A stretch of DNA of 64,000 nt. Source: Desulfococcaceae bacterium (lineage in GTDB: Bacteria; Desulfobacterota; Desulfobacteria; Desulfobacterales; Desulfosalsimonadaceae). The position numbers and the translations under genes are program-made. Below are positions 1 to 64,000 of the stretch, piece by piece (the stretch's first letter is position 1; each line of letters begins with the position of its first letter). Under the pieces are notes generated by a model that was not told the DNA's origin, did not search any database, and saw only the letters and a program-made list of their open reading frames with translations. The stretch covers positions 1 through 64,000 of the forward strand of contig JAQYVU010000014.1 in the NCBI GenBank assembly GCA_030145385.1, read 5' to 3'.

Positions 1-46
1 CACGCCGCCAGCGTTCATTCTGAGCCAGGATCAAACTCTCCAATTA
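1..46 (-). rRNA. 16S ribosomal RNA, 5' end only (partial)
   Basis: Read on the minus strand, the first 46 bases contain the universal 16S 5' segment GAGTTTGATCCTGGCTCAG followed by AACGCTGGCGGCGTG, the site of the common 27F primer. The mature 5' end is placed at about 46 by counting eight bases upstream of GAGTTTGATC, as in E. coli. The gene continues beyond the left edge, so the window starts at the head of an rrn operon transcribed leftward. Confidence 0.97.
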
Positions 47-120
47 ATATGTCAAGCACCCTTTCAGGCACTCTTTAATCAATCCTGTTTAAACTCAAAT
101 TCAATTTATTTATTCGTCAC

Positions 121-140
121 TATTTAGTTTTCAAAGATCA
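121..140 (-). promoter_or_regulatory. boxA-like antitermination element in the rrn leader
   Basis: The minus strand reads TGATCTTTGAAAACTAAATA, resembling the TGTTCTTTGAAAACT form of boxA found in many rrn leaders. It lies between the promoter and the 16S 5' end, where NusB/S10-dependent antitermination complexes load. The assignment rests on sequence resemblance and position only. Confidence 0.55.
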
Positions 141-241
141 AAGGTGTAATAAAAATCCTTGCACCTAATTTTTTTCTTAACTCAAAAAACAAGCAGCCAA
201 ATGTTTTTAAAACGTTGATTACTCGTGATTGAGAAGTGCAA

Positions 242-270
242 GTAATATAGAATGTAAAAACCTTTGTCAA
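242..270 (-). promoter_or_regulatory. rRNA operon sigma-70 promoter
   Basis: On the minus strand TTGACA (270-265) is followed after 17 bases by TATTAC (247-242). A perfect -35 with correct spacing about 200 bases upstream of the 16S 5' end is what an rrn P promoter should look like. The -10 hexamer is weaker than consensus; an overlapping TATATT is an alternative at shorter spacing. Confidence 0.65.
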
Positions 271-433
271 CAGGTTTTGTTACATTTTTAAAAAACTCTT
301 TAGCTTTCCGTTTTCAAATGGTCATGGGAGTTATCTGATGAGACCGTCAAAATTATTGAAGTTCTGCTTTTCCAAGATCTTGTGTCACAGGCAAACCTGT
401 TTCCATTCCAATCCTGTTTTTCAATAGAGACGA

Positions 434-778
434 TTACATAAAATCAACCTGATGGACGGATTCTATTCTTAAAATCATTTCCCGTATCTTTTTCCATATC
501 CGCTCTTCTGAAATTAATTTGACCCGGGAAACCGGGCGGCCGTTTTCATCTGTTTTATACCGCCACTCCCGGATCATACCCGGCACCAGTGCATAGGCGC
601 ATCCGCCGGTGCCGCAGCAGGTGGTATCAAAAATCGCAGTACCGACCAGGTACAATATGTCCTCGCTGTTTAATCTCAGCCGGGCTTCCTTTAACATAAA
701 ATAACTGCCGCCAATAGCGGTTACCTGAACGTTTAATTCAGGATGCGAAAAGTCCTGAAGTTTTGTATCCGTATCCAT
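434..778 (-). CDS. Small conserved hypothetical protein with CCGTGGC cysteine motif
   Basis: This 114-residue protein has no signal peptide or membrane segment. Its most striking feature is the cluster TTCCGTGGCAYA in the middle (three cysteines within seven residues), which could bind a metal or form a redox centre; that is inference. The C-terminal part is basic and helical. I chose the ATG at 778 because AAGGA precedes it closely and because longer upstream starts would run through the preceding gene; the spacing to the DUF1499 gene is then 13 bases, suggesting one transcript. I do not recognise a named family. Confidence 0.65.
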   Translation of the reverse strand: MDTDTKLQDFSHPELNVQVTAIGGSYFMLKEARLRLNSEDILYLVGTAIFDTTCCGTGGCAYALVPGMIREWRYKTDENGRPVSRVKLISEERIWKKIREMILRIESVHQVDFM

Positions 779-791
779 GGTCCTTGTTTGT

Positions 792-1235
792 CTAATTATT
801 AAACTGTTGCCGGATTGCTTCAACCCGTTTCCGGTTGGCCCCGAGATCCGAATACCCCACCCGTGATGCGGACCGGACATGAATAATCGGCGCGTTGTCA
901 TCAAAATAAAATTCCACATCATCGACAAACCGGAATATCAGGGACGTAAATTCAGCATGAATATAGTTGATTTCGGATGTAATAACCTGCGCCCGGTTTG
1001 TTGATTCAATGATTGCGATCAGTTTCTTTTTCGCATCTTCGGCGGTTCCCTCATACCGAAACGGTTCGACATTATGAGACGTGTCTTCTGCCATGGAAGA
1101 CACGCAGTTGGGTGACCCCGGGCAGGGTTTCAGCGCGTTATTATCCAGGCCGATATTCGGACTTTTACACCCGCTTAAACAAACAATAAAACCTGCCAGT
1201 GCTGTATAAATGATTCCGCGAATTAGTGTTTTCAT
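792..1235 (-). CDS. DUF1499 domain lipoprotein
   Basis: The 147-residue product starts with a hydrophobic signal ending in a lipobox (LSGC, Cys at about 23), so it should be lipidated. The mature part matches DUF1499: a PCPGSPNCVSS segment near the N terminus, a central FVDDVEFYFDD stretch and a C-terminal RSASRVGYSDLGANR signature. DUF1499 proteins occur widely in Gram-negative bacteria and chloroplast lineages without an agreed function. It lies directly upstream of the cysteine-motif protein, likely in one operon. Confidence 0.9.
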   Translation of the reverse strand: MKTLIRGIIYTALAGFIVCLSGCKSPNIGLDNNALKPCPGSPNCVSSMAEDTSHNVEPFRYEGTAEDAKKKLIAIIESTNRAQVITSEINYIHAEFTSLIFRFVDDVEFYFDDNAPIIHVRSASRVGYSDLGANRKRVEAIRQQFNN

Positions 1236-1278
1236 ATTTCACTCCCTGCTGTATAGTTAAAATTAAAAGGGGTCAGGT

Positions 1279-2280
1279 CTACGCTTGACCTTTTATCTCG
1301 TTGTTATTGCGAATCAGAATCTTCCGGCTCCCTTTCTTCAACGCGTGGGCAAAGGCTTTTTCAAATTTTTCTAAAGGATAAACCGCTTCAATGAGCGGGT
1401 GAAGATCGATCACTTTTTTTTTCATGAAATCCAAAGCCAGTTGGATATCACCGCACCGGGAACCGATCAGGTGCAGCTCATTGACGACCACATTGGCAAG
1501 GTCAATAACTGATTTTTCAAAAGACGTTGTCTTGATTACAACCGTTCCTTCCGGTCGCACAAGAGCAATTGCCTCGTTAATGCCGTCCGGACTGCCGGTG
1601 GCCTCAACCACCAGATCAAATTTTCCTTTTTCAACATTCGATGTTTCGCCGGTACTTTTGCCCTGGCTGCAAATAGTATGGACTCCCTGCTGACCGGCAA
1701 TTTCCAGTTTATCCGGATGCCGACCGACCAGAACCGTATTTGACGTCTTCTGCCGCAGCACCAGTGCGCACAAAAGACCCATTTTCCCGTCTCCCAACAC
1801 AACAACCCGGGATTGTTCGGAGACTTCCATCTGCCGGGTAATTTCAAGAGCGGCGGCCAGCGGTTCGGCAAAAACAGCCTCTTCATCTCCAATACTGTCC
1901 GGAACAACATGAAGATTTGCAAGCGGTATGGCGCAGAAGTCTGCAAACACCCCATTCCGGTCCCGAATACCAATAACGCTCCTGTTGCCGCAGTGCCGCT
2001 GATCCCCGGTCCGACAAATATCACATTGACCGCAACCGCTGTTGATATCCGCAACTACGCGCTGCCCCTCCAGATCCGCTCTGCCCGGCGCCGAGAACAC
2101 CACACCGGTAAATTCATGTCCCGGTATACCGGCAAAATTATGATATCCGTTTAAAAGCGCAAAATCCGTGGCACAGATCCCGGCCAGATCAATTTTTACC
2201 AGCGCCTCATTTTTGGAAAGAACCGGAATCGGGACGTCGACGATGGAAATCTTCCGATTTTCAAATACAACCGCTTTCAT
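1279..2280 (-). CDS. Zinc-dependent alcohol dehydrogenase, MDR family
   Basis: This is a medium-chain dehydrogenase/reductase of about 333 residues. Catalytic zinc ligands are visible in GICATD and GHEFTG near the N terminus; the four structural-zinc cysteines lie in GCGQCDICRTGDQRHC; the Rossmann dinucleotide site is VVLGDGKMG. The family oxidises alcohols or polyols with NAD(P)+; the substrate cannot be read from sequence. I placed the start at the ATG encoding MKAVVF, the usual family N terminus. A TTG at 2313, eleven codons upstream, has a slightly better ribosome site (AGG) and is a real alternative. A GTCA/TGAC hairpin overlaps the stop codon. Confidence 0.9.
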   Translation of the reverse strand: MKAVVFENRKISIVDVPIPVLSKNEALVKIDLAGICATDFALLNGYHNFAGIPGHEFTGVVFSAPGRADLEGQRVVADINSGCGQCDICRTGDQRHCGNRSVIGIRDRNGVFADFCAIPLANLHVVPDSIGDEEAVFAEPLAAALEITRQMEVSEQSRVVVLGDGKMGLLCALVLRQKTSNTVLVGRHPDKLEIAGQQGVHTICSQGKSTGETSNVEKGKFDLVVEATGSPDGINEAIALVRPEGTVVIKTTSFEKSVIDLANVVVNELHLIGSRCGDIQLALDFMKKKVIDLHPLIEAVYPLEKFEKAFAHALKKGSRKILIRNNNEIKGQA

Positions 2281-2460
2281 TGTTTTTTCGAATTTTTTTG
2301 ACTCATCAATCAAATATTTACCTGAATTTTTAAAGATTTAGCTTTTAAATAATTTCATATTCATGTTAACCTGATTTTCAATTCTTTAAAACCTCTTTTT
2401 CTTCATCGGGCGACAAACTGTAAATTTATAAAATTGTTTGATGCATTCAAAAGGTGCGAT

Positions 2461-3501
2461 ATGAAAACTGCGGTTACCAAACTTTTCAAAATCCAATATC
2501 CTATTATCCTTTCCGGAATGACCGGTGTCAGTACGCCGGAACTTGTTGCCGCAGTCAGCAATGCCGGCGGACTCGGCATTCTGGCAACCGGCAACCTGAA
2601 TATTGACCAGACACGCCGGGCTATCCGCACAATTCGGGAAATAACGGGCCAACCGTTTGGGGCAAACATTCCCCTGATGCTTCCGGGGGCTGAAAAGAAA
2701 GCCGACATCCTGATCGAAGAAAAAGTCCCGATTGTGAACTATTCGCTTGGAAAAGGCGACCGGCTGTCTTCCGCAGTCCATTCCTACGGCGGCAAAGTGA
2801 TTGCCACGGTTGTCACCCATAAACACGCCCTTGCCGCTTGTCGGGACGGCGCGGATGCTTTGATCGTTACAGGACATGAAGCCGCTGCCCACGGAGGAGA
2901 TGTCACTTCCCTGGTGCTGGTGCCCAGCATTGTTGATGCCGTTGATATTCCGGTGATTGCCGCCGGCGGATTTGCCGACGGTCGGGGACTTGCCGCAGCA
3001 ATTTCGCTGGGTGCCGGGGGCATTGCCATGGGAACCCGGTTTATGAATACGGTTGAAAGCCCGGTGCATCATAATACCAAACAGGCCAGTATTGAAAAAA
3101 ATGTCCATGACACCGTTTATACCCACAAAATTGACGGCCTCCCATGCCGGGCAATGCAGTCCAAAGGGGCCGACCGCCTGATCCGGGACCGTATACCCAT
3201 GATCCGTGCCTTGTTTACATCCCGGGATGCGGCAAATGCATTTGGATTCCCGTGGTTTAAAATGCTTCTTGGAATACTGGTTGCCGGGTGGGCAAAATCG
3301 ATTCAGCTGGCCCGCATGGCAAATGCCTATAAACCCATTCAGATCAGTCTGGCTGAAGGCGATGTTCAAGACGGTGTTCTTTTGCTCGGACAGGTTACCG
3401 GAATTTTGCAGGATACGCCCGGTGTCTCCGAACTCATCGAGCGGATCATCGCGGAAGCAGCCGCTGCTGTGAATCAAACAACACGATGCATGGAGCAGTA
3501 A
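2461..3501 (+). CDS. Nitronate monooxygenase / 2-nitropropane dioxygenase-like FMN enzyme
   Basis: The 346-residue protein is a TIM-barrel flavoenzyme of the nitronate monooxygenase family. Family hallmarks are PIILSGMTGVSTPELVAAV at the start, the GHEAAAHGG segment carrying the catalytic histidine, and the phosphate-binding IAAGGFADGRG and GAGGIAMGTRFMNT loops. Class members oxidise nitronates with FMN and oxygen, but many homologues in anaerobes have unknown substrates or act as FMN-dependent reductases. I chose ATG 2461 (MKTAVTK) over the upstream frame because AAGGTG precedes it. It is transcribed divergently from the alcohol dehydrogenase. Confidence 0.88.
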   Translation: MKTAVTKLFKIQYPIILSGMTGVSTPELVAAVSNAGGLGILATGNLNIDQTRRAIRTIREITGQPFGANIPLMLPGAEKKADILIEEKVPIVNYSLGKGDRLSSAVHSYGGKVIATVVTHKHALAACRDGADALIVTGHEAAAHGGDVTSLVLVPSIVDAVDIPVIAAGGFADGRGLAAAISLGAGGIAMGTRFMNTVESPVHHNTKQASIEKNVHDTVYTHKIDGLPCRAMQSKGADRLIRDRIPMIRALFTSRDAANAFGFPWFKMLLGILVAGWAKSIQLARMANAYKPIQISLAEGDVQDGVLLLGQVTGILQDTPGVSELIERIIAEAAAAVNQTTRCMEQ

Positions 3502-3624
3502 ACAGCCGTGTTCTGTTACCGGTTAATCTATTTTATCTGAATACCGGGTCCTGAGAATAATACAGGAGAAGTTGAAACCCTGATTTTCTGCGCAATCTTC
3601 ACCAAGGGATAAAAGGAATTGAAC

Positions 3625-6033
3625 ATGAACAACATTCGAAACCGGATCGAATATCAATTCGCAGCGTTTGCCCGCAAAATTTATCACCACCGGATAAAAA
3701 CAATTTTTTTGATGCTGATTGCCATCGGTGCCCTGCTGTCCCAGCTCCCGACAATTGAAATTGACACCTCCACAGAAGCTTTTTTACACAAAACAGACCC
3801 GGCCCTGCTGACTTACAATGATTTCAGAGACCAGTTCGGCCGTGATGAAGTGGTTATCGTGGCACTCAAACCAAAACAGGTGTTTGATGTCAATTTTTTA
3901 AAGACACTTGCTCAGCTGCACACGGAACTGGAAGAAAACGTACCCTATATTGACGATATCACCAGCCTTGTCAACGCCCGCAATACAAGGGGAGAAGAAG
4001 ACCTTTTAATTGTTGAAGACCTTTTGGAAAACTGGCCGGAAACCGAGGACCAGATTCAGGCGACCAAACAGCGGGCCTTGTCCAATCCCATGTATGAAAA
4101 CATGCTGATATCGAAAGACGGGACCTTTACAACAATTATCATCCAAACCCAGAGCCATTCGTCCATGGGCGTCGAAGATGACATCATGGACGGATTTGAA
4201 GATTTTGAAGACACCATCGAAGCACCTGCCGACACTGAAAGAAAATACCTGACCGACCAGGAAAACACTCAAGTGATTCTGGCGGTTGAAAAAATTGTTA
4301 AAAAGTATCGATCCGGTGATCTTCCCATTTACCTTGCCGGTTCCCCGGCCGTGGTTCATTTTCTAAAACAGGCCATGATGTCGGATATGCAGAAATTTAT
4401 GCTGCTGGCGGTTTTGACCGTATCCATACTATTATACATCATGTTCCGCAGAATTACGGGTGTTATCCTGCCGATGGTAATTGTTATTCTGTCGCTGTTG
4501 TCCACCATCAGCCTGATGGCGATTTCCGGTGTTCCCATCAAGGTGCCCACGGAAATACTGCCCTCTTTCATTCTGGCGGTGGGCGTGGGGTCATCCGTCC
4601 ATATTCTTGCCATTTTCTTTCACCATCTTCGAAAAACAAAAAGCAAAGAAGAATCCATTGTATATGCCCTCGGCCATTCCGGCCTGGCAGTGTTGATGAC
4701 AAACCTGACAACCGCTGCCGGGTTAATGTCTTTTTCCAACGCCGACGTGGCGCCGGTGGCAGAAATCGGCATCTTTGCGGGCGCCGGCATCATACTCGCG
4801 TTTATTTACACGATTGTTTTGCTTCCCGCCCTGATTGCCGTCATTCCTTTAAGCGACAGTAAAACGGAAGTTCTGAGAAAAAACAACCGGATCATGGACA
4901 ACGTGCTGGAAAGCATCGGCCGGTTCTCCACAACCCATCCGAAAAAAATCCTATTTATCAGCTTCTGTATCATTGCCATTGCTTTTGCGGGCACGCTTTC
5001 CATAGAATTTTCCCATTACCCGTTAAAGTGGCTGCCGGAAACCAGTGAGATCCGGGTTGCCACGGAAAAAATCGACAAGGAACTCAACGGGTCAATGAGC
5101 ATGGAAATTTTATTTAAAACCGACCGGGAAAACGGCCTCTATGAACCGGAGCTGCTGAATCGGATTGAATCCGCGGGTGATGATTTTGAAAAAATGTCAT
5201 TTAAAGAAATGTTTATTGGAAAATCCTGGTCGGTCACCACGATTTTAAAAGAGATCAACCAGGCATTAAATGGGAATAATGCCAACGCGTACACCATCCC
5301 GCAAAACAAACCGCTGGTGGCGCAGGAATTTTTACTCTTTGAAAACAGCGGCTCGGATGACCTGGAAGATTTTGTCGACAGCCAGTTTTCCATGGCCCGG
5401 CTGACACTCAAAGTACCCTTTGTAGACGGGATTTTATATGATCCCATTGAAGAAGAAATAACCGCGTATTTGAACAAAAACTTTCATGATGTTGACTTTC
5501 AGATCACCGGCCTGGTTGCCCTGCTTGCAAAAACGTTTAACAACACCATCACGAGCATGGCGGAAAGCTACCTGATCGCAGTGGCCATCATTACGCTGAT
5601 GATGATCATCCTCATCGGCCGCATTCGAATCGGCCTGTTAAGCATGATCCCCAACCTGGCACCCATCATTCTCATGCTGGGCGTCATCGGCTGGTTCGGG
5701 TTTCCCATGGATTTGTTTACCATGATGGTGGCCAGTATCGCCATCGGACTTGCCGTGGATGACACCATCCATTTCATGCACAATTTCCGGCGCTATTATG
5801 AGCAGTCCGGCGACCCGGAAAAAGCGGTATTTGAAACACTGCACAGCACGGGACGGGCCATGCTGGTTACATCGGTCGTTCTGTCTGTCGGATTTTTCAT
5901 TTACATGTTTGCCAGCATGCAGAATATTGTCCGGTTCGGTTTTCTCACCGGTTTTACCATTCTAATGGCCCTGGCATCAGACTATTTCATCGCCCCGGCC
6001 CTTATGGTCCTTGTAAATAAAAAACGCGCCTGA
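3625..6033 (+). CDS. MMPL/RND superfamily exporter
   Basis: The 802-residue integral membrane protein has the duplicated RND layout: one N-terminal helix, a large periplasmic loop, a five-to-six helix block at about residues 250-400, another N-terminal-type helix, a second loop, and a second block at about 640-800. It contains paired sterol-sensing-like segments and the IAIGLAVDDTIHFMHNFRR motif typical of predicted RND exporters (MMPL, HpnN). Such proteins move lipids or other hydrophobic compounds by proton motive force. ATG 3625 follows AAGGA by eight bases. The next two genes encode a LolA-like protein and an outer-membrane DUF1302 protein, which supports envelope lipid traffic. Confidence 0.88.
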   Translation: MNNIRNRIEYQFAAFARKIYHHRIKTIFLMLIAIGALLSQLPTIEIDTSTEAFLHKTDPALLTYNDFRDQFGRDEVVIVALKPKQVFDVNFLKTLAQLHTELEENVPYIDDITSLVNARNTRGEEDLLIVEDLLENWPETEDQIQATKQRALSNPMYENMLISKDGTFTTIIIQTQSHSSMGVEDDIMDGFEDFEDTIEAPADTERKYLTDQENTQVILAVEKIVKKYRSGDLPIYLAGSPAVVHFLKQAMMSDMQKFMLLAVLTVSILLYIMFRRITGVILPMVIVILSLLSTISLMAISGVPIKVPTEILPSFILAVGVGSSVHILAIFFHHLRKTKSKEESIVYALGHSGLAVLMTNLTTAAGLMSFSNADVAPVAEIGIFAGAGIILAFIYTIVLLPALIAVIPLSDSKTEVLRKNNRIMDNVLESIGRFSTTHPKKILFISFCIIAIAFAGTLSIEFSHYPLKWLPETSEIRVATEKIDKELNGSMSMEILFKTDRENGLYEPELLNRIESAGDDFEKMSFKEMFIGKSWSVTTILKEINQALNGNNANAYTIPQNKPLVAQEFLLFENSGSDDLEDFVDSQFSMARLTLKVPFVDGILYDPIEEEITAYLNKNFHDVDFQITGLVALLAKTFNNTITSMAESYLIAVAIITLMMIILIGRIRIGLLSMIPNLAPIILMLGVIGWFGFPMDLFTMMVASIAIGLAVDDTIHFMHNFRRYYEQSGDPEKAVFETLHSTGRAMLVTSVVLSVGFFIYMFASMQNIVRFGFLTGFTILMALASDYFIAPALMVLVNKKRA

Positions 6034-6042
6034 AAATATAGT

Positions 6043-6137
6043 CTTCCAGATAATAATTTTGGGTGCGTTATCGCTCGGGGATATGCTCCAAGTATTATCC
6101 CCTCCCGGCTGCCTTCTAAAAAATTATTATCTGGAAG
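6043..6137. repeat. Perfect 18-bp inverted repeat with structured 59-base loop
   Basis: CTTCCAGATAATAATTTT (6043-6060) and its exact reverse complement (6120-6137) enclose 59 bases. Inside the loop GGGGATA and TATCCCC can form a second 7-bp hairpin. The element fills the gap between the MMPL gene and the LolA-like gene. It lacks a U-tract, so it is not an ordinary terminator; a miniature mobile element or REP-like hairpin is possible. No target-site duplication is obvious. Confidence 0.75.
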
Positions 6138-6178
6138 CCTTTTGGCTGATCATTCTTTTATGCATGAAGGGGGAAAAT

Positions 6179-6988
6179 ATGAAAGGTGTATATCGATTCA
6201 TTGGAATAATTCTGCTGGTTACGTTTCTTGTGCCAATGTCATCTGCTATGGCCGATGATGAAAAAGCCCGTGAGATCATGCAGAAAGTCGATGACAGGAA
6301 CGATGGTGACAATCAGACATCGGATATGATCATGACGCTCATTGACAAACACGACAAACAGCGAATCCGGAAACTATCTGTATTTGCAAAGGACAAGGGC
6401 GAAGACACCCTTCGGCTCATGTTTTTCCTGCACCCGGCGGATGTAAAGGACACATCATTTTTAACCTGGGATTATGACGACCCGGACAAGGATGACGACC
6501 AGTGGCTATACCTGCCGGCATTGAGAAAAACCAAGCGGATCGCGTCCAGTGATAAGAGCGACAGCTTTATGGGATCAGACCTGAATTATTCTGACATGAC
6601 ATCCCGAACCCTCGAAAATTATGACTTTTTTTTAAAAAAAGAAATTAAGGTCAGGGGTAAAGATGCCTGGGTGATCGAATCAGTGCCGCGTTCAAAGGAA
6701 ATCATTGATGAAACCGGGTACACGAAATCCCTGATCATCGTTCAAAAAGACATTTATTTTGTAATCCGGGCGGTGAACTGGGAAAAAACCGGGGGGTACA
6801 TCAAATACATGGATGTGGTCACGTTAGAGGCGATCGACGGCATTTGGGTGGGGACGGAAATGCATGTGGCGAAAAAAAAAGGCAAGCAGACCGTTCATAA
6901 AACCATATTGGAATTTAAGAATGTAAAATATAACCAGGGCCTGGAGGAAAATTTATTTACTGTCAGAAGAATGGAAAAAGGGCTGTAA
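6179..6988 (+). CDS. Outer-membrane lipoprotein-sorting protein, LolA-like
   Basis: The 269-residue protein starts with a cleavable signal peptide (hydrophobic core, cleavage near SAMA-DDE). The mature part is of the LolA-like fold group annotated as outer membrane lipoprotein-sorting proteins: a curved beta sheet carrying short hydrophobic strands, with WLYLPALRKTKRI and MGSDLNYSDMT as typical segments. It is not LolA itself; homologues accompany MMPL exporters and are thought to carry lipid-like cargo across the periplasm. The ATG at 6179 has GGGGGA upstream. It is followed five bases later by the DUF1302 gene. Confidence 0.87.
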   Translation: MKGVYRFIGIILLVTFLVPMSSAMADDEKAREIMQKVDDRNDGDNQTSDMIMTLIDKHDKQRIRKLSVFAKDKGEDTLRLMFFLHPADVKDTSFLTWDYDDPDKDDDQWLYLPALRKTKRIASSDKSDSFMGSDLNYSDMTSRTLENYDFFLKKEIKVRGKDAWVIESVPRSKEIIDETGYTKSLIIVQKDIYFVIRAVNWEKTGGYIKYMDVVTLEAIDGIWVGTEMHVAKKKGKQTVHKTILEFKNVKYNQGLEENLFTVRRMEKGL

Positions 6989-6993
6989 AACTC

Positions 6994-8520
6994 ATGCGAT
7001 GTCATGATCTGAGGGTTTTTCGAATCCTTGTTGTCTTTTTCATCATTTGTTTATGCGGTATGGTGATCTCTTTGCCGGATATTGCATTTGCCGATGACGA
7101 TTCCGGTTTAAATGAAATACTGGAAGGCTTTGAAGAGGATACCGCAACGCCTGGCATCACACCAGATATCACACCGGGTACGATTAAAGCCCCTGATCAA
7201 GAAATGGATGTTCTTAATGGATTTGACGATGCGTTCAGGGATTCGCCTGCCCCAATTGCCGGAGAATCAACCATACCGGAAACTTTCACCAAAGACTCTC
7301 CGTTCAGCTTAGACGGTTATTTTAAAATCGGGTCCAGTTACAATTTTGCGCATAACCGGCCGCAGCCGGGCCAGACAGACTGGCGGGAATTATCCCGCCT
7401 GAAAACGGAACTGCAGCTTGACTTAAACATCGACCTGCCCCGGCAATGGCAGGCGCTGGTCAGCGGTAAAGGATTTTACGATTTTGCATACCGGATTAAC
7501 GGCAAAAATGATTACACGTACGATGTGATCGATGAATATGAATCTGAAATTGAATTCCGCGAAATCTACCTGCTCGGATCCATCGGCAAATATATTGATA
7601 TTAAACTGGGCCGCCAGATCGTGGTTTGGGGAAAATCCGACAACATCCGGGTAACGGATGTCATTAATCCGCTGGACTTGAGAGAACCGGCAATGACGGA
7701 TATTGAAGACCTGAGACTGCCGCTTACCATGACCCGGGTTGATTACTATGTGGGTGATTTTAATATTTCGGCAATGGCGATTCATGAAATCCGATTCAAC
7801 AAAACCCCTGCGTTTGGCAGCGACTTTTATCCCGCCCCTATAGCCGCGCCACCCGAAAACAAACCCGACAGCACCCTTGAAAATACCGAATACGCCCTGG
7901 CAATAAACGGCATCTTTTCCGGGTGGGATTTTTCCGCTTATTACGCGGATTACTATAATGATGAATTCCGGCTTGAGGCCGTTCCCGGATTTCCATTCCC
8001 GGTATTTCAGCTGACACATGACCGATTGCAGATGGTGGGCGCAACCGCCAATATTGCGCTTGGGAACTGGCTTTTAAAAGGGGAAGCTGCATGGATTTAC
8101 GGATTTGAGTTTTCGAATACGCCCGATAAAAAATATGATCGGGTCGATGTGCTGGCGGGCTTTGAATATTCCGGTTTTTCGGAAACAACGATCAGCCTTG
8201 AAGCGGTCAACCGGCATATCAATGAATTCGCATCCATTCTCAAACAACCACCGGACCAGGCAACTAAGAACCAGTTTCAATCTGCCTTGCGTTTTACCCG
8301 GACATTTATTAATGAAACCATTACCCTGACAGTTCTGGCGTCGTTATTCGGCCTGACCGGAGATGACGGCGCGTTTGAGCGCTACACAATTGAATATGAT
8401 ATCAATGATTTTATATCTGTATTATTCGGTATTGTCACTTATCAATCAGGAGATTTGCCGGAGATGGAAAATATCGGAAAAAATGACAGGGCTCTGATTG
8501 AAGCTAAATACAGCTTTTAG
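6994..8520 (+). CDS. DUF1302-like outer-membrane beta-barrel protein
   Basis: The 508-residue protein has an N-terminal signal peptide (cleavage near AFA-DDD), an acidic proline- and threonine-rich spacer to about residue 100, and then alternating beta-strand sequence ending in a terminal Phe (KYSF), the usual outer-membrane insertion signal. The segment LGRQIVVWGKSDNIRVTDV is characteristic of DUF1302 proteins. In other proteobacteria DUF1302 genes sit with MMPL exporters and periplasmic carriers, exactly the order seen here. I infer the outer-membrane exit of a hydrophobic-compound export path. The ribosome site is weak, suggesting coupling to the preceding gene. Confidence 0.82.
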   Translation: MRCHDLRVFRILVVFFIICLCGMVISLPDIAFADDDSGLNEILEGFEEDTATPGITPDITPGTIKAPDQEMDVLNGFDDAFRDSPAPIAGESTIPETFTKDSPFSLDGYFKIGSSYNFAHNRPQPGQTDWRELSRLKTELQLDLNIDLPRQWQALVSGKGFYDFAYRINGKNDYTYDVIDEYESEIEFREIYLLGSIGKYIDIKLGRQIVVWGKSDNIRVTDVINPLDLREPAMTDIEDLRLPLTMTRVDYYVGDFNISAMAIHEIRFNKTPAFGSDFYPAPIAAPPENKPDSTLENTEYALAINGIFSGWDFSAYYADYYNDEFRLEAVPGFPFPVFQLTHDRLQMVGATANIALGNWLLKGEAAWIYGFEFSNTPDKKYDRVDVLAGFEYSGFSETTISLEAVNRHINEFASILKQPPDQATKNQFQSALRFTRTFINETITLTVLASLFGLTGDDGAFERYTIEYDINDFISVLFGIVTYQSGDLPEMENIGKNDRALIEAKYSF

Positions 8521-8650
8521 GTGACTTCGCAAAAAGTCCAAATTCTGTGTTGCACTGCATTCTTTGTCACTGCGGAGCAGGCAAGCTACGCCTCATTCCA
8601 AAGAACTTGTGCGCCTTGAATTTAGAGCTTTTTTCTTTGTCACCTGAACC
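8521..8650 (+). repeat. Dispersed repeat family 1, copy A
   Basis: The copy begins immediately after the TAG stop of the DUF1302 gene with GTGACTTCGCAAAAAGTCC and ends near CACCTGAACC. It matches copy B (9671-9801, opposite orientation) at roughly 85% by eye over 130 bases. Many differences are C-to-T or G-to-A changes. The element is non-coding. Confidence 0.85.
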
Positions 8651-8689
8651 TGACTTATTGCGGAATTATAATTTTAAGAGTAAAATAAA

Positions 8690-9157
8690 ATGATAACAGA
8701 ATTAAAAGAAATTGTAATAAAAAAGGAAGATGCGGTATTCTGGCTGGACAAATCCGGCTGCTGGCGTAATGACGGCGGGAAATTCCGTAAAAAGAAAATC
8801 ATCGATCTTTTTCATCAATCGATTGCAAAAGATGATGACGGATACTTTCTTTCCCAGGAAAAAGAAGGTATTTTGGAAAAAGTCTACTTCCGGTTTGAAG
8901 ACACCGCGCTTTTTATTTTTGCGGTTATTTTTAATGATGATATAATTTTGAAGTTAAATACCGGAAACCATCTGACGCTGAATCCTGCCAATTTATTTGT
9001 CATGGATGACAATCTGTATGTCACACACGAAGATGAGCATATTAAGTTTTCCGAACGGTCGCTGATGCAGATTTCATCGATAATCGAAGAAAATGGAGAC
9101 CGTCTGGTGATCAATGTGAGTGGGAAAAAATTCAGCATAGTTGAAAAAACCGAATAA
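8690..9157 (+). CDS. DUF1285-like hypothetical protein
   Basis: This 155-residue soluble protein has no signal or membrane segment. Its pattern (WLDKSGCWRNDGG, then an LFHQSI-KDDDGYFL segment, then EKVYFRFEDT, ending with INVSGKKFSI) resembles the order of conserved elements in DUF1285, though the N terminus is shorter than in typical members. DUF1285 has no established reaction. The gene lies between two inverted copies of a dispersed repeat together with the next gene. Family assignment is tentative. Confidence 0.65.
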   Translation: MITELKEIVIKKEDAVFWLDKSGCWRNDGGKFRKKKIIDLFHQSIAKDDDGYFLSQEKEGILEKVYFRFEDTALFIFAVIFNDDIILKLNTGNHLTLNPANLFVMDDNLYVTHEDEHIKFSERSLMQISSIIEENGDRLVINVSGKKFSIVEKTE

Positions 9158-9212
9158 TTGGATAAAAAGGATTTATCTTTCTGCATAGACCATTAAACCC
9201 ACAGGAGCCGTC

Positions 9213-9629
9213 ATGAAAAGTAAAGAATTTGAAGTCCGCGTGATGCAGTATTTTACGGAAAACATCAACCTGCAGAAAAACTGGGAAGTTGCCAAAGAAT
9301 GCGCCCGGGAAATTGTTGATTTAAAGTTTAACGATATTCTCACCGGTAATTTTGAAATCCCGCCAACAGAAGAACTGAAAGAAAAGGTAACCGGAAAAGT
9401 CCCCTATGAGTTCAACTCATCCGATTTTATTGATAAAGGTCCAATTGATCTTTCAGGACTTGACGATGACATGCTCAATGAAGCACTTAAAAAGATTGAA
9501 GCCATCTATAATAAATTTCACCAGGCCCAGACCATGGTCGTTGCCAAGGCAACAATGAAAGTATGCAGTCACTTAAGCGACAATTTGAAAAAAGAAATCT
9601 CAGAGATAAAGAAAAAATATCTGTCTTAA
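9213..9629 (+). CDS. Hypothetical helical protein
   Basis: The 138-residue product is acidic and predicted largely helical, with a C-terminal amphipathic region rich in Lys and Glu (LKKEISEIKKKY). No domain family, signal or membrane helix is recognised. A strong ribosome site (ACAGGAGCC) precedes ATG 9213, and the reading frame is uninterrupted, so I treat it as real. It shares an interval framed by inverted repeats with the DUF1285-like gene. Confidence 0.65.
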   Translation: MKSKEFEVRVMQYFTENINLQKNWEVAKECAREIVDLKFNDILTGNFEIPPTEELKEKVTGKVPYEFNSSDFIDKGPIDLSGLDDDMLNEALKKIEAIYNKFHQAQTMVVAKATMKVCSHLSDNLKKEISEIKKKYLS

Positions 9630-9670
9630 ACAGGTGGAAGATAGAAGGCTGATGAACCTGTAAAAAATCA

Positions 9671-9801
9671 ACTTCGGGTGGCAAAGAAAAAAGCTCCAAA
9701 TTTAAGGCGCGCAAATTCTGAGGAATGAGGCGTAGCTTGCCTACTCCGCAGTGACGAAGAATGCAGCGCAACGCAGAAGTTGGACTTTTTACGAAGCCAT
9801 C
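9671..9801 (-). repeat. Dispersed repeat family 1, copy B
   Basis: Read on the minus strand, this copy starts inside the TGA stop of the CPBP gene (ATGGCTTCGTAAAAAGTCC) and runs about 130 bases to CCACCCGAAG. It matches copy A closely and in inverted orientation. Like copy A it abuts the 3' end of a coding sequence. Confidence 0.85.
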
Positions 9802-10486
9802 ACGCCAGGATCAACAGCGGCAAACTAACAGCCCCTATATCCGCAATAAAATGACAAATGGTGGCAGGGAGTAAACTTTCATTGGTTCTGGTAATCCACC
9901 CCAGCAAAAGGCCGTAACCAACGGCAGACAGGAAAAAAACCGGCCCGCCGATAAACAGGTGAATAAAACCGTACAAAACCGCCTGAATCAGGTTTGCCCG
10001 CTGCCATGAACCGGTCAATTGAATCAGCAGTTGAAAGAAAACCAGCCGAAAGAGGATTTCTTCTGAAACCGCATTTAATAAACCCAGCATCATAGCCGGC
10101 GGAACAAATAACAGGCCTTTGAGTGCAAAATCATGGGTCATGTAAAGGTATATGGAATACCCCGCGCTCAATATAAAGCCGGCTAAAAACGTGGGGGAAA
10201 AACGTTTCCATGAAATGAAATCACTTATTGACCGTTGATCACCTCTGATCCAGAGAAGAGACAAGAGAGAGAAGCCGGCAAACGGCAGATAAACCAGTAT
10301 CCTGCCATAGGTGTCCGCAATAGTGTCCGCCCCGTGAAACGGCCATGGAATTAGTTTTCGGGTCAACAGGAAACCCGCAGCGCCTCCTATCAAAAACAGA
10401 CTGGCCATAAAACCCGCAAGAGCCCGAACCGGCATCCGGGCCGCCAAACTGTCTGGTTCAGTCTTATGAATGATCTTTTCCGACAT
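9800..10486 (-). CDS. CPBP family intramembrane metalloprotease
   Basis: The 228-residue protein has about seven hydrophobic segments and the CPBP (CAAX protease and bacteriocin-processing, Abi) signatures: SEEILFR in motif 1, a histidine in GFIHLF for motif 2, and a third-helix H in CHFIAD. These residues form the glutamate/histidine active site within the membrane. In bacteria the family processes peptides or supports maturation and immunity. Its start overlaps the end of the Lgt-like gene by 23 bases, so translation is probably coupled. It ends the ceramidase operon. Confidence 0.88.
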   Translation of the reverse strand: MSEKIIHKTEPDSLAARMPVRALAGFMASLFLIGGAAGFLLTRKLIPWPFHGADTIADTYGRILVYLPFAGFSLLSLLWIRGDQRSISDFISWKRFSPTFLAGFILSAGYSIYLYMTHDFALKGLLFVPPAMMLGLLNAVSEEILFRLVFFQLLIQLTGSWQRANLIQAVLYGFIHLFIGGPVFFLSAVGYGLLLGWITRTNESLLPATICHFIADIGAVSLPLLILA

Positions 10487-11291
10487 ATCGATTTAAATAC
10501 CAGGTTGCCACAAGAAAAACCATCCCGCATATTATGAAAAAAACCATACTCCACTGGGCCATGGTCATGCCCATTCCCACCGCTGTTTCCGTGCGGATGG
10601 TTTCCAGTATAATACGCAAACACCCATATCCCATCAGGTAAAATGATGCGATTATCCCCGGATTCTCAAACAGGCTTCTACACCGGTTCTTATCATTTTG
10701 GCCTGTTACATAAATCCGATGATACTGCTTTCTTAAAAGAACAAACAATAACAGGTTCAAGGCAATGGAATACAGAGGAACCGGATTGTGAAATGAAATT
10801 GTTTTGTCAAAAAATGACAAACTGACCGGATTTCCCCAGCAGCATCCTACCATAAAGCAACCGCATCGCCCAAAGACGTGCCCTAACGGAACATACAAAA
10901 ACAGGGAATCAATCAGGTGCAATTTTTCAAATTTAAACTTTTGTCCCAACAGCATGAGAAACACAAACGGCAGGATCAGGGCCGCGTGAAAGGTCTGATG
11001 GGGCCCTGCGAAAAACTGTTCAATGAAAAAAGAAACACTCCATTGATCCGGGGGAAAATAAAACATGTTGGCTGCCCGGGAACTGATCACGCCCAAAGGA
11101 AAAATCATGATCACCGAACAAATAACAAAGGCCCGCAGCCGGTTTTGCGGATAACCGGCCCGGGCCATTTGTCTGAAAAAAAAGAATGCGGATATAATTA
11201 TCCCTGCGATAATCAGGCTGAAATATAATCCGTTTAAAATATATCCCAGCAGCGGGAACCCGATAAACTTCGAAAGCAGCGGATAGAGCAT
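10464..11291 (-). CDS. Divergent prolipoprotein diacylglyceryl transferase (Lgt) family protein
   Basis: The 275-residue polytopic membrane protein carries the Lgt-type signature as FGRCGCFMVGCCWGNP, followed by VPLYS and a late GCLRIILETIRTE segment. In housekeeping Lgt the first motif reads GRxGNF with a conserved Asn; here Cys replaces it, and the usual His-Gly-Gly loop appears as FHAALILP. It therefore belongs to the variant GCFxxGCC group whose substrates are not established. True Lgt moves diacylglycerol from phosphatidylglycerol onto lipobox cysteines. It starts eight bases after the ceramidase gene stops, so it is probably co-transcribed with an enzyme that attacks lipid amides. Confidence 0.82.
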   Translation of the reverse strand: MLYPLLSKFIGFPLLGYILNGLYFSLIIAGIIISAFFFFRQMARAGYPQNRLRAFVICSVIMIFPLGVISSRAANMFYFPPDQWSVSFFIEQFFAGPHQTFHAALILPFVFLMLLGQKFKFEKLHLIDSLFLYVPLGHVFGRCGCFMVGCCWGNPVSLSFFDKTISFHNPVPLYSIALNLLLFVLLRKQYHRIYVTGQNDKNRCRSLFENPGIIASFYLMGYGCLRIILETIRTETAVGMGMTMAQWSMVFFIICGMVFLVATWYLNRYVGKDHS

Positions 11292-11299
11292 TGTATCTT

Positions 11300-13408
11300 T
11301 TAATTTACGTTAAACACACCCGAAGCCCCTTCATACTCGGAAATAGCGCCGGTCCAGCCGGATTTCCAGTTTCCGAAATGCCGGATCCGATACTTTCCCG
11401 GTGCCGCATCCGCCGGAATGGTCCAGGATATCGTGACTTTTGAGTTAGCAACCCCGCTCCGAGCCCAGTGATATACCGTCTCCGGATCCCAGTCATAAGC
11501 CACCGGCGTATAGCTGGTTACCTGATCTTCACACACGGTTACCGTGTCACAGCCTATGGTTTCGTCATGGCACACTTCCACGGTATTGACTTTTTCCACT
11601 TTCAGAAACGTTCCCTGAAGCCGCAGATCATTTCTGGGATGGGCGCCCCAGAACACGACCTTTGCCGTGTTGCCCCGGCTGTAAGAAGAATTCACATCCG
11701 TTTCCACATCACCGAATTCGGTTCCAATGGGCTTATCATCAAATAGCACACCCGCAATATTGAAAATCTGGTCATCGCTGATATCTCTCGGTGTCGGGCC
11801 TGAAGCGGAAGCCGCGCCACTTACCATATCCGATGCAATACCGGCAAATCGTTCCTGATAGGCATTTAATGCATAGGGACCAAAATGGGTGGATGCCCCT
11901 TCGTAGTGCTGCACGGCATACTCTTCCCGGGTGGACGTATAACCTGCGTATGCGTTGGATAACGCGGCAATCACCACATAATCAACAGTCCCGGCCAATG
12001 CGTTTTTGACCGTTTCACGAAGCCGGCGGCCGGCCATGGTGGTGATTTCCGTGGGATGTCCCACAATGGCCAGGTTGCCGATTTTAAGAATCTGAACCGG
12101 CAGCACTTCCGGGGTCAGCGGAATGCCCTGGGGCGTGATGCGGCCCATGGGCAGAATAATCGGTTTTTCCGCATGACAGTCCTGGTCTTCGGGGATCAAG
12201 GTAAATTCCCATGGAAACACATTTCCCAGCAATGATATATCATAGGGGTACGTGATGCCTTCCGGAATATCGATGCCTTTGCCGTCTTCCGTGCTTCCGG
12301 CCAGCATGGAGACCCCGATGGCTGCGATACAGGTATTCCCGTCACCCATGCCGGCGGGCATAAACGCGCTGTCAATGGTCTCGTCTGAAAAATCAACATA
12401 CTGGTGACGGAAATCAACACCGGCAGCCAGCGCCTGTGATGCCGTGTTGTAAAGTTCCACACCTTTCATATATTGCCGCTGCCCCAGGGTTTTCATATGT
12501 TCAAAATCATCTACCCCGTTGGGATATCCCCAGAAAATATTGGGAGACACATCCCCTGAGTTGGTCTGGGCAAATGCGGCGACAAAAGTATTGGATGCCG
12601 TGTAACTGGTTCCCATATCTTTTTCAAAAAGATATGATGCATATCCTTTATTATCACCGCTGATCAGTTTGTTGGTATTTCCCATGCTGGTGGGATGAAT
12701 GGCAAACCAGTTGAGCATCCCGATTTCCTGACCGGTGGATGTCACAAATTTCAACAGGGTCATTGTTTTGTCAGTATCGGACGCATACCGGCTGATTTCA
12801 TCAAAAGGGTTGTTGTTGTATGCAATGGGAGAACGATTCCATCCGCAATCGGCCAGTTCGCCGCAATTGACCAGAATACTGCCCGGTGTCAGATTATTGT
12901 GCGCCCGTACAATCGACTGAAATATACCGTTTGCCACGCAGTTGAAATTGGGTTCGTCATACCCGAACATGAACAGGTTATACAGCGCATAATGGGAATA
13001 AGCGCCCGGACCGCTGTGGGTGTGGTTCGCACTGATGAGAACGTTCTTTTCCGTGTACAGACCACCGAATCTGTTTCCAAGCAGCTGGGTGACCCGCTGT
13101 TTAATCCCCTGCGGAATAATTCCGGTATCCGCACTGACAAAAGCGACCCGTTTACCGCTTGACGGGTCAACCACAACAAACGCCCGTGACCTTAACCGCA
13201 CGCTGATGCCCTCGGTTTTCTGGTCCGGCATGGAATACCCCATCATACCGAGTTCAGCAGCCGGCCCGGTGATGTCGTAAATACCGGAGCCAATGTTAAA
13301 ATTTGATGCCTGGGCCGTTACCGGCGCACTGCAAACCATCAGAGTACAGAAAATTACCGCCGGAAAAATCCTGGCCATCGCTGAATAAACCGTTTTACCG
13401 AACTTCAT
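11300..13408 (-). CDS. Neutral/alkaline ceramidase, secreted
   Basis: The 702-residue protein has a signal peptide (cleavage near AQA-SNF) and the neutral ceramidase architecture: a large N-terminal catalytic domain to about residue 540 and a C-terminal immunoglobulin-like domain. Visible signatures are NHTHSGPGAYSHY near residue 127 (zinc ligands), NWFAIHPTSMG, and NSGDVSPN near 280, whose Ser is the nucleophile in characterised enzymes. The family hydrolyses the N-acyl bond of ceramide to sphingosine and fatty acid. A Cys-containing insert (CHDETIGCDTVTVCEDQ) in the C-terminal domain is unusual. GGGAGGG precedes ATG 13408. It heads an operon with the Lgt-like and CPBP genes and faces a TetR gene. 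Confidence 0.92.
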   Translation of the reverse strand: MKFGKTVYSAMARIFPAVIFCTLMVCSAPVTAQASNFNIGSGIYDITGPAAELGMMGYSMPDQKTEGISVRLRSRAFVVVDPSSGKRVAFVSADTGIIPQGIKQRVTQLLGNRFGGLYTEKNVLISANHTHSGPGAYSHYALYNLFMFGYDEPNFNCVANGIFQSIVRAHNNLTPGSILVNCGELADCGWNRSPIAYNNNPFDEISRYASDTDKTMTLLKFVTSTGQEIGMLNWFAIHPTSMGNTNKLISGDNKGYASYLFEKDMGTSYTASNTFVAAFAQTNSGDVSPNIFWGYPNGVDDFEHMKTLGQRQYMKGVELYNTASQALAAGVDFRHQYVDFSDETIDSAFMPAGMGDGNTCIAAIGVSMLAGSTEDGKGIDIPEGITYPYDISLLGNVFPWEFTLIPEDQDCHAEKPIILPMGRITPQGIPLTPEVLPVQILKIGNLAIVGHPTEITTMAGRRLRETVKNALAGTVDYVVIAALSNAYAGYTSTREEYAVQHYEGASTHFGPYALNAYQERFAGIASDMVSGAASASGPTPRDISDDQIFNIAGVLFDDKPIGTEFGDVETDVNSSYSRGNTAKVVFWGAHPRNDLRLQGTFLKVEKVNTVEVCHDETIGCDTVTVCEDQVTSYTPVAYDWDPETVYHWARSGVANSKVTISWTIPADAAPGKYRIRHFGNWKSGWTGAISEYEGASGVFNVN

Positions 13409-13618
13409 TCTAATCCCTCCCCATGAATTAAAATTTAAAAGTTGCCCTGCATGCAGACCGGATAGACGCCCGCATATTTATATAACCATACAAAAAGTTA
13501 ACGCTTACGTAAATAAAACACAACAACTTGATAAAATAGAAAATTTATTTTAACCAGATTATTTTAGAGTTATGTTTTTATGCGTAAACCCTGTTCATTC
13601 AACAAAGCAAAAAATATA

Positions 13619-13636
13619 TGAGTGAGTGCTCACTCA
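13619..13636. promoter_or_regulatory. Palindromic TetR operator, site 1
   Basis: TGAGTGA and TCACTCA flank a 4-base centre (GTGC). The site lies about 210 bases upstream of the ceramidase start and upstream of the TetR gene on the other strand. Perfect 7-bp arms are typical for TetR-family dimers, and a second related site lies at 13747-13758. Confidence 0.65.
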
Positions 13637-13725
13637 AACTACCTGAGACACTGCCCCATTGTCAAGACAATTGTTTTAAAGCTGCTACTTTTGGAATCAA
13701 AACCATCCGAAATTAATAAATTTTA

Positions 13726-13758
13726 TTGACAAACCGCATAGAAAATGAGTAATCACTC
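13726..13758 (+). promoter_or_regulatory. Promoter of the TetR gene with overlapping operator site 2
   Basis: TTGACA (13726-13731) is followed after 17 bases by GTAATC (13749-13754). The half-sites GAGT and ACTC (13747-13758) form a second GAGTxxxxACTC palindrome centred on this -10, sharing the arm sequence of site 1. This arrangement fits autorepression by the TetR protein. Confidence 0.6.
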
Positions 13759-13805
13759 GCTTAAGCGACATAACGAAAAATCAGGATGAAGGAACAAAAA
13801 TTAAA

Positions 13806-14510
13806 ATGACAACACCATCAGAAACCACGCCCACTCAGCCGACTTTTTTTCTGGAAAAACATTTCAAGGCCGGGTTTGAAAAAATAGCCGGAGAAAAACA
13901 AAAGCGCATTATGGATGCTGCCATTGCCGAATTTTCTGCCAAGGGATTTATCGCCGCAAACATCAATATCATCGCCAAAAATGCCGGTATCAGCATCGGC
14001 TCCATGTATAATTATTTTGCTTCCAAGGAAAGCCTGTTTTTAACCATTGCAGACCATGGATACGGGGTTTTGGAGAGCGTTATATCCAGTGTCGACCTTG
14101 AGCACGGTGACATCTTCGATAAAATTGAATTGCTGCTGCGTATGGCCCAGAAATATTCAAGGCAGTACCCGGAACTCAACCAGATTTATCTGGACCTCAC
14201 CTCTGAAGGCCTGTCCCATTTGTCCCAAAAACTTTCCAAACAAATGGAAAGCATTACCGCAGAATTTTCCCGTGCCCTGATGAGGGAAGCGAAAAAAGGC
14301 GGGGTGATTGCCTCTGATATCGATGAATATGTGACGTCTTTCTGCATTGACAACCTGATGGTGATGCTCCAGTTTTCCTATACATCGGATTATTATAAGG
14401 AAAGAATGAAGATATTTGCCGGAGACGATGCCCTTGAAAATGATGAAAAAATCATCCGGGGCATGATGCGGTTTATCCGGGGGGGTCTGGGGCCGGTTGG
14501 AGGGAAGTAG
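13806..14510 (+). CDS. TetR/AcrR family transcriptional regulator
   Basis: The 234-residue protein has an N-terminal TetR DNA-binding domain: RIMDAAIAEFSAKGF, then the recognition helix region IAKNAGISIGSMYNYFASKE. The C-terminal ligand-binding part is helical and unclassified. TetR proteins usually repress adjacent genes and release DNA on binding small hydrophobic ligands. Two GAGT/ACTC palindromes lie between it and the ceramidase operon, so I infer control of that operon and of itself; a lipid product such as fatty acid or sphingoid base is a plausible inducer but is not shown. Confidence 0.92.
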   Translation: MTTPSETTPTQPTFFLEKHFKAGFEKIAGEKQKRIMDAAIAEFSAKGFIAANINIIAKNAGISIGSMYNYFASKESLFLTIADHGYGVLESVISSVDLEHGDIFDKIELLLRMAQKYSRQYPELNQIYLDLTSEGLSHLSQKLSKQMESITAEFSRALMREAKKGGVIASDIDEYVTSFCIDNLMVMLQFSYTSDYYKERMKIFAGDDALENDEKIIRGMMRFIRGGLGPVGGK

Positions 14511-14580
14511 CTTTCATGCTTTTCGTTAAACGTTTCAATCTGTTACCAAACTTTCAAAAGGGATTACAGCTCTTGGCCAT

Positions 14581-14640
14581 AAACCATCGGTTCAGGGCCG
14601 CATCGCGATGGGGAAAAGACCGGTGCACAACGATGATCGG
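14581..14640 (+). repeat. 60-bp direct repeat, left copy
   Basis: This segment, beginning AAACCATCGGTTCAGGGCC, matches 17272-17331 at 54 of 60 positions in the same orientation. The right copy lies inside a larger hairpin-ended intergenic element; the left copy is a fragment of it. Together they bracket the restriction-modification genes. Confidence 0.85.
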
Positions 14641-14938
14641 CAAAAGCCTGTTTAAAGGATTTCCTTCTCTATCTTTCCACTCATAATCAGTCGGTGGCTA
14701 AAGCTTCTTTTTTTCAATTCTCAAAACTGTTTCCGGAATCCTCAAGAAAGACCATTTGTTCATGTTAACAAAAAATCACCATATCTAATCAATTGATATC
14801 AAACAAAAAAGTTGTGATTTGCTCTTGTATGACGTAATATCACGCAAAAATAAACGACTTACGTCAAACCTGCGGCTCGACAGACGTCTTTCACCCTTCA
14901 TTTCCGACGCAGAATAATTTGTTAGGGTGCAAGATAAA

Positions 14939-14967
14939 TTGAAGACAGGGAAAAATTGTGGTATGTT
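14939..14967 (+). promoter_or_regulatory. Putative methylase promoter
   Basis: TTGAAG (14939-14944), a 17-base spacer and TATGTT (14962-14967) lie 39 bases upstream of the methylase start. The match is moderate and no start-site data exist. Confidence 0.4.
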
Positions 14968-15006
14968 AATTTTCTAAAATTAAAATCTCAAAAGTAAAGG
15001 GAATAA

Positions 15007-16029
15007 ATGAAAGTATCTGCCTCAAAAAATCAAGTTCGCCGAATCGGCAGTAAAAAACATAACACATTTGTTGCAAACGGGATTGATAAGCACAAACCAA
15101 CTGCTCTTGTACCTCCATCCTTTCTCAAGTCTTTTTCAAATGAATTAGAGAAAAAAATTGAAATTCAGCATAATATTATTGAAAAATTATTAGTTAAGGC
15201 AATTGGAAAACCATTTTATTCTGACAAAGGGTTTATTCTTTACAGAGGAGATACAATAGAGCTCCTTGAAAAATTATCTAAATATGATCTTCATATTGAT
15301 CTTTTTTTAACATCCCCCCCGTATAATATCGGCAAAGAATATGAGAGGCCAATGTCTGTCGATGACTACATAAAATGGTGCCATAAATGGATGAGTTATA
15401 TATATAAGCTAACCCATGATAATGGAGCATTTTGGCTTAATGTAGGTTATTTAGAAGTTCCGGAAAAAGGTCTATGTGTCCCTATTCCTTATCTATTATG
15501 GGATAAAACTGAATTCTACTTGCTGCAAGAAATTATCTGGAAATATGGTGCAGGAGTTTCTACTAAACTTCGATTAAGTCCTCGAAATGAAAAATGGTTA
15601 TTCTATGTAAAAAATCAAAAGAAATATACTTTTAATCTTGATGAAATTCGTGACCCGAATGTCAAATACCCGAATCAAAAGAAGAATGGAAAATTCCGCT
15701 GTAATCCGTTAGGGAAAAACCCATCAGACATATGGGAATTCCCAAAGGTAACAACGGGGTCGAAGCGAAGTTCAAAAGAGAGAACAGGGCATCCTGCACA
15801 ATTTCCTCTCGGTGTTGTGGAAAGGATTGTAAAGGCAAGTTCAAATCAAGCTGAATTAGTTTTTGATCCTTTCGCTGGTTCGGCTTCAGCTGGAATTGCG
15901 GCTTATGGTTTAGGTCGGCTATTTATTGGCTTCGAAATAAGGGAAGACTATTGTCAAATGGCAGTTGATCGGTTTGAAGCTTTTCAAAAGGAAAGAAGGC
16001 TATCACAAAGCCAATTAGAACTTTTTTAG
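15007..16029 (+). CDS. Site-specific DNA methyltransferase (probable N4-cytosine type)
   Basis: The 340-residue enzyme has catalytic motif IV as TSPPYN near residue 102 and the S-adenosylmethionine motif I as FDPFAGSASAG near residue 288. Motif IV before motif I is the beta-class order, and an SPPY catalytic loop is typical for N4-cytosine methyltransferases; adenine N6 methylation cannot be excluded. A good ribosome site (AAAGGG) precedes the ATG. It converges on the endonuclease gene with a four-base overlap of the 3' ends. The gene is visibly more AT-rich than its neighbours, consistent with transfer. It should protect host DNA at the site cut by the neighbouring enzyme. Confidence 0.92.
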   Translation: MKVSASKNQVRRIGSKKHNTFVANGIDKHKPTALVPPSFLKSFSNELEKKIEIQHNIIEKLLVKAIGKPFYSDKGFILYRGDTIELLEKLSKYDLHIDLFLTSPPYNIGKEYERPMSVDDYIKWCHKWMSYIYKLTHDNGAFWLNVGYLEVPEKGLCVPIPYLLWDKTEFYLLQEIIWKYGAGVSTKLRLSPRNEKWLFYVKNQKKYTFNLDEIRDPNVKYPNQKKNGKFRCNPLGKNPSDIWEFPKVTTGSKRSSKERTGHPAQFPLGVVERIVKASSNQAELVFDPFAGSASAGIAAYGLGRLFIGFEIREDYCQMAVDRFEAFQKERRLSQSQLELF

Positions 16030-16619
16030 CCCTTCCTGTATAGTTCCAAAAGTTTGCAGGTTTCTACTTCCGTTGGGAGCCGAGATTGTTGACCTGTATT
16101 AGCTTTTTGCCCAATCCAATCATCTGAATCGAGCCACCCAAATCGGATCAGTCGTATGTTGGGCCGATCAATTTTTTTTGAAAATTTTTCAAAATTAATG
16201 GCCAGGTAAAAGCCAGTTTTTGATTTTTTGCCTTTTGTGGTTGCTTGTGCGTAACTTCTGTTGCCATATATATGATTTGGATTTGAAGACGTCTTTACTT
16301 CTATAGAGAAATATTCGTTGGGAATATATACTATGTCCTTATCGGATGCATCTTTTTCCCCTCTCCATTCATTAGGGTATCTAACTGATAATTCAAGAGG
16401 AATAAGTTCATGTAATAAGAATCCCATTATTTGTGGTTTTGGAAATATTTGTTTTCCAAAGAGGAATCCTTTTGTTCCCATTTTACTTTTAAATATTGAT
16501 TCCCATGCGGCAAGCACCACTTCGACAATTTCATCAGGTTCCAGAGGATGGCTTTTTATCAATTGCTTTGTTACTTCTAACCACTTAGTTGAATCCAGTC
16601 CATTGTATGGGGAAGTCAT
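16026..16619 (-). CDS. ScaI-family restriction endonuclease
   Basis: The 197-residue protein resembles the ScaI restriction endonuclease family: an N-terminal helical part (LIKSHPLEPDEIVEVVLAAW), a KPQIMGFLLHELIPLEL segment, and a central D-x(n)-EVK nuclease core visible as DIVYIPNEYFSIEVKTSS. The family is type II and typically recognises AGTACT, but the site for this enzyme is inference. Its ATG overlaps the TAA of the controller gene by one base (TAATG), so translation is coupled. Length agrees with the family. Confidence 0.82.
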   Translation of the reverse strand: MTSPYNGLDSTKWLEVTKQLIKSHPLEPDEIVEVVLAAWESIFKSKMGTKGFLFGKQIFPKPQIMGFLLHELIPLELSVRYPNEWRGEKDASDKDIVYIPNEYFSIEVKTSSNPNHIYGNRSYAQATTKGKKSKTGFYLAINFEKFSKKIDRPNIRLIRFGWLDSDDWIGQKANTGQQSRLPTEVETCKLLELYRKG

Positions 16620-16837
16620 TAAGAAATTCCTTTCAAAAGTTCAGATGGCGCTACTTTTAATGAACGAGCAATCACAACAATATTTTCGAGACTTACATTC
16701 CGTTCCCCTCGTTCTATTGCGCCGATGTAGGTTCTATGCAGTTCTGCTATTTCAGCAAGTTTTTCCTGTGACCAACCGGCTTTTTTTCGCTGACGACGGA
16801 TATTTTCTCCAAATATTTTTTTGGGATCATCGCACAT
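16619..16837 (-). CDS. Restriction-modification controller (C) protein, Xre-type helix-turn-helix
   Basis: The 72-residue protein is a single helix-turn-helix domain: NIRRQRKKAGWSQEKLAEIA and then HRTYIGAIERGERNVSLENI, matching C proteins of type II systems in size and sequence. C proteins bind C-boxes to activate their own gene and the nuclease gene after the methylase has accumulated. I start at ATG 16837; the open frame continues upstream but the C-box at 16860-16884 would then be inside the gene. No Shine-Dalgarno sequence is seen, as is common for leaderless C transcripts. Confidence 0.85.
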   Translation of the reverse strand: MCDDPKKIFGENIRRQRKKAGWSQEKLAEIAELHRTYIGAIERGERNVSLENIVVIARSLKVAPSELLKGIS

Positions 16838-16859
16838 GAGGAGATAATCTATAAAAGAT

Positions 16860-16884
16860 GACAATAAGTCTACAGACAATAAGT
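16860..16884 (-). promoter_or_regulatory. C-box operator of the restriction-modification system
   Basis: The minus strand shows two copies of ACTTATTGTC separated by TGTAG, with the outer GACTTAT/GTC arrangement typical of C-boxes. It ends 22 bases upstream of the C protein start, and a TATAGATTAT stretch between them could serve as the -10. This fits autoregulation of the controller and the nuclease gene. Confidence 0.75.
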
Positions 16885-17065
16885 AGCATTTTGAAATGAT
16901 GCCCCTAACATTTGCATCACCGGCAGCTATGAGTACATCGGGGTCGGGGCTTGAATTGTGAATTAAAATATTGAAACCTGGATGACCTAATTCATAATTC
17001 AAGCTTTGATACTCAACAATATGATTTCAAATTCAGGCGCATATTATCGGCCATCGGTTATTATA

Positions 17066-17381
17066 CCTACTTTTCTTTGATGGGCTAAGAAAAGTAGCAA
17101 AAGAAACCCACCCTGCGCTGCGGTGATCCCTGTCCCTCCGGTTTTCGTGGCGGCGGCAAAAACTCGCTGTGAATTTGGAATGCCGGATTTTTGGGCTCCG
17201 TATGAGGGTGTCGCAATTGGGGGGTTTATCTCCATTTACCCGCTCAAACAGTTTGCCCCCTTCTTCCACGAAAACCATCGATTCAGGGCCGCATCGCAAT
17301 GGGGAGAAAACCGGTGCACAACGATGGCCGGAATACCCTTTTCTTTTGGTTCGTTTTCTTTGGGCGTCAAAGAAAATGAAC
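17066..17381. repeat. Hairpin-ended dispersed intergenic element
   Basis: The left end forms a hairpin (CTACTTTTCTT paired with AAGAAAAGTAG, 17067-17099); the right end forms another (GTTCGTTTTCTTTG paired with CAAAGAAAATGAAC, 17349-17381). About 250 GC-richer bases lie between, including the 60-base segment repeated at 14581-14640. From memory, sequences with these two hairpin ends recur in intergenic DNA of many proteobacteria. Confidence 0.7.
17272..17331 (+). repeat. 60-bp direct repeat, right copy
   Basis: This is the partner of 14581-14640 (54 of 60 identical). It lies within the hairpin-ended element to the right of the restriction-modification genes. Confidence 0.85.
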
Positions 17382-17445
17382 AATATCAAATAGTGGGATC
17401 ACGAAAAATCAATCAATTCAAAGTGATGCCATAAACCCGCGATAC

Positions 17446-17487
17446 AAAAAAAAAAACGGCGCTTAAACCCGATGGGTTTAAGCGCCG
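17446..17487 (-). terminator. Rho-independent terminator after the 363-residue hypothetical gene
   Basis: On the minus strand a perfect 14-bp stem (CGGCGCTTAAACCC with its complement, loop ATC) is followed by eleven or more T residues. It lies 140 bases downstream of the gene ending at 17627. A near-identical stem top (GGCGCTTAAA) occurs in the terminator at 19961-20002. Confidence 0.9.
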
Positions 17488-17626
17488 CAGAAGGCTGGCT
17501 GAATGCCGATCAACTCAACAATACCATTTTCACTGAACCTGTTTCCGCTTCCGAACCAATTGAACCTGCCAGCCAGGAAAAAAACTTTAACTCTTTTCCA
17601 GGAATATCCGTCGTATGGCAGCCGAG

Positions 17627-18718
17627 CTAGTCTTCAAGAACAAACGTCTTGTCAAGTGCATTGCTGATCACGTCGTCTTCAAGTTCAGCAGAGTTAAAAT
17701 TTTTGCCTTTTCTTTTTAATGTGGCCATGCCGTCTTGCGCCAGGGCCACAATATTCCGGACCGATTTCTGGTGAAATGCCAGATTCTTGTTCATCAGCCC
17801 CTTTAAGGACATAAAATCCTTTTCACGCATGGAAATGCATTTTAGCACCTCAATGTCATCATCATCCCCCAGAATTATGAGGCATCGGATGGAAAGCTGG
17901 AAAAACCGCAACAGGCTTTTCAGATGACCGTGACTTTTTTGAGAACTATACAGCGCGGAATCCGAATGGGAAAATTCCTCAACCGTATCGCGCACCACCT
18001 TGTAAATCGTTTTCCCCCCTACCAGGGTTAAAAAAACAAAAACTTCCCGCAGCAGCCGGATCAGGGATTCGGTCAGCAACTGGGCCGATTTTTCCTTTTG
18101 GGGATCCAGAGACAGGTACAGGTTGGTCTTGATGGTCTTGATTTTTTCAATAAACCGATCTCCCCATTGGCTTTCGATCAGTGCAGACAGACGGTCGATA
18201 AGCAGCTTATTTTTTCCGTCTCTGGAGAGCAGGACATCTTCCGGCGTAAATTCAAAATCGTGATTTCGCATTGCAAAATGCTCGAATAAAAGCATGTTTA
18301 CAAAAATCAATGCGTTGATGTCCGAGTAATGCAGGTGCAGGGGATAGAAAAAGAAATCCTTTAAAATAAAATCAACATACTGGTTGATCCGGGTGTCATC
18401 CGTGATCAACCGCATCAGACAATTGATAATCGCGGTCCGGTCATCCTGCCGGTTGATTGATTTTAAATCCAGCCATATCAGGGAAAAGGCCTCATCCCAA
18501 TTTTCAAATTCATGACGGTACTGGTTGAATCGGGACCTGCTGAACCGGCCATCTGTATCAAAACAGTCCCGCCACATGCGGATATATTGGTTATTGTTGA
18601 TTTCCACCATGGACCGGACGAGGCGTTTGTCCAGACCGTCGATCATAAATAAGGCATTATAGGTATTCCCGGCCTTACGAATCTTTTTCTTTGATATATT
18701 TTTAACGGTTATTTTCAT
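17627..18718 (-). CDS. Hypothetical protein, 363 residues
   Basis: No domain is recognised. The product begins with a basic N terminus (MKITVKNISKKKIRK), has no signal peptide, and is predicted mostly helical with an aspartate run (GDDDDIEVL) near residue 285. It could be cytoplasmic. A second unknown gene lies 93 bases upstream in the same orientation, and a strong terminator follows, so both probably form one unit. Neighbouring genes do not reveal a role. Confidence 0.72.
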   Translation of the reverse strand: MKITVKNISKKKIRKAGNTYNALFMIDGLDKRLVRSMVEINNNQYIRMWRDCFDTDGRFSRSRFNQYRHEFENWDEAFSLIWLDLKSINRQDDRTAIINCLMRLITDDTRINQYVDFILKDFFFYPLHLHYSDINALIFVNMLLFEHFAMRNHDFEFTPEDVLLSRDGKNKLLIDRLSALIESQWGDRFIEKIKTIKTNLYLSLDPQKEKSAQLLTESLIRLLREVFVFLTLVGGKTIYKVVRDTVEEFSHSDSALYSSQKSHGHLKSLLRFFQLSIRCLIILGDDDDIEVLKCISMREKDFMSLKGLMNKNLAFHQKSVRNIVALAQDGMATLKRKGKNFNSAELEDDVISNALDKTFVLED

Positions 18719-18811
18719 AAATACTCAACATCCACGCATTCTATTCGTATATGCAAAGCCATTGGCATCTGCTGTTTGCAATTAACAATTATGGGAATCC
18801 GGAGTCCACGG

Positions 18812-19531
18812 TCAATTCATAAAACGACTGTGGATCCGGCGGACCAGTTTCTCCAGGTCCTCCCGCTTGAAACGATTTAAATTTGCCAGAATCGTCAGAT
18901 TGGGATCCGGCTGATTCGATTCATTATAAACGACCCGCTTGGAGTCTTTTGCAAGCTCATTGATATACTGCGCCCATAGCATCAGGCATGAATTGATGTT
19001 TTGGGCGCTGCCTTCGTTCCAGTCATTTAAATTGATTTCAATGGTAGAAATTCCGGCAAAGGCAAAAAATTGAAACGCTTTGTAAAGTTTACCGATCAAC
19101 GTGGGATTATCGACGATTTTATTTTTCACCAGATACGCAATATAGGGTTTATCTACGACGCAATCCCCGCATGAAATAACATAATCAAACTGGGATTCTT
19201 TTTCACCGGTGTCTTCCTGATAATGCACCAGACCAAGCCCACGATGCCGGATGGTCAGTTTGTGCTCCTTTGTTCTCTGAGGAATGTCAAGCATCCGGCT
19301 CAGTTGCTTCATGAGCGGCCTGAAGTCCTTCTTGTTTTTTACAAAAGTATTGCTGAGCCGGTAATTATTTAATGTACGCGACAAAAGATAGGCAAACGCC
19401 ACCATACTTTCGCGCCATTCGTTTAACTGCTGTTGCTCATTAATATAAAATTGCCTGGTATCTTCCAGTCCTTGAAACTGTTTGTAAAGTTTTTGTGCTT
19501 CCAGATCAAGTTCAACAGCGTTGTTTATCAT
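18812..19531 (-). CDS. Hypothetical protein, 239 residues
   Basis: No family is recognised. The protein has an N-terminal coiled-coil-like helix (about 1-50), a central beta-rich part with two cysteines (ISCGDCVVDKP), and a basic helical C terminus. It lacks a signal sequence. The cysteine pair might bind metal, which is inference. It is followed by the 363-residue hypothetical gene on the same strand and is likely co-transcribed with it. Confidence 0.72.
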   Translation of the reverse strand: MINNAVELDLEAQKLYKQFQGLEDTRQFYINEQQQLNEWRESMVAFAYLLSRTLNNYRLSNTFVKNKKDFRPLMKQLSRMLDIPQRTKEHKLTIRHRGLGLVHYQEDTGEKESQFDYVISCGDCVVDKPYIAYLVKNKIVDNPTLIGKLYKAFQFFAFAGISTIEINLNDWNEGSAQNINSCLMLWAQYINELAKDSKRVVYNESNQPDPNLTILANLNRFKREDLEKLVRRIHSRFMN

Positions 19532-20101
19532 TTTATTTTTCCTTTAATATCAAAATTTTAAGAATTTTTTATAGAAAATCAGACAATAAAATCTTTTAAG
19601 AAATAAATGCAAAAAATATACCGCGCCACAGGGCATGATATGAAAATAATAACCATTTGTTTTCATAATATTTTTTCAAATATCAACCCACATGAACATC
19701 AACTGAAACCGTGTTGACTGTGTAAAAATATATACAGTTTTATATTTTTTTGGACACGCTGCGACACCACTTAACCGGGGATAACACGCAGGCGAATGTA
19801 TTTTTGGAGGCCTCAGGTGGATAGGGATCATGCATTGGCTCTTGGGCGCAAGTGAATTGAAGCGGGGGAATCATATCAACTTCGAAAATCTCAAATTCCT
19901 TAGAATGACGGCGAATTTATAATACACCGGGTTCAGGGCTTCAATATTGTGGCCGATACAATAAAAAAACGGCGCTTAAATTGAAAATCAATTCAAGCGC
20001 CGCTAATATTTGATTGATGCCTGATTTAAAGGCAAACCAGCGAATCACCCATTTGTTCTTAAAAACACCGGCAGCAGGTTACCAGTGCCGCATGCAATAC
20101 C
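19532..20101. other. Intergenic region, no gene recognised
   Basis: The first 240 bases are strongly AT-rich and probably contain the promoter of the minus-strand gene pair. The middle is more GC-balanced without a supported reading frame. A terminator for the lipoprotein gene to the right lies at 19961-20002. Confidence 0.6.
19961..20002 (-). terminator. Rho-independent terminator after the lipoprotein gene
   Basis: On the minus strand a 15-bp stem with one mismatch (CGGCGCTTGAATTGA against TCAATTTAAGCGCCG, loop TTT) is followed by TTTTTTTAT. It lies 100 bases past the stop of the gene at 20102-20674. Confidence 0.88.
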
Positions 20102-20674
20102 TTACAGATTCTTTACAACATTTCGCACAACCTGAATGGCAATGTCATCCCAGACTTTTTCCACAACCCCCGTCTGGCTCGAACCACCGATCGTGGGATC
20201 CTTTAATTCTGAAAAAAAAGTTTCTTTCCAGCGTTTTTTCCCAATGGAAAATTCCGCTTCCAGCGTGCATCTTGCAACGTCGATAGCCGGCGTCACATTA
20301 AAAATGCCGGCAGAATACTCGAACTCTGTTTTAGCATTATATATGTCTATCGTAAGGATCTTTTTTGATGAATCGTTCACGCCAATCGCACTATCCAGTC
20401 CTTCCGATATTCGGTTTGCCAAGCCGACACCGATGGGTATCCTCGTTTGCGAAACGCCGCCGACATACCCGGACGCACCCTGCACATCAACACGTTCCGG
20501 AAATGAGGGAGGAACCCATTTAACTGCAATCGGGCCTTTTGCCTTAACGGCAAGATCCTTCGCAGAGCTGACAGCCGAATAGGAAAGCCGATTATTAAAC
20601 GGCAGATTGACCGCACATCCGGAACAGAATACAGCTACCATAACAATAACAAAAAATATTCTCAACTTCTTCAT
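20102..20674 (-). CDS. Putative outer-membrane lipoprotein (YajG-like)
   Basis: The 190-residue protein starts with a lipoprotein signal (FCSGC, Cys at about 20). The mature domain is mixed alpha/beta and resembles YajG-type or related small lipoproteins of unknown function by its overall pattern (PFNNRLSYSAV, then SEGLDSAIGVN, then LTIDIYNAKTEF), but identity is weak. I chose ATG 20674 because GGAGG lies at good spacing and because the signal starts there; an upstream in-frame start adds twelve residues with no purpose. Confidence 0.75.
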   Translation of the reverse strand: MKKLRIFFVIVMVAVFCSGCAVNLPFNNRLSYSAVSSAKDLAVKAKGPIAVKWVPPSFPERVDVQGASGYVGGVSQTRIPIGVGLANRISEGLDSAIGVNDSSKKILTIDIYNAKTEFEYSAGIFNVTPAIDVARCTLEAEFSIGKKRWKETFFSELKDPTIGGSSQTGVVEKVWDDIAIQVVRNVVKNL

Positions 20675-20726
20675 CAAAGCGTCCTCCACTGTTGTTTTCG
20701 ATTCTGTCACTGTTTATTCACAATTT

Positions 20727-21284
20727 TTATTTTGCAGGACCAAACGAACGGATAAAAAGATCACGCAGTGCCTGGCGGCCGTCATCGGAGAGGTTGCGGG
20801 TGCCGGTGCCGGCAAACGTTTCTGCGGTAATCACCGGTGTGCTCTCAACCCATTGGCTGTCTTCCCAGGAAAACCAGCCCTTTCGTTCCTGATCATAGAC
20901 GCTCAGCGGCCGGTTAAACAGTTTTGCCAGCTCGACCCCCCAGCCGGTGCCACCCTTAACGGTGTTGTCCGCCTGAATCCAGCCGACCGCAACAACATGG
21001 TGACCGTTATTGACCATGTGAAAAATGGTCTGGATGACTTTACGGATCTTATCTGTTTTGGAATAATTACGTTTCATCAGCTTGGACACAATCTCCATAC
21101 TGACATCACCTTTTTGCAGCTCCTCCTGATTCAGCACCTTGACGCCCCGGGTGCGCTCGGCATTGTGCCCTTCAAAGGATATATTCACTTCTTCCATGTT
21201 CCAGGCTTCAGCAAGTTTGCCGAATTCCGCCTCGGTGCCCTTGTGACCGCCGCTGTACAGCGTAATTTTTGAAATGTCCGTCAT
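20727..21284 (-). CDS. SLOG/Rossmann-like protein of unknown function
   Basis: The 185-residue soluble protein begins with a beta strand and glycine loop (ITLYSGGHKGTEAEFG) reminiscent of the nucleotide-binding SLOG fold (LOG, DprA, MoCo-carrier type). Further conserved-looking blocks are GGTGWGVELAKLFNRPL and FAGTGTRNLSDDGR, which would form a second phosphate- or nucleoside-binding face. No catalytic assignment is possible. A terminator-like hairpin lies 40 bases upstream of the start codon, which may act as an attenuator. It is separated from the lipoprotein gene by 52 bases. Confidence 0.6.
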   Translation of the reverse strand: MTDISKITLYSGGHKGTEAEFGKLAEAWNMEEVNISFEGHNAERTRGVKVLNQEELQKGDVSMEIVSKLMKRNYSKTDKIRKVIQTIFHMVNNGHHVVAVGWIQADNTVKGGTGWGVELAKLFNRPLSVYDQERKGWFSWEDSQWVESTPVITAETFAGTGTRNLSDDGRQALRDLFIRSFGPAK

Positions 21285-21690
21285 TGTTATCTCCTGAGTT
21301 TATTTTAAGATGTTATATGATTATGCAAAAAAAACACCCCGCCGCATTTCGGCAGGGTGAGCGTCTAAGTTAAGTCACCTTTTCTGTATTGCAACCCTGG
21401 GCATCATCTTTTTTTTCAAACAAGCCTGACAGCTTCACAAAAAGTCCGAATTCCGGTATTTCTTTTTTGATCAAAAATATTTCAGCATGGCAGATACAAC
21501 CGGACCTTTTCACTATTTTTCACGGCCACTATAACCTCTTGAAAACCAGATTTTTTTCTATATAATAAGCATATACCAATTTTTTTCACATTGCCGCTAT
21601 TGCCCGGTATTTTTTCCGGGACAGCCTTAATTATAGTCATTTTAAACTTTAGTCACTTTAGATCACTATTTTTCCATCAAGGAGGAAATC
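21285..21690. other. Intergenic region with leader hairpin and repeat fragment
   Basis: The region separates divergent genes. It contains a terminator-like hairpin for minus-strand transcripts (21327-21359) and a short fragment of dispersed repeat family 1 around 21431-21457. The rest is AT-rich; a GGAGGAAA ribosome site precedes the plus-strand gene at 21691. Confidence 0.65.
21327..21359 (-). terminator. Terminator-like hairpin in the leader of the SLOG-like gene
   Basis: The minus strand reads a 10-bp stem with one mismatch (CACCCTGCCG paired with CGGCGGGGTG, loop AAATG) followed by eight T residues. It lies about 43 bases before the start codon at 21284 and there is no minus-strand gene close upstream, so attenuation or a regulatory RNA is possible. 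Confidence 0.7.
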
Positions 21691-22344
21691 ATGACACCGG
21701 CATCTGAGATGGCGCTTGAAGGACTGAGAGACTTTTCGACGATTAAATGGTATATTATTCCGTTGCTGGCCATCGTATTTTACATCTATACCGCTGAAAT
21801 AAAAAAAGCCAGGGATTCGGGCAACTGGGATGCGGTATTTGCCGGCCTGGCACTCTTTGGAACAGATTTTTTATTTGAGACCATCAACGGGTGGATATTT
21901 CACCTGACCGGGCATTCAGCTTTGTGGACCACGCCCGGCGCAACAGCGCTGCGGACCACGGTGGGATGGAACATTGAAATCATGTTCATGTTTGCCATTG
22001 CCGGCATCATCTATTACAACACGCTGTCCGGCGACAAAAACGCCAAAATTATCGGAATCCCGGACCGCCTGTTCTGGACGATCGGCTATGCCGTGTTTTG
22101 CGTGTTTATCGAATGTCTGCTGAATATGGGCGACCACCTGGTATGGGAATACGCATTCTGGAAGCGGACACCGGCAGGGGTGCTGCCAATATTTTTCTGC
22201 GGATATTTCCCTTTGTTCTTGAGCCCTATGCTGGCCGTCAGCCTGAAAACCAGGGCCGTAAAAATCTTGTATCTCAGCGGCATCTATGCCGCGGCAGTGA
22301 CCATGAATATTCTGGCATTCGGCTTTCTGGGATGGAATTATTAA
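21691..22344 (+). CDS. Hypothetical integral membrane protein
   Basis: The 217-residue protein has about six transmembrane helices spread over its length, with short loops containing Trp and His (FHLTGHSALWTTPGA, MGDHLVWEYAFW). No transporter or enzyme family is recognised. The ribosome site GGAGGAAATC is excellent. It converges with the flavoprotein gene, four bases separating the stops. Confidence 0.72.
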   Translation: MTPASEMALEGLRDFSTIKWYIIPLLAIVFYIYTAEIKKARDSGNWDAVFAGLALFGTDFLFETINGWIFHLTGHSALWTTPGATALRTTVGWNIEIMFMFAIAGIIYYNTLSGDKNAKIIGIPDRLFWTIGYAVFCVFIECLLNMGDHLVWEYAFWKRTPAGVLPIFFCGYFPLFLSPMLAVSLKTRAVKILYLSGIYAAAVTMNILAFGFLGWNY

Positions 22345-22348
22345 GGAT

Positions 22349-22945
22349 TTAAATCAATTTTAACGCCAAAGTCCTGGCTTTTGCCTGTACCCGTGCAGAC
22401 AGCCGATAATCAGGCTCTTTGGCGACCATACCCGTAAAAAGGGTGCCGACCGACCGAGCGCCCAGCATTTGCGTAGTCGATTGAAGTTGTTTATGACTGT
22501 TGAAACACCAGCGCCCTAAAATCCCGGGAGCCGCGCATGAAGAGACCAGCACTGCTTTTTTCCTCAAGACATTCGCTTTTCGATATTGGGGTGCATTCAT
22601 ATCCCATGGCCAATAGCCATAAACCACCAGACGCTCCATAAAACGCTGGAAAACAGCTGTAACCGTTCCGAAGTTAGTGGGCGCGGCAAGAATATACCCA
22701 TCACTGTTTTCAATCTTATTGATCAGTTCCTGCATACCGTCCTGTTGAATACATTCTCCCGGAGCCGTGCCCGGCTGCTGGGTGCACTCCCGGCAATTCA
22801 GGCAGAACTTGACCGGATATTCACGCAAAAGGACAATTTCGACCCCAGCCCCGGTGGCTGTCAGCGCCTCTGCCATGATTTCAACAACCTGATCGGTAAT
22901 CCCGTCATCCCGATATGAACCATTAATCGCAAGTATCCTGATCAT
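22349..22945 (-). CDS. Flavodoxin-fold NAD(P)H-dependent reductase (iron-sulfur flavoprotein-like)
   Basis: The 198-residue protein has the FMN-binding loop of the NADPH-dependent FMN reductase superfamily (ILAINGSYRDDGIT) and a cysteine cluster FCLNCRECTQQ with a further Cys in GECIQQDGM, as in iron-sulfur flavoproteins of anaerobes. APTNFGTVTAVFQRFMER is the typical second flavin loop. Such proteins shuttle electrons to quinones, metals or oxygen species. Whether an iron-sulfur cluster is bound cannot be decided because spacing is not the canonical compact one. Confidence 0.85.
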   Translation of the reverse strand: MIRILAINGSYRDDGITDQVVEIMAEALTATGAGVEIVLLREYPVKFCLNCRECTQQPGTAPGECIQQDGMQELINKIENSDGYILAAPTNFGTVTAVFQRFMERLVVYGYWPWDMNAPQYRKANVLRKKAVLVSSCAAPGILGRWCFNSHKQLQSTTQMLGARSVGTLFTGMVAKEPDYRLSARVQAKARTLALKLI

Positions 22946-22980
22946 GATTTTCCTGTATTTTAAAAATGAACTGATCTTTT

Positions 22981-23008
22981 TCCGCAGTGACGAAGAATGC
23001 AGTACAAC
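22981..23008 (-). repeat. Fragment of dispersed repeat family 1
   Basis: TCCGCAGTGACGAAGAATGC and a few following bases match the interior of copy B in the same plus-strand reading. The match fades after about 28 bases, so this is a decayed or truncated copy. Confidence 0.6.
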
Positions 23009-23040
23009 CCAAAAGCCAACTTCTGCCCTGCCTCATTCCA

Positions 23041-23130
23041 TTACCCGGAAGAAGTCATATTGGTATTTTTGCCAGTATCCTTAATTCGATCCATTACGTC
23101 TTCGGCCTGCTTGACGGCTTCTTCCGCCTT
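23041..23130 (-). pseudogene. Truncated duplicate of the small membrane/coiled-coil gene
   Basis: Immediately after the kinase stop codon the minus strand encodes KAEEAVKQAEDVMDRIKDTG and ten more residues before TAA. This aligns with the C-terminal half of the intact small protein upstream of the kinase (KAEEAARQVEEAMDRIKKSA). No start codon or membrane segment remains, so it is a remnant. The nucleotide match includes CTTAATTCGATCCATT in both copies. Confidence 0.8.
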
Positions 23131-23131
23131 T

Positions 23132-26100
23132 TTAATTGTTTTTTGTCTGATCCAGAACCCTTCGCACTGTTTTGGCGAGTATTTTCCGGTCAACAGGTTT
23201 CATAATATAGCCACTGGCTCCCATTCTTACCGCTTTTTGGTCGTTGATTTTTCTGCTATACCCGGTACAGATGATGGTTTTAATATCAGCCCTGATTTTT
23301 ATCAATTCCTTTATCAATTGATCGCCTGTCATTTGAGGCATCGTCATATCCGTAATGACCAGATCGAATTTTGCAGGATCGGCTTTAAATCTTGCCAATG
23401 CCTTTGACGGGTCTGTTTCTGTTTCCACCGCATAACCTGTCCGCTCCAGCAGCTGTTGCCCCATTTTTACCAGGGATGCCTCATCATCAACAAAAAGGAT
23501 GGTTTCGCCTCCTGTCGGAAGCGTTTCAGTGGTGTCGACAACATCTGCAGGCAAAAAGCTTGTGGGCCGAAAATAACAGATAAAGGCGGAGCCTTTTCCG
23601 GGTTTGTTCTCAATCTTTATAAACCCGTCATGTCCTTTAATGATACCATGAACGACAGCCAGCCCCATGCCGGAGCCTTTATCGATATCTTTGGTCGTAA
23701 AAAACGGATCAAAAATGTGTTCCAGAATATCCTCCGGAATTCCGTGGCCGGTATCGGAAACAGTCAGCCGCACATATTCACCTGGCATAAGAATCTGGTC
23801 AAAAGAACAAAGCCGGTCTTTAAGGGTCATATTCTCAAGGGTTAATTCTAAAATACCGCCGGTGTCTTCCATGGACTGGGCGGCATTGTTGCATAGGTTT
23901 ATCATTAATTGATGGATTTGAGTCCGGTCCCCCATCACCGGATGACAATCTTCGGGTATGTTTACCTTAAATTCAATGTTGGCGGGGATGGATATTCTTA
24001 AAAATTTAATAGAATCATTTACAACCCTGACCATATCAAGAGGCTGTCTTTTATCGCGGCTTTTCCGGCTGAAACTCAGGAGTTGCTTGACAACATCCTT
24101 GCCGCGCAAACTGGCATTACGCACTTCTAATAAAAAATCATATGTCGGGTTCCACGCCGGGATATCATCAATTGCCAGCTCGGCGTTGCCAAGAATAATT
24201 CCCAGGATATTATTAAATTCATGGGCGACACCGCCTGCAAGCGTTCCAATCGATTCCATTTTACGGGCCTGGAGCAATTGTGCTTCGAGCGCTGCTTTTT
24301 CTTTTTCAGCAAGGACTCTCTCGGTGATATCCTGCCCGGACCCTCTCATTAGAAAAGGATTGCTACTTTCATCATAGATAACGCGCCCCACCCCATGAAT
24401 GATTCGTTGCCCGCCACCAGGCAAAACAATCCGAAATTCAGATTCATAGCGCCCGTTTCCTTTGATGGCTTTTTCAAGAGCATTTTTTACATCTTTAAAA
24501 TCCTTCTTATCAATCCTTTCTTCAAAAGCCTGAAAGGCAATTATCGGATTGTTCTGCGCAAAACCGAAAATCTTCAACATCTCTTCCGAGCAATTTAAAA
24601 TATCGGCGGACAAGTCCCAAACCCAGCTTCCAATATGAGTGATACGCTGGGCCTCAACAAGATTGCGTTCACTTTCGCGTAATGCGATTTCCATTTTTTT
24701 ACGTTCGGAAATATCGCTGATAAACCCTTCCAGTATCAACGGACCGTTTTCACCTTCCTGCTGGGCCGTGCCTTTTTCCCAAAGCCATCTCTCAGTGGCA
24801 TTCCTGTCAATGATTCTATATTCGATTGTAAACGGCCGATTTTCATTCAACGCCAGTTGAACTTCGTTCCACACATTTTGCCGATCCCCCTGAACAATCA
24901 GGTCACCATATACGGCAATCCGGTTTAAAATAAGTTCGGACGACTTATAACCCGTTAAGGCTTCACAGCCGTCGCTGATATATAACATTGTCCAGTCTTT
25001 ATCATTCCGACAACGGTAGGCCATCCCGGGCAAATTCCCGATCAGGGTTGACAGCTGGCGCTCACTCTCTTTCAGTGCCTCTTCAGCTTTTTTCTTCTCA
25101 AAAATTTCTTTTCGTAATCGTCGATTCCAAAAGAATATGATCAAACAGATCATTGTTGAGACAGCGATTACACTGCCGATTATTTTCCAGACAAGACCCC
25201 AGTCAACTCCCTTTTCAAAGCGAATCGTAACCCACCGATCGTATATGGAATTTTTTTTCTCTTTTTGGATGGATGTCAATGTCTTGTTCAGGATAGGCAG
25301 CATCTCGGGCCAGTCTTTCCGGACAGCAACGGATAATTTGTAATCATAAGGTGTGTTGGCGGCGATTTTAAGGTTGGTGATTCTATGTTCCCTGATCTGC
25401 CATATAACTGCTGCCATCCCACCGGCATAGGCATCGGCTTTCCCTTCGGAAACCAAACGAAGGCCCTTTTCATAATCTTCGGAAAGTACCAGCTGGATTC
25501 CAGGAAAATCCCGCTTAATCCCTTGTTCAGTAACATGCCCTTTGCCAACAACAACTTTTTTCCCGTTAAGATCTTTCAGAGAAGTGACCAATGGGAAATC
25601 GCTTCTGGTCACCAGCACAACCGGAACAACATGATAGGTTTGAGAAAAATTCATTTCATTTTTGTTTTCCTCCCTTGGCGTTGCTGCAACCAGGATATCT
25701 ACTTCCCGGCGCATAGCCATTTCCCAGGCTTCTGAAAAACTATACACGGTCACTATATCAAAGGGTATTTCGATCCTGTTTTCGATTTCCCGTATATAAT
25801 CGATGAATATTCCCTGGGGATCGCCCGAGTCATCTAAAAACGCATATGGAGGGACATTCGTCCATACACCGATTTTGATATGCGCATGTTCTTTCAACCA
25901 TGACTGCTCATCTGCGGACAAGAGCTGTTTTGGGGCTATTCCGATTGAGCCGTATGGTTCAACGCGAAACCATCTGTAATATATGTTCACGAACTTTTCC
26001 GTAGAAATTGAAGACAGCCCCTTATTAATAATGGAAATCAATTCAGGCCAGTCTTTGCGGATAGAATAGACGACATCTAACGGATTTTTTGATGCGACAT

Positions 26101-26776
26101 AGCCGACCTTTATCGACTGTGAATAATGCTTGCGAAGCGTAAAATAGGTTGAGGTGCTTGTAATACTTGCATCCGCTTTTCCCTCTATCATGATCCTGGC
26201 GCATTCAATTTCAGAATCAGCGTCTATCACCTTTATGTTATGAAAAGGCTTAAGGAGAGCTGAATAAAATTCATTTCCTTTTTGTACAGCTATTGTTTTG
26301 CCGTCCAAATCCTCGATTTTATTTATTTCTAAAGCACTCCCAGCTCGAACTGCAAATAGGGCATATTCAGTGACATAGGTTTGAGAGAAAGCAAAAAACG
26401 GTTTTCTCGCTTCTAAAGGGGCCGATGCACAGAGGCCGTCAATCTCATGGTTTTTCGCTTTCTCCACAATTGCTGCCCATTTGCCGGTTACAAGTTCTAT
26501 ATTCGCGCCGGTCGCTTCATTTATGTGCTGGATCAGATCAACATCAAACCCTTCAAGTTGGCCGTCCTGCTTCCTGGACACATAAGGTTCCCAGGTTTCA
26601 TCCGTGCCAATTCGGATAACCGGATGGGCATCGAGAAATGCTTTTTCCTGATCGCTAAGCTTAATTTTTATTGTGCCGGAAAGGAGATGTTGTTTCGAAT
26701 CCGGGATTTGGGTTGCGTAAGACAGTGCGGAAAACACCAGCAGACAAATGAAAATTATTGGAAAAAGTCTATGCAT
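23132..26776 (-). CDS. Hybrid sensor histidine kinase with two periplasmic substrate-binding domains
   Basis: The 1214-residue protein has a signal/anchor helix, two SBP_bac_3 domains (about 53-272 and 284-515), a membrane helix (about 529-548), two PAS domains (about 573-695 and 703-815), a HisKA domain with phospho-His in [12 protein letters not shown] near 853, an HATPase domain (N box [14 protein letters not shown] boxes VSDTGHGIP and [11 protein letters not shown]) and a C-terminal receiver (phospho-Asp in [10 protein letters not shown] near 1140). The layout is that of a BvgS-like sensor of amino-acid-type ligands, here with its own receiver instead of an Hpt. I use ATG 26776 because AAAAGG precedes it and the signal peptide starts there. 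A DNA-binding partner is not adjacent. Confidence 0.93.
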
Positions 26777-26813
26777 AAAACCTTTTTGACAGAGCATTGG
26801 ACGGCAAACGCAA

Positions 26814-27020
26814 TTACTCATAAGAAGGAATTTCGACATTTTTGGCGGACTTCTTAATTCGATCCATTGCTTCTTCAACTTGCCTGGCGGCCTCTTCTGC
26901 CTTTTCGACCGATTTTTCCCGAGTTACCCCTTCTTCTGTTTCGGTTTTCATGTCTTTAATCGTCAGTATTCCGACAATCAGCATAGCAATTAAAATGACA
27001 ATAAAAAATGCTCCTCTCAT
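26814..27020 (-). CDS. Small membrane-anchored coiled-coil protein
   Basis: The 68-residue protein has one N-terminal transmembrane helix (MRGAFFIVILIAMLIVGIL) followed by a charged heptad-like helix (VEKAEEAARQVEEAMDRI). No family is recognised. GGAGAATTCC precedes ATG 27020, which is why I reject the upstream start. It lies 37 bases before the kinase gene and is probably co-transcribed; a truncated second copy sits after the kinase. A role as a membrane partner of the kinase is inference. Confidence 0.75.
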   Translation of the reverse strand: MRGAFFIVILIAMLIVGILTIKDMKTETEEGVTREKSVEKAEEAARQVEEAMDRIKKSAKNVEIPSYE

Positions 27021-27111
27021 GGAATTCTCCTTTCTTAAAAAGAATAATGTCAAAGACTGAATTGTTAATAACGCATTGGCGACACATCACAGCCAGCCAC
27101 TCGTTTTCCTT

Positions 27112-27981
27112 TTATTTTGCCATCAGCAGAATCACTACTGCCCCGGAAAACATCAGCATGGCCCCTAAAAACCGCATCAGGAAATTTTCCTCATGGAATA
27201 CCAGTCCGCCGAATATCACGCCGAACACGATGCTAAGGCGCTTAACGGACATCATATACGCCGCCTTGGTCATGGATATTGCATATCCGTGAAAAAAAAT
27301 ATGACAATACAGCAACACACCGGCAACCAGACCCTTCAGCGGCTGTTTGGCAAATGTCGTCAGCCGGATTTTGCCAAACAAAAGAAAAAGAATAATGATC
27401 AGCAGGTTTAAGACGGCAAAAAAAGACATCTGGAAAAACATCACCGATGAATGTAGGATCGCTATTTTGCCTAACACTGCTGAAATGCTGAAAATAAAAG
27501 ACACAATCAGCATCATCCATGAACCGGTTTCCTTAAACACAGCCCGCAACGGGTCTGAAAAAGACCGGTTTTTCGGATCAATGTTTAACACATAACTGCC
27601 GATGCACACGGCTGAGATTCCCGCAATCCCCCATATGTCCGGGACTTCATTTAACATCAAAAAACCGGTGCCGATCATAAATACCGGTGTAAATGCCAGG
27701 TACGGCACGGTCAGGGACAACGGAGAAATTTTAATGGCCTTTATATACATAAAAAAAGGGACTGCGTTAAACGGCAAACTGATTAAAAACGTGATATAAA
27801 AAATCCGGTCAAGGGTCGGAACGCTGACAAACAAAAGACTGATCAAGGTTAGCGGAAGACTGTACAACAGCGGGAATACAAACATCTCATAAGCTGTCAG
27901 GTGGGAAAACCATTTCTTCACCCATGCATCATGGACGGACACAGACAATGCGGTTAAAAATGCAAACATGAACCAGGTCAT
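27112..27981 (-). CDS. EamA/DMT family transporter
   Basis: The 289-residue protein contains ten hydrophobic helices in two repeats of five, the drug/metabolite transporter (EamA) layout. Segments such as LTVPYLAFTPVFMIGTGF in the first half and RLSIVFGVIFGGLVFHEE in the second are typical; the glutamate-containing turn near the end of each repeat is conserved in the family. Members export metabolites, amino acids or drugs; the substrate here is unknown. It is followed by the small membrane protein gene on the same strand after about 90 bases. Confidence 0.88.
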   Translation of the reverse strand: MTWFMFAFLTALSVSVHDAWVKKWFSHLTAYEMFVFPLLYSLPLTLISLLFVSVPTLDRIFYITFLISLPFNAVPFFMYIKAIKISPLSLTVPYLAFTPVFMIGTGFLMLNEVPDIWGIAGISAVCIGSYVLNIDPKNRSFSDPLRAVFKETGSWMMLIVSFIFSISAVLGKIAILHSSVMFFQMSFFAVLNLLIIILFLLFGKIRLTTFAKQPLKGLVAGVLLYCHIFFHGYAISMTKAAYMMSVKRLSIVFGVIFGGLVFHEENFLMRFLGAMLMFSGAVVILLMAK

Positions 27982-28041
27982 AAGACGCTCAAATTTTTAA
28001 AATTAAAAATTTTCGAAATTTTCGTTCAGATATCAAATTTG

Positions 28042-28061
28042 ATGATTTTTTAAAAAATCAT
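28042..28061. repeat. Perfect 20-bp AT-rich palindrome
   Basis: ATGATTTTTTAAAAAATCAT reads the same on both strands. It lies between the divergent EamA and FmdB genes together with a second palindrome (GACTTTTTAAAAAGTC, 28130-28145). They could be protein-binding sites or a terminator for one strand. Confidence 0.6.
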
Positions 28062-28195
28062 TCAAAGGCTGTGTTCTGTCGTTTACCATCCATCGATTAT
28101 ATCTGCAAAAAATTGATTATACAAAAACGGACTTTTTAAAAAGTCATCAATGATAATAAGTTAATTGAAATCACACAATGGATAATTCATGTCCC

Positions 28196-28224
28196 TTGAC
28201 ATTTATCATCTGATAATAATAATG
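28196..28224 (+). promoter_or_regulatory. Putative promoter of the FmdB gene
   Basis: TTGACA at 28196-28201 is followed after 16-17 bases by an AATAATG stretch that can serve as -10. It lies about 35 bases upstream of the ribosome site AAAGGAGAA and the ATG at 28259. Confidence 0.5.
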
Positions 28225-28258
28225 ATATGAAAAATAAAATAATACAAAGGAGAATCCC

Positions 28259-28507
28259 ATGCCGATATATGAATTTCAATGCACTGATTGTGGCGAAAAA
28301 AAGGAAATCCTGTTTCGAAACAGTGATGAAAAAATAGAAATGAAATGCGATAAATGCGGATCTGAAAACCTGCAAAGGGTTTTAAGCTCGACCAACTTTT
28401 CCATGTCCGGAGGCTCGGGTGCCGGCACTTCCGGAGCGACCGCAAGTACTCATAAATGTTCCGGTGGATCCTGCACCACGTATGATATTCCCGGCCCCAC
28501 CAGATAA
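28259..28507 (+). CDS. FmdB-family zinc ribbon protein
   Basis: The 82-residue protein starts with MPIYEFQCTDCG and has a second pair CDKCG, giving the CxxC-x(n)-CxxC zinc ribbon of the FmdB regulatory protein family. A glycine-, serine- and threonine-rich tail follows, with two further cysteines (KCSGGSC). The family is widespread and its role is not settled; the original member was linked to formamidase/amide regulation. A strong ribosome site and its own promoter are visible. Confidence 0.92.
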   Translation: MPIYEFQCTDCGEKKEILFRNSDEKIEMKCDKCGSENLQRVLSSTNFSMSGGSGAGTSGATASTHKCSGGSCTTYDIPGPTR

Positions 28508-28510
28508 ATA

Positions 28511-28555
28511 ATCAATAAGGCATCCATTTCCAAAGAGGGTGGATGCCTTATTGAT
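28511..28555. terminator. Hairpin between convergent FmdB and selenoprotein genes
   Basis: ATCAATAAGGCATCCA and its exact reverse complement form a 16-bp stem around a 13-base loop. Neither side has a long U-tract, but the position between converging genes, overlapping the stop of the minus-strand gene, suits a bidirectional terminator. Confidence 0.7.
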
Positions 28556-29522
28556 ACTGCCTGATAATCCCGCTCGCTTCTTCAACCGCAAAATCCATCA
28601 ACTTCAGGCACCGGCTTGTACCTTTAACAAACGCCTGAAAATCGTCCCAGCCTGAAAATCGCTTTTCAGAGATATCCCGGCACTCAAATGATCCGGCCAT
28701 TTCTTTGAATTTTTTCACCACCTGTTTTCCGGCCTTAAACGGTTCTCCGGATCCAAACGGCTGGTCAACCAGCAGGTTGACATGACCAATGCCAAACCCT
28801 TTGATTGTTTTCCAGTACGACATATGCCTCACCGGCAACCCCAGCAGGACGTTAATTCCTGTTACTGCGCCTGCCAGCGCGCCGCAGACGCCGCCGGACA
28901 ACCCCACCCCGCCGTCAAACACAAAAGACAGGTTTTCAAGACGCCTGTTACCGATACCTGTATTTTCGCGGATCCCCTCCAAAACAGCCCGGGCACAATG
29001 CAATGTCCCCCCGGTTCTATTACCGGATGTTTTGCCTGAAACAGCCATTGACGGTTGTCGGGTCTGATACAGATAGCGCATTGAACCCCGAATATGCCGG
29101 AAGCATCCTGCCATACGATATACTGTTAAAAAATATTTCAATTGCCCCCAAGTGGAATAAAAATCGGTTCGGGTCCGTTCCCGGCATATGGTAGATCCGT
29201 AGGCCTTGTCAAACCAGTCAACATATTCGCCGACCTGGCGGAGCACTTTCTTTTCAGCCGGCAACCCTTTTGCTGTGATCTCTGATTCATGGTTCAGCGC
29301 AAGTCCCAGGGCGCCGCCGGAAACCACCCCACAGGTGGAACCGCAGGCCACACATCCACCTTCCAAACCGGTGACCGCTTTTATTAAACCATTATCCTGA
29401 AGTCCGGTCATATCCTGGAAGACTTCCAGGCTGGCCTGGGCTCAATTTAAGTCCTTTAACAGGCTGAATGCGGCACGTCGCCCCCAGTACTTTTCTTTTT
29501 TCGGATCATAACCGGTTTTCAT
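28548..29522 (-). CDS. Putative selenoprotein, C-GCAxxG-C-C family, two tandem domains (in-frame UGA = Sec27)
   Basis: Read from ATG 29522 (ribosome site AAGGAG), the frame runs 26 codons to an in-frame TGA at 29444-29442 and then stays open for 297 codons to 28548. The peptide around TGA is KDLN-U-AQASLEVF, where relatives of the C-GCAxxG-C-C redox family have an NCAQA-type cysteine, so TGA most likely encodes selenocysteine. A bacterial SECIS-like hairpin (CCTGGAA, loop GTC, TTCCAGG) starts eleven bases after TGA, the geometry of E. coli fdhF. The protein holds two homologous domains: the second has Cys (HCARAVLEG) and the CGALAG motif. A naive annotation would start at 29411 and lose the first catalytic position. 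Function is presumed thiol/selenol redox; partner unknown. Confidence 0.85.
29412..29444 (-). promoter_or_regulatory. UGA codon with bacterial SECIS-like hairpin
   Basis: After TGA (29444-29442) come eleven bases and then CCTGGAAGTCTTCCAGG, a 7-bp perfect stem with GTC loop. A G and U at the apical loop about 19 bases after the codon is what SelB needs in characterised bacterial elements. This was recognised by eye; no covariance search was run. Confidence 0.75.
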
Positions 29523-29569
29523 GAGCTTCTCCTTTTTTATAAATATGTATCGGTTTTTAAAGAAAAAAT

Positions 29570-29605
29570 AAAGGGCAGAACCGATATGAACGGCCCTGCC
29601 CTTTT
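29570..29605 (-). terminator. Rho-independent terminator after the MopE-motif lipoprotein gene
   Basis: AAAGGGCAG pairs with CTGCCCTTT around 17 bases. On the minus strand TTTATTTTTTCT follows, giving a U-rich tail. It lies 71 bases past the stop at 29676. Confidence 0.8.
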
Positions 29606-29675
29606 ATAATGATTGAAAAAGACCATCATCGCTCATTTTCTATGATAAGTCTTTTTTAATTTACTCATCGAACAA

Positions 29676-31247
29676 TTAATCAAATGAAAAGTTTTCCAGC
29701 ATCCCGTCAACCATTGCCGTAACGTTCGGATTTTTGCAGGTGGTATCTGAAAAATCAAATGCCACATCACTGTTTAATTCATCAGAAGAAACAACCATGG
29801 TTCCTGCAGTTGCCACCTTCACGCCGTCACAGTCAGTTAAAACAATATGATTAAGTGTACAGCGATACGTTTTATCGGCCATCGAAAAGGTAACAATCCC
29901 GTCAACGTTACCGGCAGGGCTGTATTCAAAGTCCGCATCCGCATCAACATCATTGCCGTCCACCACATATGCGGCACTAAATTCCGCATTCGCTGATACC
30001 AGCATCTCGGTTGTTGATGAATAAACCGCGTCAATGGTCCCTTCCACATCACCGTTGCAGGTGTTCATATCAACAAATGCAATTTCACAAACCAGCTGCC
30101 CGGCTCCGTTTTCATAAATCTCAACTGCGGCAGTGCCATCAAGGCTGCAATCCGAACTTTGAACATTATTAAAAACAAGCGCTGCATTGGTGACATCATC
30201 TGCGATGTTAATCCCGCTGAGGTTTACAGTCCCGGATTTAAAAATGCAGTTGTCGCCCCCGGCACCGGAAAGGGTATACACCAGGGTGTTCCCCACCCGC
30301 TGGATGCTGCCGCAGGCGGAATCATAACCGTCGAACGCAGCCAGGAGCTGAAGTACCGTAGTGCCATCACCCAGAACTTCGTCCAGCCCCATTTCATCAA
30401 AAACAACCCCTATCATTTCAGAGGCTTCAGAAACTCCCCCGCCTTCACCCAGTGCCCTGGTCATTGCATCAAGCACCATTTCAAGGCCTTCAACCGTTTC
30501 TATATAATTCGGGTTGTAACTTAAATCCGATCCGTCACAATCCTCATCAACGTTATTTCCGCATATTTCCGTTGCACCTGGAAACGCATTGGGATCATTA
30601 TCATCACAATCCGAATAAGCACCATATCCGTCACCGTCATTATCAATGAACAGGTTAACGATCATATGATCAACGGCATCTGTCTCGCTTACCAGTTCTA
30701 TGCCGCTGCTGTAAACGGCCATCTGGGCTTCAAGATAATCTAACAGATCTTCTGCCATTGTTTCAAAATCACAGGCATCCGGATCAAAACAGAATTGAAC
30801 GCCAGCCTGCATCAGCATCCAGCTGTTGGCAACATCGGCCAATCCGGCCGGCAGTTCAATAATATCCTCACTTGCGTGGACATCCAACGTTTGAAGAAAC
30901 CTGGCAATATTGACCACGGCCGGGTCTTCAATATCCGCTGCTCCCGATACCAGATCCAGGGGAGACAGACTGTTTTTTGCCATTGCAGAACCTAATACAA
31001 TATTGCCGACAAAAAACGTAATCACATCACCTTTTTTATATTTGAACTCACCTATGGCGCTCGTAGTACCGGCAAATCCCCCCGGAACGGTTGAATACCC
31101 AAGACCGCTGACCATGGCGTCTTCGAAAACACCTGTCTGGGTAGAACTTCCGCCCCCTCCGCCGCAACTGACCGTCAAAAAAACAATAAACCCGAGTATC
31201 AGGATTGCAAAAACAGCGTTCACACATAATTTTGATTTGTCATTCAC
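29676..31247 (-). CDS. Lipoprotein with MopE-type metal-binding motif
   Basis: The 523-residue protein has a lipoprotein signal (LTVSC followed by a glycine-serine tether GGGGGSS). A central segment from about residue 200 to 243 reads DNDGDGYGAYSDCDDNDP, then PGATEICGNNVDEDCDGSD, which is the putative metal-binding (MopE, Cu or Ca) motif also found in surface proteins. The first 190 residues resemble repeats seen in secreted adhesin-like lipoproteins (FKYKKGDVITFFVGNIVLG); the C-terminal half is beta-rich and unclassified. The location is the outer membrane surface or periplasm. Function is not known. Confidence 0.85.
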   Translation of the reverse strand: MNDKSKLCVNAVFAILILGFIVFLTVSCGGGGGSSTQTGVFEDAMVSGLGYSTVPGGFAGTTSAIGEFKYKKGDVITFFVGNIVLGSAMAKNSLSPLDLVSGAADIEDPAVVNIARFLQTLDVHASEDIIELPAGLADVANSWMLMQAGVQFCFDPDACDFETMAEDLLDYLEAQMAVYSSGIELVSETDAVDHMIVNLFIDNDGDGYGAYSDCDDNDPNAFPGATEICGNNVDEDCDGSDLSYNPNYIETVEGLEMVLDAMTRALGEGGGVSEASEMIGVVFDEMGLDEVLGDGTTVLQLLAAFDGYDSACGSIQRVGNTLVYTLSGAGGDNCIFKSGTVNLSGINIADDVTNAALVFNNVQSSDCSLDGTAAVEIYENGAGQLVCEIAFVDMNTCNGDVEGTIDAVYSSTTEMLVSANAEFSAAYVVDGNDVDADADFEYSPAGNVDGIVTFSMADKTYRCTLNHIVLTDCDGVKVATAGTMVVSSDELNSDVAFDFSDTTCKNPNVTAMVDGMLENFSFD

Positions 31248-31572
31248 CGCGACACATCCTTATTTGTTGAGGGTTTTAGTGAGGTTTAAATATAGCAAAA
31301 AATTCTTTTAGGGTCAAGTCTACGTTTGGCTTTTTTAACATTTTTTATATAAAAACTCACTTTTAATTCCATGCGTTATGCAACCCGGGACAAGCATCGG
31401 CCAGGCATTTTTCACGATAAAACTGCTCATACAATAAAATGAGGGCTTTTTGCGAAGCCATCAATTGAATTTTTTTCATATTTACTGTAGTATGACATTT
31501 CGAATTTCAACTTTTCTCATTTCTGCACCTGTCATTGACCGACAACCATTCATTGCGATAAAAGGGGGACGC
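31248..31572. other. Intergenic region between divergent lipoprotein and acyl-CoA synthetase genes
   Basis: It contains a GGTCAAGTCTACGTTTGGC segment similar to one at 1268-1290, and a fragment of dispersed repeat family 1 at 31444-31463. A longer start for the synthetase would run into it; I see no other gene. Confidence 0.6.
31444..31463 (-). repeat. Fragment of dispersed repeat family 1
   Basis: GGCTTTTTGCGAAGCCATCA matches the end of family 1 copies (TGATGGCTTCG on the minus strand). Only about 20 bases are retained. Confidence 0.55.
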
Positions 31573-33420
31573 ATGCCGGGGGAAAAATCTTTGAGAACAG
31601 TTTCCATGGCCATGAAAACCATTTTAAAAACCGAGGAGCACAAAGGACTCAACCGGGCTATTCGAAAACAATGGGGCGTATTAAATATTTTCAAAGTCCT
31701 TTCTAAAACCTTATCAATAGGCGGTTTTAGAAATAATTTAAGGGCTATCAAGGAATTTAAAACCGGCAGCATTGCCGCAAATTTTTTCATTGCATTATGG
31801 GAATCATTAGGTGACCGGGAAGCGATCATAGACGGCGACAAACGGATTTCCTATGCACAGATGGGTCAACGGGTGTTGCGCCTGGCCAACGCGCTCCAGG
31901 ATCTGGGCGTTGAAAAAAAAGACCGGGTGGCCTGCATGCTTTACAACAGCGCTGAATATTTCGAATGCTTTTACGCAGCGTGCATCATCGGATCTCCCCT
32001 GCCGGCAGTGAACTGGCATTTGGCCGGTGATGACCTGAGAAGCACCATTGACCTGCGAAAACCCAAAGTGCTTATTTTTGACAAAGACTTTGCCGATGAA
32101 ATCATTCATCATAAAGATGCCATGCCGTCTGTCGAACACTTCGTCATGGTGGGCGGCAACCCGCCGGACGGCCTTATGGATTATGAAACCCTTCTGTCAA
32201 AATCGCGGACAACATTACCCGAAACTTCGTTTATTTTTGCCATGAATCCCTATACCGGCGGGACGACCGGATCGCCTAAAAGCTCCAACCTTTATGACGG
32301 TCTCAGCTATCTGTTGAGTGAACTGGCCGAAGCACCGAGGGCAACTCTGGACGAATATGTAAAATACATGGACCGCCAATTCAGTTACCTCTATTATTAC
32401 GGGGGCGACAAAATCAGGGATCCTGTCGGAAAAAACATCCGGACCCTGATCCCCACCCCTATGTATCATGCCGGAACCGCGGCCGGATTTGCGCCCTGCA
32501 TCCTGCTCGGGGCCACTGCGGTTCCCATGCGGAAATTCGACCCGGAATATTATCTGAAAATGGTGGAAAAAGAACGTATCTCGTGGTCCTTTGTCGTGCC
32601 CACGATCATACAGAGAATCCTGGGGCTGCCGGATCATATCAAAAAAAAGTATGACCTGAGTTCCATGCACACCCTGATCAGCGCGGCAGCCCCCTGTCCG
32701 CCGGAAGCAAAAACCGCCATCAACGACTTGTTTACGGCCCAGGGAGCAAAAAAACCGGTGTTTCATGAATATTACGGCAGTTCGGAATCCGCCCTGCTGA
32801 CCATCCTGCTCCCGGAAGACTATATTGAAGATTCCAGGCGTATCTACAGTGTCGGAAAACCCCGGTGCGGAGACATTCTGGTTTATGATGAAATTGCCCA
32901 ACAAAAAACGGAAACCGGAACAGACGGCATGATATTCGGACGGTCGGTTGCCACTATGTCGCTGAGATACCCGGGGACAGAAAAAAAATTAAAAGACTCC
33001 CAGCGAATCATTGACGGCAAGGAATGGTATGATGACGGGCTTATCGGACATCAGGATAAAGACGGATTTTTATACCTGACCAGCCGGGTCAAAGAAATGA
33101 TTATCTGTGCCGGAATCAATATTTTCCCGGTGGAAATCGAACGTTTCCTGTTTATGAATCCGAAAATTTATGATGCCGCCGTTATCCGGGTGCCCCATGC
33201 GGATCTTGGCGAAATACCGCTGGCTTGCATTCAGTTAAAAGAAGGTGAAAACCTCACTGAAAAAGAAATTCAGGATTACTGCAGGGAAAAAGGCTTGAAA
33301 GGGTACAAAATTCCTCATAAAATTGAATTTTATGAAAAACTGCCCCGGCATATTGACGGAAAAATCATCAAACGGGAGTTAGAAGCAAAGTATTGGGAAG
33401 GCCATGAACGGCTTGGCTGA
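31573..33420 (+). CDS. AMP-dependent acyl-CoA synthetase/ligase
   Basis: The 615-residue protein has the adenylate-forming enzyme signatures: phosphate loop YTGGTTGSPK (about residue 225), EYYGSSES (about 400), YDDGLIGHQDKDGFLYLTSR and the C-terminal lysine region KIIKREL. It activates a carboxylic acid with ATP and transfers it to CoA; the relative size and an N-terminal extension of about 70 residues are unusual for simple fatty-acid ligases, and the substrate is unknown. I start at ATG 31573 (ribosome site AAAGGGGG), not at the upstream frame. A short hairpin-containing repeat follows the stop. Confidence 0.9.
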   Translation: MPGEKSLRTVSMAMKTILKTEEHKGLNRAIRKQWGVLNIFKVLSKTLSIGGFRNNLRAIKEFKTGSIAANFFIALWESLGDREAIIDGDKRISYAQMGQRVLRLANALQDLGVEKKDRVACMLYNSAEYFECFYAACIIGSPLPAVNWHLAGDDLRSTIDLRKPKVLIFDKDFADEIIHHKDAMPSVEHFVMVGGNPPDGLMDYETLLSKSRTTLPETSFIFAMNPYTGGTTGSPKSSNLYDGLSYLLSELAEAPRATLDEYVKYMDRQFSYLYYYGGDKIRDPVGKNIRTLIPTPMYHAGTAAGFAPCILLGATAVPMRKFDPEYYLKMVEKERISWSFVVPTIIQRILGLPDHIKKKYDLSSMHTLISAAAPCPPEAKTAINDLFTAQGAKKPVFHEYYGSSESALLTILLPEDYIEDSRRIYSVGKPRCGDILVYDEIAQQKTETGTDGMIFGRSVATMSLRYPGTEKKLKDSQRIIDGKEWYDDGLIGHQDKDGFLYLTSRVKEMIICAGINIFPVEIERFLFMNPKIYDAAVIRVPHADLGEIPLACIQLKEGENLTEKEIQDYCREKGLKGYKIPHKIEFYEKLPRHIDGKIIKRELEAKYWEGHERLG

Positions 33421-33475
33421 TGGCGTCGTTAAAAGTCCCATCTACGGCGTTATTGCTACTTTTAAGGGACCATCA
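33421..33475 (+). terminator. Hairpin directly after the acyl-CoA synthetase stop
   Basis: TTAAAAGT (33429-33436) pairs with ACTTTTAA (33458-33465). The segment begins TGGCGTCG right after TGA, similar to the TGGCTTCG start of dispersed repeat family 1. It may be a weak terminator or part of a related repeat. Confidence 0.4.
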
Positions 33476-33530
33476 AATTTAACAATAAAAAACCTGCAAT
33501 TCGAATAAATAAACATCAGGAATAATTACT

Positions 33531-33935
33531 ATGGGCAAACAGTTTGAACGAATAAAAGAAATATTGGGCAAAGATCTTGACCGGAACCACAAAAACGTCA
33601 CCAAATACCTGGCATATCTTAAGAAAGCAGTCAAAAATCCTTGTATACTGACCGGCATTGAGGATTTTTCATGGGAAGAACCCTATGTGCTCGGAGGGTG
33701 GGATCAGGACGAATATAAAGAATTAAAAAAACATAATCCCTCTTTTACTGACCAGTTTGAACTTGTCGAATTTCTCCCTGTCAAATCCGGTGAAGACGAC
33801 ATTACCGCAAAAATCAAAAGGCTTTCAGATCAAAAGATCTTTGAAATAGGACTTTCCTGGCTGGAATGTACTGACTTTAAGAATGAAAATTACCAGTTCA
33901 TTCATGATTATGCGGTATGGCATACTAATTGTTAA
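33531..33935 (+). CDS. Hypothetical soluble protein
   Basis: The 134-residue protein lacks a signal peptide or membrane helices. It is rich in charged residues and aromatic positions (EDFSWEEPYVLGGWDQDEY; SWLECTDFK) and does not match a family I know. The frame is clean with a ribosome site upstream. The next gene starts within the next few bases, suggesting one transcript with it. Confidence 0.65.
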   Translation: MGKQFERIKEILGKDLDRNHKNVTKYLAYLKKAVKNPCILTGIEDFSWEEPYVLGGWDQDEYKELKKHNPSFTDQFELVEFLPVKSGEDDITAKIKRLSDQKIFEIGLSWLECTDFKNENYQFIHDYAVWHTNC

Positions 33936-33940
33936 ACAGA

Positions 33941-34549
33941 ATGAAATTCAATTTCAAAACCCTGACGCTGACCGCTCAAGGCATGATCCTCGGATATATT
34001 GCATGGTCGGCTATTGCTGCCATCGCCTGGGTACTGTATATGCTCACCCCCGCAGGCTTTGAAGCGGCGGAATTTTTATTATTATTTTTTGGCCTGCCCT
34101 GCTCTTTACTGGTCGACTTTTTAAAACCCGACACCGCAGTTATTATTCAAATCCTGCTGCTGTCTGTCTGCGGCTATGTCCAGTGGCCGGTCATCGGCAT
34201 TCTAATCATTAAATTTAAAAATTTTAAAACAGTTCATAAAACACAATCACCTCAAAAAGCTGAAAGGCAAATCAAAATGGGATATTCACAGCAACGATAC
34301 AAAATTTTAAAACAAAAATACGCGACCCAGGGCAACCTTGCCTACTTTCTTGAACTTTTCGGCAATTTTTTGGCTGAGCGGGAAGGCTACAAAGAGCTGG
34401 ACGGAATGGAAGCCATTTATTTTTATCTGGTTCACAAATTCCGCTGGATGCCTAAAGATGTCCGTTCAATGAGTTTTGAAGATATCCGGTTTATGTTATC
34501 CGAAGAAATGGTGGACTGGACCGCGCCGCCGGAATCAAGAATCGAATAA
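33941..34549 (+). CDS. Hypothetical membrane protein with helical cytoplasmic tail
   Basis: The 202-residue protein has three hydrophobic helices in the first 100 residues and a soluble helical C-terminal domain of about 100 residues (YKILKQKYATQGNL; FYLVHKFRWMPKDVRSM). No family is recognised. A TTG at 33929 is an alternative start overlapping the preceding gene by a few bases; neither start has a clear ribosome site, which suggests translational coupling. Confidence 0.62.
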   Translation: MKFNFKTLTLTAQGMILGYIAWSAIAAIAWVLYMLTPAGFEAAEFLLLFFGLPCSLLVDFLKPDTAVIIQILLLSVCGYVQWPVIGILIIKFKNFKTVHKTQSPQKAERQIKMGYSQQRYKILKQKYATQGNLAYFLELFGNFLAEREGYKELDGMEAIYFYLVHKFRWMPKDVRSMSFEDIRFMLSEEMVDWTAPPESRIE

Positions 34550-34648
34550 AAATACGGGTCCTGGATACAGCCCGCAGGGCACTTTATCAAAAACGCTAAA
34601 TGCCGGAAATTCTTTTTGCAATCTCATGTAAAAGGAAAATTTAACTCC

Positions 34649-35926
34649 ATGAAAGTGCTTTTAATATCCGCAAACACGGAAACCATCAACATGCCGGTGC
34701 TTCCGCTGGGTCTTGCCTTTGTAAATACGGCTCTTTTGGCGCAGGGGTTTGAAACAGAAATGGTCAACCTGATGGGTACGGCGGATGCTCAAAAACTCCT
34801 GGAAGAGACCATCAGCGGATTTCATCCGGATGCCATCGGCATTTCCGTTCGCAATATCGACACACAGGACATCAAAAGCCCGAAGTTCATGCTTGATCCT
34901 GTAAAGTCCATTATTTCATGGTGCCGGAAATATTCAAATGCTCCGGTTATCATCGGCGGTCCGGGTTACAGCATTTATCCGGAGGCCGCCCTCGATTACC
35001 TGGACGCGGACATGGGAGTCAAGGGGGAAGGCGAAACCGCTTTTCCCGAACTTTTGCGCAGGATTTCAGCCCACCAGCCAGTTTCAGACATTCCCGGCCT
35101 GTATCTGCCCCAAAAAGGCGCGCTCACCCCCCGGCAGTGCATCAGGCAGACAGCAAAAATCCATTTCCCGCTGCCCATTCACCTGCACATCCCGGATACG
35201 ATCGAAAAACAAGACCTGTGGATCCCGTTTCAGACCCGCCGGGGATGCCCCATGGATTGTTCCTATTGCTCCACCGGTGCCATTGAAGGACGGCTAATCC
35301 GCAAATTTTCAATAAAACAGGCCATTGAAACACTGGCCGCTTATACGGACGCCGGGTATAAGCAGTTTTTCTTTGTAGACAATACATTCAACCTGCCCCC
35401 TTCCTATGCGGAAGCACTGTGTGACGGGATCATATCCGAAAACCTGAACATTGACTGGCGATGTATTTTATACCCGTCCAAAATCAATGAACGCCTGGTG
35501 CAAAAAATGGCACGTGCCGGGTGCCGGGAAGTGTCGTTGGGATTTGAAAGCGGCTCCGACGAGATTCTCAAGCATTTTAATAAACGGTTTAACACATCAG
35601 ATATTCGTAAAACATCTGACATGCTCAAAAATTACGGCATTGCGCAACTGGGGTTCCTGATGCTCGGCGGCCCTGGGGAAACCCGGCAGACAGTGATGCA
35701 AAGCCTTGACTTTATGGATTCTTTAAATCCGGATGCGATGAAGATCACCACCGGGATAAGGATTTATCCGGACACATTGCTGGCGGAGATTGCCATAAAA
35801 GAAGGAATCATAAGTCCGGACGACAACCTGCTGATGCCGACATTTTATATCCGGAAAGAACTTGAAGACTGGCTGATTAAAACGATTTATTCATGGGTAA
35901 AAGGCAGGCCGAACTGTTTTTTTTAA
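34649..35926 (+). CDS. B12-binding-domain radical SAM protein
   Basis: The 425-residue protein has an N-terminal Rossmann-like cobalamin-binding domain (about 1-130; VLLISANTET, IGISVRN, VIIGGPGYS) that lacks the DxHxxG histidine, and a radical SAM domain from about 190 with the cluster motif CPMDCSYC in the required CxxxCxxC spacing. The rest contains the usual LGFESGSDEIL and LGGPGETRQT blocks. These enzymes make an adenosyl radical for methylation or ring chemistry; the substrate is not predictable. The chosen ATG follows AAAGGAAAA and starts the first beta strand. It is followed after 13 bases by an NTF2-like gene, probably in one operon. Confidence 0.88.
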   Translation: MKVLLISANTETINMPVLPLGLAFVNTALLAQGFETEMVNLMGTADAQKLLEETISGFHPDAIGISVRNIDTQDIKSPKFMLDPVKSIISWCRKYSNAPVIIGGPGYSIYPEAALDYLDADMGVKGEGETAFPELLRRISAHQPVSDIPGLYLPQKGALTPRQCIRQTAKIHFPLPIHLHIPDTIEKQDLWIPFQTRRGCPMDCSYCSTGAIEGRLIRKFSIKQAIETLAAYTDAGYKQFFFVDNTFNLPPSYAEALCDGIISENLNIDWRCILYPSKINERLVQKMARAGCREVSLGFESGSDEILKHFNKRFNTSDIRKTSDMLKNYGIAQLGFLMLGGPGETRQTVMQSLDFMDSLNPDAMKITTGIRIYPDTLLAEIAIKEGIISPDDNLLMPTFYIRKELEDWLIKTIYSWVKGRPNCFF

Positions 35927-35939
35927 AAAGGAGAAGAAT

Positions 35940-36347
35940 ATGATGACACCAGAACAGGCCAGAGAATTTGCCGCCCGCTGGCTCCCGGCATGGACCGGCA
36001 ACAACCCGGAAAAACTGACTGATTTTTATTCCGAAGATGCATTTTATCTTGATCCGGGAATCCCGGATGGTGTTCAGGGCAAAAAGAAACTCCTTGAATA
36101 TTTTACCAAACTGCTGGCCCAGAACCCGGAATGGATATGGACCCAGATCGAAGGAATCCCCATGCAAGGCGGGTTTTTAAATAAATGGCATGCAATCATT
36201 CCGGTTGGCAGGAAAAAACTTGAATTTGTCGGTGTTTGCTTTGTTCAAATGGATGAAAACGGATTGATAGGCCGCAATGAAGTATATTTTGACAGAACCA
36301 ATCTGTTTCTGGAAATTTTAAAACACAGGGCCAAAAAGCAGGATTAG
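35940..36347 (+). CDS. NTF2-like/SnoaL-like protein
   Basis: The 135-residue protein fits the cone-shaped NTF2 superfamily (SnoaL-like): an N-terminal helix (EQAREFAARWLPAW), NNPEKLTDFYSEDAFYLDPG, and a strand-rich C-terminal half. Relatives include polyketide cyclases, isomerases and many uncharacterised proteins. Strong ribosome site AAAAGGAGAAG. Placement after the radical SAM gene hints at a common pathway, but no substrate is evident. Confidence 0.8.
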   Translation: MMTPEQAREFAARWLPAWTGNNPEKLTDFYSEDAFYLDPGIPDGVQGKKKLLEYFTKLLAQNPEWIWTQIEGIPMQGGFLNKWHAIIPVGRKKLEFVGVCFVQMDENGLIGRNEVYFDRTNLFLEILKHRAKKQD

Positions 36348-36349
36348 CC

Positions 36350-36417
36350 CATTTGCTGTGTTATAAAGGGATCGCAGTAGCGCACTACAGCTTCACCCTT
36401 CATGCCTTACAAATGGA
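36350..36417 (+). repeat. Dispersed repeat family 2, copy 1
   Basis: CATTTGCTGTGTTATAAAGG at the left and ATGCCTTACAAATGG at the right give terminal inverted CATTTG/CAAATG. It begins three bases after the stop of the NTF2-like gene. Copies occur at 49654-49722 (minus) and 51308-51374 (plus). Confidence 0.8.
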
Positions 36418-36502
36418 CGAATCAACTGTTTTGGGGAAAGTGGATTGCATTATTGAAAATAAAAAGCAGAGTCACAGCAACTGATTAAAAAGGAAACATT
36501 CC

Positions 36503-38230
36503 ATGAAATCTATGGCTACCCGTATTATAATTGTATTTTCTCTGTTGATCTGTTTGACCGGCTGTGAGGACCGTCATGAAAAAGCCGCTTTTGAGAATAT
36601 TCAAACCGTGGATGCCTTAAAACAGCACAGCAAAGAATTTACAAAACGGGTGGAAAAAGTCACCGACGGGGTGTATGTGGCCATCGGCTTTGGATTGGCC
36701 AATTCCGTCCTGCTCGAAGGCGATGACGGTGTTGTTATTGTAGACACCATGGAATGTGTGGAAGCAGCCGGAAAAGTCCGAAAAGCGTTTGAACAGATCA
36801 CGCAAAAACCGGTCAAAGCCGTCATCTACACGCACAACCACGCAGACCATGTGTTCGGCGCATCCGTTTTTGCAGATGATCCATCCATTCCGGTTTATGC
36901 CCACGAATCCACCAGCGGATACATTGACCGGGTGGTCAGCATGCTGCGCCCGATTCTCACCCGTCGCAGTATGCGGATGTTCGGAAATTTTTTAGATGAA
37001 AACAGCCTGGTGAATTCCGGTATTGGTGCGCGCCTCAATTTAAACCAGGACAGCACCATCGGAATTGTCCGTCCAACCCGCATTTTTTCTGATGAACTCA
37101 CCGATACGGTTGCCGGCATACAATTTAAGCTGATTCATGTTCCCGGAGAAACCAATGACCAGATCCTTGTCTGGCTGCCGGACAAAAAAGTGCTGCTGCC
37201 CGGGGACAATATTTACAAGACGTTTCCCAACCTGTATACCATCCGGGGCACCATGTACCGGGATGTCAAACAATGGGTGAACAGCCTGGATAAAATGCGC
37301 GCCCTGAAACCGGAATATCTGGTCCCCTGCCATACCGGCCCGATCGCCGGCGCGGACAATATCTATCGGGTGCTCACGGATTACCGCGACGGCATTGCTT
37401 ATGTGCATGATCAAACCATCCGGGGCATCAACCTGGGCCTGACGCCGGATGAACTGGTGGAAACCATACACCTGCCGACTCACCTGGCGGATTCACCCTA
37501 TTTGCAGGAATTTTACGGAACCGTTGCCTGGTCCGTGCGATCCATCTTTGACGGCAACCTGGGATGGTTTGACGGCAACCCCTCAAAGCTGTTTCCCCTG
37601 CCACCGGATGAACGAGCCCGGAATATTGCCAAACTGGCCGGCGGCGGAGATGAACTGCAGCTTAAGGCGGAACAGGCCTTTACTGACGGAGATTATCAAT
37701 GGGCGATTGAACTCACGGACTACCTGGTGCGGCTGACCCCAAACAGTAAAAGTGCGGCCGATCTGAGAGTGAAAACGCTGATTGCGCTGGGTGAAAAGCA
37801 GAGCAACCCCAATGCCCGGCATTATTACCTGACCTGTGCCGCGGAACTGGGCCAGGGACTCACCATTCACCAGCAGGGAAACCCCACCCCGGAAATGGTG
37901 CATTCGTTTCCCATGGCCCGGTTTTTTGATTCTCTGGCCGTAAATCTGGACCCTGAAAAAAGCGCGGATGTCCAACAAACCGTACAGTTCATTTTTCCGG
38001 ACAGCAATGAAAACTACTTTGTCCGGATCCGGCGCGGCGCAACCGAAATTCAGCCTGAACTGGCGGATACCCCGAACATTACCGTTACGGTGGACTCCAA
38101 AATATTCAAGGAAATGCTGGGAAAACTACGAAACCCCATCACCACCATTGCCACGGAATTTGACATTGACGGCGGCAAGGTGGCGTTTTTAAAATTCATG
38201 GCCATGTTTGACCCGGCGTATGAGGAATAA
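36503..38230 (+). CDS. Alkylsulfatase-like metallo-beta-lactamase lipoprotein
   Basis: The 575-residue protein has a lipoprotein signal (LTGC, Cys near 21). The N-terminal metallo-beta-lactamase domain contains THNHADHVFG (dinuclear metal site) and later zinc ligands in VPCHTGPIAGA; a middle alkylsulfatase dimerisation region and a C-terminal SCP2-like domain (from about 450) complete the SdsA1/BDS1 architecture. Such enzymes hydrolyse primary alkyl sulfates such as dodecyl sulfate to alcohol and sulfate. The length is slightly below the family norm and the enzyme appears membrane anchored rather than freely periplasmic. Activity is inferred from family only. Confidence 0.85.
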   Translation: MKSMATRIIIVFSLLICLTGCEDRHEKAAFENIQTVDALKQHSKEFTKRVEKVTDGVYVAIGFGLANSVLLEGDDGVVIVDTMECVEAAGKVRKAFEQITQKPVKAVIYTHNHADHVFGASVFADDPSIPVYAHESTSGYIDRVVSMLRPILTRRSMRMFGNFLDENSLVNSGIGARLNLNQDSTIGIVRPTRIFSDELTDTVAGIQFKLIHVPGETNDQILVWLPDKKVLLPGDNIYKTFPNLYTIRGTMYRDVKQWVNSLDKMRALKPEYLVPCHTGPIAGADNIYRVLTDYRDGIAYVHDQTIRGINLGLTPDELVETIHLPTHLADSPYLQEFYGTVAWSVRSIFDGNLGWFDGNPSKLFPLPPDERARNIAKLAGGGDELQLKAEQAFTDGDYQWAIELTDYLVRLTPNSKSAADLRVKTLIALGEKQSNPNARHYYLTCAAELGQGLTIHQQGNPTPEMVHSFPMARFFDSLAVNLDPEKSADVQQTVQFIFPDSNENYFVRIRRGATEIQPELADTPNITVTVDSKIFKEMLGKLRNPITTIATEFDIDGGKVAFLKFMAMFDPAYEE

Positions 38231-38522
38231 GGAGAGAACCCGGTCACCATAGGAATTGTTTTGACCCGGGTGTCATAAATTGCTTGAAGGTCTTCCGGAT
38301 CCTAAGGCGGCATATTCTTTTCCGTTCCGGCATCTAAGTCGTGTGATAATAGCTTGTCAATAGATCATTAAGCTGTTATTTTTTATGATAAAAAAAAATC
38401 CAGACTCTGCAATAATTGATTTTAAACCGGAAATTCGTAAATTCGGGCTTCATAGCCTATTCAACTGGCAAATAAACCTGAGGCCATCTGTCAGTTAACA
38501 CGGAATAAAAAGAGTTTTACCC
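38231..38522. other. Intergenic region upstream of the efflux operon
   Basis: An imperfect hairpin (ACCCGGTCA with TGACCCGGGT, 38238-38271) follows the alkylsulfatase-like gene and may be a terminator. The remaining 250 bases are AT-rich and should hold the promoter of the efflux operon. No gene is supported. Confidence 0.55.
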
Positions 38523-40001
38523 ATGCGAATAAACTATTGGATTGTATCGGTTCTAACGCTGCTGCTTTTATCCGGCTGCAGCCCATTTAAACAATACTCG
38601 GCTACTGACATCCGTGAGGAATATTCGGATTCCGGAGCATTACTGACAAGATTTGAATCCAGATCAAAGACATTTGGGGATGAGGAAACCCGACTGCCGG
38701 CTAAGGCCAAAACCGATTTGAATGATCCGCTGACGATCACCCAGGTCATCGATATAACGGTTTCAAAAAATCCCAACTTGCAGCAGGCAATTCATCGTAT
38801 TGCCCAGGCAAAGGCCATGAAAGATCTTGCGGATGCAGCTTTTTGGCCGGTTTTGGGCGTTTATACGGAATATACACAGGGAGATGCGCCCTCTGCCTAT
38901 TTGTTTAAAACGATCGACCAGCGAAAACTACCGCCCAATTCTAATTTCAATGATCCCGGCTGGTTTGAAAACTATGAATCCGGTATCTCGGCACGCATGA
39001 ATTTGTTTAACGGCGGCAGGGACTTCTTAGGTCTCAGTATGTCCGAACAGGCGGTCGACATTTCAGACCTGGACCGCCAATCCGTTGAAAATGACCTTAA
39101 AGCGCGTGTAATCAGCGCTTTTTATGATACACTGGCCGCCCGGGAGTTTGTTGAAATCGCTGAAGAATCCGTTGCATCTGTATCCGGGCAACTAAGGATC
39201 ATCCAGGTGCAGTATGCGGGCGGCGGGGCATTGAAATCGGATGTGCTGTCTCTGGAAGTCCGCCTGGCACAGGCGAAAGAATCGCTGGTGATGAGCCGCA
39301 ACAGCTTTAAACTGCTGATGGCTTCGCTTGCGAATCTCATGGGTATTGACCCCGTCGAATTATCCCAAGAAACGGGACTGCTCGCCAAGCCCGGCGATAT
39401 GTTTATCAACGTACCGGAAACATATGAGGAAGGGCTTATATATGCGCTTTCCCATCGGCCTGAACTGGAAAAAATAAGAAAACAGCTGATTAAGACACGG
39501 ATGGGTGTTGATGCGGCAAAAACCGGTTACCTGCCCCGTGTGGACCTAATGGGTAAATATTATGTGGATGACCCGAGCATGGAATACGACCGGAATCGTG
39601 AAAACTGGACTGCTGCAGTAATGTTCAACTGGGAGTTATTTACAGGCCTTTCCACAAAGGCCGGGATTCGTAAAGCCGATGCTGTTGTTCGCGAAACGCT
39701 GGCTGCCGATCGTCAGGTCACCCTTGGCGTGAAGCTCGATGTTAAGACTTCTTACCTGAACCTTGAAGCAGCTGAAGCGAGATATGAGGTTGCGGCAAGC
39801 AGCGTAGAAAGCGCTGCAGAATCATATCGACTGGTAAAGGAACACTACAAAGGCGGAATGGTAACGATCACCCGCTACCTGGAGGCTGAACTGGATCTTA
39901 ACCGGTCGCGGATTCGATCAACTGCCGCATATTATGATAAAATAAAAGCGGTTGCCGAATGCGCCCGTGCCATTGGTAAATGGGTCGGCCAAAATCAATA
40001 A
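38523..40001 (+). CDS. TolC-family outer-membrane efflux lipoprotein
   Basis: The 492-residue protein has a lipoprotein signal (LLSGC, Cys near 19) and the outer-membrane efflux protein layout with long coiled helices and two homologous halves; the pattern NPNLQQAIHRIAQAKA and the later RPELEKIRKQL are typical. It is the outer-membrane channel of a tripartite RND pump. The adaptor and pump genes follow, the adaptor starting 13 bases after the stop. No clear ribosome site is visible immediately upstream of ATG 38523. Confidence 0.9.
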   Translation: MRINYWIVSVLTLLLLSGCSPFKQYSATDIREEYSDSGALLTRFESRSKTFGDEETRLPAKAKTDLNDPLTITQVIDITVSKNPNLQQAIHRIAQAKAMKDLADAAFWPVLGVYTEYTQGDAPSAYLFKTIDQRKLPPNSNFNDPGWFENYESGISARMNLFNGGRDFLGLSMSEQAVDISDLDRQSVENDLKARVISAFYDTLAAREFVEIAEESVASVSGQLRIIQVQYAGGGALKSDVLSLEVRLAQAKESLVMSRNSFKLLMASLANLMGIDPVELSQETGLLAKPGDMFINVPETYEEGLIYALSHRPELEKIRKQLIKTRMGVDAAKTGYLPRVDLMGKYYVDDPSMEYDRNRENWTAAVMFNWELFTGLSTKAGIRKADAVVRETLAADRQVTLGVKLDVKTSYLNLEAAEARYEVAASSVESAAESYRLVKEHYKGGMVTITRYLEAELDLNRSRIRSTAAYYDKIKAVAECARAIGKWVGQNQ

Positions 40002-40014
40002 AACCTGGAAAAAG

Positions 40015-41184
40015 ATGATGATTGTCATGAAAAATAAAAAATGGATTATCGTTTTAGCGATTATAAGTCTTGGTGTTATTTTAGCATTTTTTTTCTTTTG
40101 GAACGCTTCCGGAGACAACATACGCCCCGGGGTGACCGGACCGGGGAAAACGCCTGACCTGAAGGCTGTTAAAACTGTCAAAGCAGAACTTTCAAGGGTG
40201 ACCGAGTGGTATGACGCAGTGGGTACGGTTCAGCCGAGAACCCAGGCCCGGATCGAGTCGCAGGTGGCCGGCCAGGTAAATGATGTACGTGTCAATGCCG
40301 GTGACGAGATTGTTAATGGGCAATTGCTGGTCGTTGTTGATGATCGCCAGATGCAAGCCAGATTATCGCAGGCTATGCAGTCCCTGAAATCATCAGTTTC
40401 CCAAAAAGAACAGGCCAGACAGGCGGTTAATGCGGCTGAAGCGGCTTTTAACGAGGCGGATTCTTCTTATAAGCGGGTAAAAAAATTTTTTGAGGCTGAT
40501 GCCGCCACGAAACAGGATCTGGAACAGGCCCACTCTCGCTATCTTCAGGCTCAGGCCGCAATGAAGCGTTCAGAAGACGGTCTTTCAGGCGCCTCCGCCG
40601 GTGTTCGGATGGCCGAAGAAATGGTGCAGGAAGCGCAAATCGGACTGGGGTATACAAAAATAAAGGCCCCGTCTGACGGGAAGGTATTACAGCGGCTGGT
40701 GGATCCCGGAGACCTTGCGATGCCGGGAAAACCATTGCTGCTGCTTCGGACAACCGGGGGACTGAGACTTGAAGCATATGTGCGCGAAAGCCTGATTCGG
40801 GAAGTCCATCCCGGAATCACCCTGCGTGTGGAGTTGACCACCCTCAAGCAGCGTGTTGAGGCACAGGTGGAGGAATTAATACCATACGCGGATCCATTGA
40901 CCCGGACATTTCTGGTCAAAGCAACGCTCCCGGATATCGCCGGACTGTATCCGGGTATGTACGGCAAGCTTTTGATCCCATACAAGGAAGCAGATATCGT
41001 CCTTATTCCCAAAGATACAGTGGATCAAGTCGGCCAAATGGAACTTGTTATGGTCAGGACAGCTGACAAGTGGGTTCGGCGGTATATTAAAACCGGAAAG
41101 GATTACGGAGATAAGGTAGAAGTGCTGTCCGGGCTGTCAGGCAATGAAACACTGCGGGTAAAGGAGTCGGGAAATGACGCATAA
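40015..41184 (+). CDS. RND efflux periplasmic adaptor (HlyD/MFP family)
   Basis: The 389-residue protein has an N-terminal membrane anchor (IIVLAIISLGVILAFFFFW), a lipoyl/biotin-like segment (GTVQPRTQARIESQVAGQV), a long coiled-coil hairpin (about 120-190) and beta-barrel domains ending with a membrane-proximal part. It connects the inner-membrane pump with the TolC channel. Three possible ATGs lie at 40015, 40018 and 40027; I use 40015, which has GGAAAAAG just upstream. Its last codons overlap the pump start by eleven bases. Confidence 0.9.
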   Translation: MMIVMKNKKWIIVLAIISLGVILAFFFFWNASGDNIRPGVTGPGKTPDLKAVKTVKAELSRVTEWYDAVGTVQPRTQARIESQVAGQVNDVRVNAGDEIVNGQLLVVVDDRQMQARLSQAMQSLKSSVSQKEQARQAVNAAEAAFNEADSSYKRVKKFFEADAATKQDLEQAHSRYLQAQAAMKRSEDGLSGASAGVRMAEEMVQEAQIGLGYTKIKAPSDGKVLQRLVDPGDLAMPGKPLLLLRTTGGLRLEAYVRESLIREVHPGITLRVELTTLKQRVEAQVEELIPYADPLTRTFLVKATLPDIAGLYPGMYGKLLIPYKEADIVLIPKDTVDQVGQMELVMVRTADKWVRRYIKTGKDYGDKVEVLSGLSGNETLRVKESGNDA

Positions 41185-44100
41185 CGGAAACGAAAGTGTT
41201 CCCGGCGGTCTGATTTCCGGCATGGTAAGGCCTTTTCTTGATGGCAAACCGGCCATTATCTTATTGATTGTTTCTTTATGCCTGGGCTTTGCAGCTGTTA
41301 TCATGACCCCGAGAGAAGAGGATCCTCAGATCATCGTGCCGCTGGCGGATATCTATGTTCAGGCCCCCGGGGCAACCCCGGAAGAAGTTGAAAAACTGGT
41401 CGCCACCCCTCTGGAGCGTCTTTTATGGCAGATTGACGGGGTTGAATATGTGTATTCCATGTCCCGTAAAGATCTGGCAATCGTGACGGTTCGCTTTTTT
41501 GTGGGCGAGGACAGGGAAGAATCTTTAGTTAAACTGCACAACCAGATCAACATGCATATTGATCAGGTGCCGCCCATTGTTCGCGGATGGGTGATCAAGC
41601 CTGTTGAGATTGATGACGTTCCGATCGTCAACCTGACGCTGTATTCACAGCAATACAACGATCATGAACTCCGGCGCATAGGTGAAGAAGTCCTGTCGCG
41701 GCTATCCCAGCTTGAAGATATTTCCAGAACCCGGATAACCGGAGGCCGTCAACGGGAAATTCGCGTTGAACCCCAGCCCGAACTAATGAACGGTTATCAT
41801 ATTTCGTTGCTCCAGATTCAACAGGCGCTGCAGAGTGCAGATGCGGCGGTTACTGCGGGTCATATTGATCGGTTTAACAAAAATTTTCAGGTCAGCACCA
41901 ATTCATTTCTGCAGTCCGTTGATGATGTAAAATCGCTTGTCGTTGGCGTGCACATGGGAAGACCGGTTTACCTGCGTGATTTGTCAAAAATCACCGACGG
42001 ACCGGCTGAGGCTGAAACATATACCCGCTTCGGCTATTCCCACCGCTTTCGCCAGGAAAATTCAATGTCGGATCATCCTTCGGACTATCCGGCTGTCACA
42101 CTTTCGCTGGCTAAGAAACCCGGAACCAATGCGGTGGATGTTTCAAATAACATCCTGGCCATGGTTGACGAGTTGAAAGAAAGTGTTCTTCCCGAAGATG
42201 TGGAGGTCGTCGTCACCCGAAACTACGGTTATTCTGCACAGGAAAAGGTCAATAACCTTTTGAGCTCTCTGGGATTTGCCGTGCTTACCGTTGTTGCTCT
42301 GCTTGCTTTTACGCTTGGCTGGCGCGAGGCGCTGGTTGTGGCTGTAGCCGTACCGGTGAGTTTCAGTCTGGCGCTTTTTGTGAATTATCTTTTTGGTTAT
42401 ACTATTAACCGGGTGACGCTTTTTGCCCTGATCCTCTCACTGGGGCTGGTGGTTGACGATCCGATTACCAATGTGGACAACATTCAGCGGCATATATTTG
42501 CCGGCCGGCGAAAACCGTTTTTTGCCACTCTTTTTGCCGTAAATGAGGTGCTGCCGCCGGTGATCATGTCAACCATCGCCATTATCATTTCGTTTGTCCC
42601 GCTTTTTTTTATTACCGGCATGATGGGCCCGTATATGGGCCCCATGTCGGTTAATGTGCCATTGACGGTCATTTTTTCAACGGTTTGCGCGCTCACCATT
42701 GTTCCCTGGATGACCTATGCGCTGTTGAAGAATCATCCGCTGCCCGGCGATCCGTTGCCAGATGATCCGGCAGCAGGCGCCACGGGAAGTGAAAAAGGTA
42801 CGCCGGCATGGATTTCGAATACATACCGTAAACTCGTTATCCCGTTTCTTAACTCCCGCCCCAGACGTTACATGCTTTTGATCGGGATTCTGGTTTTAAT
42901 GGGATTTTCAGTGTCTCTTGTTTTTTTACGGCTGGTTCCGCTAAAAATGCTGCCCTTTGATAACAAGAATGAATTCCAGGTAGTTATTGATATGCCGGAG
43001 GGCACTTCGCTTGAATCCACTGATGCCGTGGTTCGGGAATTTGAGGAGTATCTGCGGCATGTCAGTGAGGTGAATAATTTTGCTTCATATGTAGGCACTG
43101 CCTCGCCCATGGATTTTAACGGAATGGTCCGTCATTATTACCTGCGCCAGGGATCACATCTTGCGGATATCCGGGTAAACCTGGCGCTCAAAAGCCGGCG
43201 GGATCAGCAGAGCCATGCGATTGTTTTACGTTTGAGAAATGATCTGACGGACATCGCTCAGCGCAATAATGCGAAGATACAGGTTGTTGAAGTGCCGCCC
43301 GGACCGCCGGTGCTGGCGACCATTGTTACTGAAATTTACGGCACACCGGATAAGTCCTATGATGAATTGATTGCAGCTGCCGGTCATATTAAACGGATTA
43401 TGGGCCAGGAACCCAATGTGGTGGATATTGATGACATGACTGCCATGCCGCATGAACGAATTGACTTTATAGTAGATCGTGAAAAAGCAGCTCTAAATGG
43501 CGTATCCACCCAGGCTATTATCCATGCGCTGAAAATAGCCGTGGGAGGAGATTTCCCGGCAACCGTGCATGCACCTGATGAACGCCAGCCGCTGAAGGTC
43601 AAATTGATTTTGCCACGCAAAAGCCGAAGCAGTATGTCCGCACTCACGCAGATTCCCATTTCCGGTGCAGATGGGAAACTGGTTCCCCTCGCCGAACTGG
43701 TCGAGATTGATCGCACCGCTAATGCCCGGACCATTTACCATAAAAATCTGGACCGGGTGGTGTATGTTGTGTCTGAAGTTGCCGGGCGAGCACCTGTGGA
43801 ATCAATCCTTGGCATGCAGAAAAGCCTTTCCGGAAATCCATTGCCTGCCGGCATTCGTGCGGAATGGGCCGGTGAAGGGGAATGGAAAATTACGCTGCGG
43901 GTTTTTCGGGATATGGGTATTGCATTTGCTGCAGCCCTTGTGGGTATATATATTCTGATGACCATGCAGACCAATTCTTTTTTGATGCCGGTCCTGATCA
44001 TGATGGCCATACCGCTCACTCTAATCGGCATTATGCCGGGTTTCTGGCTGCTGAATCTTATATCCGGTAAAATGGTCGGCGGTTACAATGATATGGTGTT

Positions 44101-44434
44101 CTTAACCGCTACGAGCATGATCGGTATGATTGCTTTAGGCGGCATTGTAATCCGCAACTCTCTGGTGCTGATCGAATTTATACAGGATGCATTGAAAAAT
44201 GATGTTCCGGTCAAGGAAGCAATCCTACAGAGCGGTGAGCTTCGGATGCGGCCTATTTTATTGACTGCCGCAACAACCGCTCTTGGTGCCTGGCCGATTA
44301 CCCTGGATCCCATATTTTCAGGACTTGCCTGGGCGCTGATATTCGGCCTTTTTGCCTCTACACTGTTTACCCTGCTGGTCATACCGGTCACTTATTATGC
44401 ATTGTACGGCCAGAATTTAAAAAAGGCATCGTAA
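41174..44434 (+). CDS. RND multidrug/solute efflux pump permease
   Basis: The 1086-residue protein is an AcrB-type RND permease with twelve predicted helices, two large periplasmic loops and the repeated DDPITNVDNIQRHI block in the fourth-helix region; VPLADIYVQAPGATPEEVE is the familiar porter-domain start. Substrates cannot be read; the family includes multidrug and biocide pumps. It overlaps the adaptor gene by eleven bases, and three stress-associated genes follow on the same strand, so export may be linked to stress. Confidence 0.93.
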   Translation: MTHNGNESVPGGLISGMVRPFLDGKPAIILLIVSLCLGFAAVIMTPREEDPQIIVPLADIYVQAPGATPEEVEKLVATPLERLLWQIDGVEYVYSMSRKDLAIVTVRFFVGEDREESLVKLHNQINMHIDQVPPIVRGWVIKPVEIDDVPIVNLTLYSQQYNDHELRRIGEEVLSRLSQLEDISRTRITGGRQREIRVEPQPELMNGYHISLLQIQQALQSADAAVTAGHIDRFNKNFQVSTNSFLQSVDDVKSLVVGVHMGRPVYLRDLSKITDGPAEAETYTRFGYSHRFRQENSMSDHPSDYPAVTLSLAKKPGTNAVDVSNNILAMVDELKESVLPEDVEVVVTRNYGYSAQEKVNNLLSSLGFAVLTVVALLAFTLGWREALVVAVAVPVSFSLALFVNYLFGYTINRVTLFALILSLGLVVDDPITNVDNIQRHIFAGRRKPFFATLFAVNEVLPPVIMSTIAIIISFVPLFFITGMMGPYMGPMSVNVPLTVIFSTVCALTIVPWMTYALLKNHPLPGDPLPDDPAAGATGSEKGTPAWISNTYRKLVIPFLNSRPRRYMLLIGILVLMGFSVSLVFLRLVPLKMLPFDNKNEFQVVIDMPEGTSLESTDAVVREFEEYLRHVSEVNNFASYVGTASPMDFNGMVRHYYLRQGSHLADIRVNLALKSRRDQQSHAIVLRLRNDLTDIAQRNNAKIQVVEVPPGPPVLATIVTEIYGTPDKSYDELIAAAGHIKRIMGQEPNVVDIDDMTAMPHERIDFIVDREKAALNGVSTQAIIHALKIAVGGDFPATVHAPDERQPLKVKLILPRKSRSSMSALTQIPISGADGKLVPLAELVEIDRTANARTIYHKNLDRVVYVVSEVAGRAPVESILGMQKSLSGNPLPAGIRAEWAGEGEWKITLRVFRDMGIAFAAALVGIYILMTMQTNSFLMPVLIMMAIPLTLIGIMPGFWLLNLISGKMVGGYNDMVFLTATSMIGMIALGGIVIRNSLVLIEFIQDALKNDVPVKEAILQSGELRMRPILLTAATTALGAWPITLDPIFSGLAWALIFGLFASTLFTLLVIPVTYYALYGQNLKKAS

Positions 44435-44451
44435 CATTGAAAGGGAAAATT

Positions 44452-45384
44452 ATGCGAAAAAAAATTATGATCGCTGTTGATTCCTCGCTCCACGCACGAA
44501 ATGCTATGAAATATGCGGTTCAAATGGCGGAGGCCATCAAGAACGTCGATTTTGCTCTATACCATATTCAGCCAATGATTTCACAATACCTGGCCGAAGA
44601 GGCTCTTAAACTCCCCAAGGCAAAAGCTGAACTTGAAAAAATAAGAATAAAAAACAAAAAAGCATCTCAACAGCTCCTTGAAGACTGCAAGGCAAAAATG
44701 GTGAGCAAAGGCATTGAAACCAGATGTATTGAGATAAATACCCAGCCACGGGACAAGGGAATTGCAGAAGATATATTAAAGGCCGCCGAAGCCGGATCAT
44801 ATGACGCGATTATTGTCGGGCGTCGTGGGCTCTCCGGCCTTCAGGAACTTTTTATGGGCAGCGTGACCTCCAACCTGCTGACAGGTTCACAGCTCATCCC
44901 GATATGGGTAGTGGACGGACTTGTCAAAAACCAAAAAATATTGATTCCAGTGGACGGCTCCACCCAATCCCTGAGAACCGTGGACCATGCGGCATATATT
45001 TTTTCAGAAAACAGGGATGTGCAGTTACACTTTTTAAATATTGAACCGCGTCTGGGGGATTATTGCGAAATTGATATGGAAGCCTCCCAAACCGTGGAAA
45101 TTGAAAAAGCACTATTGAATGCCAATGAAAAATGCATTGCCGATTTTTCCGCTAAAGCCTTGGGAATACTTAAAAAGGCTGGTTTTGAGAAAAACCAGAT
45201 AACTTTCCGGACTTTAAAAAACAAGTTATTCACTGCAAAGACAATCCTGGAGACTTCAAAAAAAGAAGGTTTCGGCACAGTGATTATTGGTAAAACCGGA
45301 GCCGACAAAAGCCGCCAGTTGGGAAAGGTAGCAAGTCATATTATCCAGAAAATGTCAAATGGGGCAGTATGGATGGTCCCGTGA
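44452..45384 (+). CDS. Universal stress protein, tandem UspA domains
   Basis: The 310-residue protein has two UspA-type domains (about 1-150 and 160-310). The first contains the ATP-loop-like GRRGLSGLQELFMGSVTSNL; the second begins ILIPVDGSTQSLRTV and ends GKTGADKSRQLGKVASHI, a degenerate loop. Proteins of this kind bind ATP or respond to growth arrest. ATG 44452 is chosen because AAAGGGAAAATT precedes it; a TTG upstream adds five residues. It starts 17 bases after the RND permease stop, suggesting an operon. Confidence 0.9.
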   Translation: MRKKIMIAVDSSLHARNAMKYAVQMAEAIKNVDFALYHIQPMISQYLAEEALKLPKAKAELEKIRIKNKKASQQLLEDCKAKMVSKGIETRCIEINTQPRDKGIAEDILKAAEAGSYDAIIVGRRGLSGLQELFMGSVTSNLLTGSQLIPIWVVDGLVKNQKILIPVDGSTQSLRTVDHAAYIFSENRDVQLHFLNIEPRLGDYCEIDMEASQTVEIEKALLNANEKCIADFSAKALGILKKAGFEKNQITFRTLKNKLFTAKTILETSKKEGFGTVIIGKTGADKSRQLGKVASHIIQKMSNGAVWMVP

Positions 45385-45501
45385 TAACCTGCTTGACATC
45401 GGCTGACGGACAGATCCGGGCATTTGATCTGACCCGAACCATTATTTTTTTACAGACCATAAAAGTGTTTAAACATATTATTTTGTTTTGAAAGGGGCAA
45501 A

Positions 45502-45951
45502 ATGTTAAAACAATTTGAAAAGATAATCATCTATGCGCTGATTGCATTAATGGTCATAGTCGTTTTCATATCTACCATTGAACTTGCGGTGCTGATTGTA
45601 AAAGATATTATCGCCCCCCCGGCTTACTGGCTTGGCATTGACCAGCTGTTTGAAATTTTCGGTTTTTTTCTCTTGCTGCTTATCGGCGTGGAATTGCTGG
45701 AAACCATCAAGGCATACTTGTCGGAGGGCACAGTCCATTCGGAGATTGTTCTTGAAGTGGCACTGATTGCAATCTCCCGTAAGGTGATTACGATGAATGT
45801 AAAGGACTATGAACCATTGTCTCTGATAGGGATGGCGGCTTTGATTTTAACTATTTCGATTGCATATTTATTTATAAAACGATGCCGGCTGGGCGTGAAT
45901 ATTTCCGGAGTAATTACAGGCAATAATAATAAAGACTGTCAAATAAAATAA
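45502..45951 (+). CDS. PsiE family membrane protein
   Basis: The 149-residue protein has four hydrophobic helices and the PsiE-like segment KVITMNVKDYEPLSLIGMAALIL. PsiE proteins are phosphate-starvation inducible in E. coli; their molecular function is unclear. It lies between two universal stress protein genes on the same strand, so a general stress role is plausible. A ribosome site (AAAGGGGCAAA) precedes the ATG. Confidence 0.88.
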   Translation: MLKQFEKIIIYALIALMVIVVFISTIELAVLIVKDIIAPPAYWLGIDQLFEIFGFFLLLLIGVELLETIKAYLSEGTVHSEIVLEVALIAISRKVITMNVKDYEPLSLIGMAALILTISIAYLFIKRCRLGVNISGVITGNNNKDCQIK

Positions 45952-45993
45952 ATATTCATAAAAACCAATTCAAATTAAGGGATTTGAGACGAT

Positions 45994-46953
45994 ATGCAAT
46001 TTTTTAAAAATATCCTGTTGTTTTATAATAATGAATTTGAAGGGGTTCGAGCAGAAGTTGTCCGGTTGGTCAAAAATAACCAAGTTCAACTGAAAATCAT
46101 TGACGTATTTGATGATTTTGATCAGTACAACGAGCTGCTCCCGCCTTCCGGGTCCCTTAATGAATTAAAAGCAGTGCTTATTTCCGAACGGCGACAGGAG
46201 ATTATGCGCCATTTTGAAACTGATCCGGAGATCGCCGGCCGGGTAAGCGTTGTCTTCAAATTCGGCAATCCGGTGGTTGAAATTATCCGGGAAGCTGTCC
46301 ATAACGAACATGATCTGGTGGTCAAGGCCGCCACCGGCAATAAGAGCCTCAAAGACCGCCTTTTTGGAAATATTGCCGTCAAACTGTTGCGCAAATGCCC
46401 CTGTCCGGTGTTGATCTTAAAACCATCAGATGTTTTATCGTTTCAAAAAATCCTGGCACCGGTTGATCCGGAAAAACCGGATGCAGCAGCTGAAACAAAT
46501 ATTTCATCAGTAAATCCAATATCCCAAAAGATACTTGATATAGCCATTTTTATGGCCCGTCTTGAAAACAGTCGATTAGATATTTTACATTGCTGGTATC
46601 TCCCCGGGGAAACCCATCTGTCCAGTGGCCGGGCCCGCATCGAAACCGAAAAATTAGAAAAGATGAAACAGATGGCTGAAAAAATTCATAAACAGCGGGT
46701 CGATGCGCTTGTTTCTAAATACGATTTGTCTGATATTGAACATTCTGTGATCGTCCGAAAAGGCGACCCCGGGAATATGATGGTCGATTATGCGGAAAGA
46801 AATAAAACCGACCTGATCGTGATGGGCACCATCGGCCGGTCGGGTTTATCCGGCCTGCTGGTTGGCAGTAATGCTGAAAAAGTCATTGAACAGGTAAACT
46901 GCTCTGTTTTAACAGTTAAGCCCGAAGGTTTCAAATCTCCCGTGATTGTCTGA
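45994..46953 (+). CDS. Universal stress protein, tandem UspA domains
   Basis: The 319-residue protein has two UspA-type halves; the second includes the nucleotide loop GTIGRSGLSGLLVGSNAEKV, matching the G-2x-G-9x-G(S/T) ATP-binding pattern, while the first half keeps only AATGNKSLKDRLFG. This suggests ATP binding by the C-terminal half. It completes the block RND pump, Usp, PsiE, Usp and may share regulation with it. The 3' end is followed by non-coding DNA. Confidence 0.9.
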   Translation: MQFFKNILLFYNNEFEGVRAEVVRLVKNNQVQLKIIDVFDDFDQYNELLPPSGSLNELKAVLISERRQEIMRHFETDPEIAGRVSVVFKFGNPVVEIIREAVHNEHDLVVKAATGNKSLKDRLFGNIAVKLLRKCPCPVLILKPSDVLSFQKILAPVDPEKPDAAAETNISSVNPISQKILDIAIFMARLENSRLDILHCWYLPGETHLSSGRARIETEKLEKMKQMAEKIHKQRVDALVSKYDLSDIEHSVIVRKGDPGNMMVDYAERNKTDLIVMGTIGRSGLSGLLVGSNAEKVIEQVNCSVLTVKPEGFKSPVIV

Positions 46954-47506
46954 GCGCTGCTTAAAAAGCTAATATCATTCAACTCTTCAAGCACTGTTTT
47001 GTCTGATTCCCAGCTGCAAAACTCAACTGCGGCCCGGATCAGCACATGACGAACAAAGTTCGGCAACCGGGTGTGAATTTTTTGAAAAAATTAAATGCCT
47101 CATTACAGCCCGGCGACTCTCCCCAAAATAGCTTGTGCGTTGATATTCAAGGGTCTCATAGACGAGCCTGATGATCCCCATGCTTTCCAGATATAGCCAA
47201 CAGGTGTTTGCTAACGACAGGCGGACTAATTTGAATATGTCGCATAAAATAGAATCAAACTGGATGCAGGAAAAATATCACAATCGGTTAACTCCTATAA
47301 AATACGAATAGTAATTTTGGATATAAAGACCATTACAAGTGCAATAAGAAATGGTGCCATGAATTCGGGCCGCATCAAGAGTATATACAACCCGCTTTTA
47401 TCTTCCTGGAAACTGACATACGCCCCTGAATCGTCCGCATCCTTTAAGGGTTTCGGTGATTATAACAATCAGCGCCTGCTGAAAAATTTCAATTTACGGG
47501 TGGGAA
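46954..47506. other. Intergenic region with decayed minus-strand coding remnant
   Basis: Between about 46966 and 47270 the minus strand can be read as short peptide stretches (YETLEYQRTSYFGESRRA; FVRHVLIRAAVEFC) in two frames broken by a frameshift and stops, suggesting a degraded gene. I cannot name it. The rest is AT-rich and holds no supported gene. Confidence 0.35.
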
Positions 47507-48103
47507 TCAATTCATCAGCCCCTTAATCCCGTCGGCAATAAACTGGATGGCAAGGGATGCCAGCAAAATACCCAGCAGCCGCTTGAACAGATTATTGAGT
47601 GTCTCTCCCACCATCTTTACCACAAATTTTGAAAACAACATGCCGGCCAGGGTTAACAAAAACACGCAGAAAATAGCGGCCAGGAGCGGAAAAATATTTG
47701 AATTTTGCTCCTGAACCCTCGAAAACAGCAAAACAGTCAATGTCAAACATCCGGGACCGGCAATCAGCGGAATGGATAACGGAAACACCGATATGTCTTC
47801 CATCACATCGCTGCTGCCTTCAAAATTATCCGGCTTGGTAATCATGCCGAAAGCCGCATAAAAAATCAGCAGGCCGCCGGCAATCTTAAAGGAGTCCATT
47901 TCAATGCCGAATACCGTTAACAAATCCCTTCCCCAGAACCCGAAGCACAGCACCAGAACAATGGAGAAAAAAACAGCCCGAAACGCCATTTTCCGGCTGT
48001 ACTCGTAATCTTTACCTGCGGTCAGCCCGTTGAAAACAAGGGACATGCCCACCGGGTCGACAATAACGAAATATGCGATAAACGCCTTTAAAAAACTTTC
48101 CAT
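47507..48103 (-). CDS. MarC family integral membrane protein
   Basis: The 198-residue protein has six transmembrane helices and matches MarC/NAAT proteins: FVIVDPVGMSLVFNGLT at the start and FPLSIPLIAGPG in the middle are signature segments. The name comes from the E. coli mar locus, but MarC is not a proven antibiotic transporter and the family's function is unresolved. No neighbour explains its role. Confidence 0.9.
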   Translation of the reverse strand: MESFLKAFIAYFVIVDPVGMSLVFNGLTAGKDYEYSRKMAFRAVFFSIVLVLCFGFWGRDLLTVFGIEMDSFKIAGGLLIFYAAFGMITKPDNFEGSSDVMEDISVFPLSIPLIAGPGCLTLTVLLFSRVQEQNSNIFPLLAAIFCVFLLTLAGMLFSKFVVKMVGETLNNLFKRLLGILLASLAIQFIADGIKGLMN

Positions 48104-48343
48104 TGTTTATTACCGATACCGCCTAAAAACCTGTTGCCAGAAAAATACACCGTCATGGGTTTATGGCGACCCATCAAATAAGAAATCGCTGCTGATTCGG
48201 CCTGTCCATATCAAAATTCAGGTGTCAGTGTTCAGGTGTCAGGGATCTTTTCTGTCCCTGACACCTGAAACCTGAGATCTGATATCTGTGCGCCGATTTT
48301 CCATAAATTGCCATAGAATCCTGGCATTCATCCCGCCAAAACG
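48104..48343. other. Intergenic region with long perfect hairpin
   Basis: A TTCAGGTGTCAGGGA repeat (48231-48245) pairs exactly with TCCCTGACACCTGAA (48255-48269); a second partial TTCAGGTGTCAG precedes it at 48218-48229. No gene is supported. Confidence 0.6.
48231..48269. repeat. 15-bp perfect hairpin of CAGGTGTCAG repeats
   Basis: The arms are separated by nine bases (TCTTTTCTG). There is no U-tract, so it is a structured repeat or protein site rather than a clear terminator. It lies between the converging ends... of MarC start and the aminotransferase stop on the same strand, i.e. upstream of MarC. Confidence 0.6.
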
Positions 48344-49543
48344 CTAACCCGCAACCGCCTCAATGGCTTCCTGCATAATTTCCAGGCCTTCTTTTAATTC
48401 ATCTTCTGCGATATTCAGGGCCGGAAATACCCGGATACCGTTGCCCTGAGTCTGTCTTACAAAAAGTTTACTGACCAGGCATTGATCGCTCACCTTTTTG
48501 GCAATATCCGAATCGCTAAACTCAATTAAAAGCAGCAGCCCCTTGCCGCGGATGTCCTTGATTACATCCGGATATCGTTCTTTCCATTGACCCATTGTTT
48601 CAAGACAGATACGGCCCATGTGCTCAACATTGGCGGAGATATTATGATCCACCAGATATTTAATGACTGCATGGGCCACGGCGCAGCCCAATGGATTTCC
48701 GCAGTAAGTGCCGCCATGATCACCAATCTCCAGCCTGGACGCGACATGTTCGGACATGGCAAATCCGCCAAACGGAAAACCACCGGCAATTCCTTTTGCC
48801 ATTGTCAGAAAATCAACATTAATCCCCATGGCCCCGGTCACAAACATGGGGCCGGTCCGGCAAAATCCGGTCTGGACTTCATCCGCTATCAAAAGCGTGC
48901 CATTTCGACTGCACAGCCGCTCCGCCTCTTTCAGATATTTTTCCGACGGAATGTGAACGCCCCCCTCGCCCTGGATAGGTTCAATAATAAATGCCGCAAC
49001 ATTCTCATCCAAAGCCTTTTCCAGATCGTCCACGTCTCCATAGGTGACAAACCGGTAATTGGGCATCAGGGGATTAAACTTTTCACGGTGGCTGGCCTGG
49101 CCGGTGGCGGACGCCGTACTGATGGTCCGGCCATGGAAACTCTGGTGCGTGGAAATCACATCCAGCCGGTTGGTGACTTTCCGGGCAAGCTTAATTGCTG
49201 CGTCATTGGCTTCCGCACCGGAATTTGAAAAAAACACATGGGTTAAATGGGACGGCAGCACGTTCATCAGAACCGAAAGCAGCCGGGCCCGTGCCGGCGA
49301 ATAGGTCAGGCCGGAGTTGGGATTCTGGAGAATCCTGTTTCCCTGATCGACCAGCGCTTCGGTGATCACCGGCTGTGCGTGCCCGATGCAGGTCACCCCC
49401 CAGCCGGAAGTAAAATCAATGTACCGGTTGCCCTCCTCGTCCCACACAAACACCCCATCGCCCTTGTCGATGGAAATTTTCTGTTTAACAAAAAACGGGG
49501 CAATATATTTGTCTTCGATTTCAAACGTGGTTTGGCTTGACAT
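48344..49543 (-). CDS. Class III aminotransferase (acetylornithine-type, ArgD-like)
   Basis: The 399-residue PLP enzyme has the class III features: FFSNSGAEANDAAIKLAR (phosphate-binding loop), FHGRTISTASATGQ, LIADEVQTGFCRTG, and the Schiff-base lysine in MAKGIAGGFPFGG. It is close to acetylornithine/succinyl-ornithine aminotransferases in arginine synthesis, but other omega-aminotransferases share the pattern and no arg genes are adjacent, so I do not give a symbol. Start at ATG 49543 has a suitable position; no odd features. Confidence 0.9.
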   Translation of the reverse strand: MSSQTTFEIEDKYIAPFFVKQKISIDKGDGVFVWDEEGNRYIDFTSGWGVTCIGHAQPVITEALVDQGNRILQNPNSGLTYSPARARLLSVLMNVLPSHLTHVFFSNSGAEANDAAIKLARKVTNRLDVISTHQSFHGRTISTASATGQASHREKFNPLMPNYRFVTYGDVDDLEKALDENVAAFIIEPIQGEGGVHIPSEKYLKEAERLCSRNGTLLIADEVQTGFCRTGPMFVTGAMGINVDFLTMAKGIAGGFPFGGFAMSEHVASRLEIGDHGGTYCGNPLGCAVAHAVIKYLVDHNISANVEHMGRICLETMGQWKERYPDVIKDIRGKGLLLLIEFSDSDIAKKVSDQCLVSKLFVRQTQGNGIRVFPALNIAEDELKEGLEIMQEAIEAVAG

Positions 49544-49653
49544 AATATTTTCATTCCTCTTTTATTTAATCAAAATCATAATTTTCTTGAAATTGCCGGC
49601 ATCGGCCAGCATAGGTTAGCACAATTATCGACTTTTAACACAAGTTTGATTTG

Positions 49654-49722
49654 TTCATTTGCAAGGCATAAGAGGTGACGCTGTAGCATGCGACTGCGAA
49701 CCACTTATAACACAGCAAATGG
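49654..49722 (-). repeat. Dispersed repeat family 2, copy 2
   Basis: On the minus strand it reads CATTTGCTGTGTTATAAGTG through TATGCCTTGCAAATG. It matches copies at 36350 and 51308 and lies just downstream (3' side) of the DNA polymerase IV gene. Confidence 0.82.
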
Positions 49723-49738
49723 GCAAATCATGCGTGTA

Positions 49739-50899
49739 TTATTCATAACCCGTCAACCCGGCTTTGGTAATCGCACCTTTTCCGAACTTTTCAGCAATTG
49801 CATCAACCGCCGTATCCAGCTTTTCCCATTTTTCCACCCCGTCATCAGTTCCGCTAAAAAGGTCCATTTGAACTGCCTGTTTTTTGTCATCCAAGTCGGA
49901 TGCCCCGACACCGATTAAACGCACCGGTTTTCTCAGGGGGTAAGCTTCCAGCAGATCAACGGCTGCCTGGTAAATTTTTTCAGAAGAAAAGGTATAACAG
50001 GGCATTTTGGTCTGGCGGGTCGCCTGTTTAAAGTCTGAATGTTTTATCTTTAAAGTGACGGTTCTGGCTTTTCGCCCCTTTTTCCTGAGCTGGCGGCCTA
50101 CATCTTCTGAATGTTTGAGCAAATATTTTTTTAACCGGGCCTTGTCGGCAATGTCTGCTGCCAGGGTTTCCTCGGTGCTGATGGATTTTACCGGCTGCTG
50201 GATGTTTACTTCTGAACGGTCAATTCCGCTGGCCAGCTCATACAGCCGATTCCCATATTTCCCGAGCCGGGCCACTAGTTTTTCCCTGGCATACCGGCTC
50301 ACATCCCCTAAAGTGACAATACCCATTTTCCCCAGATTCCCGGCTGTCTGCTTACCGACACCGGAGATTTTTTTAACCGGCAATGTTTTGATAAATGCGG
50401 CAACTTCATCGGGCGCAATATATGTCAGACCATCAGGTTTGTCCATGTCGGAGGCGATTTTGGCCAAAAATTTCAGGGGCGCGATGCCCACCGAGCAGGT
50501 CAAATGAATTTCGTCTTTTATTTTCTGCTTGATTTTCATCCCTATTTCATGAGGGGTGCCGAACATGGCTTCACAACCCGCAACATCCATAAATGCCTCG
50601 TCTATGGATACCTGCTGGATGACCGGGGTAAATGACAAAAGAACTGACATGACCTGAATCGATACTTCCTTGTACCGATAACCACGGGGACTGATAAAAA
50701 TTCCCTGCGGACATTTCTGTCTGGCCTGAAAAATCGGCATGGCGGAATAAACACCGAATTTCCGGGCTTCATAGCTTGACGCCGCCACGACCCCCCGGTT
50801 GGAAGTGCCGCCCACAATCACCGGCTTGCCGAAAATATTGGGATTGTCCAGCTGCTCCACTGAAGCAAAAAACGCGTCCATGTCAACGTGAATTATCAT
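49739..50899 (-). CDS. dinB: DNA polymerase IV (Y-family translesion polymerase)
   Basis: The 386-residue protein begins IIHVDMDAFFASVEQLD (catalytic aspartate), contains SIDEAFMDV (second catalytic site) and GVGKQTAGNLGKMGI (helix-hairpin-helix), and has a little-finger domain. Near the C terminus QMDLF is a beta-clamp binding peptide. Y-family enzymes bypass lesions with low fidelity. No LexA box was recognised upstream. The TfoX-like gene lies 46 bases upstream on the same strand, and both are flanked by copies of repeat family 2. Confidence 0.95.
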   Translation of the reverse strand: MIIHVDMDAFFASVEQLDNPNIFGKPVIVGGTSNRGVVAASSYEARKFGVYSAMPIFQARQKCPQGIFISPRGYRYKEVSIQVMSVLLSFTPVIQQVSIDEAFMDVAGCEAMFGTPHEIGMKIKQKIKDEIHLTCSVGIAPLKFLAKIASDMDKPDGLTYIAPDEVAAFIKTLPVKKISGVGKQTAGNLGKMGIVTLGDVSRYAREKLVARLGKYGNRLYELASGIDRSEVNIQQPVKSISTEETLAADIADKARLKKYLLKHSEDVGRQLRKKGRKARTVTLKIKHSDFKQATRQTKMPCYTFSSEKIYQAAVDLLEAYPLRKPVRLIGVGASDLDDKKQAVQMDLFSGTDDGVEKWEKLDTAVDAIAEKFGKGAITKAGLTGYE

Positions 50900-50945
50900 A
50901 GGGCTTTATTATATGCCGATTTTTTTTATTTTGAAAGTACGGGTT

Positions 50946-51275
50946 CTATTTGGGGGGTAATGACTGGGCAAACTCCACCCCCTTCACCACCCATCCCCTG
51001 AGATCATCGTCATCCGCGTACGCGTCTTCTTCCACCATCACCCAGCCCTTCATCACTTTTCCGGTGATATCAAATACCCGTGTACCCGGTATTTTGAGGG
51101 ATTTCTCGTATCGATCCGGTCCGACCCGGACAATCAGAAATTCCTTAAAAACACCGCACGCCATATTTCCATCAACAAGATAACACACCCCGCCAAACAT
51201 CTTTTTCTCGCGTGTTCCGGTCAAATCATCCAGAACTTCCCGTATCCTCTGGGCAAGCCCCTCGTCATATGCCAT
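50946..51275 (-). CDS. TfoX/Sxy N-terminal domain protein
   Basis: The 109-residue protein consists of one TfoX_N domain: REKKMFGGVCYLVDGNMACGV is the characteristic segment, followed by RVGPDRYEKSL. Stand-alone TfoX_N proteins are common and their function is unknown; the link to competence applies to full-length Sxy/TfoX. I use ATG 51275 because AGGAGAG precedes it; the longer frame starts inside repeat DNA. It may be co-transcribed with dinB. Confidence 0.88.
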   Translation of the reverse strand: MAYDEGLAQRIREVLDDLTGTREKKMFGGVCYLVDGNMACGVFKEFLIVRVGPDRYEKSLKIPGTRVFDITGKVMKGWVMVEEDAYADDDDLRGWVVKGVEFAQSLPPK

Positions 51276-51711
51276 TGATTCTCTCCTGCATATCTTCCGG
51301 GATTCCATCATTTGCTGTGTTATGAGCGATTCGCGGTAACAGACGACAGCTTCATTACTCATGCCTTGCAAATAAATAAATCGTGAAAGATACGGGTTAT
51401 GTAAAAAATTTACGATATCCTATACCAGTCAGCATCTGTCACTAATTAAATTTAATTTTAAAAAAGTCCACTAAAAATGTCAATCTTTATAGCAATTTCA
51501 TATAGTTAATTTAATTTCAAGAACAGGCAGCGATCTTGTGCAGCTTTCTTTTGTGCTAGAAATACCCTAGTGAATACCTGCTGATCGTTTAGAATTACAA
51601 TTTTAATTTTTTGTGAGAGTATATTTTTAAAATTATTATAGCACTGAGTGACTCTATCCCAACAGTACGTTTTTTGAAATTAACAGAGTCTTTGAAATAA
51701 GGAGAACATAA
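51276..51711. other. Intergenic region with repeat and AT-rich promoter DNA
   Basis: The left part holds repeat family 2 copy 3 (51308-51374). The rest is strongly AT-rich and likely includes the hydrolase promoter. No gene is supported. Confidence 0.65.
51308..51374 (+). repeat. Dispersed repeat family 2, copy 3
   Basis: It reads CATTTGCTGTGTTATGAGCG to ATGCCTTGCAAATA, matching the other two copies with differences in the centre. It lies just upstream of the TfoX-like gene. Confidence 0.8.
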
Positions 51712-52557
51712 ATGCTGCATTACGAAACACATATTTGCGGAAAAGATAAAGACTGGGTTATTTTCCTCCACGGGTTGGGCGGAAATTCCAACATCTGGTA
51801 CAAACAGGCAGATGCATATAAAGAACAGTTTAATATGGTATTGATCGATCTGTTCGGCCATGGCGCAACCACAGAAAGCCTGGATGCCTATTCTTATGAA
51901 AAACTGGCTGAAGGTGTTATCGCTGTTATGGACGATGCAAAGATCGAATCCGCCCATTTTATCGGGATATCTCTCGGCACCATCATTATAGACGCAGTCA
52001 GCATGATGGTACCGGACAGAATCAAATCCATTGTCCAGGGCGGAGCGGTCATGGGTTATGATTACCGGGCGCGCTTTCTGTTGAGATCCGGCGCTGTTCT
52101 AAAAAGTGTTTTACCGTACATGTGGCTATACCGTTTATTCGCATTTATCATGATGCCCCGGAAAAACCATTCCAAATCGCGGAATGTTTTTATTCGGGAG
52201 GCTAAAAAGCTGGGCGGCAAGGAATTTCGCAAATGGTATAAACTAATGGGCACCCTGGTCAGTTTCTATGACTCATTCCGCAGAAAATCCACCCATACAA
52301 TCCCCAAGCTTTATATTTCCGGAGATGAAGACCATTTGTTTCTGCCGTTTGTCATTCAAAGCTTTTTACGCGAACGTTTTTCATCTATTCATGTCATTGA
52401 AAAATGCGGTCATGTCTGCAACATTGAAAGATATAAAGAGTTTAACCGGATTTCTTTATATTACTTAAACAGCTACCCGTCCCAGCCCATGCTGAAAAAT
52501 GTACCGGAAACCTGTGCGGCAAATAAAATACCCCAGCAGGGTTGGGCAACAAATTAA
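51712..52557 (+). CDS. Alpha/beta hydrolase-fold enzyme
   Basis: The 281-residue protein has the hydrolase fold signatures: FLHGLGGNSNIW (oxyanion loop), nucleophile elbow GISLG (Ser at about 91), Asp in YISGDEDHLF and His in CGHVCNIE. Family activities range from esterase and lipase to C-C hydrolase; nothing narrows it here. A good ribosome site (AAGGAGAAC) precedes the ATG. A strong terminator follows at 52641. Confidence 0.9.
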   Translation: MLHYETHICGKDKDWVIFLHGLGGNSNIWYKQADAYKEQFNMVLIDLFGHGATTESLDAYSYEKLAEGVIAVMDDAKIESAHFIGISLGTIIIDAVSMMVPDRIKSIVQGGAVMGYDYRARFLLRSGAVLKSVLPYMWLYRLFAFIMMPRKNHSKSRNVFIREAKKLGGKEFRKWYKLMGTLVSFYDSFRRKSTHTIPKLYISGDEDHLFLPFVIQSFLRERFSSIHVIEKCGHVCNIERYKEFNRISLYYLNSYPSQPMLKNVPETCAANKIPQQGWATN

Positions 52558-52905
52558 TATCTAAATTGAGCGTTTTAAATTTGGGGCAACCTTGACAATC
52601 GCTCAACTCAGGTAATGATTTTGTAAAATATTTTTATTAAAAACCGGGCCGTCCGGCCCGGTTTTTTTATCCGATCAATCCTGCTTTATCACCAAGTCCT
52701 GCCAACAACTTCCGGCACTAGCTTTCCCCTGATATTCAAGAAATCATCTTCATTGACTTAAGTCCCGATTTTTTCCTGCTTAAATTTGATCTTGCCCTTT
52801 ACACCACAATATAAATCATACATAATCTGATTTTTTACAGGATCATTTTGTAAAAAAGCCAAAAGGTAAAACCTGCATACACAATATTCATACGGAGTCC
52901 GACAA
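52558..52905. other. Intergenic region with terminator and presumed GH13 promoter
   Basis: The terminator at 52641-52668 ends the hydrolase transcript. The following 230 bases are AT-rich and contain no supported gene; they should hold the start signals of the glycoside hydrolase gene. Confidence 0.6.
52641..52668 (+). terminator. Rho-independent terminator after the hydrolase gene
   Basis: AAACCGGGCCG pairs with CGGCCCGGTTT around a two-base TC centre and is followed by TTTTTTT. It is one of the clearest terminators in the window. Confidence 0.93.
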
Positions 52906-55395
52906 ATGAATAATTCTTCTTCAAAAACTCAGTTATGGAATCCGTTGGGACCGGAGAAACTAAACAGCATCCGTAAAATATTTTCAGGACTTTTTCCGGC
53001 CACTGAAAATGGCGACCTGGCAGAACATATATCCGAATACTGGATCAACAAACTCAAAAAAATCTGGGAGAAAAAGCCTGACGCCATCAGACAAAAAGAC
53101 CTGGCGTACCATCCCGACGATCCTTTATCCCGGATCCGGCAGAAAACAGTCGTTATTGCCTATGCGGACAGTGTTTTTGAAAAGAATGAAAAAACCCTCA
53201 AAACCCTGGACAGGTTCTTAAATCAACATTTTCCGGCTGTCGGCGGACTGCACATTTTACCGGCCTGCATTGTGGCCGACTACCGGTTCAATGACGGATA
53301 TTTTTCCCAGATTGTTCGGGACAGTATCCATCCGGTATTTGGCACCAACCAGCTCTTTGCCGACATTTCGGAAAAATATTTTTCCATGACTGATTTTGTT
53401 TTAAATCACGTGGATGTCGACAACCCCAAATTCCAGTCCTATTTAAACGGCAATGATGTTGCCGGAGACTGTTTTTTCGTGTTCACGGAAGCTGAATATC
53501 AACAGCGTCTTTCAAACGGAGACTTTGACCAGATCTTCCGCCCCCGCCCGTTTCCGCTGTTCACGATTTTCAGGAAAACCCCGACGGAAAACCGGTTTGC
53601 CAGAAAGGATTTTGCCGGCAGAATTAAAGCGATGAACAAATGCTTTGCCCCCGATCTTCTCCCGGATGCGGTCATTGCCCTGCTGTCAATTTTCAATAAA
53701 ATCAAAAACGACCAGATGCTTCGGGAAAACGACTATACCTGCATTACCCAATTTATCGAATATCTCGAACAAAATGCAACAATATCGCAGGATGCCCTGT
53801 TCTCACTTTCCGCAATCCAGGAAACCAGAAGGCCCCCCTATATTTTCAGAGAGTTCATCAAAACAAAAAAAGACCTGCTGACGGCCATCGGCTATGACAC
53901 CAAAACCGCGGAAAAATATTCTACAATCTTTGAAGAAAATAACGCCGCAATTTTTGGCGAAGAAATCCGGGCCCTGACAACCTTCAGTCATGTGCAGGCG
54001 GACTTGAACACATCCACCTTTGAAGGCCTTAAAATGCTGGCTGATGATTTTGCCTGGTATTTGACTCTGGACCTGGATATGCTGCGCCTGGATGCAGCTA
54101 ATTTTGCCTTCAAACGCTGGAAAACCTCATGTTTCGGACTTCCTGAAGTAAAAAGCCTGATGAAAATTCTTTACCTTTCCATGGAATGCGTGTCACCGAG
54201 AACGGTGGCCAACCTGGAGGTCAACGACAAGCTGAGCGCGATTCTCAAACAAATGGCGGACAAGGACGCTCCGCCGCCCATGATGTATGATTTTCACCTG
54301 GCAAGTATTTTACCGGTGATCTTTAACACCCAAAATACGGACATCGCCGCCCGAATTTTTGATATGATCCGTCAATATGATATTCCCAAAAAAAGTATCC
54401 GTTTTTCCATTGCAGAAAGCCATGACGGCAAATCCGTCCGCGGGAGCCTGGACCTGCTTTCACCGGCAGAGCGGCAAAACCTTGCAAGAATTGTTGAAAA
54501 AAACGGCGGGAAAATCAAAAGCAAAGGCGTACCGCCCCGGCAGTACCTGAAATCAGAGTTCGAACAGGTTTGTTTTTTTGCATCATTGAACGAAGAAGAC
54601 GCCCTCTTCCAGCTTGCGAAACAAAACCCGCCGCAATCTTCAACACTTCACTTAAAAGACCACATCGTTGATGAATCGGATATCGCACAGGCTTTAAACA
54701 TCAGCCGGGCTGAGCTGGAAGCCAATGACGCACTGACATTTTTCTGCAACAAGGTCGTTCACGGCCGGGAACCCTATGAGCTCTGCTCTTCCACGCGGGA
54801 TGCCATGATTCGGCTCGATGATCCGAAACTTGCGGCTGACCGGTTTCTGGCATTTTACACCATGGCATTCGCGCTCATGGGAAGGCATGTCAAATCCATT
54901 TACTTTAATGATCTTTTAGGACTTGCCAATGATTATGAACGCATGAACCAAACCGGTGAATTAAGAGATATCAAACGTACAAAATCAGATTATGCCACAC
55001 TCAAAACAAAGTTAAGCGATCCGGATTCATTTGTTTATAAAATCGCAAAAGGCATCAATAACCTGATTGCCCTGGTCGACACGGACCCGGCCCTTGTCTT
55101 CCGGGGAAATGAAGCGGAAATGATTTCAACGGGCAGCCCGGCTGCTGCCTGTATCCATAACCACTGCGGCGGCCGGCACACAATTGCAATCGTCAACACG
55201 TCTGAAAAAGATCAAGCTATTTCCATGGATTTGTCATCAGATGACCTGGCTTTGCCGGAAACACTCATAGACAATTTCAGCCAAAGCCCCATAGGTTTAA
55301 ATAATGGAAAACTGGCTCTTAACTTGAGCCCTTTTCAAAGATTGTGGCTCACAGAAAAACAGGTGGATATTCCAAAAGAAAAACTCGTCGAATAA
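52906..55395 (+). CDS. GH13 (sucrose-phosphorylase-like) glycosidase with insertion
   Basis: The 829-residue protein matches the GH13 subfamily containing sucrose phosphorylase: DFVLNHVDVDNPKF (about 160), FRPRPFPLFTIF (about 211), then DLDMLRLDAANFAFKRW (about 390) with the nucleophile Asp, the acid/base Glu in VANLEVNDK (about 436), and the third Asp in AESHDGKSVRG (about 506). Between the second and third blocks there is an extra piece of about 130 residues, absent from classical members of about 500-590 residues. It should act on alpha-glucosides, possibly with phosphate as acceptor. Substrate and activity are not established. Confidence 0.82.
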   Translation: MNNSSSKTQLWNPLGPEKLNSIRKIFSGLFPATENGDLAEHISEYWINKLKKIWEKKPDAIRQKDLAYHPDDPLSRIRQKTVVIAYADSVFEKNEKTLKTLDRFLNQHFPAVGGLHILPACIVADYRFNDGYFSQIVRDSIHPVFGTNQLFADISEKYFSMTDFVLNHVDVDNPKFQSYLNGNDVAGDCFFVFTEAEYQQRLSNGDFDQIFRPRPFPLFTIFRKTPTENRFARKDFAGRIKAMNKCFAPDLLPDAVIALLSIFNKIKNDQMLRENDYTCITQFIEYLEQNATISQDALFSLSAIQETRRPPYIFREFIKTKKDLLTAIGYDTKTAEKYSTIFEENNAAIFGEEIRALTTFSHVQADLNTSTFEGLKMLADDFAWYLTLDLDMLRLDAANFAFKRWKTSCFGLPEVKSLMKILYLSMECVSPRTVANLEVNDKLSAILKQMADKDAPPPMMYDFHLASILPVIFNTQNTDIAARIFDMIRQYDIPKKSIRFSIAESHDGKSVRGSLDLLSPAERQNLARIVEKNGGKIKSKGVPPRQYLKSEFEQVCFFASLNEEDALFQLAKQNPPQSSTLHLKDHIVDESDIAQALNISRAELEANDALTFFCNKVVHGREPYELCSSTRDAMIRLDDPKLAADRFLAFYTMAFALMGRHVKSIYFNDLLGLANDYERMNQTGELRDIKRTKSDYATLKTKLSDPDSFVYKIAKGINNLIALVDTDPALVFRGNEAEMISTGSPAAACIHNHCGGRHTIAIVNTSEKDQAISMDLSSDDLALPETLIDNFSQSPIGLNNGKLALNLSPFQRLWLTEKQVDIPKEKLVE

Positions 55396-55418
55396 ACCGT
55401 TTTTTCTATCGAATTACG

Positions 55419-56231
55419 TCAGCAATACTGTGCTTTCAGCATCCCGGCAACGGATTCGTCAAAAAGTTCCCGTTTCTGAACCCGGTCAAAGGTGGCCATC
55501 AGATCGGGAACACGGACCCGCTGTTTTCGTTCATCCTGATAGTCTTCCACAATTGCCCCCCGATGCATCATGATGATGCGATCCGGCAGATCCACAGCCT
55601 GCTGCATGGAATGCGTGACCATCAGAGCGGTTAGCTTCTCCCGCGCTATGATGATTTTCGTAAGCTCCGCCACCTTTGCAGCACTTTTGGGATCAAGCGC
55701 TGCCGTATGCTCATCTAAAAGCAGCAGTTTCGGACGGGTCCAGACAGCCATGAGCAGGGTTAATGCCTGGCGCTGTCCCCCGGAAAGTGTTCCGATGGGA
55801 TTATCCAGCCGGTCCTCGAGTCCCATTTTCAATGTCCGGACCCGGTCGGCCACATCATCTTTGAAGGCACGGGTCACGGCAAAGCCAAATGACCGGTGCT
55901 GCCCGCGCTTCATGGCAATAGCAATATTTTCCGCAATGCTCATATCCGGTGCTGTGCCCGCAAAGGGATCCTGAAAAACCCGTCCGATCAGGGCCGCCCG
56001 TTTGTATTCCGGCCACCGGGTGATGTCATGACCAGCCAGATGAATGCTTCCGGCATCCGGCGTAAACGTTCCGGCAACGGCATTGAGAAGCGTACTTTTC
56101 CCTGACCCGTTGGTGCCGATAATCCCGGTAAAACAGCCGTCTTCTATGCTGAGACTGACATCCTGCAACGCCCGGACTTCATTAACGGTTCCGGCATGAA
56201 AGGTTTTAGAGACGGAATCAATTTTTAACAT
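55419..56231 (-). CDS. ABC transporter ATP-binding protein (TrpZ-like)
   Basis: The 270-residue ATPase has Walker A GTNGSGKST, the signature LSGGQRQ, Walker B LLLLDEHTAALD and the switch histidine MVTHSM. It pairs with the preceding permease gene (overlapping starts and stops by about 14 bases). The cluster also has an ABC_sub_bind-type binding protein, as in TrpXYZ-like importers found in many bacteria. Substrate unknown. Confidence 0.93.
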   Translation of the reverse strand: MLKIDSVSKTFHAGTVNEVRALQDVSLSIEDGCFTGIIGTNGSGKSTLLNAVAGTFTPDAGSIHLAGHDITRWPEYKRAALIGRVFQDPFAGTAPDMSIAENIAIAMKRGQHRSFGFAVTRAFKDDVADRVRTLKMGLEDRLDNPIGTLSGGQRQALTLLMAVWTRPKLLLLDEHTAALDPKSAAKVAELTKIIIAREKLTALMVTHSMQQAVDLPDRIIMMHRGAIVEDYQDERKQRVRVPDLMATFDRVQKRELFDESVAGMLKAQYC

Positions 56232-57165
56232 AGTTCAACCCTCCGCTAATCTTCCTGCTCAGCATACCAAACCATGCAGGGGCTACCAGGGCGGCAAAAA
56301 CAAAGAACGCCGTGACCAGTTTAAGATCATTGGGATTCAGGCCCCAGCGCAGGGCAATGGCAATCAGGAGCCGAAACAGAATGGTTCCCAGAATCACACC
56401 AGCAATGGTGAGCCCGATGCCGGCCTTCCCCACCAGTGCTTCTCCAATGATAATGCTTGCAAGGCCCCAGACCATCATGCCGATCCCCATTTGAACGTCC
56501 GCAAACCCCTGATACTGGGCCAGCAATGAACCGGCAAGCGCCACCAGGCCATTTGCCATTGCCAGGCTGAAAACGATCATGGTGTTGTTATTGACTCCTT
56601 GCGCCCGAACCATCTGGGGGTTGCTTCCCGCAGCCCTCAAGGCAGTGCCGGCGTGCGTGAAAAGAAACCCGCACAGGAGAACAGCAACAAAAATCGCGAT
56701 CATCGCGCTGGTCATAAAAACCGCCAAATCACCGATGGGTACCTGCCAGCCCAGGATATCGACCTTTGATGCAGTGGCGGTGATTTTTTCAAAAAAGCCT
56801 TCCATGCCGGTTGAAATGGTTGTTACATCCAGAAGCGGAATATTGCTCTTTCCCATAACCCGCAAATTGATGGAGTATAACGCGGTCATCATCAAAATCC
56901 CGGACAGAATTTCCTGAATTTTAAACCGGGTATAAAGAATACCGGTGACAGACCCTGCCAAAGCACCGCCCAAAGTGGATACCAGCATCGCCAGCCAGGG
57001 AGAATATCCTTCAACAATCATCAAAGCGGAAATGGAAGCGCCCAGCGTGATGGAACCGTCGACGGTAATATCCGTAAAACGGATCATTCGAAAGCTGATA
57101 AACATGCCCAAAGACAACAAAGAAAGGATCAATCCCATGGTAAATGCGCCGATAACAAGACTCAT
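56218..57165 (-). CDS. ABC transporter permease (TrpY-like)
   Basis: The 315-residue permease has about eight hydrophobic helices; it resembles the branched-type permeases (with RFTDITVDGSITLGASIS near the start and AAGSNPQMVRAQGVNNN in the coupling region) seen in TrpXYZ-type systems. Its ATG overlaps the STAS gene stop by four bases (ATGA), so it is translationally coupled. Confidence 0.9.
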   Translation of the reverse strand: MSLVIGAFTMGLILSLLSLGMFISFRMIRFTDITVDGSITLGASISALMIVEGYSPWLAMLVSTLGGALAGSVTGILYTRFKIQEILSGILMMTALYSINLRVMGKSNIPLLDVTTISTGMEGFFEKITATASKVDILGWQVPIGDLAVFMTSAMIAIFVAVLLCGFLFTHAGTALRAAGSNPQMVRAQGVNNNTMIVFSLAMANGLVALAGSLLAQYQGFADVQMGIGMMVWGLASIIIGEALVGKAGIGLTIAGVILGTILFRLLIAIALRWGLNPNDLKLVTAFFVFAALVAPAWFGMLSRKISGGLNYVKN

Positions 57166-58379
57166 GATAACACCTCCGGGTTTTGCAAAGGGCTAAACCA
57201 GCAGGCACCCCGAATCAGGGCACTTTCTCCCAATCCAACCGCCGGGCGATCATCATCGGTCAGATGCATGACTGCCAAAGGCGGCGGTCCGTTAAAAAAT
57301 TTTGCAATGGCTGATTCAAGTTCGATTTTCCCGTTTGGCAAGGGTTGGTAGGGAAAAACAGCTGCATGAATATGTGCAGCAATATGCGGCGCTGACGGCA
57401 TGGGGGAAAGAAAGGTAGCGCCTGTTTTGGAGACAACCCCTGTCAGCAGTGCCTGCTGGTGGGAATAAGACCGCTCACCGCAGAAAGTCAGCCAATCCCG
57501 GATTTCCGGAAAAACAATCTCCCTTTCTTTGCTTAGCCTTCCCGGAGAACGGATAAGCGCTGTTCCCACCAGGCCTTCAATTTCTCCTAACACGACAAAT
57601 CCGGCCGATTTTCCGCCGGTTTGATTCAGGATATTTGTGAGTAAAGCGGAGATGCGATAAAAAGGGGTGGTATCTGTTGGGGCAAAACGGATTAAATGCC
57701 CCATTTCCCCATTGCAACTCATGGCCTGGATGCACTGCATCCGGGGAAGAAACTGTTTTTCAGGAATAAGATAATCAGGCAATGCCTGCTCATCCGGCGG
57801 CTGATACACCACATTGCCGGCCACCGCCAGGAATTCACCAAAATGATCCCGGGCATCTTCAAACGAGGCAGCAGCACTTCCGATGCCCAGCGCACAGGTA
57901 TCTTTTTCAAATACCAACGCCTGCACCCTTTTTTTGTCCACCGCCTGCCAGGGATGCCAGGCGGCCGGTTCAGCGGCTGTTAACTGAGCATCGTCCTTTA
58001 ATATAAACCCTTGTATCCCGGTATTTTCCGCTGCATCCTTTTCACCGGCAATCCCGGCAGCAGGCATATCTTCCGGAAACCCCTTTCCCAGCCACATCTG
58101 GAACCCGGATGTACTCAGTGTCTGTTCTACAAAGGATGTGGGATTTGTGATAAAAAAACTGCCGTGGACAATGTTCAGTTCTTTATACACCATCAAGAGC
58201 GCCCGTATCCCGGCGGAACTCAGAAAAATCATCTCCGAAGCATCGATTACCAGGTGATGCCGGCCTTTCCGGATCTGGAGTAAAAGCGTTTGTGTAAAAT
58301 GATCCGCCCAGGAGGCATCCAGCCGTCCTTTTGCCTGTATAAGCAGATATCTTCCCCGTTGTTCAAGTTCAATTTTCAT
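57162..58379 (-). CDS. STAS-domain protein with unknown C-terminal domain, ABC operon
   Basis: The 405-residue protein starts with a STAS/anti-sigma-antagonist-like domain (about 1-105; RLDASWADHF, LVIDASEMIFLSSAGIRALL), in which the phosphoacceptor serine position is present in SSAGI. The remaining 300 residues form a domain I do not recognise (AVDKKRVQALVFEKDTCALG; FVVLGEIEGLVGTALIR; YSHQQALLTGVVS). The start is ATG 58379 with AGGATGC upstream; the longer frame reads into repeat DNA. The stop overlaps the permease start. Regulation of transport by phosphorylation or ligand is a plausible inference. Confidence 0.78.
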   Translation of the reverse strand: MKIELEQRGRYLLIQAKGRLDASWADHFTQTLLLQIRKGRHHLVIDASEMIFLSSAGIRALLMVYKELNIVHGSFFITNPTSFVEQTLSTSGFQMWLGKGFPEDMPAAGIAGEKDAAENTGIQGFILKDDAQLTAAEPAAWHPWQAVDKKRVQALVFEKDTCALGIGSAAASFEDARDHFGEFLAVAGNVVYQPPDEQALPDYLIPEKQFLPRMQCIQAMSCNGEMGHLIRFAPTDTTPFYRISALLTNILNQTGGKSAGFVVLGEIEGLVGTALIRSPGRLSKEREIVFPEIRDWLTFCGERSYSHQQALLTGVVSKTGATFLSPMPSAPHIAAHIHAAVFPYQPLPNGKIELESAIAKFFNGPPPLAVMHLTDDDRPAVGLGESALIRGACWFSPLQNPEVLS

Positions 58380-58430
58380 GATGCATCCTATTAATCTCTG
58401 AACGGAAAGTCTCTCAATTATCAATCTCCA

Positions 58431-58515
58431 GTCATTGCGAGGGAGGTACGACCGAAGCAATCTCCTTATAGACAGGGGATTACTTCGTCGCTCGTTCCTC
58501 ACTTCTCGTAATGAC
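58431..58515. repeat. Imperfect palindromic dispersed repeat (GTCATTGCGAG type)
   Basis: GTCATTGCGAG at the left and CTCGTAATGAC at the right form imperfect inverted ends of an 85-base element whose interior also pairs (GAAGCAATC... with GATTACTTC). Sequences of the GTCATTGCGAG type recur widely in bacterial intergenic DNA. It sits between the binding-protein and STAS genes, inside an otherwise contiguous operon. Confidence 0.75.
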
Positions 58516-58552
58516 AACTGTAATTCAGGGGTTTTCGGTCGGCCACTATTTA

Positions 58553-61500
58553 TTATTCAGGCTTGTATATGGTTGCTTTCTTTTTAAGTTCATCTGAAAT
58601 CTTTAATTTATAAAATTTTGCCAGCTCCGGATTCAGAATAAATTTTTCGGATTGTGAATTGTTAAAAGCAATATCCTTTGGATTTTCTCCTTTCAGAACC
58701 CGGACGGCTTTTTCTGCTGCCTCCAGTCCGGCATCATAAGAATCTCTGGCCAGGCAAATAACCCCGCCGTCATCCATCTGGTTACTTTCAAAAACATAGA
58801 CCGGCAGACCATTTTCATTTGCTTTACGGGCAATAAGTGCAAATCCCGGACTGGTCAGGTTGTCCACCACCTGTGCCAGAGCCTGGATATCATTTTTGCA
58901 AAGCTCAATAGCGGATTGAACGACATCTGCGCTTGACATAACCGGTATGGAAATGAGTTCTATACCCACCTTTTCCAGTTCCGCTTTAAACCAGTCCCTG
59001 TAAAGCACACTGTTGATTTCCCCGGGGGTAAAAAGAGTGCCAACCCGCCGGGCATCCGGCAGGGTTTCTTTAATGAGCCGCGCCATACCGTCAAACGGTG
59101 AACGAACGCTGATGCCGGTAACATTGGGTAAATGATCTGTTTCACTCTTTCCCGCACCGGCTTTTACCCCGTCGCCCACTCCGGTAAAAACAATCCTGGT
59201 CTCTTCACCGGCCTGGCGCAATGCCGCCTGAAGGACCGGCGTAGATATCGTCATCAAAAGATCCACACAATCGGATTTGACGGTAGCCATGATGCTTGAC
59301 AGGGTGGACATATCCCCCTGGGCATTGTATATCGTCATTTGATAATCCCGCCCTTGCCTGAAACCGGCCTGGTTGATGCCGTCAATCAGCCCGTCCCTGC
59401 ATCGTTCTGCAAATTCGGCCTCATTGTAGAGGACGATTCGCAGCTTAAAGGGTTCAAGCGGTTGTGAAAGCGTTTTTTGTTTGGGTTCAATCCGTTTGGA
59501 TTCGTTCCGGTTGAGTTCGATCCGGTTGGGTTCGATCCGGTTGGTTTCGCTCCGGTTGCGTTCAATCCGGTGATGAACCTGCGTCGGCATGACGGGCAAT
59601 TGGGCCGGAAGCACTCCTGCCAGAACTTTTACTGCCAGTTGCCCGGACTCGCGGCCCCACTCAAAATAACTGTCTCCAATGGCACCATCAGCAGCTTTTT
59701 TCATCAAATCGACCAGTGGATCATCATAAATGCCGCACACATTCTTCGGTCGCCCTGCGTTGAAAATTCCCAGTTTTTCCGGATCACCGGCAACGGTAAA
59801 AATTAAGGGAAAATCAAAATCTTTTTTTACAGCGGCAATGAATACCGGTGTGGAGACGGTAATGAGGGCATCGGGCGGATCCATTCCCACCTTGTCCAGG
59901 ATCCGGGAGAGCTGGGACATATCTGCCTGGGCACAATATTTTTTCAGGATAAAATCCGTCTCTTCTTTCAGCCCCATTTCAGACATGGCCGCTTCCACAC
60001 CCTTCATCGCATCAAGGAGTGCTGCATTTTCAACCAGATTGACCATGGCTATTTTTGCAGGCAACCGGCTCTCATTCCGGAGATCGAAAAAAACATCCGT
60101 TCGTTTCAGCAGTTCAACCGGTGGTGTGATACCGTTTTTTTTCATGGCCGAAAGATCAAGGGCCAGTTCCTTTTTTGTTCCGGGAGCAATGAGAATATCC
60201 GCAGGCGATTTTCCGAGAAGAATACGGGCCGTCAGTTTCGCAAGATCCCGTCCGTCACTGTATGGGCCGGGCGCACAGGACATAATCGCTCCTGTTCCCA
60301 TAAGGGAAATATCATCGGCAATAACAGGAACCCCTTGCTGTTCACAGGCTTTGATGATGGCCGGCATACCATTGGCAACCACGTTGACTGCCATGGAAAA
60401 AAACAGATCCACATCCTTTGCCAGAAGCACCCGGATACTTTCCGTAATTTCGCTGGATCCATAAACGGCCGCTTTAACCAGTTCCATCCCTTGTTGATCC
60501 AGGATTTTTTTCAAATCCATGACTTCTTTTGCAGAATTGGCTTCAGAAGGATTATATAACACGCCCATCCGTTTTGCCTGCGGAAAGAGTTTTCGGGTCC
60601 ACTCAAAAACTTCTTCAGTCGGAAGCTGATAGGCAATGCCGGTCACATGGGGCAGATGCTCGTTAAAGCTTTTCCCCGCACCGGCTTCGACAGGCGCGGA
60701 AACAATCCCGAAAGCAATATTAATGCCGCCGGCATGGGCAATGGCATTGCTCAGGCTTGGCGTGGAAAGGGCAACGAGAATATCCGGATGCTGTTGTATC
60801 AGGTTTGCGGTCGCCTGGGGCAGAAAGGACATATCCCCATTGGCGTGACTGGTGATGAGCTCAATATTTTCACCTTCAATAAAGCCCAGGTCCGCCAGTC
60901 CATCCTTAAATCCGTCAATGGCAATATCAAAAATCGGGGCGGAAACAAAATAACTCAGTCCCACCCGATACGTTTTGCCCGGTTCAGGTGCCGGTTGCTT
61001 TTCTACAGCCTCTTTTTCCTGCCGGGCCAGTATTTCCTCAACCGATGGACAGATCCGCCATGTGTCTTTCAATGATGCAATGACATCCCTGTTTACATTC
61101 AGTTGCTCAGGAATCACGTTTTCAATTCGAAAATCAGACGGTTTTTTCCCTTCAAAAATGGCAACGGCAATGTCAGCCGTATATTGTCCCACGGTATAGT
61201 AATCAGCTCCCAGACCGAAAAGCGCGCCCTTTTTCGCATCCATGGGATCATTGGTAAAAACGGGAATACCGGCCTGACCGGCCAGATTAACAATCAGTCC
61301 GGCAGATGCAATGGCAACGCTGTCACCGCCTATCCACACGGCATCGACATTTCTTGCAAGTAAGGAACGGGCTGATTCGGAAACCTCGGATGTGTTGGCG
61401 GCATTGGCCTCAACCAGTTCAACACCCAGTGTTTTACATATTGCCCGGGCTTGCCCGAGGCAGGCTTCCGAACATTGTTCCCCGGGATTCCAGACAACGC

Positions 61501-62044
61501 CAAGACGTTTTAGCCCGGGATTCATTTCATGAGCAATTCGAATGGCACTTTTAACCGGCTGAAACGTGCCGACACCGGCAATATAGGGTGGATGCTGGTC
61601 CGGTTCCGGTCCGGTGATGCCCACTCCCGTACCGTAAGGATCTGTCACAGCACCGAAGACATGCGTTTTTTTTGTTGATTTATTGGCTTTGGAAAAGGTC
61701 TGAAGAGCGACCGTGCTGGACGTGATGACTATATCATAGGGGCTGTTGGCAATATCTTTGGCCATGGCATTGGCCGTTCCGTAATCCCCCTGAGGGTTAT
61801 AAAGACGGATATTTTTTCCGTCCGGCGCCCGGCAACCCTTTTCTTCCAGGCGGCTGACCACACCGGCAACGTGGGAATCCAAAACGCCAGTTGAAGCAAT
61901 CTGCATCACGGCAATGGAAGGGTAAACGCTTTTTCTTTGTTTTACATGACCGGCTCGCTGCCCCCGGTCGGACATCAGAAGGATAAAGGAGGTTGCCAGA
62001 ATAAGACTGATTGCCAGCCATAAATGTTTTATGATGTTCTTCAT
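58553..62044 (-). CDS. Fused multi-unit ABC_sub_bind (TrpX-type) substrate-binding protein
   Basis: The 1163-residue protein has an N-terminal membrane anchor (ISLILATSFILLM) and four units related to ABC_sub_bind periplasmic proteins: about 40-345, 353-655, 660-822 (shortened) and 866-1155. Corresponding motifs include RLGVVWNPGE, RMGVLYNPSE and RRVGTLFTPGE in three units. The third unit lacks most of its second lobe. Between units three and four is a charged linker of NRIEP-type pentapeptides encoded by six 15-bp repeats. Such fusion is unusual; binding proteins are normally single. It should deliver solute to the permease and ATPase downstream. A TATAAT (62075-62070) lies upstream of the ATG. 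Confidence 0.86.
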   Translation of the reverse strand: MKNIIKHLWLAISLILATSFILLMSDRGQRAGHVKQRKSVYPSIAVMQIASTGVLDSHVAGVVSRLEEKGCRAPDGKNIRLYNPQGDYGTANAMAKDIANSPYDIVITSSTVALQTFSKANKSTKKTHVFGAVTDPYGTGVGITGPEPDQHPPYIAGVGTFQPVKSAIRIAHEMNPGLKRLGVVWNPGEQCSEACLGQARAICKTLGVELVEANAANTSEVSESARSLLARNVDAVWIGGDSVAIASAGLIVNLAGQAGIPVFTNDPMDAKKGALFGLGADYYTVGQYTADIAVAIFEGKKPSDFRIENVIPEQLNVNRDVIASLKDTWRICPSVEEILARQEKEAVEKQPAPEPGKTYRVGLSYFVSAPIFDIAIDGFKDGLADLGFIEGENIELITSHANGDMSFLPQATANLIQQHPDILVALSTPSLSNAIAHAGGINIAFGIVSAPVEAGAGKSFNEHLPHVTGIAYQLPTEEVFEWTRKLFPQAKRMGVLYNPSEANSAKEVMDLKKILDQQGMELVKAAVYGSSEITESIRVLLAKDVDLFFSMAVNVVANGMPAIIKACEQQGVPVIADDISLMGTGAIMSCAPGPYSDGRDLAKLTARILLGKSPADILIAPGTKKELALDLSAMKKNGITPPVELLKRTDVFFDLRNESRLPAKIAMVNLVENAALLDAMKGVEAAMSEMGLKEETDFILKKYCAQADMSQLSRILDKVGMDPPDALITVSTPVFIAAVKKDFDFPLIFTVAGDPEKLGIFNAGRPKNVCGIYDDPLVDLMKKAADGAIGDSYFEWGRESGQLAVKVLAGVLPAQLPVMPTQVHHRIERNRSETNRIEPNRIELNRNESKRIEPKQKTLSQPLEPFKLRIVLYNEAEFAERCRDGLIDGINQAGFRQGRDYQMTIYNAQGDMSTLSSIMATVKSDCVDLLMTISTPVLQAALRQAGEETRIVFTGVGDGVKAGAGKSETDHLPNVTGISVRSPFDGMARLIKETLPDARRVGTLFTPGEINSVLYRDWFKAELEKVGIELISIPVMSSADVVQSAIELCKNDIQALAQVVDNLTSPGFALIARKANENGLPVYVFESNQMDDGGVICLARDSYDAGLEAAEKAVRVLKGENPKDIAFNNSQSEKFILNPELAKFYKLKISDELKKKATIYKPE
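59483..59572. repeat. Minisatellite of six 15-bp units inside the binding-protein gene
   Basis: Units such as GGGTTCGATCCGGTT and GAGTTCGATCCGGTT repeat six times with small changes, keeping the reading frame. On the minus strand each unit encodes a pentapeptide of NRIEP or NRNES type. This may change in copy number between strains. Confidence 0.9.
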
Positions 62045-62912
62045 TGTTTATCCGTATGCACTAAAATTAATTATAGAATAAGATAAAGTTCACACACCAT
62101 AAAAAATTCAGCAATAATTTTCAACAGTTAAAAACCTGAATCAAGTCGGTGATCCCGCCCGCCTGCCGCGGCACGTTTGGCGGAAATGTTTTATCCAAAA
62201 TCCCGAACTATTTTCATTTGATTAAATATTTTTTATTTTTTCAAATCATTAGAGAACAAAGGGTATACAGACGTATTGCAGGTTTTTCCCTCAATAAAAA
62301 AGCTGATATTTCTTTAGAGTATCAGAAGTTTTTCTGAATGGGCAAAATTTTGATATGACATATTTGGAAATCAGCAGAAACTATTTTGGAGAAGAAATTA
62401 TTGGGCGAGCTCTTTAGCAATTTGTTGAATAAAAACAGAGTTTGTATACTTTGTGAACAACGTCCTGGAACACATTATTAGTAAGAGAAGGGTTGGTATT
62501 AAAGAGATTAGCGTGGTCCGACCCCAGATCTTTATTCATCGCAACATTCCAGAATTATATCGTTATTCAAATTAGTCCTTTTTATTAGAAAAAAAATTTG
62601 ATATAAGTCTCATTTCTCAAGGTGGTGTATGACAGAGAAATAACCATGTAGTCTTATAATTAATAATCAATGCCCCCATTTTCAATTATTCGGGACGAAA
62701 TTGTTACAAGACTCAAGACCAGACTTGATCCCTATACTTTTCCTTAAAAAGGCGGTTCTGAAGCCCGAGCACGTCAGACCATCCGATTTCAATGGGTCAA
62801 GGGCAGACCTGACCCCAGACATTCATTGGCCGACTTATTATTTTACAAGCGCTTAATGCAATAATCAAGGTCCGGCCCCAAGCCCCAGGCCCCAAGCCCC
62901 TCCAAGTACAGA
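62045..62912. other. Large AT-rich intergenic region
   Basis: About 870 bases contain no supported gene. The left part probably holds the promoter of the binding-protein gene. Toward the right are C-rich runs (GGCCCCAAGCCCC, about 62873-62902) and fragments such as GCAGACCTGACCCCAG that recall a repeated GGTCAGGTCTACGC-type sequence seen at 1268 and 31312. Short open frames here are treated as chance. Confidence 0.6.
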
Positions 62913-63197
62913 TTACGAATTTTTGTCTTCCGATCGGCCGGTTTGTTTGTCCTCGGGATCACTTTGAATTCGAGTTGTCATCCCGATTTTTTTACCAAAT
63001 AAAGTAGACTTTGATATCCAGGCAATAATTTGAATAGTTAAAAGCGTTAATATCAAATTCAGAAGACCGGAAAAAAAGCCTAAATACTTATCTATTTGTA
63101 AAAATCCCAAAGGAAATTTTAATATTAAAAACCATAATAAAAAAATACAGCAGAAAATAAATGACAATAATAATGACATGCCAATTTTACGAATCAA
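62913..63197 (-). CDS. Small hypothetical membrane protein
   Basis: The 94-residue protein has two hydrophobic segments (LLLSFIFCCIFLLWFLIL and FFSGLLNLILTLLTIQIIAW) and a hydrophilic tail rich in Asp, Lys and Ser. No family is recognised. It lies 80 bases downstream of an orphan Rhs C-terminal fragment on the same strand, so an immunity role against that fragment is possible but unproven. The gene is AT-rich. Confidence 0.6.
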   Translation of the reverse strand: MIRKIGMSLLLSFIFCCIFLLWFLILKFPLGFLQIDKYLGFFSGLLNLILTLLTIQIIAWISKSTLFGKKIGMTTRIQSDPEDKQTGRSEDKNS

Positions 63198-63278
63198 AAT
63201 ATCACCTGTAATAAGCTATTATATATAATAAAAAAAAGAATGAATATGTAACAAAACTTTATCGAAATTATCTGTCAT

Positions 63279-63842
63279 TTATGGGCAAGGTGTGTCTTGT
63301 TGCTGACTTTTCCATAACAAATATTGCTCTGTCTCTTCGTTCATAATTGTATCAGAGGGATTAGTCAAAATCCATAATGGAACTCCTATAAATGATCCGG
63401 GTATGGCAAATCCAGAAAGTTTCTCAGCAACATTTTTGCTCACATCTACCAAGAAGGAAGCTCTTGCTGCAGACGTTGAAAATGTAGCATTTATAGCTTT
63501 AGCCATTGACATTATTGAAAACAAACCATCAGGATCAACAAAATTAACCGGGTCATTTAGGCAATACCCATACAGATCCGTATCTCCACCGGCAAATCCA
63601 ATGGGATCTTTTGCGGTCCATCTTCCGGTTTCCGGATCATAGTCTCTACACCCGAACCTGACAAGGCCTGTATCCCGGTCATGGAGCCCACCGGCAAACC
63701 CGAACGGGATCTCAAAGGCCGGATTGGTATCAGCAAGGATGCTGCCAAAACAATCATAGTCAATTCTTTTTATCACATTACCGGAAGCATCTGCAACTAT
63801 TCTCAAAGAACCGACCTGCAAATGGATTTCGGGTCGGACCAA
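63279..63842 (-). pseudogene. Orphan C-terminal Rhs fragment (partial RHS core plus toxin-type tail)
   Basis: The 187-residue frame starts with a partial RHS core (IDYDCFGSILADTNP; PFGFAGGLHDRDTGL; RDYDPETGRWTAKDP; NDPVNFVDPDGL), the conserved hyperconserved end of Rhs proteins, followed by about 75 residues of variable tail (from IMSMAKAI to the end). The upstream thousands of residues of Rhs repeats are missing; sequence right of 63842 does not continue the pattern before the window ends. It may be an orphan rhs-CT cassette or the decayed 3' end of a gene. The tail has no recognised toxin motif. Confidence 0.75.
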
Positions 63843-63893
63843 GTTGAAGGCCGGTAAAATAGGGATTTAGGACTTAAAAAAGGCCTTTTTTGA

Positions 63894-63937
63894 TGCTTAA
63901 ACGTCCCTTTTCAGGGTCAAAAAGGGGCGTTTAAGCA
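63894..63937. terminator. 18-bp hairpin near the right end
   Basis: TGCTTAAACGTCCCTTTT pairs with AAAAGGGGCGTTTAAGCA (one G-T wobble) around eight bases. It lies just upstream of the orphan Rhs fragment on the minus strand and could end a transcript entering from outside the window. No long U-tract is present. Confidence 0.5.
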
Positions 63938-64000
63938 AAAATTTCCGGGGATACCTTATTTAATTAGTGAAAAATTTTTTAAAGGCCTGGGGTCAAATCT

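What the first reader, a model, noticed from the sequence alone, without database searches (positions are those of the whole stretch)
28548..29522. In-frame UGA and SECIS-like hairpin reveal a selenoprotein with duplicated C-GCAxxG-C-C domains
Extending the frame upstream of 29411 passes through one TGA and reaches ATG 29522 with a good ribosome site. The residue encoded by TGA replaces the first conserved cysteine of the family (N-x-AQA), while the second domain keeps Cys (HCARAV) and CGALAG. A 7-bp perfect stem with GTC loop starts eleven bases after TGA, the same geometry as in fdhF of E. coli. Known: some C-GCAxxG-C-C proteins are annotated as (seleno)proteins. New here to my knowledge: tandem Sec-domain and Cys-domain in one chain.
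Basis: partly seen in the sequence, partly recalled or inferred. Interest (0 to 1): 0.85.

Follow-up and report, generated by a model that had tools for sequence, protein, structure and literature searches.

The report
Two-domain bacterial redox selenoprotein
A stop-like codon near the start of this bacterial gene is almost certainly read as selenocysteine, giving a protein made of two related domains of which only the first carries selenium; the family is already known to contain selenoproteins, so this is a well-supported variant rather than a new kind of thing.

Summary
Minus strand 29522-28548 is one 324-codon gene with TGA at codon 27 and a 7-bp hairpin 11 nt later. The chain is a duplicated C-GCAxxG-C-C protein (PF09719). 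Of 51 distinct sequences read at this codon, the window's included, 34 have TGA and 17 TGC/TGT; the first Cys of domain 2 is Cys in all 50 that hold it. The hairpin covaries and tracks TGA: mean stem 6.6 bp in Sec forms, 3.4 in Cys forms. The genome has tRNA-Sec, SelA and a TGA-containing SelD; SelB was not found in the assembly but is complete in a same-genus genome. The conventional start at 29411 is wrong. A review credits Sec in this family to papers of 2007-2008; only the tandem Sec-domain/Cys-domain layout may be new. I found no description of it, but the 2007 paper is not held and the 2008 one was seen in passages only. No neighbour gene is kept across the family and the fold prediction failed, so the biochemical role is inference.

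The parts
28548..29522 (-). Whole selenoprotein gene, 324 codons plus TAA stop, TGA at codon 27 read as Sec
   Evidence: relatives with one TGA at the same codon
29529..29534 (-). AAGGAG ribosome-binding site, 6 nt before ATG 29522
   Evidence: sequence; AAGGAG also 6 nt before the ATG in L042 and L043
29442..29444 (-). TGA codon for selenocysteine (residue 27)
   Evidence: TGA in 34 and TGC/TGT in 17 of 51 distinct sequences, the window's included, no other codon
29414..29430 (-). SECIS-like hairpin CCTGGAA-GTC-TTCCAGG, loop G 19 nt after the TGA
   Evidence: 4 of 7 pairs with changes on both sides, slid controls 0-1; tracks TGA against Cys
29043..29522 (-). Domain 1 (residues 1-160): Sec27, Cys64, Cys113, Cys140
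   Evidence: PF09719 best stretch 26-117; the four positions invariant in the 15 rows (Sec or Cys at 27)
28551..29042 (-). Domain 2 (residues 161-324): Cys176, Cys213, Cys281, Cys305; no Sec
   Evidence: TIGR01909 best stretch 175-314, whole protein 55.3 bits against cut-off 47.4; halves align at E 2e-6
29409..29411 (-). Downstream ATG that begins the 287-aa conventional ORF; judged a false start
   Evidence: one search lists the ORF; the sequence before it is conserved as protein
29570..29604 (-). Terminator-like hairpin (14 pairs, T-run) between the upstream gene and this gene, so the gene is probably its own transcription unit
   Evidence: pattern match only; 3 such sites in the region, 2.1 expected by shuffling

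Best explanation
The gene encodes a 324-residue selenoprotein. The ribosome reads UGA at codon 27 as selenocysteine, directed by the hairpin 11 nt downstream, using SelA, SelD, SelB and tRNA-Sec (supported by comparison, not by experiment). The protein is an old internal duplication of the C-GCAxxG-C-C domain. Each half keeps the same four positions: Sec27/Cys64/Cys113/Cys140 in the first, Cys176/Cys213/Cys281/Cys305 in the second (shown by alignment). Most likely mechanism (inferred): a thiol/selenol redox protein, probably cytosolic (no signal-peptide tool was run), in which Sec27 is the reactive nucleophile and a conserved Cys of domain 1, perhaps Cys64 in the TCGVVSGG motif, resolves it. 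Domain 2 would serve as a Cys-only redox partner, passing electrons within the pseudo-dimer, or hold a metal with its four Cys. Confidence is about 0.95 for Sec insertion and the tandem architecture, about 0.6 for redox chemistry at Sec27, about 0.25 for an electron relay between the two domains.
For: TGA or Cys, and nothing else, at one column in 51 of 51 distinct sequences, the window's included. The other seven Cys are invariant in the 15-row alignment. Before the TGA dN/dS is about 0.14-0.19 in three pairs, like the rest of the gene at 0.16-0.22. The hairpin covaries: 4 of 7 pairs changed on both sides, 95.7% of cells paired, slid controls 19-61%. Stem length 6.6 bp in 34 Sec against 3.4 bp in 17 Cys sequences, Mann-Whitney p 2e-7, not corrected for relatedness. 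Sec/Cys changes on the tree: 6, of which starred branches force 5; the hairpin goes the same way in 4.7 of 5 independent pairs on average and never the other way. Own genome: tRNA-Sec 75.1 bits, SelA 610.7 bits, SelD with its own in-frame TGA. Of the 33 Sec-form genomes given to or 73-74, 31 have tRNA-Sec and 27 SelB over the cut-offs, and all 33 have at least one.
Against: SelB is not in this assembly (the two best matches are EF-Tu-like, others are further GTPases). The hairpin by itself is unremarkable given the amino acids (33%; z -1.22), and the sign test cannot reach 0.05 with 5 pairs. The tree is a quick one and the tool warned that long branches meet. Four of 33 Sec rows in it lack a stem of 6 bp by my rule (L078, L099, L101, L102), and one Cys sequence, L081, has a 9-bp stem. 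Sec machinery is also present in four kin without a match to the gene and in Cys-form genomes, so its presence does not discriminate. Redox function rests on the family name and the Cys pattern only: no neighbour kept across the family, no usable fold (pLDDT 33.5).
Confidence: 0.93

Rival explanations
1. The real gene starts at ATG 29411 (287 aa) and the TGA lies in untranslated leader.
For: Mechanical ORF listing gives 28548-29411.
Against: The 26 codons before the TGA are conserved with dN/dS about 0.14-0.19, align with Cys relatives whose frames run straight through (L066-L068, L092, L094) and follow a ribosome site. The 287-aa product would lack the first conserved position of the family.
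Confidence: 0.02
2. The TGA is a nonsense mutation, sequencing error or sign of a decaying gene.
For: Any single in-frame stop could be one of these; one relative (L044) is frame-broken further on and G151 holds only a remnant.
Against: The same TGA is in 34 distinct sequences from many genera, always at this codon, with the rest of the frame open and the other Cys kept.
Confidence: 0.01
3. The TGA is read as another residue (for example Trp or Cys by readthrough), not Sec.
For: No direct chemistry is available.
Against: The only other codons found there are TGC/TGT; tRNA-Sec, SelA and SelD are present; a covarying SECIS-like hairpin accompanies TGA.
Confidence: 0.03
4. The protein is a selenoprotein, but the conserved Cys and Sec bind a metal or Fe-S cluster rather than doing thiol-disulfide chemistry.
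For: Four invariant positions per domain; the CGAxxG stretch has a weak match in split-Soret cytochrome c 1h21 (E 0.56; the NCBIfam split-Soret model hits 2 of 15 relatives).
Against: No conserved CxxC: the one in the window, Cys57-Cys60, is not kept in relatives. Repeated Sec/Cys exchange is more usual of a nucleophile (inference). No fold was obtained.
Confidence: 0.3

Closest known systems
C-GCAxxG-C-C family, PF09719 / TIGR01909 (named '(seleno)protein')
   Same: PF09719 matches at 118 bits with two stretches (cut-off 27); TIGR01909 is over its cut-off (55.3 against 47.4); motif Cys present
   Different: The single-domain members seen here, L038, L039 and L081, are all-Cys; this one is a tandem with Sec in the first half only
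C-GCAxxG-C-C selenoproteins 'form 1' and 'form 2' (Zhang and Gladyshev 2007 and 2008, as listed in PMC13188914)
   Same: Same Pfam family, one Sec per protein
   Different: Domain number and Sec position of the two forms are not given in the passages seen; the 2007 paper is not held. One of them could be this very tandem family
HUGP/GUXX-star fusion selenoprotein (NCBIfam NF045501; the review prints NF041212 for this name)
   Same: Residues 17-154, around the Sec, match model positions 14-154 (54.5 bits)
   Different: Far below the cut-off of 325; the review lists two Sec per protein, while here the second half is a second C-GCAxxG-C-C domain without Sec
DVU_1555 family C-GCAxxG-C-C protein (NCBIfam NF045669)
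   Same: Domain 1 matches (61.4 bits)
   Different: Below the cut-off of 103; the model has 140 positions, a single domain

Membership tests
C-GCAxxG-C-C family (PF09719, TIGR01909) | Score over the curated cut-offs | tested here: met
   PF09719 118 bits against 27; TIGR01909 55.3 against 47.4. Read from the genome without the TGA joined in, the TIGR01909 match is 37 bits, under the cut-off
C-GCAxxG-C-C family (PF09719, TIGR01909) | Four conserved Cys, one of them in the CGAxxG-type motif, per domain (motif reading partly recalled) | tested here: met
   Sec27/C64/C113/C140 and C176/C213/C281/C305 invariant in the 15 rows; in the wider set L080 has Ser and L084 a gap at the fourth
Bacterial selenoprotein | In-frame UGA aligned with Cys in relatives | tested here: met
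   34 TGA, 17 TGC/TGT of 51 distinct sequences
Bacterial selenoprotein | SECIS hairpin shortly 3' of UGA with G at the loop start (loop-G rule recalled) | tested here: met
   Loop G 19 nt after UGA; covariation; tracks UGA. No Rfam family matched the window; bSECISearch not available
Bacterial selenoprotein | selA, selB, selC, selD in the genome | tested here: inconclusive
   tRNA-Sec, SelA, SelD found; SelB not found in this assembly but complete in G105 of the same genus
Bacterial selenoprotein | Selenium shown in the protein | not testable with these tools
   Needs 75Se labelling or mass spectrometry
HUGP/GUXX-star fusion selenoprotein (NF045501) | Score over the curated cut-off of 325 bits | tested here: not met
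   54.5 bits
DVU_1555 family (NF045669) | Score over the curated cut-off of 103 bits | tested here: not met
   61.4 bits

The most novel reading that the evidence does not exclude
A so far undescribed selenoprotein family: an old tandem pseudo-dimer in which one half uses Sec and the other is held at Cys. Sec and Cys have been exchanged several times in the first half, even in genomes that still decode Sec, and in none of the sequences seen in the second, which would mean that the two halves do different jobs in one electron relay.
Probability: 0.4. Interest if true: 0.5.

Novelty: new variant of a known kind. Interest (0 to 1): 0.38.

Why it matters
A conventional ORF search starts this gene 111 nt too late and loses the presumably reactive residue; its Sec relatives are open to the same error (no annotation of them was seen here). 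The family is a natural experiment: related proteins with Sec or Cys at one residue, nearly all in genomes that carry Sec machinery, inside a chain that holds its own Cys-only copy of the domain as an internal control. That makes the question of what Sec adds over Cys directly testable.

Tried and rejected
Start at 29411 without the TGA: rejected on conservation and dN/dS. Nonsense mutation: rejected on spread. The hairpin as sole evidence: weak, since 33% of synonymous redraws reach the same stem length. Gene neighbourhood: 19 regions compared (window, L043, L044, L048-L063). Shared neighbours are an FmdB zinc-ribbon gene in 3 of 19 (window, L043, L044), loose superfamily matches (response regulators in 7, AMP-ligases in 4, alpha/beta-hydrolase-like in 4), and synteny between pairs of close kin (window with L048, L049 with L050); nothing runs through the family. 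PDB by sequence: no hit for the single protein, three weak profile hits, of which two are snake-venom proteinases and 1h21 alone makes sense. AlphaFold2 with the three admissible rows failed (pLDDT 33.5), so no fold search was made and the second folding job was not used. The contig-end match C188:17-91 was first taken for a SelB start; it is an EF-Tu start, and my note is wrong on that point. Papers: Zhang and Gladyshev 2007 and Haft and Tolstoy 2025 are not held. Passages of PMC12013277 and PMC8318568 were seen and gave nothing on this family.

Full report
Observation. The minus-strand frame 29522-28548 reads as 324 residues with a single TGA at codon 27. AAGGAG lies 6 nt before the ATG. The 7-bp stem CCTGGAA/TTCCAGG with loop GTC starts 11 nt after the TGA. 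Of 2644 TGA triplets on both strands of the window, 14 are followed by a perfect stem of 7 bp or more of that kind and 138 if G-T pairs are allowed. Redrawing synonymous codons reaches a stem as long in 33% of draws, because the encoded LEVFQD favours it; over the 15 sequences tested the fractions run from 0.055 to 0.57. The hairpin therefore needed comparative support.

Identity. Pfam finds PF09719 (C_GCAxxG_C_C) at 118 bits with two stretches. NCBIfam gives TIGR01909 over its cut-off, best stretch 175-314, and two other models under theirs. Searched in the genome without the TGA joined in, TIGR01909 gives one place, this gene, at 37 bits, under the cut-off. All 15 members of the alignment match the TIGR01909, DVU_1555 and HUGP/GUXX-star models at E up to 0.001, and 2 match split-Soret cytochrome c. 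The two halves align to each other at E 2e-6, with Sec27 opposite Cys176. In a quick tree of 15 first halves, 15 second halves and 3 single-domain proteins, the second halves form one group (support 91, unstarred) and the first halves need two changes. This suggests that the duplication is older than the split between the sub-families seen here.

Relatives. A search with the protein found matches in 17 of 194 genomes of the order at E up to 1e-8. A profile of 15 relatives found matches at E up to 1e-25 in 19 of 395 genomes of the phylum and 37 of 389 of the class. All three counts include this genome. I read the codon at the TGA column in the loci fetched: 65 rows, with several genes fetched twice, reduced to 51 distinct sequences, the window's included: 34 TGA, 17 TGC or TGT, no other codon. 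Left out of that count: L033, L038, L039, L042 (the gene of L024), L041 and a second fragment of L044 (both lack the column), and five matches that got no locus (G676, G648, G640, G699, G672, each listed with 1 TGA). The first Cys of domain 2 is Cys in all 50 distinct sequences that hold it (L081 is single-domain). The eight positions are invariant in the 15-row alignment, Sec or Cys at the first. In the wider set L080 has Ser and L084 a gap at the fourth position, and L031, L044 and L078 end before the last one or two.

SECIS. In 10 Sec sequences of the window's clade, 4 of 7 stem pairs have a change on both sides (C-G to U-A, G-C to C-G, A-U to G-C twice), 95.7% of cells pair, and 2 of 500 shuffles reach the covariation score. 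Slid versions have at most 1 such pair and at most 61% of cells paired. The L034-L036 sub-family keeps another stem, AATCCAG/CTGGATT and its compensated variants, with a loop that starts 28 nt after the TGA and holds GG. L029 and L032 have stems with a GGA loop that starts 27 nt after the TGA. In Cys sequences the stem is mostly gone: mean 3.4 bp against 6.6. On a 48-row quick tree (L081, L041, L044 and L084 left out), Sec and Cys change 6 times, 5 forced by starred branches. In 5 independent pairs the hairpin (stem of 6 bp or more) goes with Sec in 4.7 on average and against it in none. With 5 pairs the sign test cannot pass 0.05, and the tool warned of long branches that meet. Exceptions: Sec rows L078, L099, L101 and L102 score as without such a stem, and Cys L081 keeps 9 bp.

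Coding before the TGA. dN/dS before the TGA is about 0.14 (window-L042), 0.16 (window-L043) and 0.18 (L042-L043); after codon 37 it is about 0.16, 0.19 and 0.22 (26 codons before the TGA, so rough). The stretch behaves as coding.

Machinery. This genome has tRNA-Sec (75.1 bits), SelA (610.7 bits) and SelD in two contig-end pieces that share sequence, with an in-frame TGA in what I recall as the usual Sec place. SelB was not found: the best matches are EF-Tu-like, and the short match at the end of C188 is an EF-Tu start. The assembly is 97% complete in 209 contigs, and the same-genus genome G105 has a full SelB. Of the Sec-form genomes I gave 33 to or 73-74 (G676, G648, G640, G699, G672 and the hosts of L043 and L044 were not given): 27 have SelB and 31 tRNA-Sec over the cut-offs, 25 both, and all 33 at least one. 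Of the 12 Cys-form genomes have SelB and 11 tRNA-Sec, all 12 at least one. Cys forms thus live in genomes that can apparently still decode Sec. Four genus or family members without a match (G160, G059, G137, G178) have both as well, so the machinery does not single out carriers of the gene.

Function. A terminator-like hairpin at 29604-29570 separates the upstream gene and the 3' neighbour, an FmdB-type zinc ribbon, is convergent, so the gene probably stands alone. Over 19 regions no neighbour is kept across the family. AlphaFold2 from three rows is unusable. The role as thiol/selenol redox protein, with domain 2 as an internal Cys-only partner, is inference from the conserved Sec/Cys pattern and the family's name 'putative redox-active protein'.

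Literature. PMC13188914 (2026 review; passages and part 2 of 3 of the reference list seen) lists C-GCAxxG-C-C selenoproteins form 1 (Zhang and Gladyshev 2007) and form 2 (2008), one Sec each, and the HUGP/GUXX-star fusion with two. PMC9312934 (passages seen) lists the family too. PMC2398784, the 2008 paper (12 of 13 passages seen), reports new families among them hypothetical proteins GOS_A to GOS_C; it does not hold the string GCAxxG, and I could not tell which, if any, is form 2. PMC4103992 (one passage seen) lists a C_GCAxxG_C_C protein seen only in acetone-grown Desulfococcus biacutus; whether it is tandem I do not know. Searches gave listings (titles and abstract starts, capped at 20 rows) in which I saw no tandem Sec/Cys member, and one search found no paper. 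Most subscription papers are not held, and I read no paper whole.

Verdict. A selenoprotein gene on strong comparative evidence, new variant of a known kind. The tandem with Sec confined to the first half is the only possibly new element.

Noticed in passing
L020 (G000:C68 end) and L019 (G000:C112 start): SelD of this genome is itself interrupted by an in-frame TGA (VRAAGUAAKLSPG), so it is probably a selenoprotein; the two contig ends share sequence within it.
   Followed up: partly
L081 (G448), after the TGC codon: A single-domain Cys member has a 9-bp SECIS-like hairpin after its Cys codon, perhaps a recent Sec-to-Cys change or chance.
   Followed up: no
window 28259-28507 (+): FmdB-type zinc-ribbon gene (PF09723) convergent with the selenoprotein gene, found beside it also in L043 and L044.
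   Followed up: partly
L041 (G013:C83): A relative whose first domain is truncated and joined in frame to a membrane-like N-terminus.
   Followed up: no
G160, G175, G013; G320, G493, G527: Three genomes have two SelB matches over the cut-off, the weaker one close to a second tRNA-Sec gene; three others have two or three tRNA-Sec matches.
   Followed up: no
window 29676-31247 (-): Lipoprotein-like 523-aa ORF with a putative metal-binding (MopE-type) motif just upstream, with a relative in L048.
   Followed up: no
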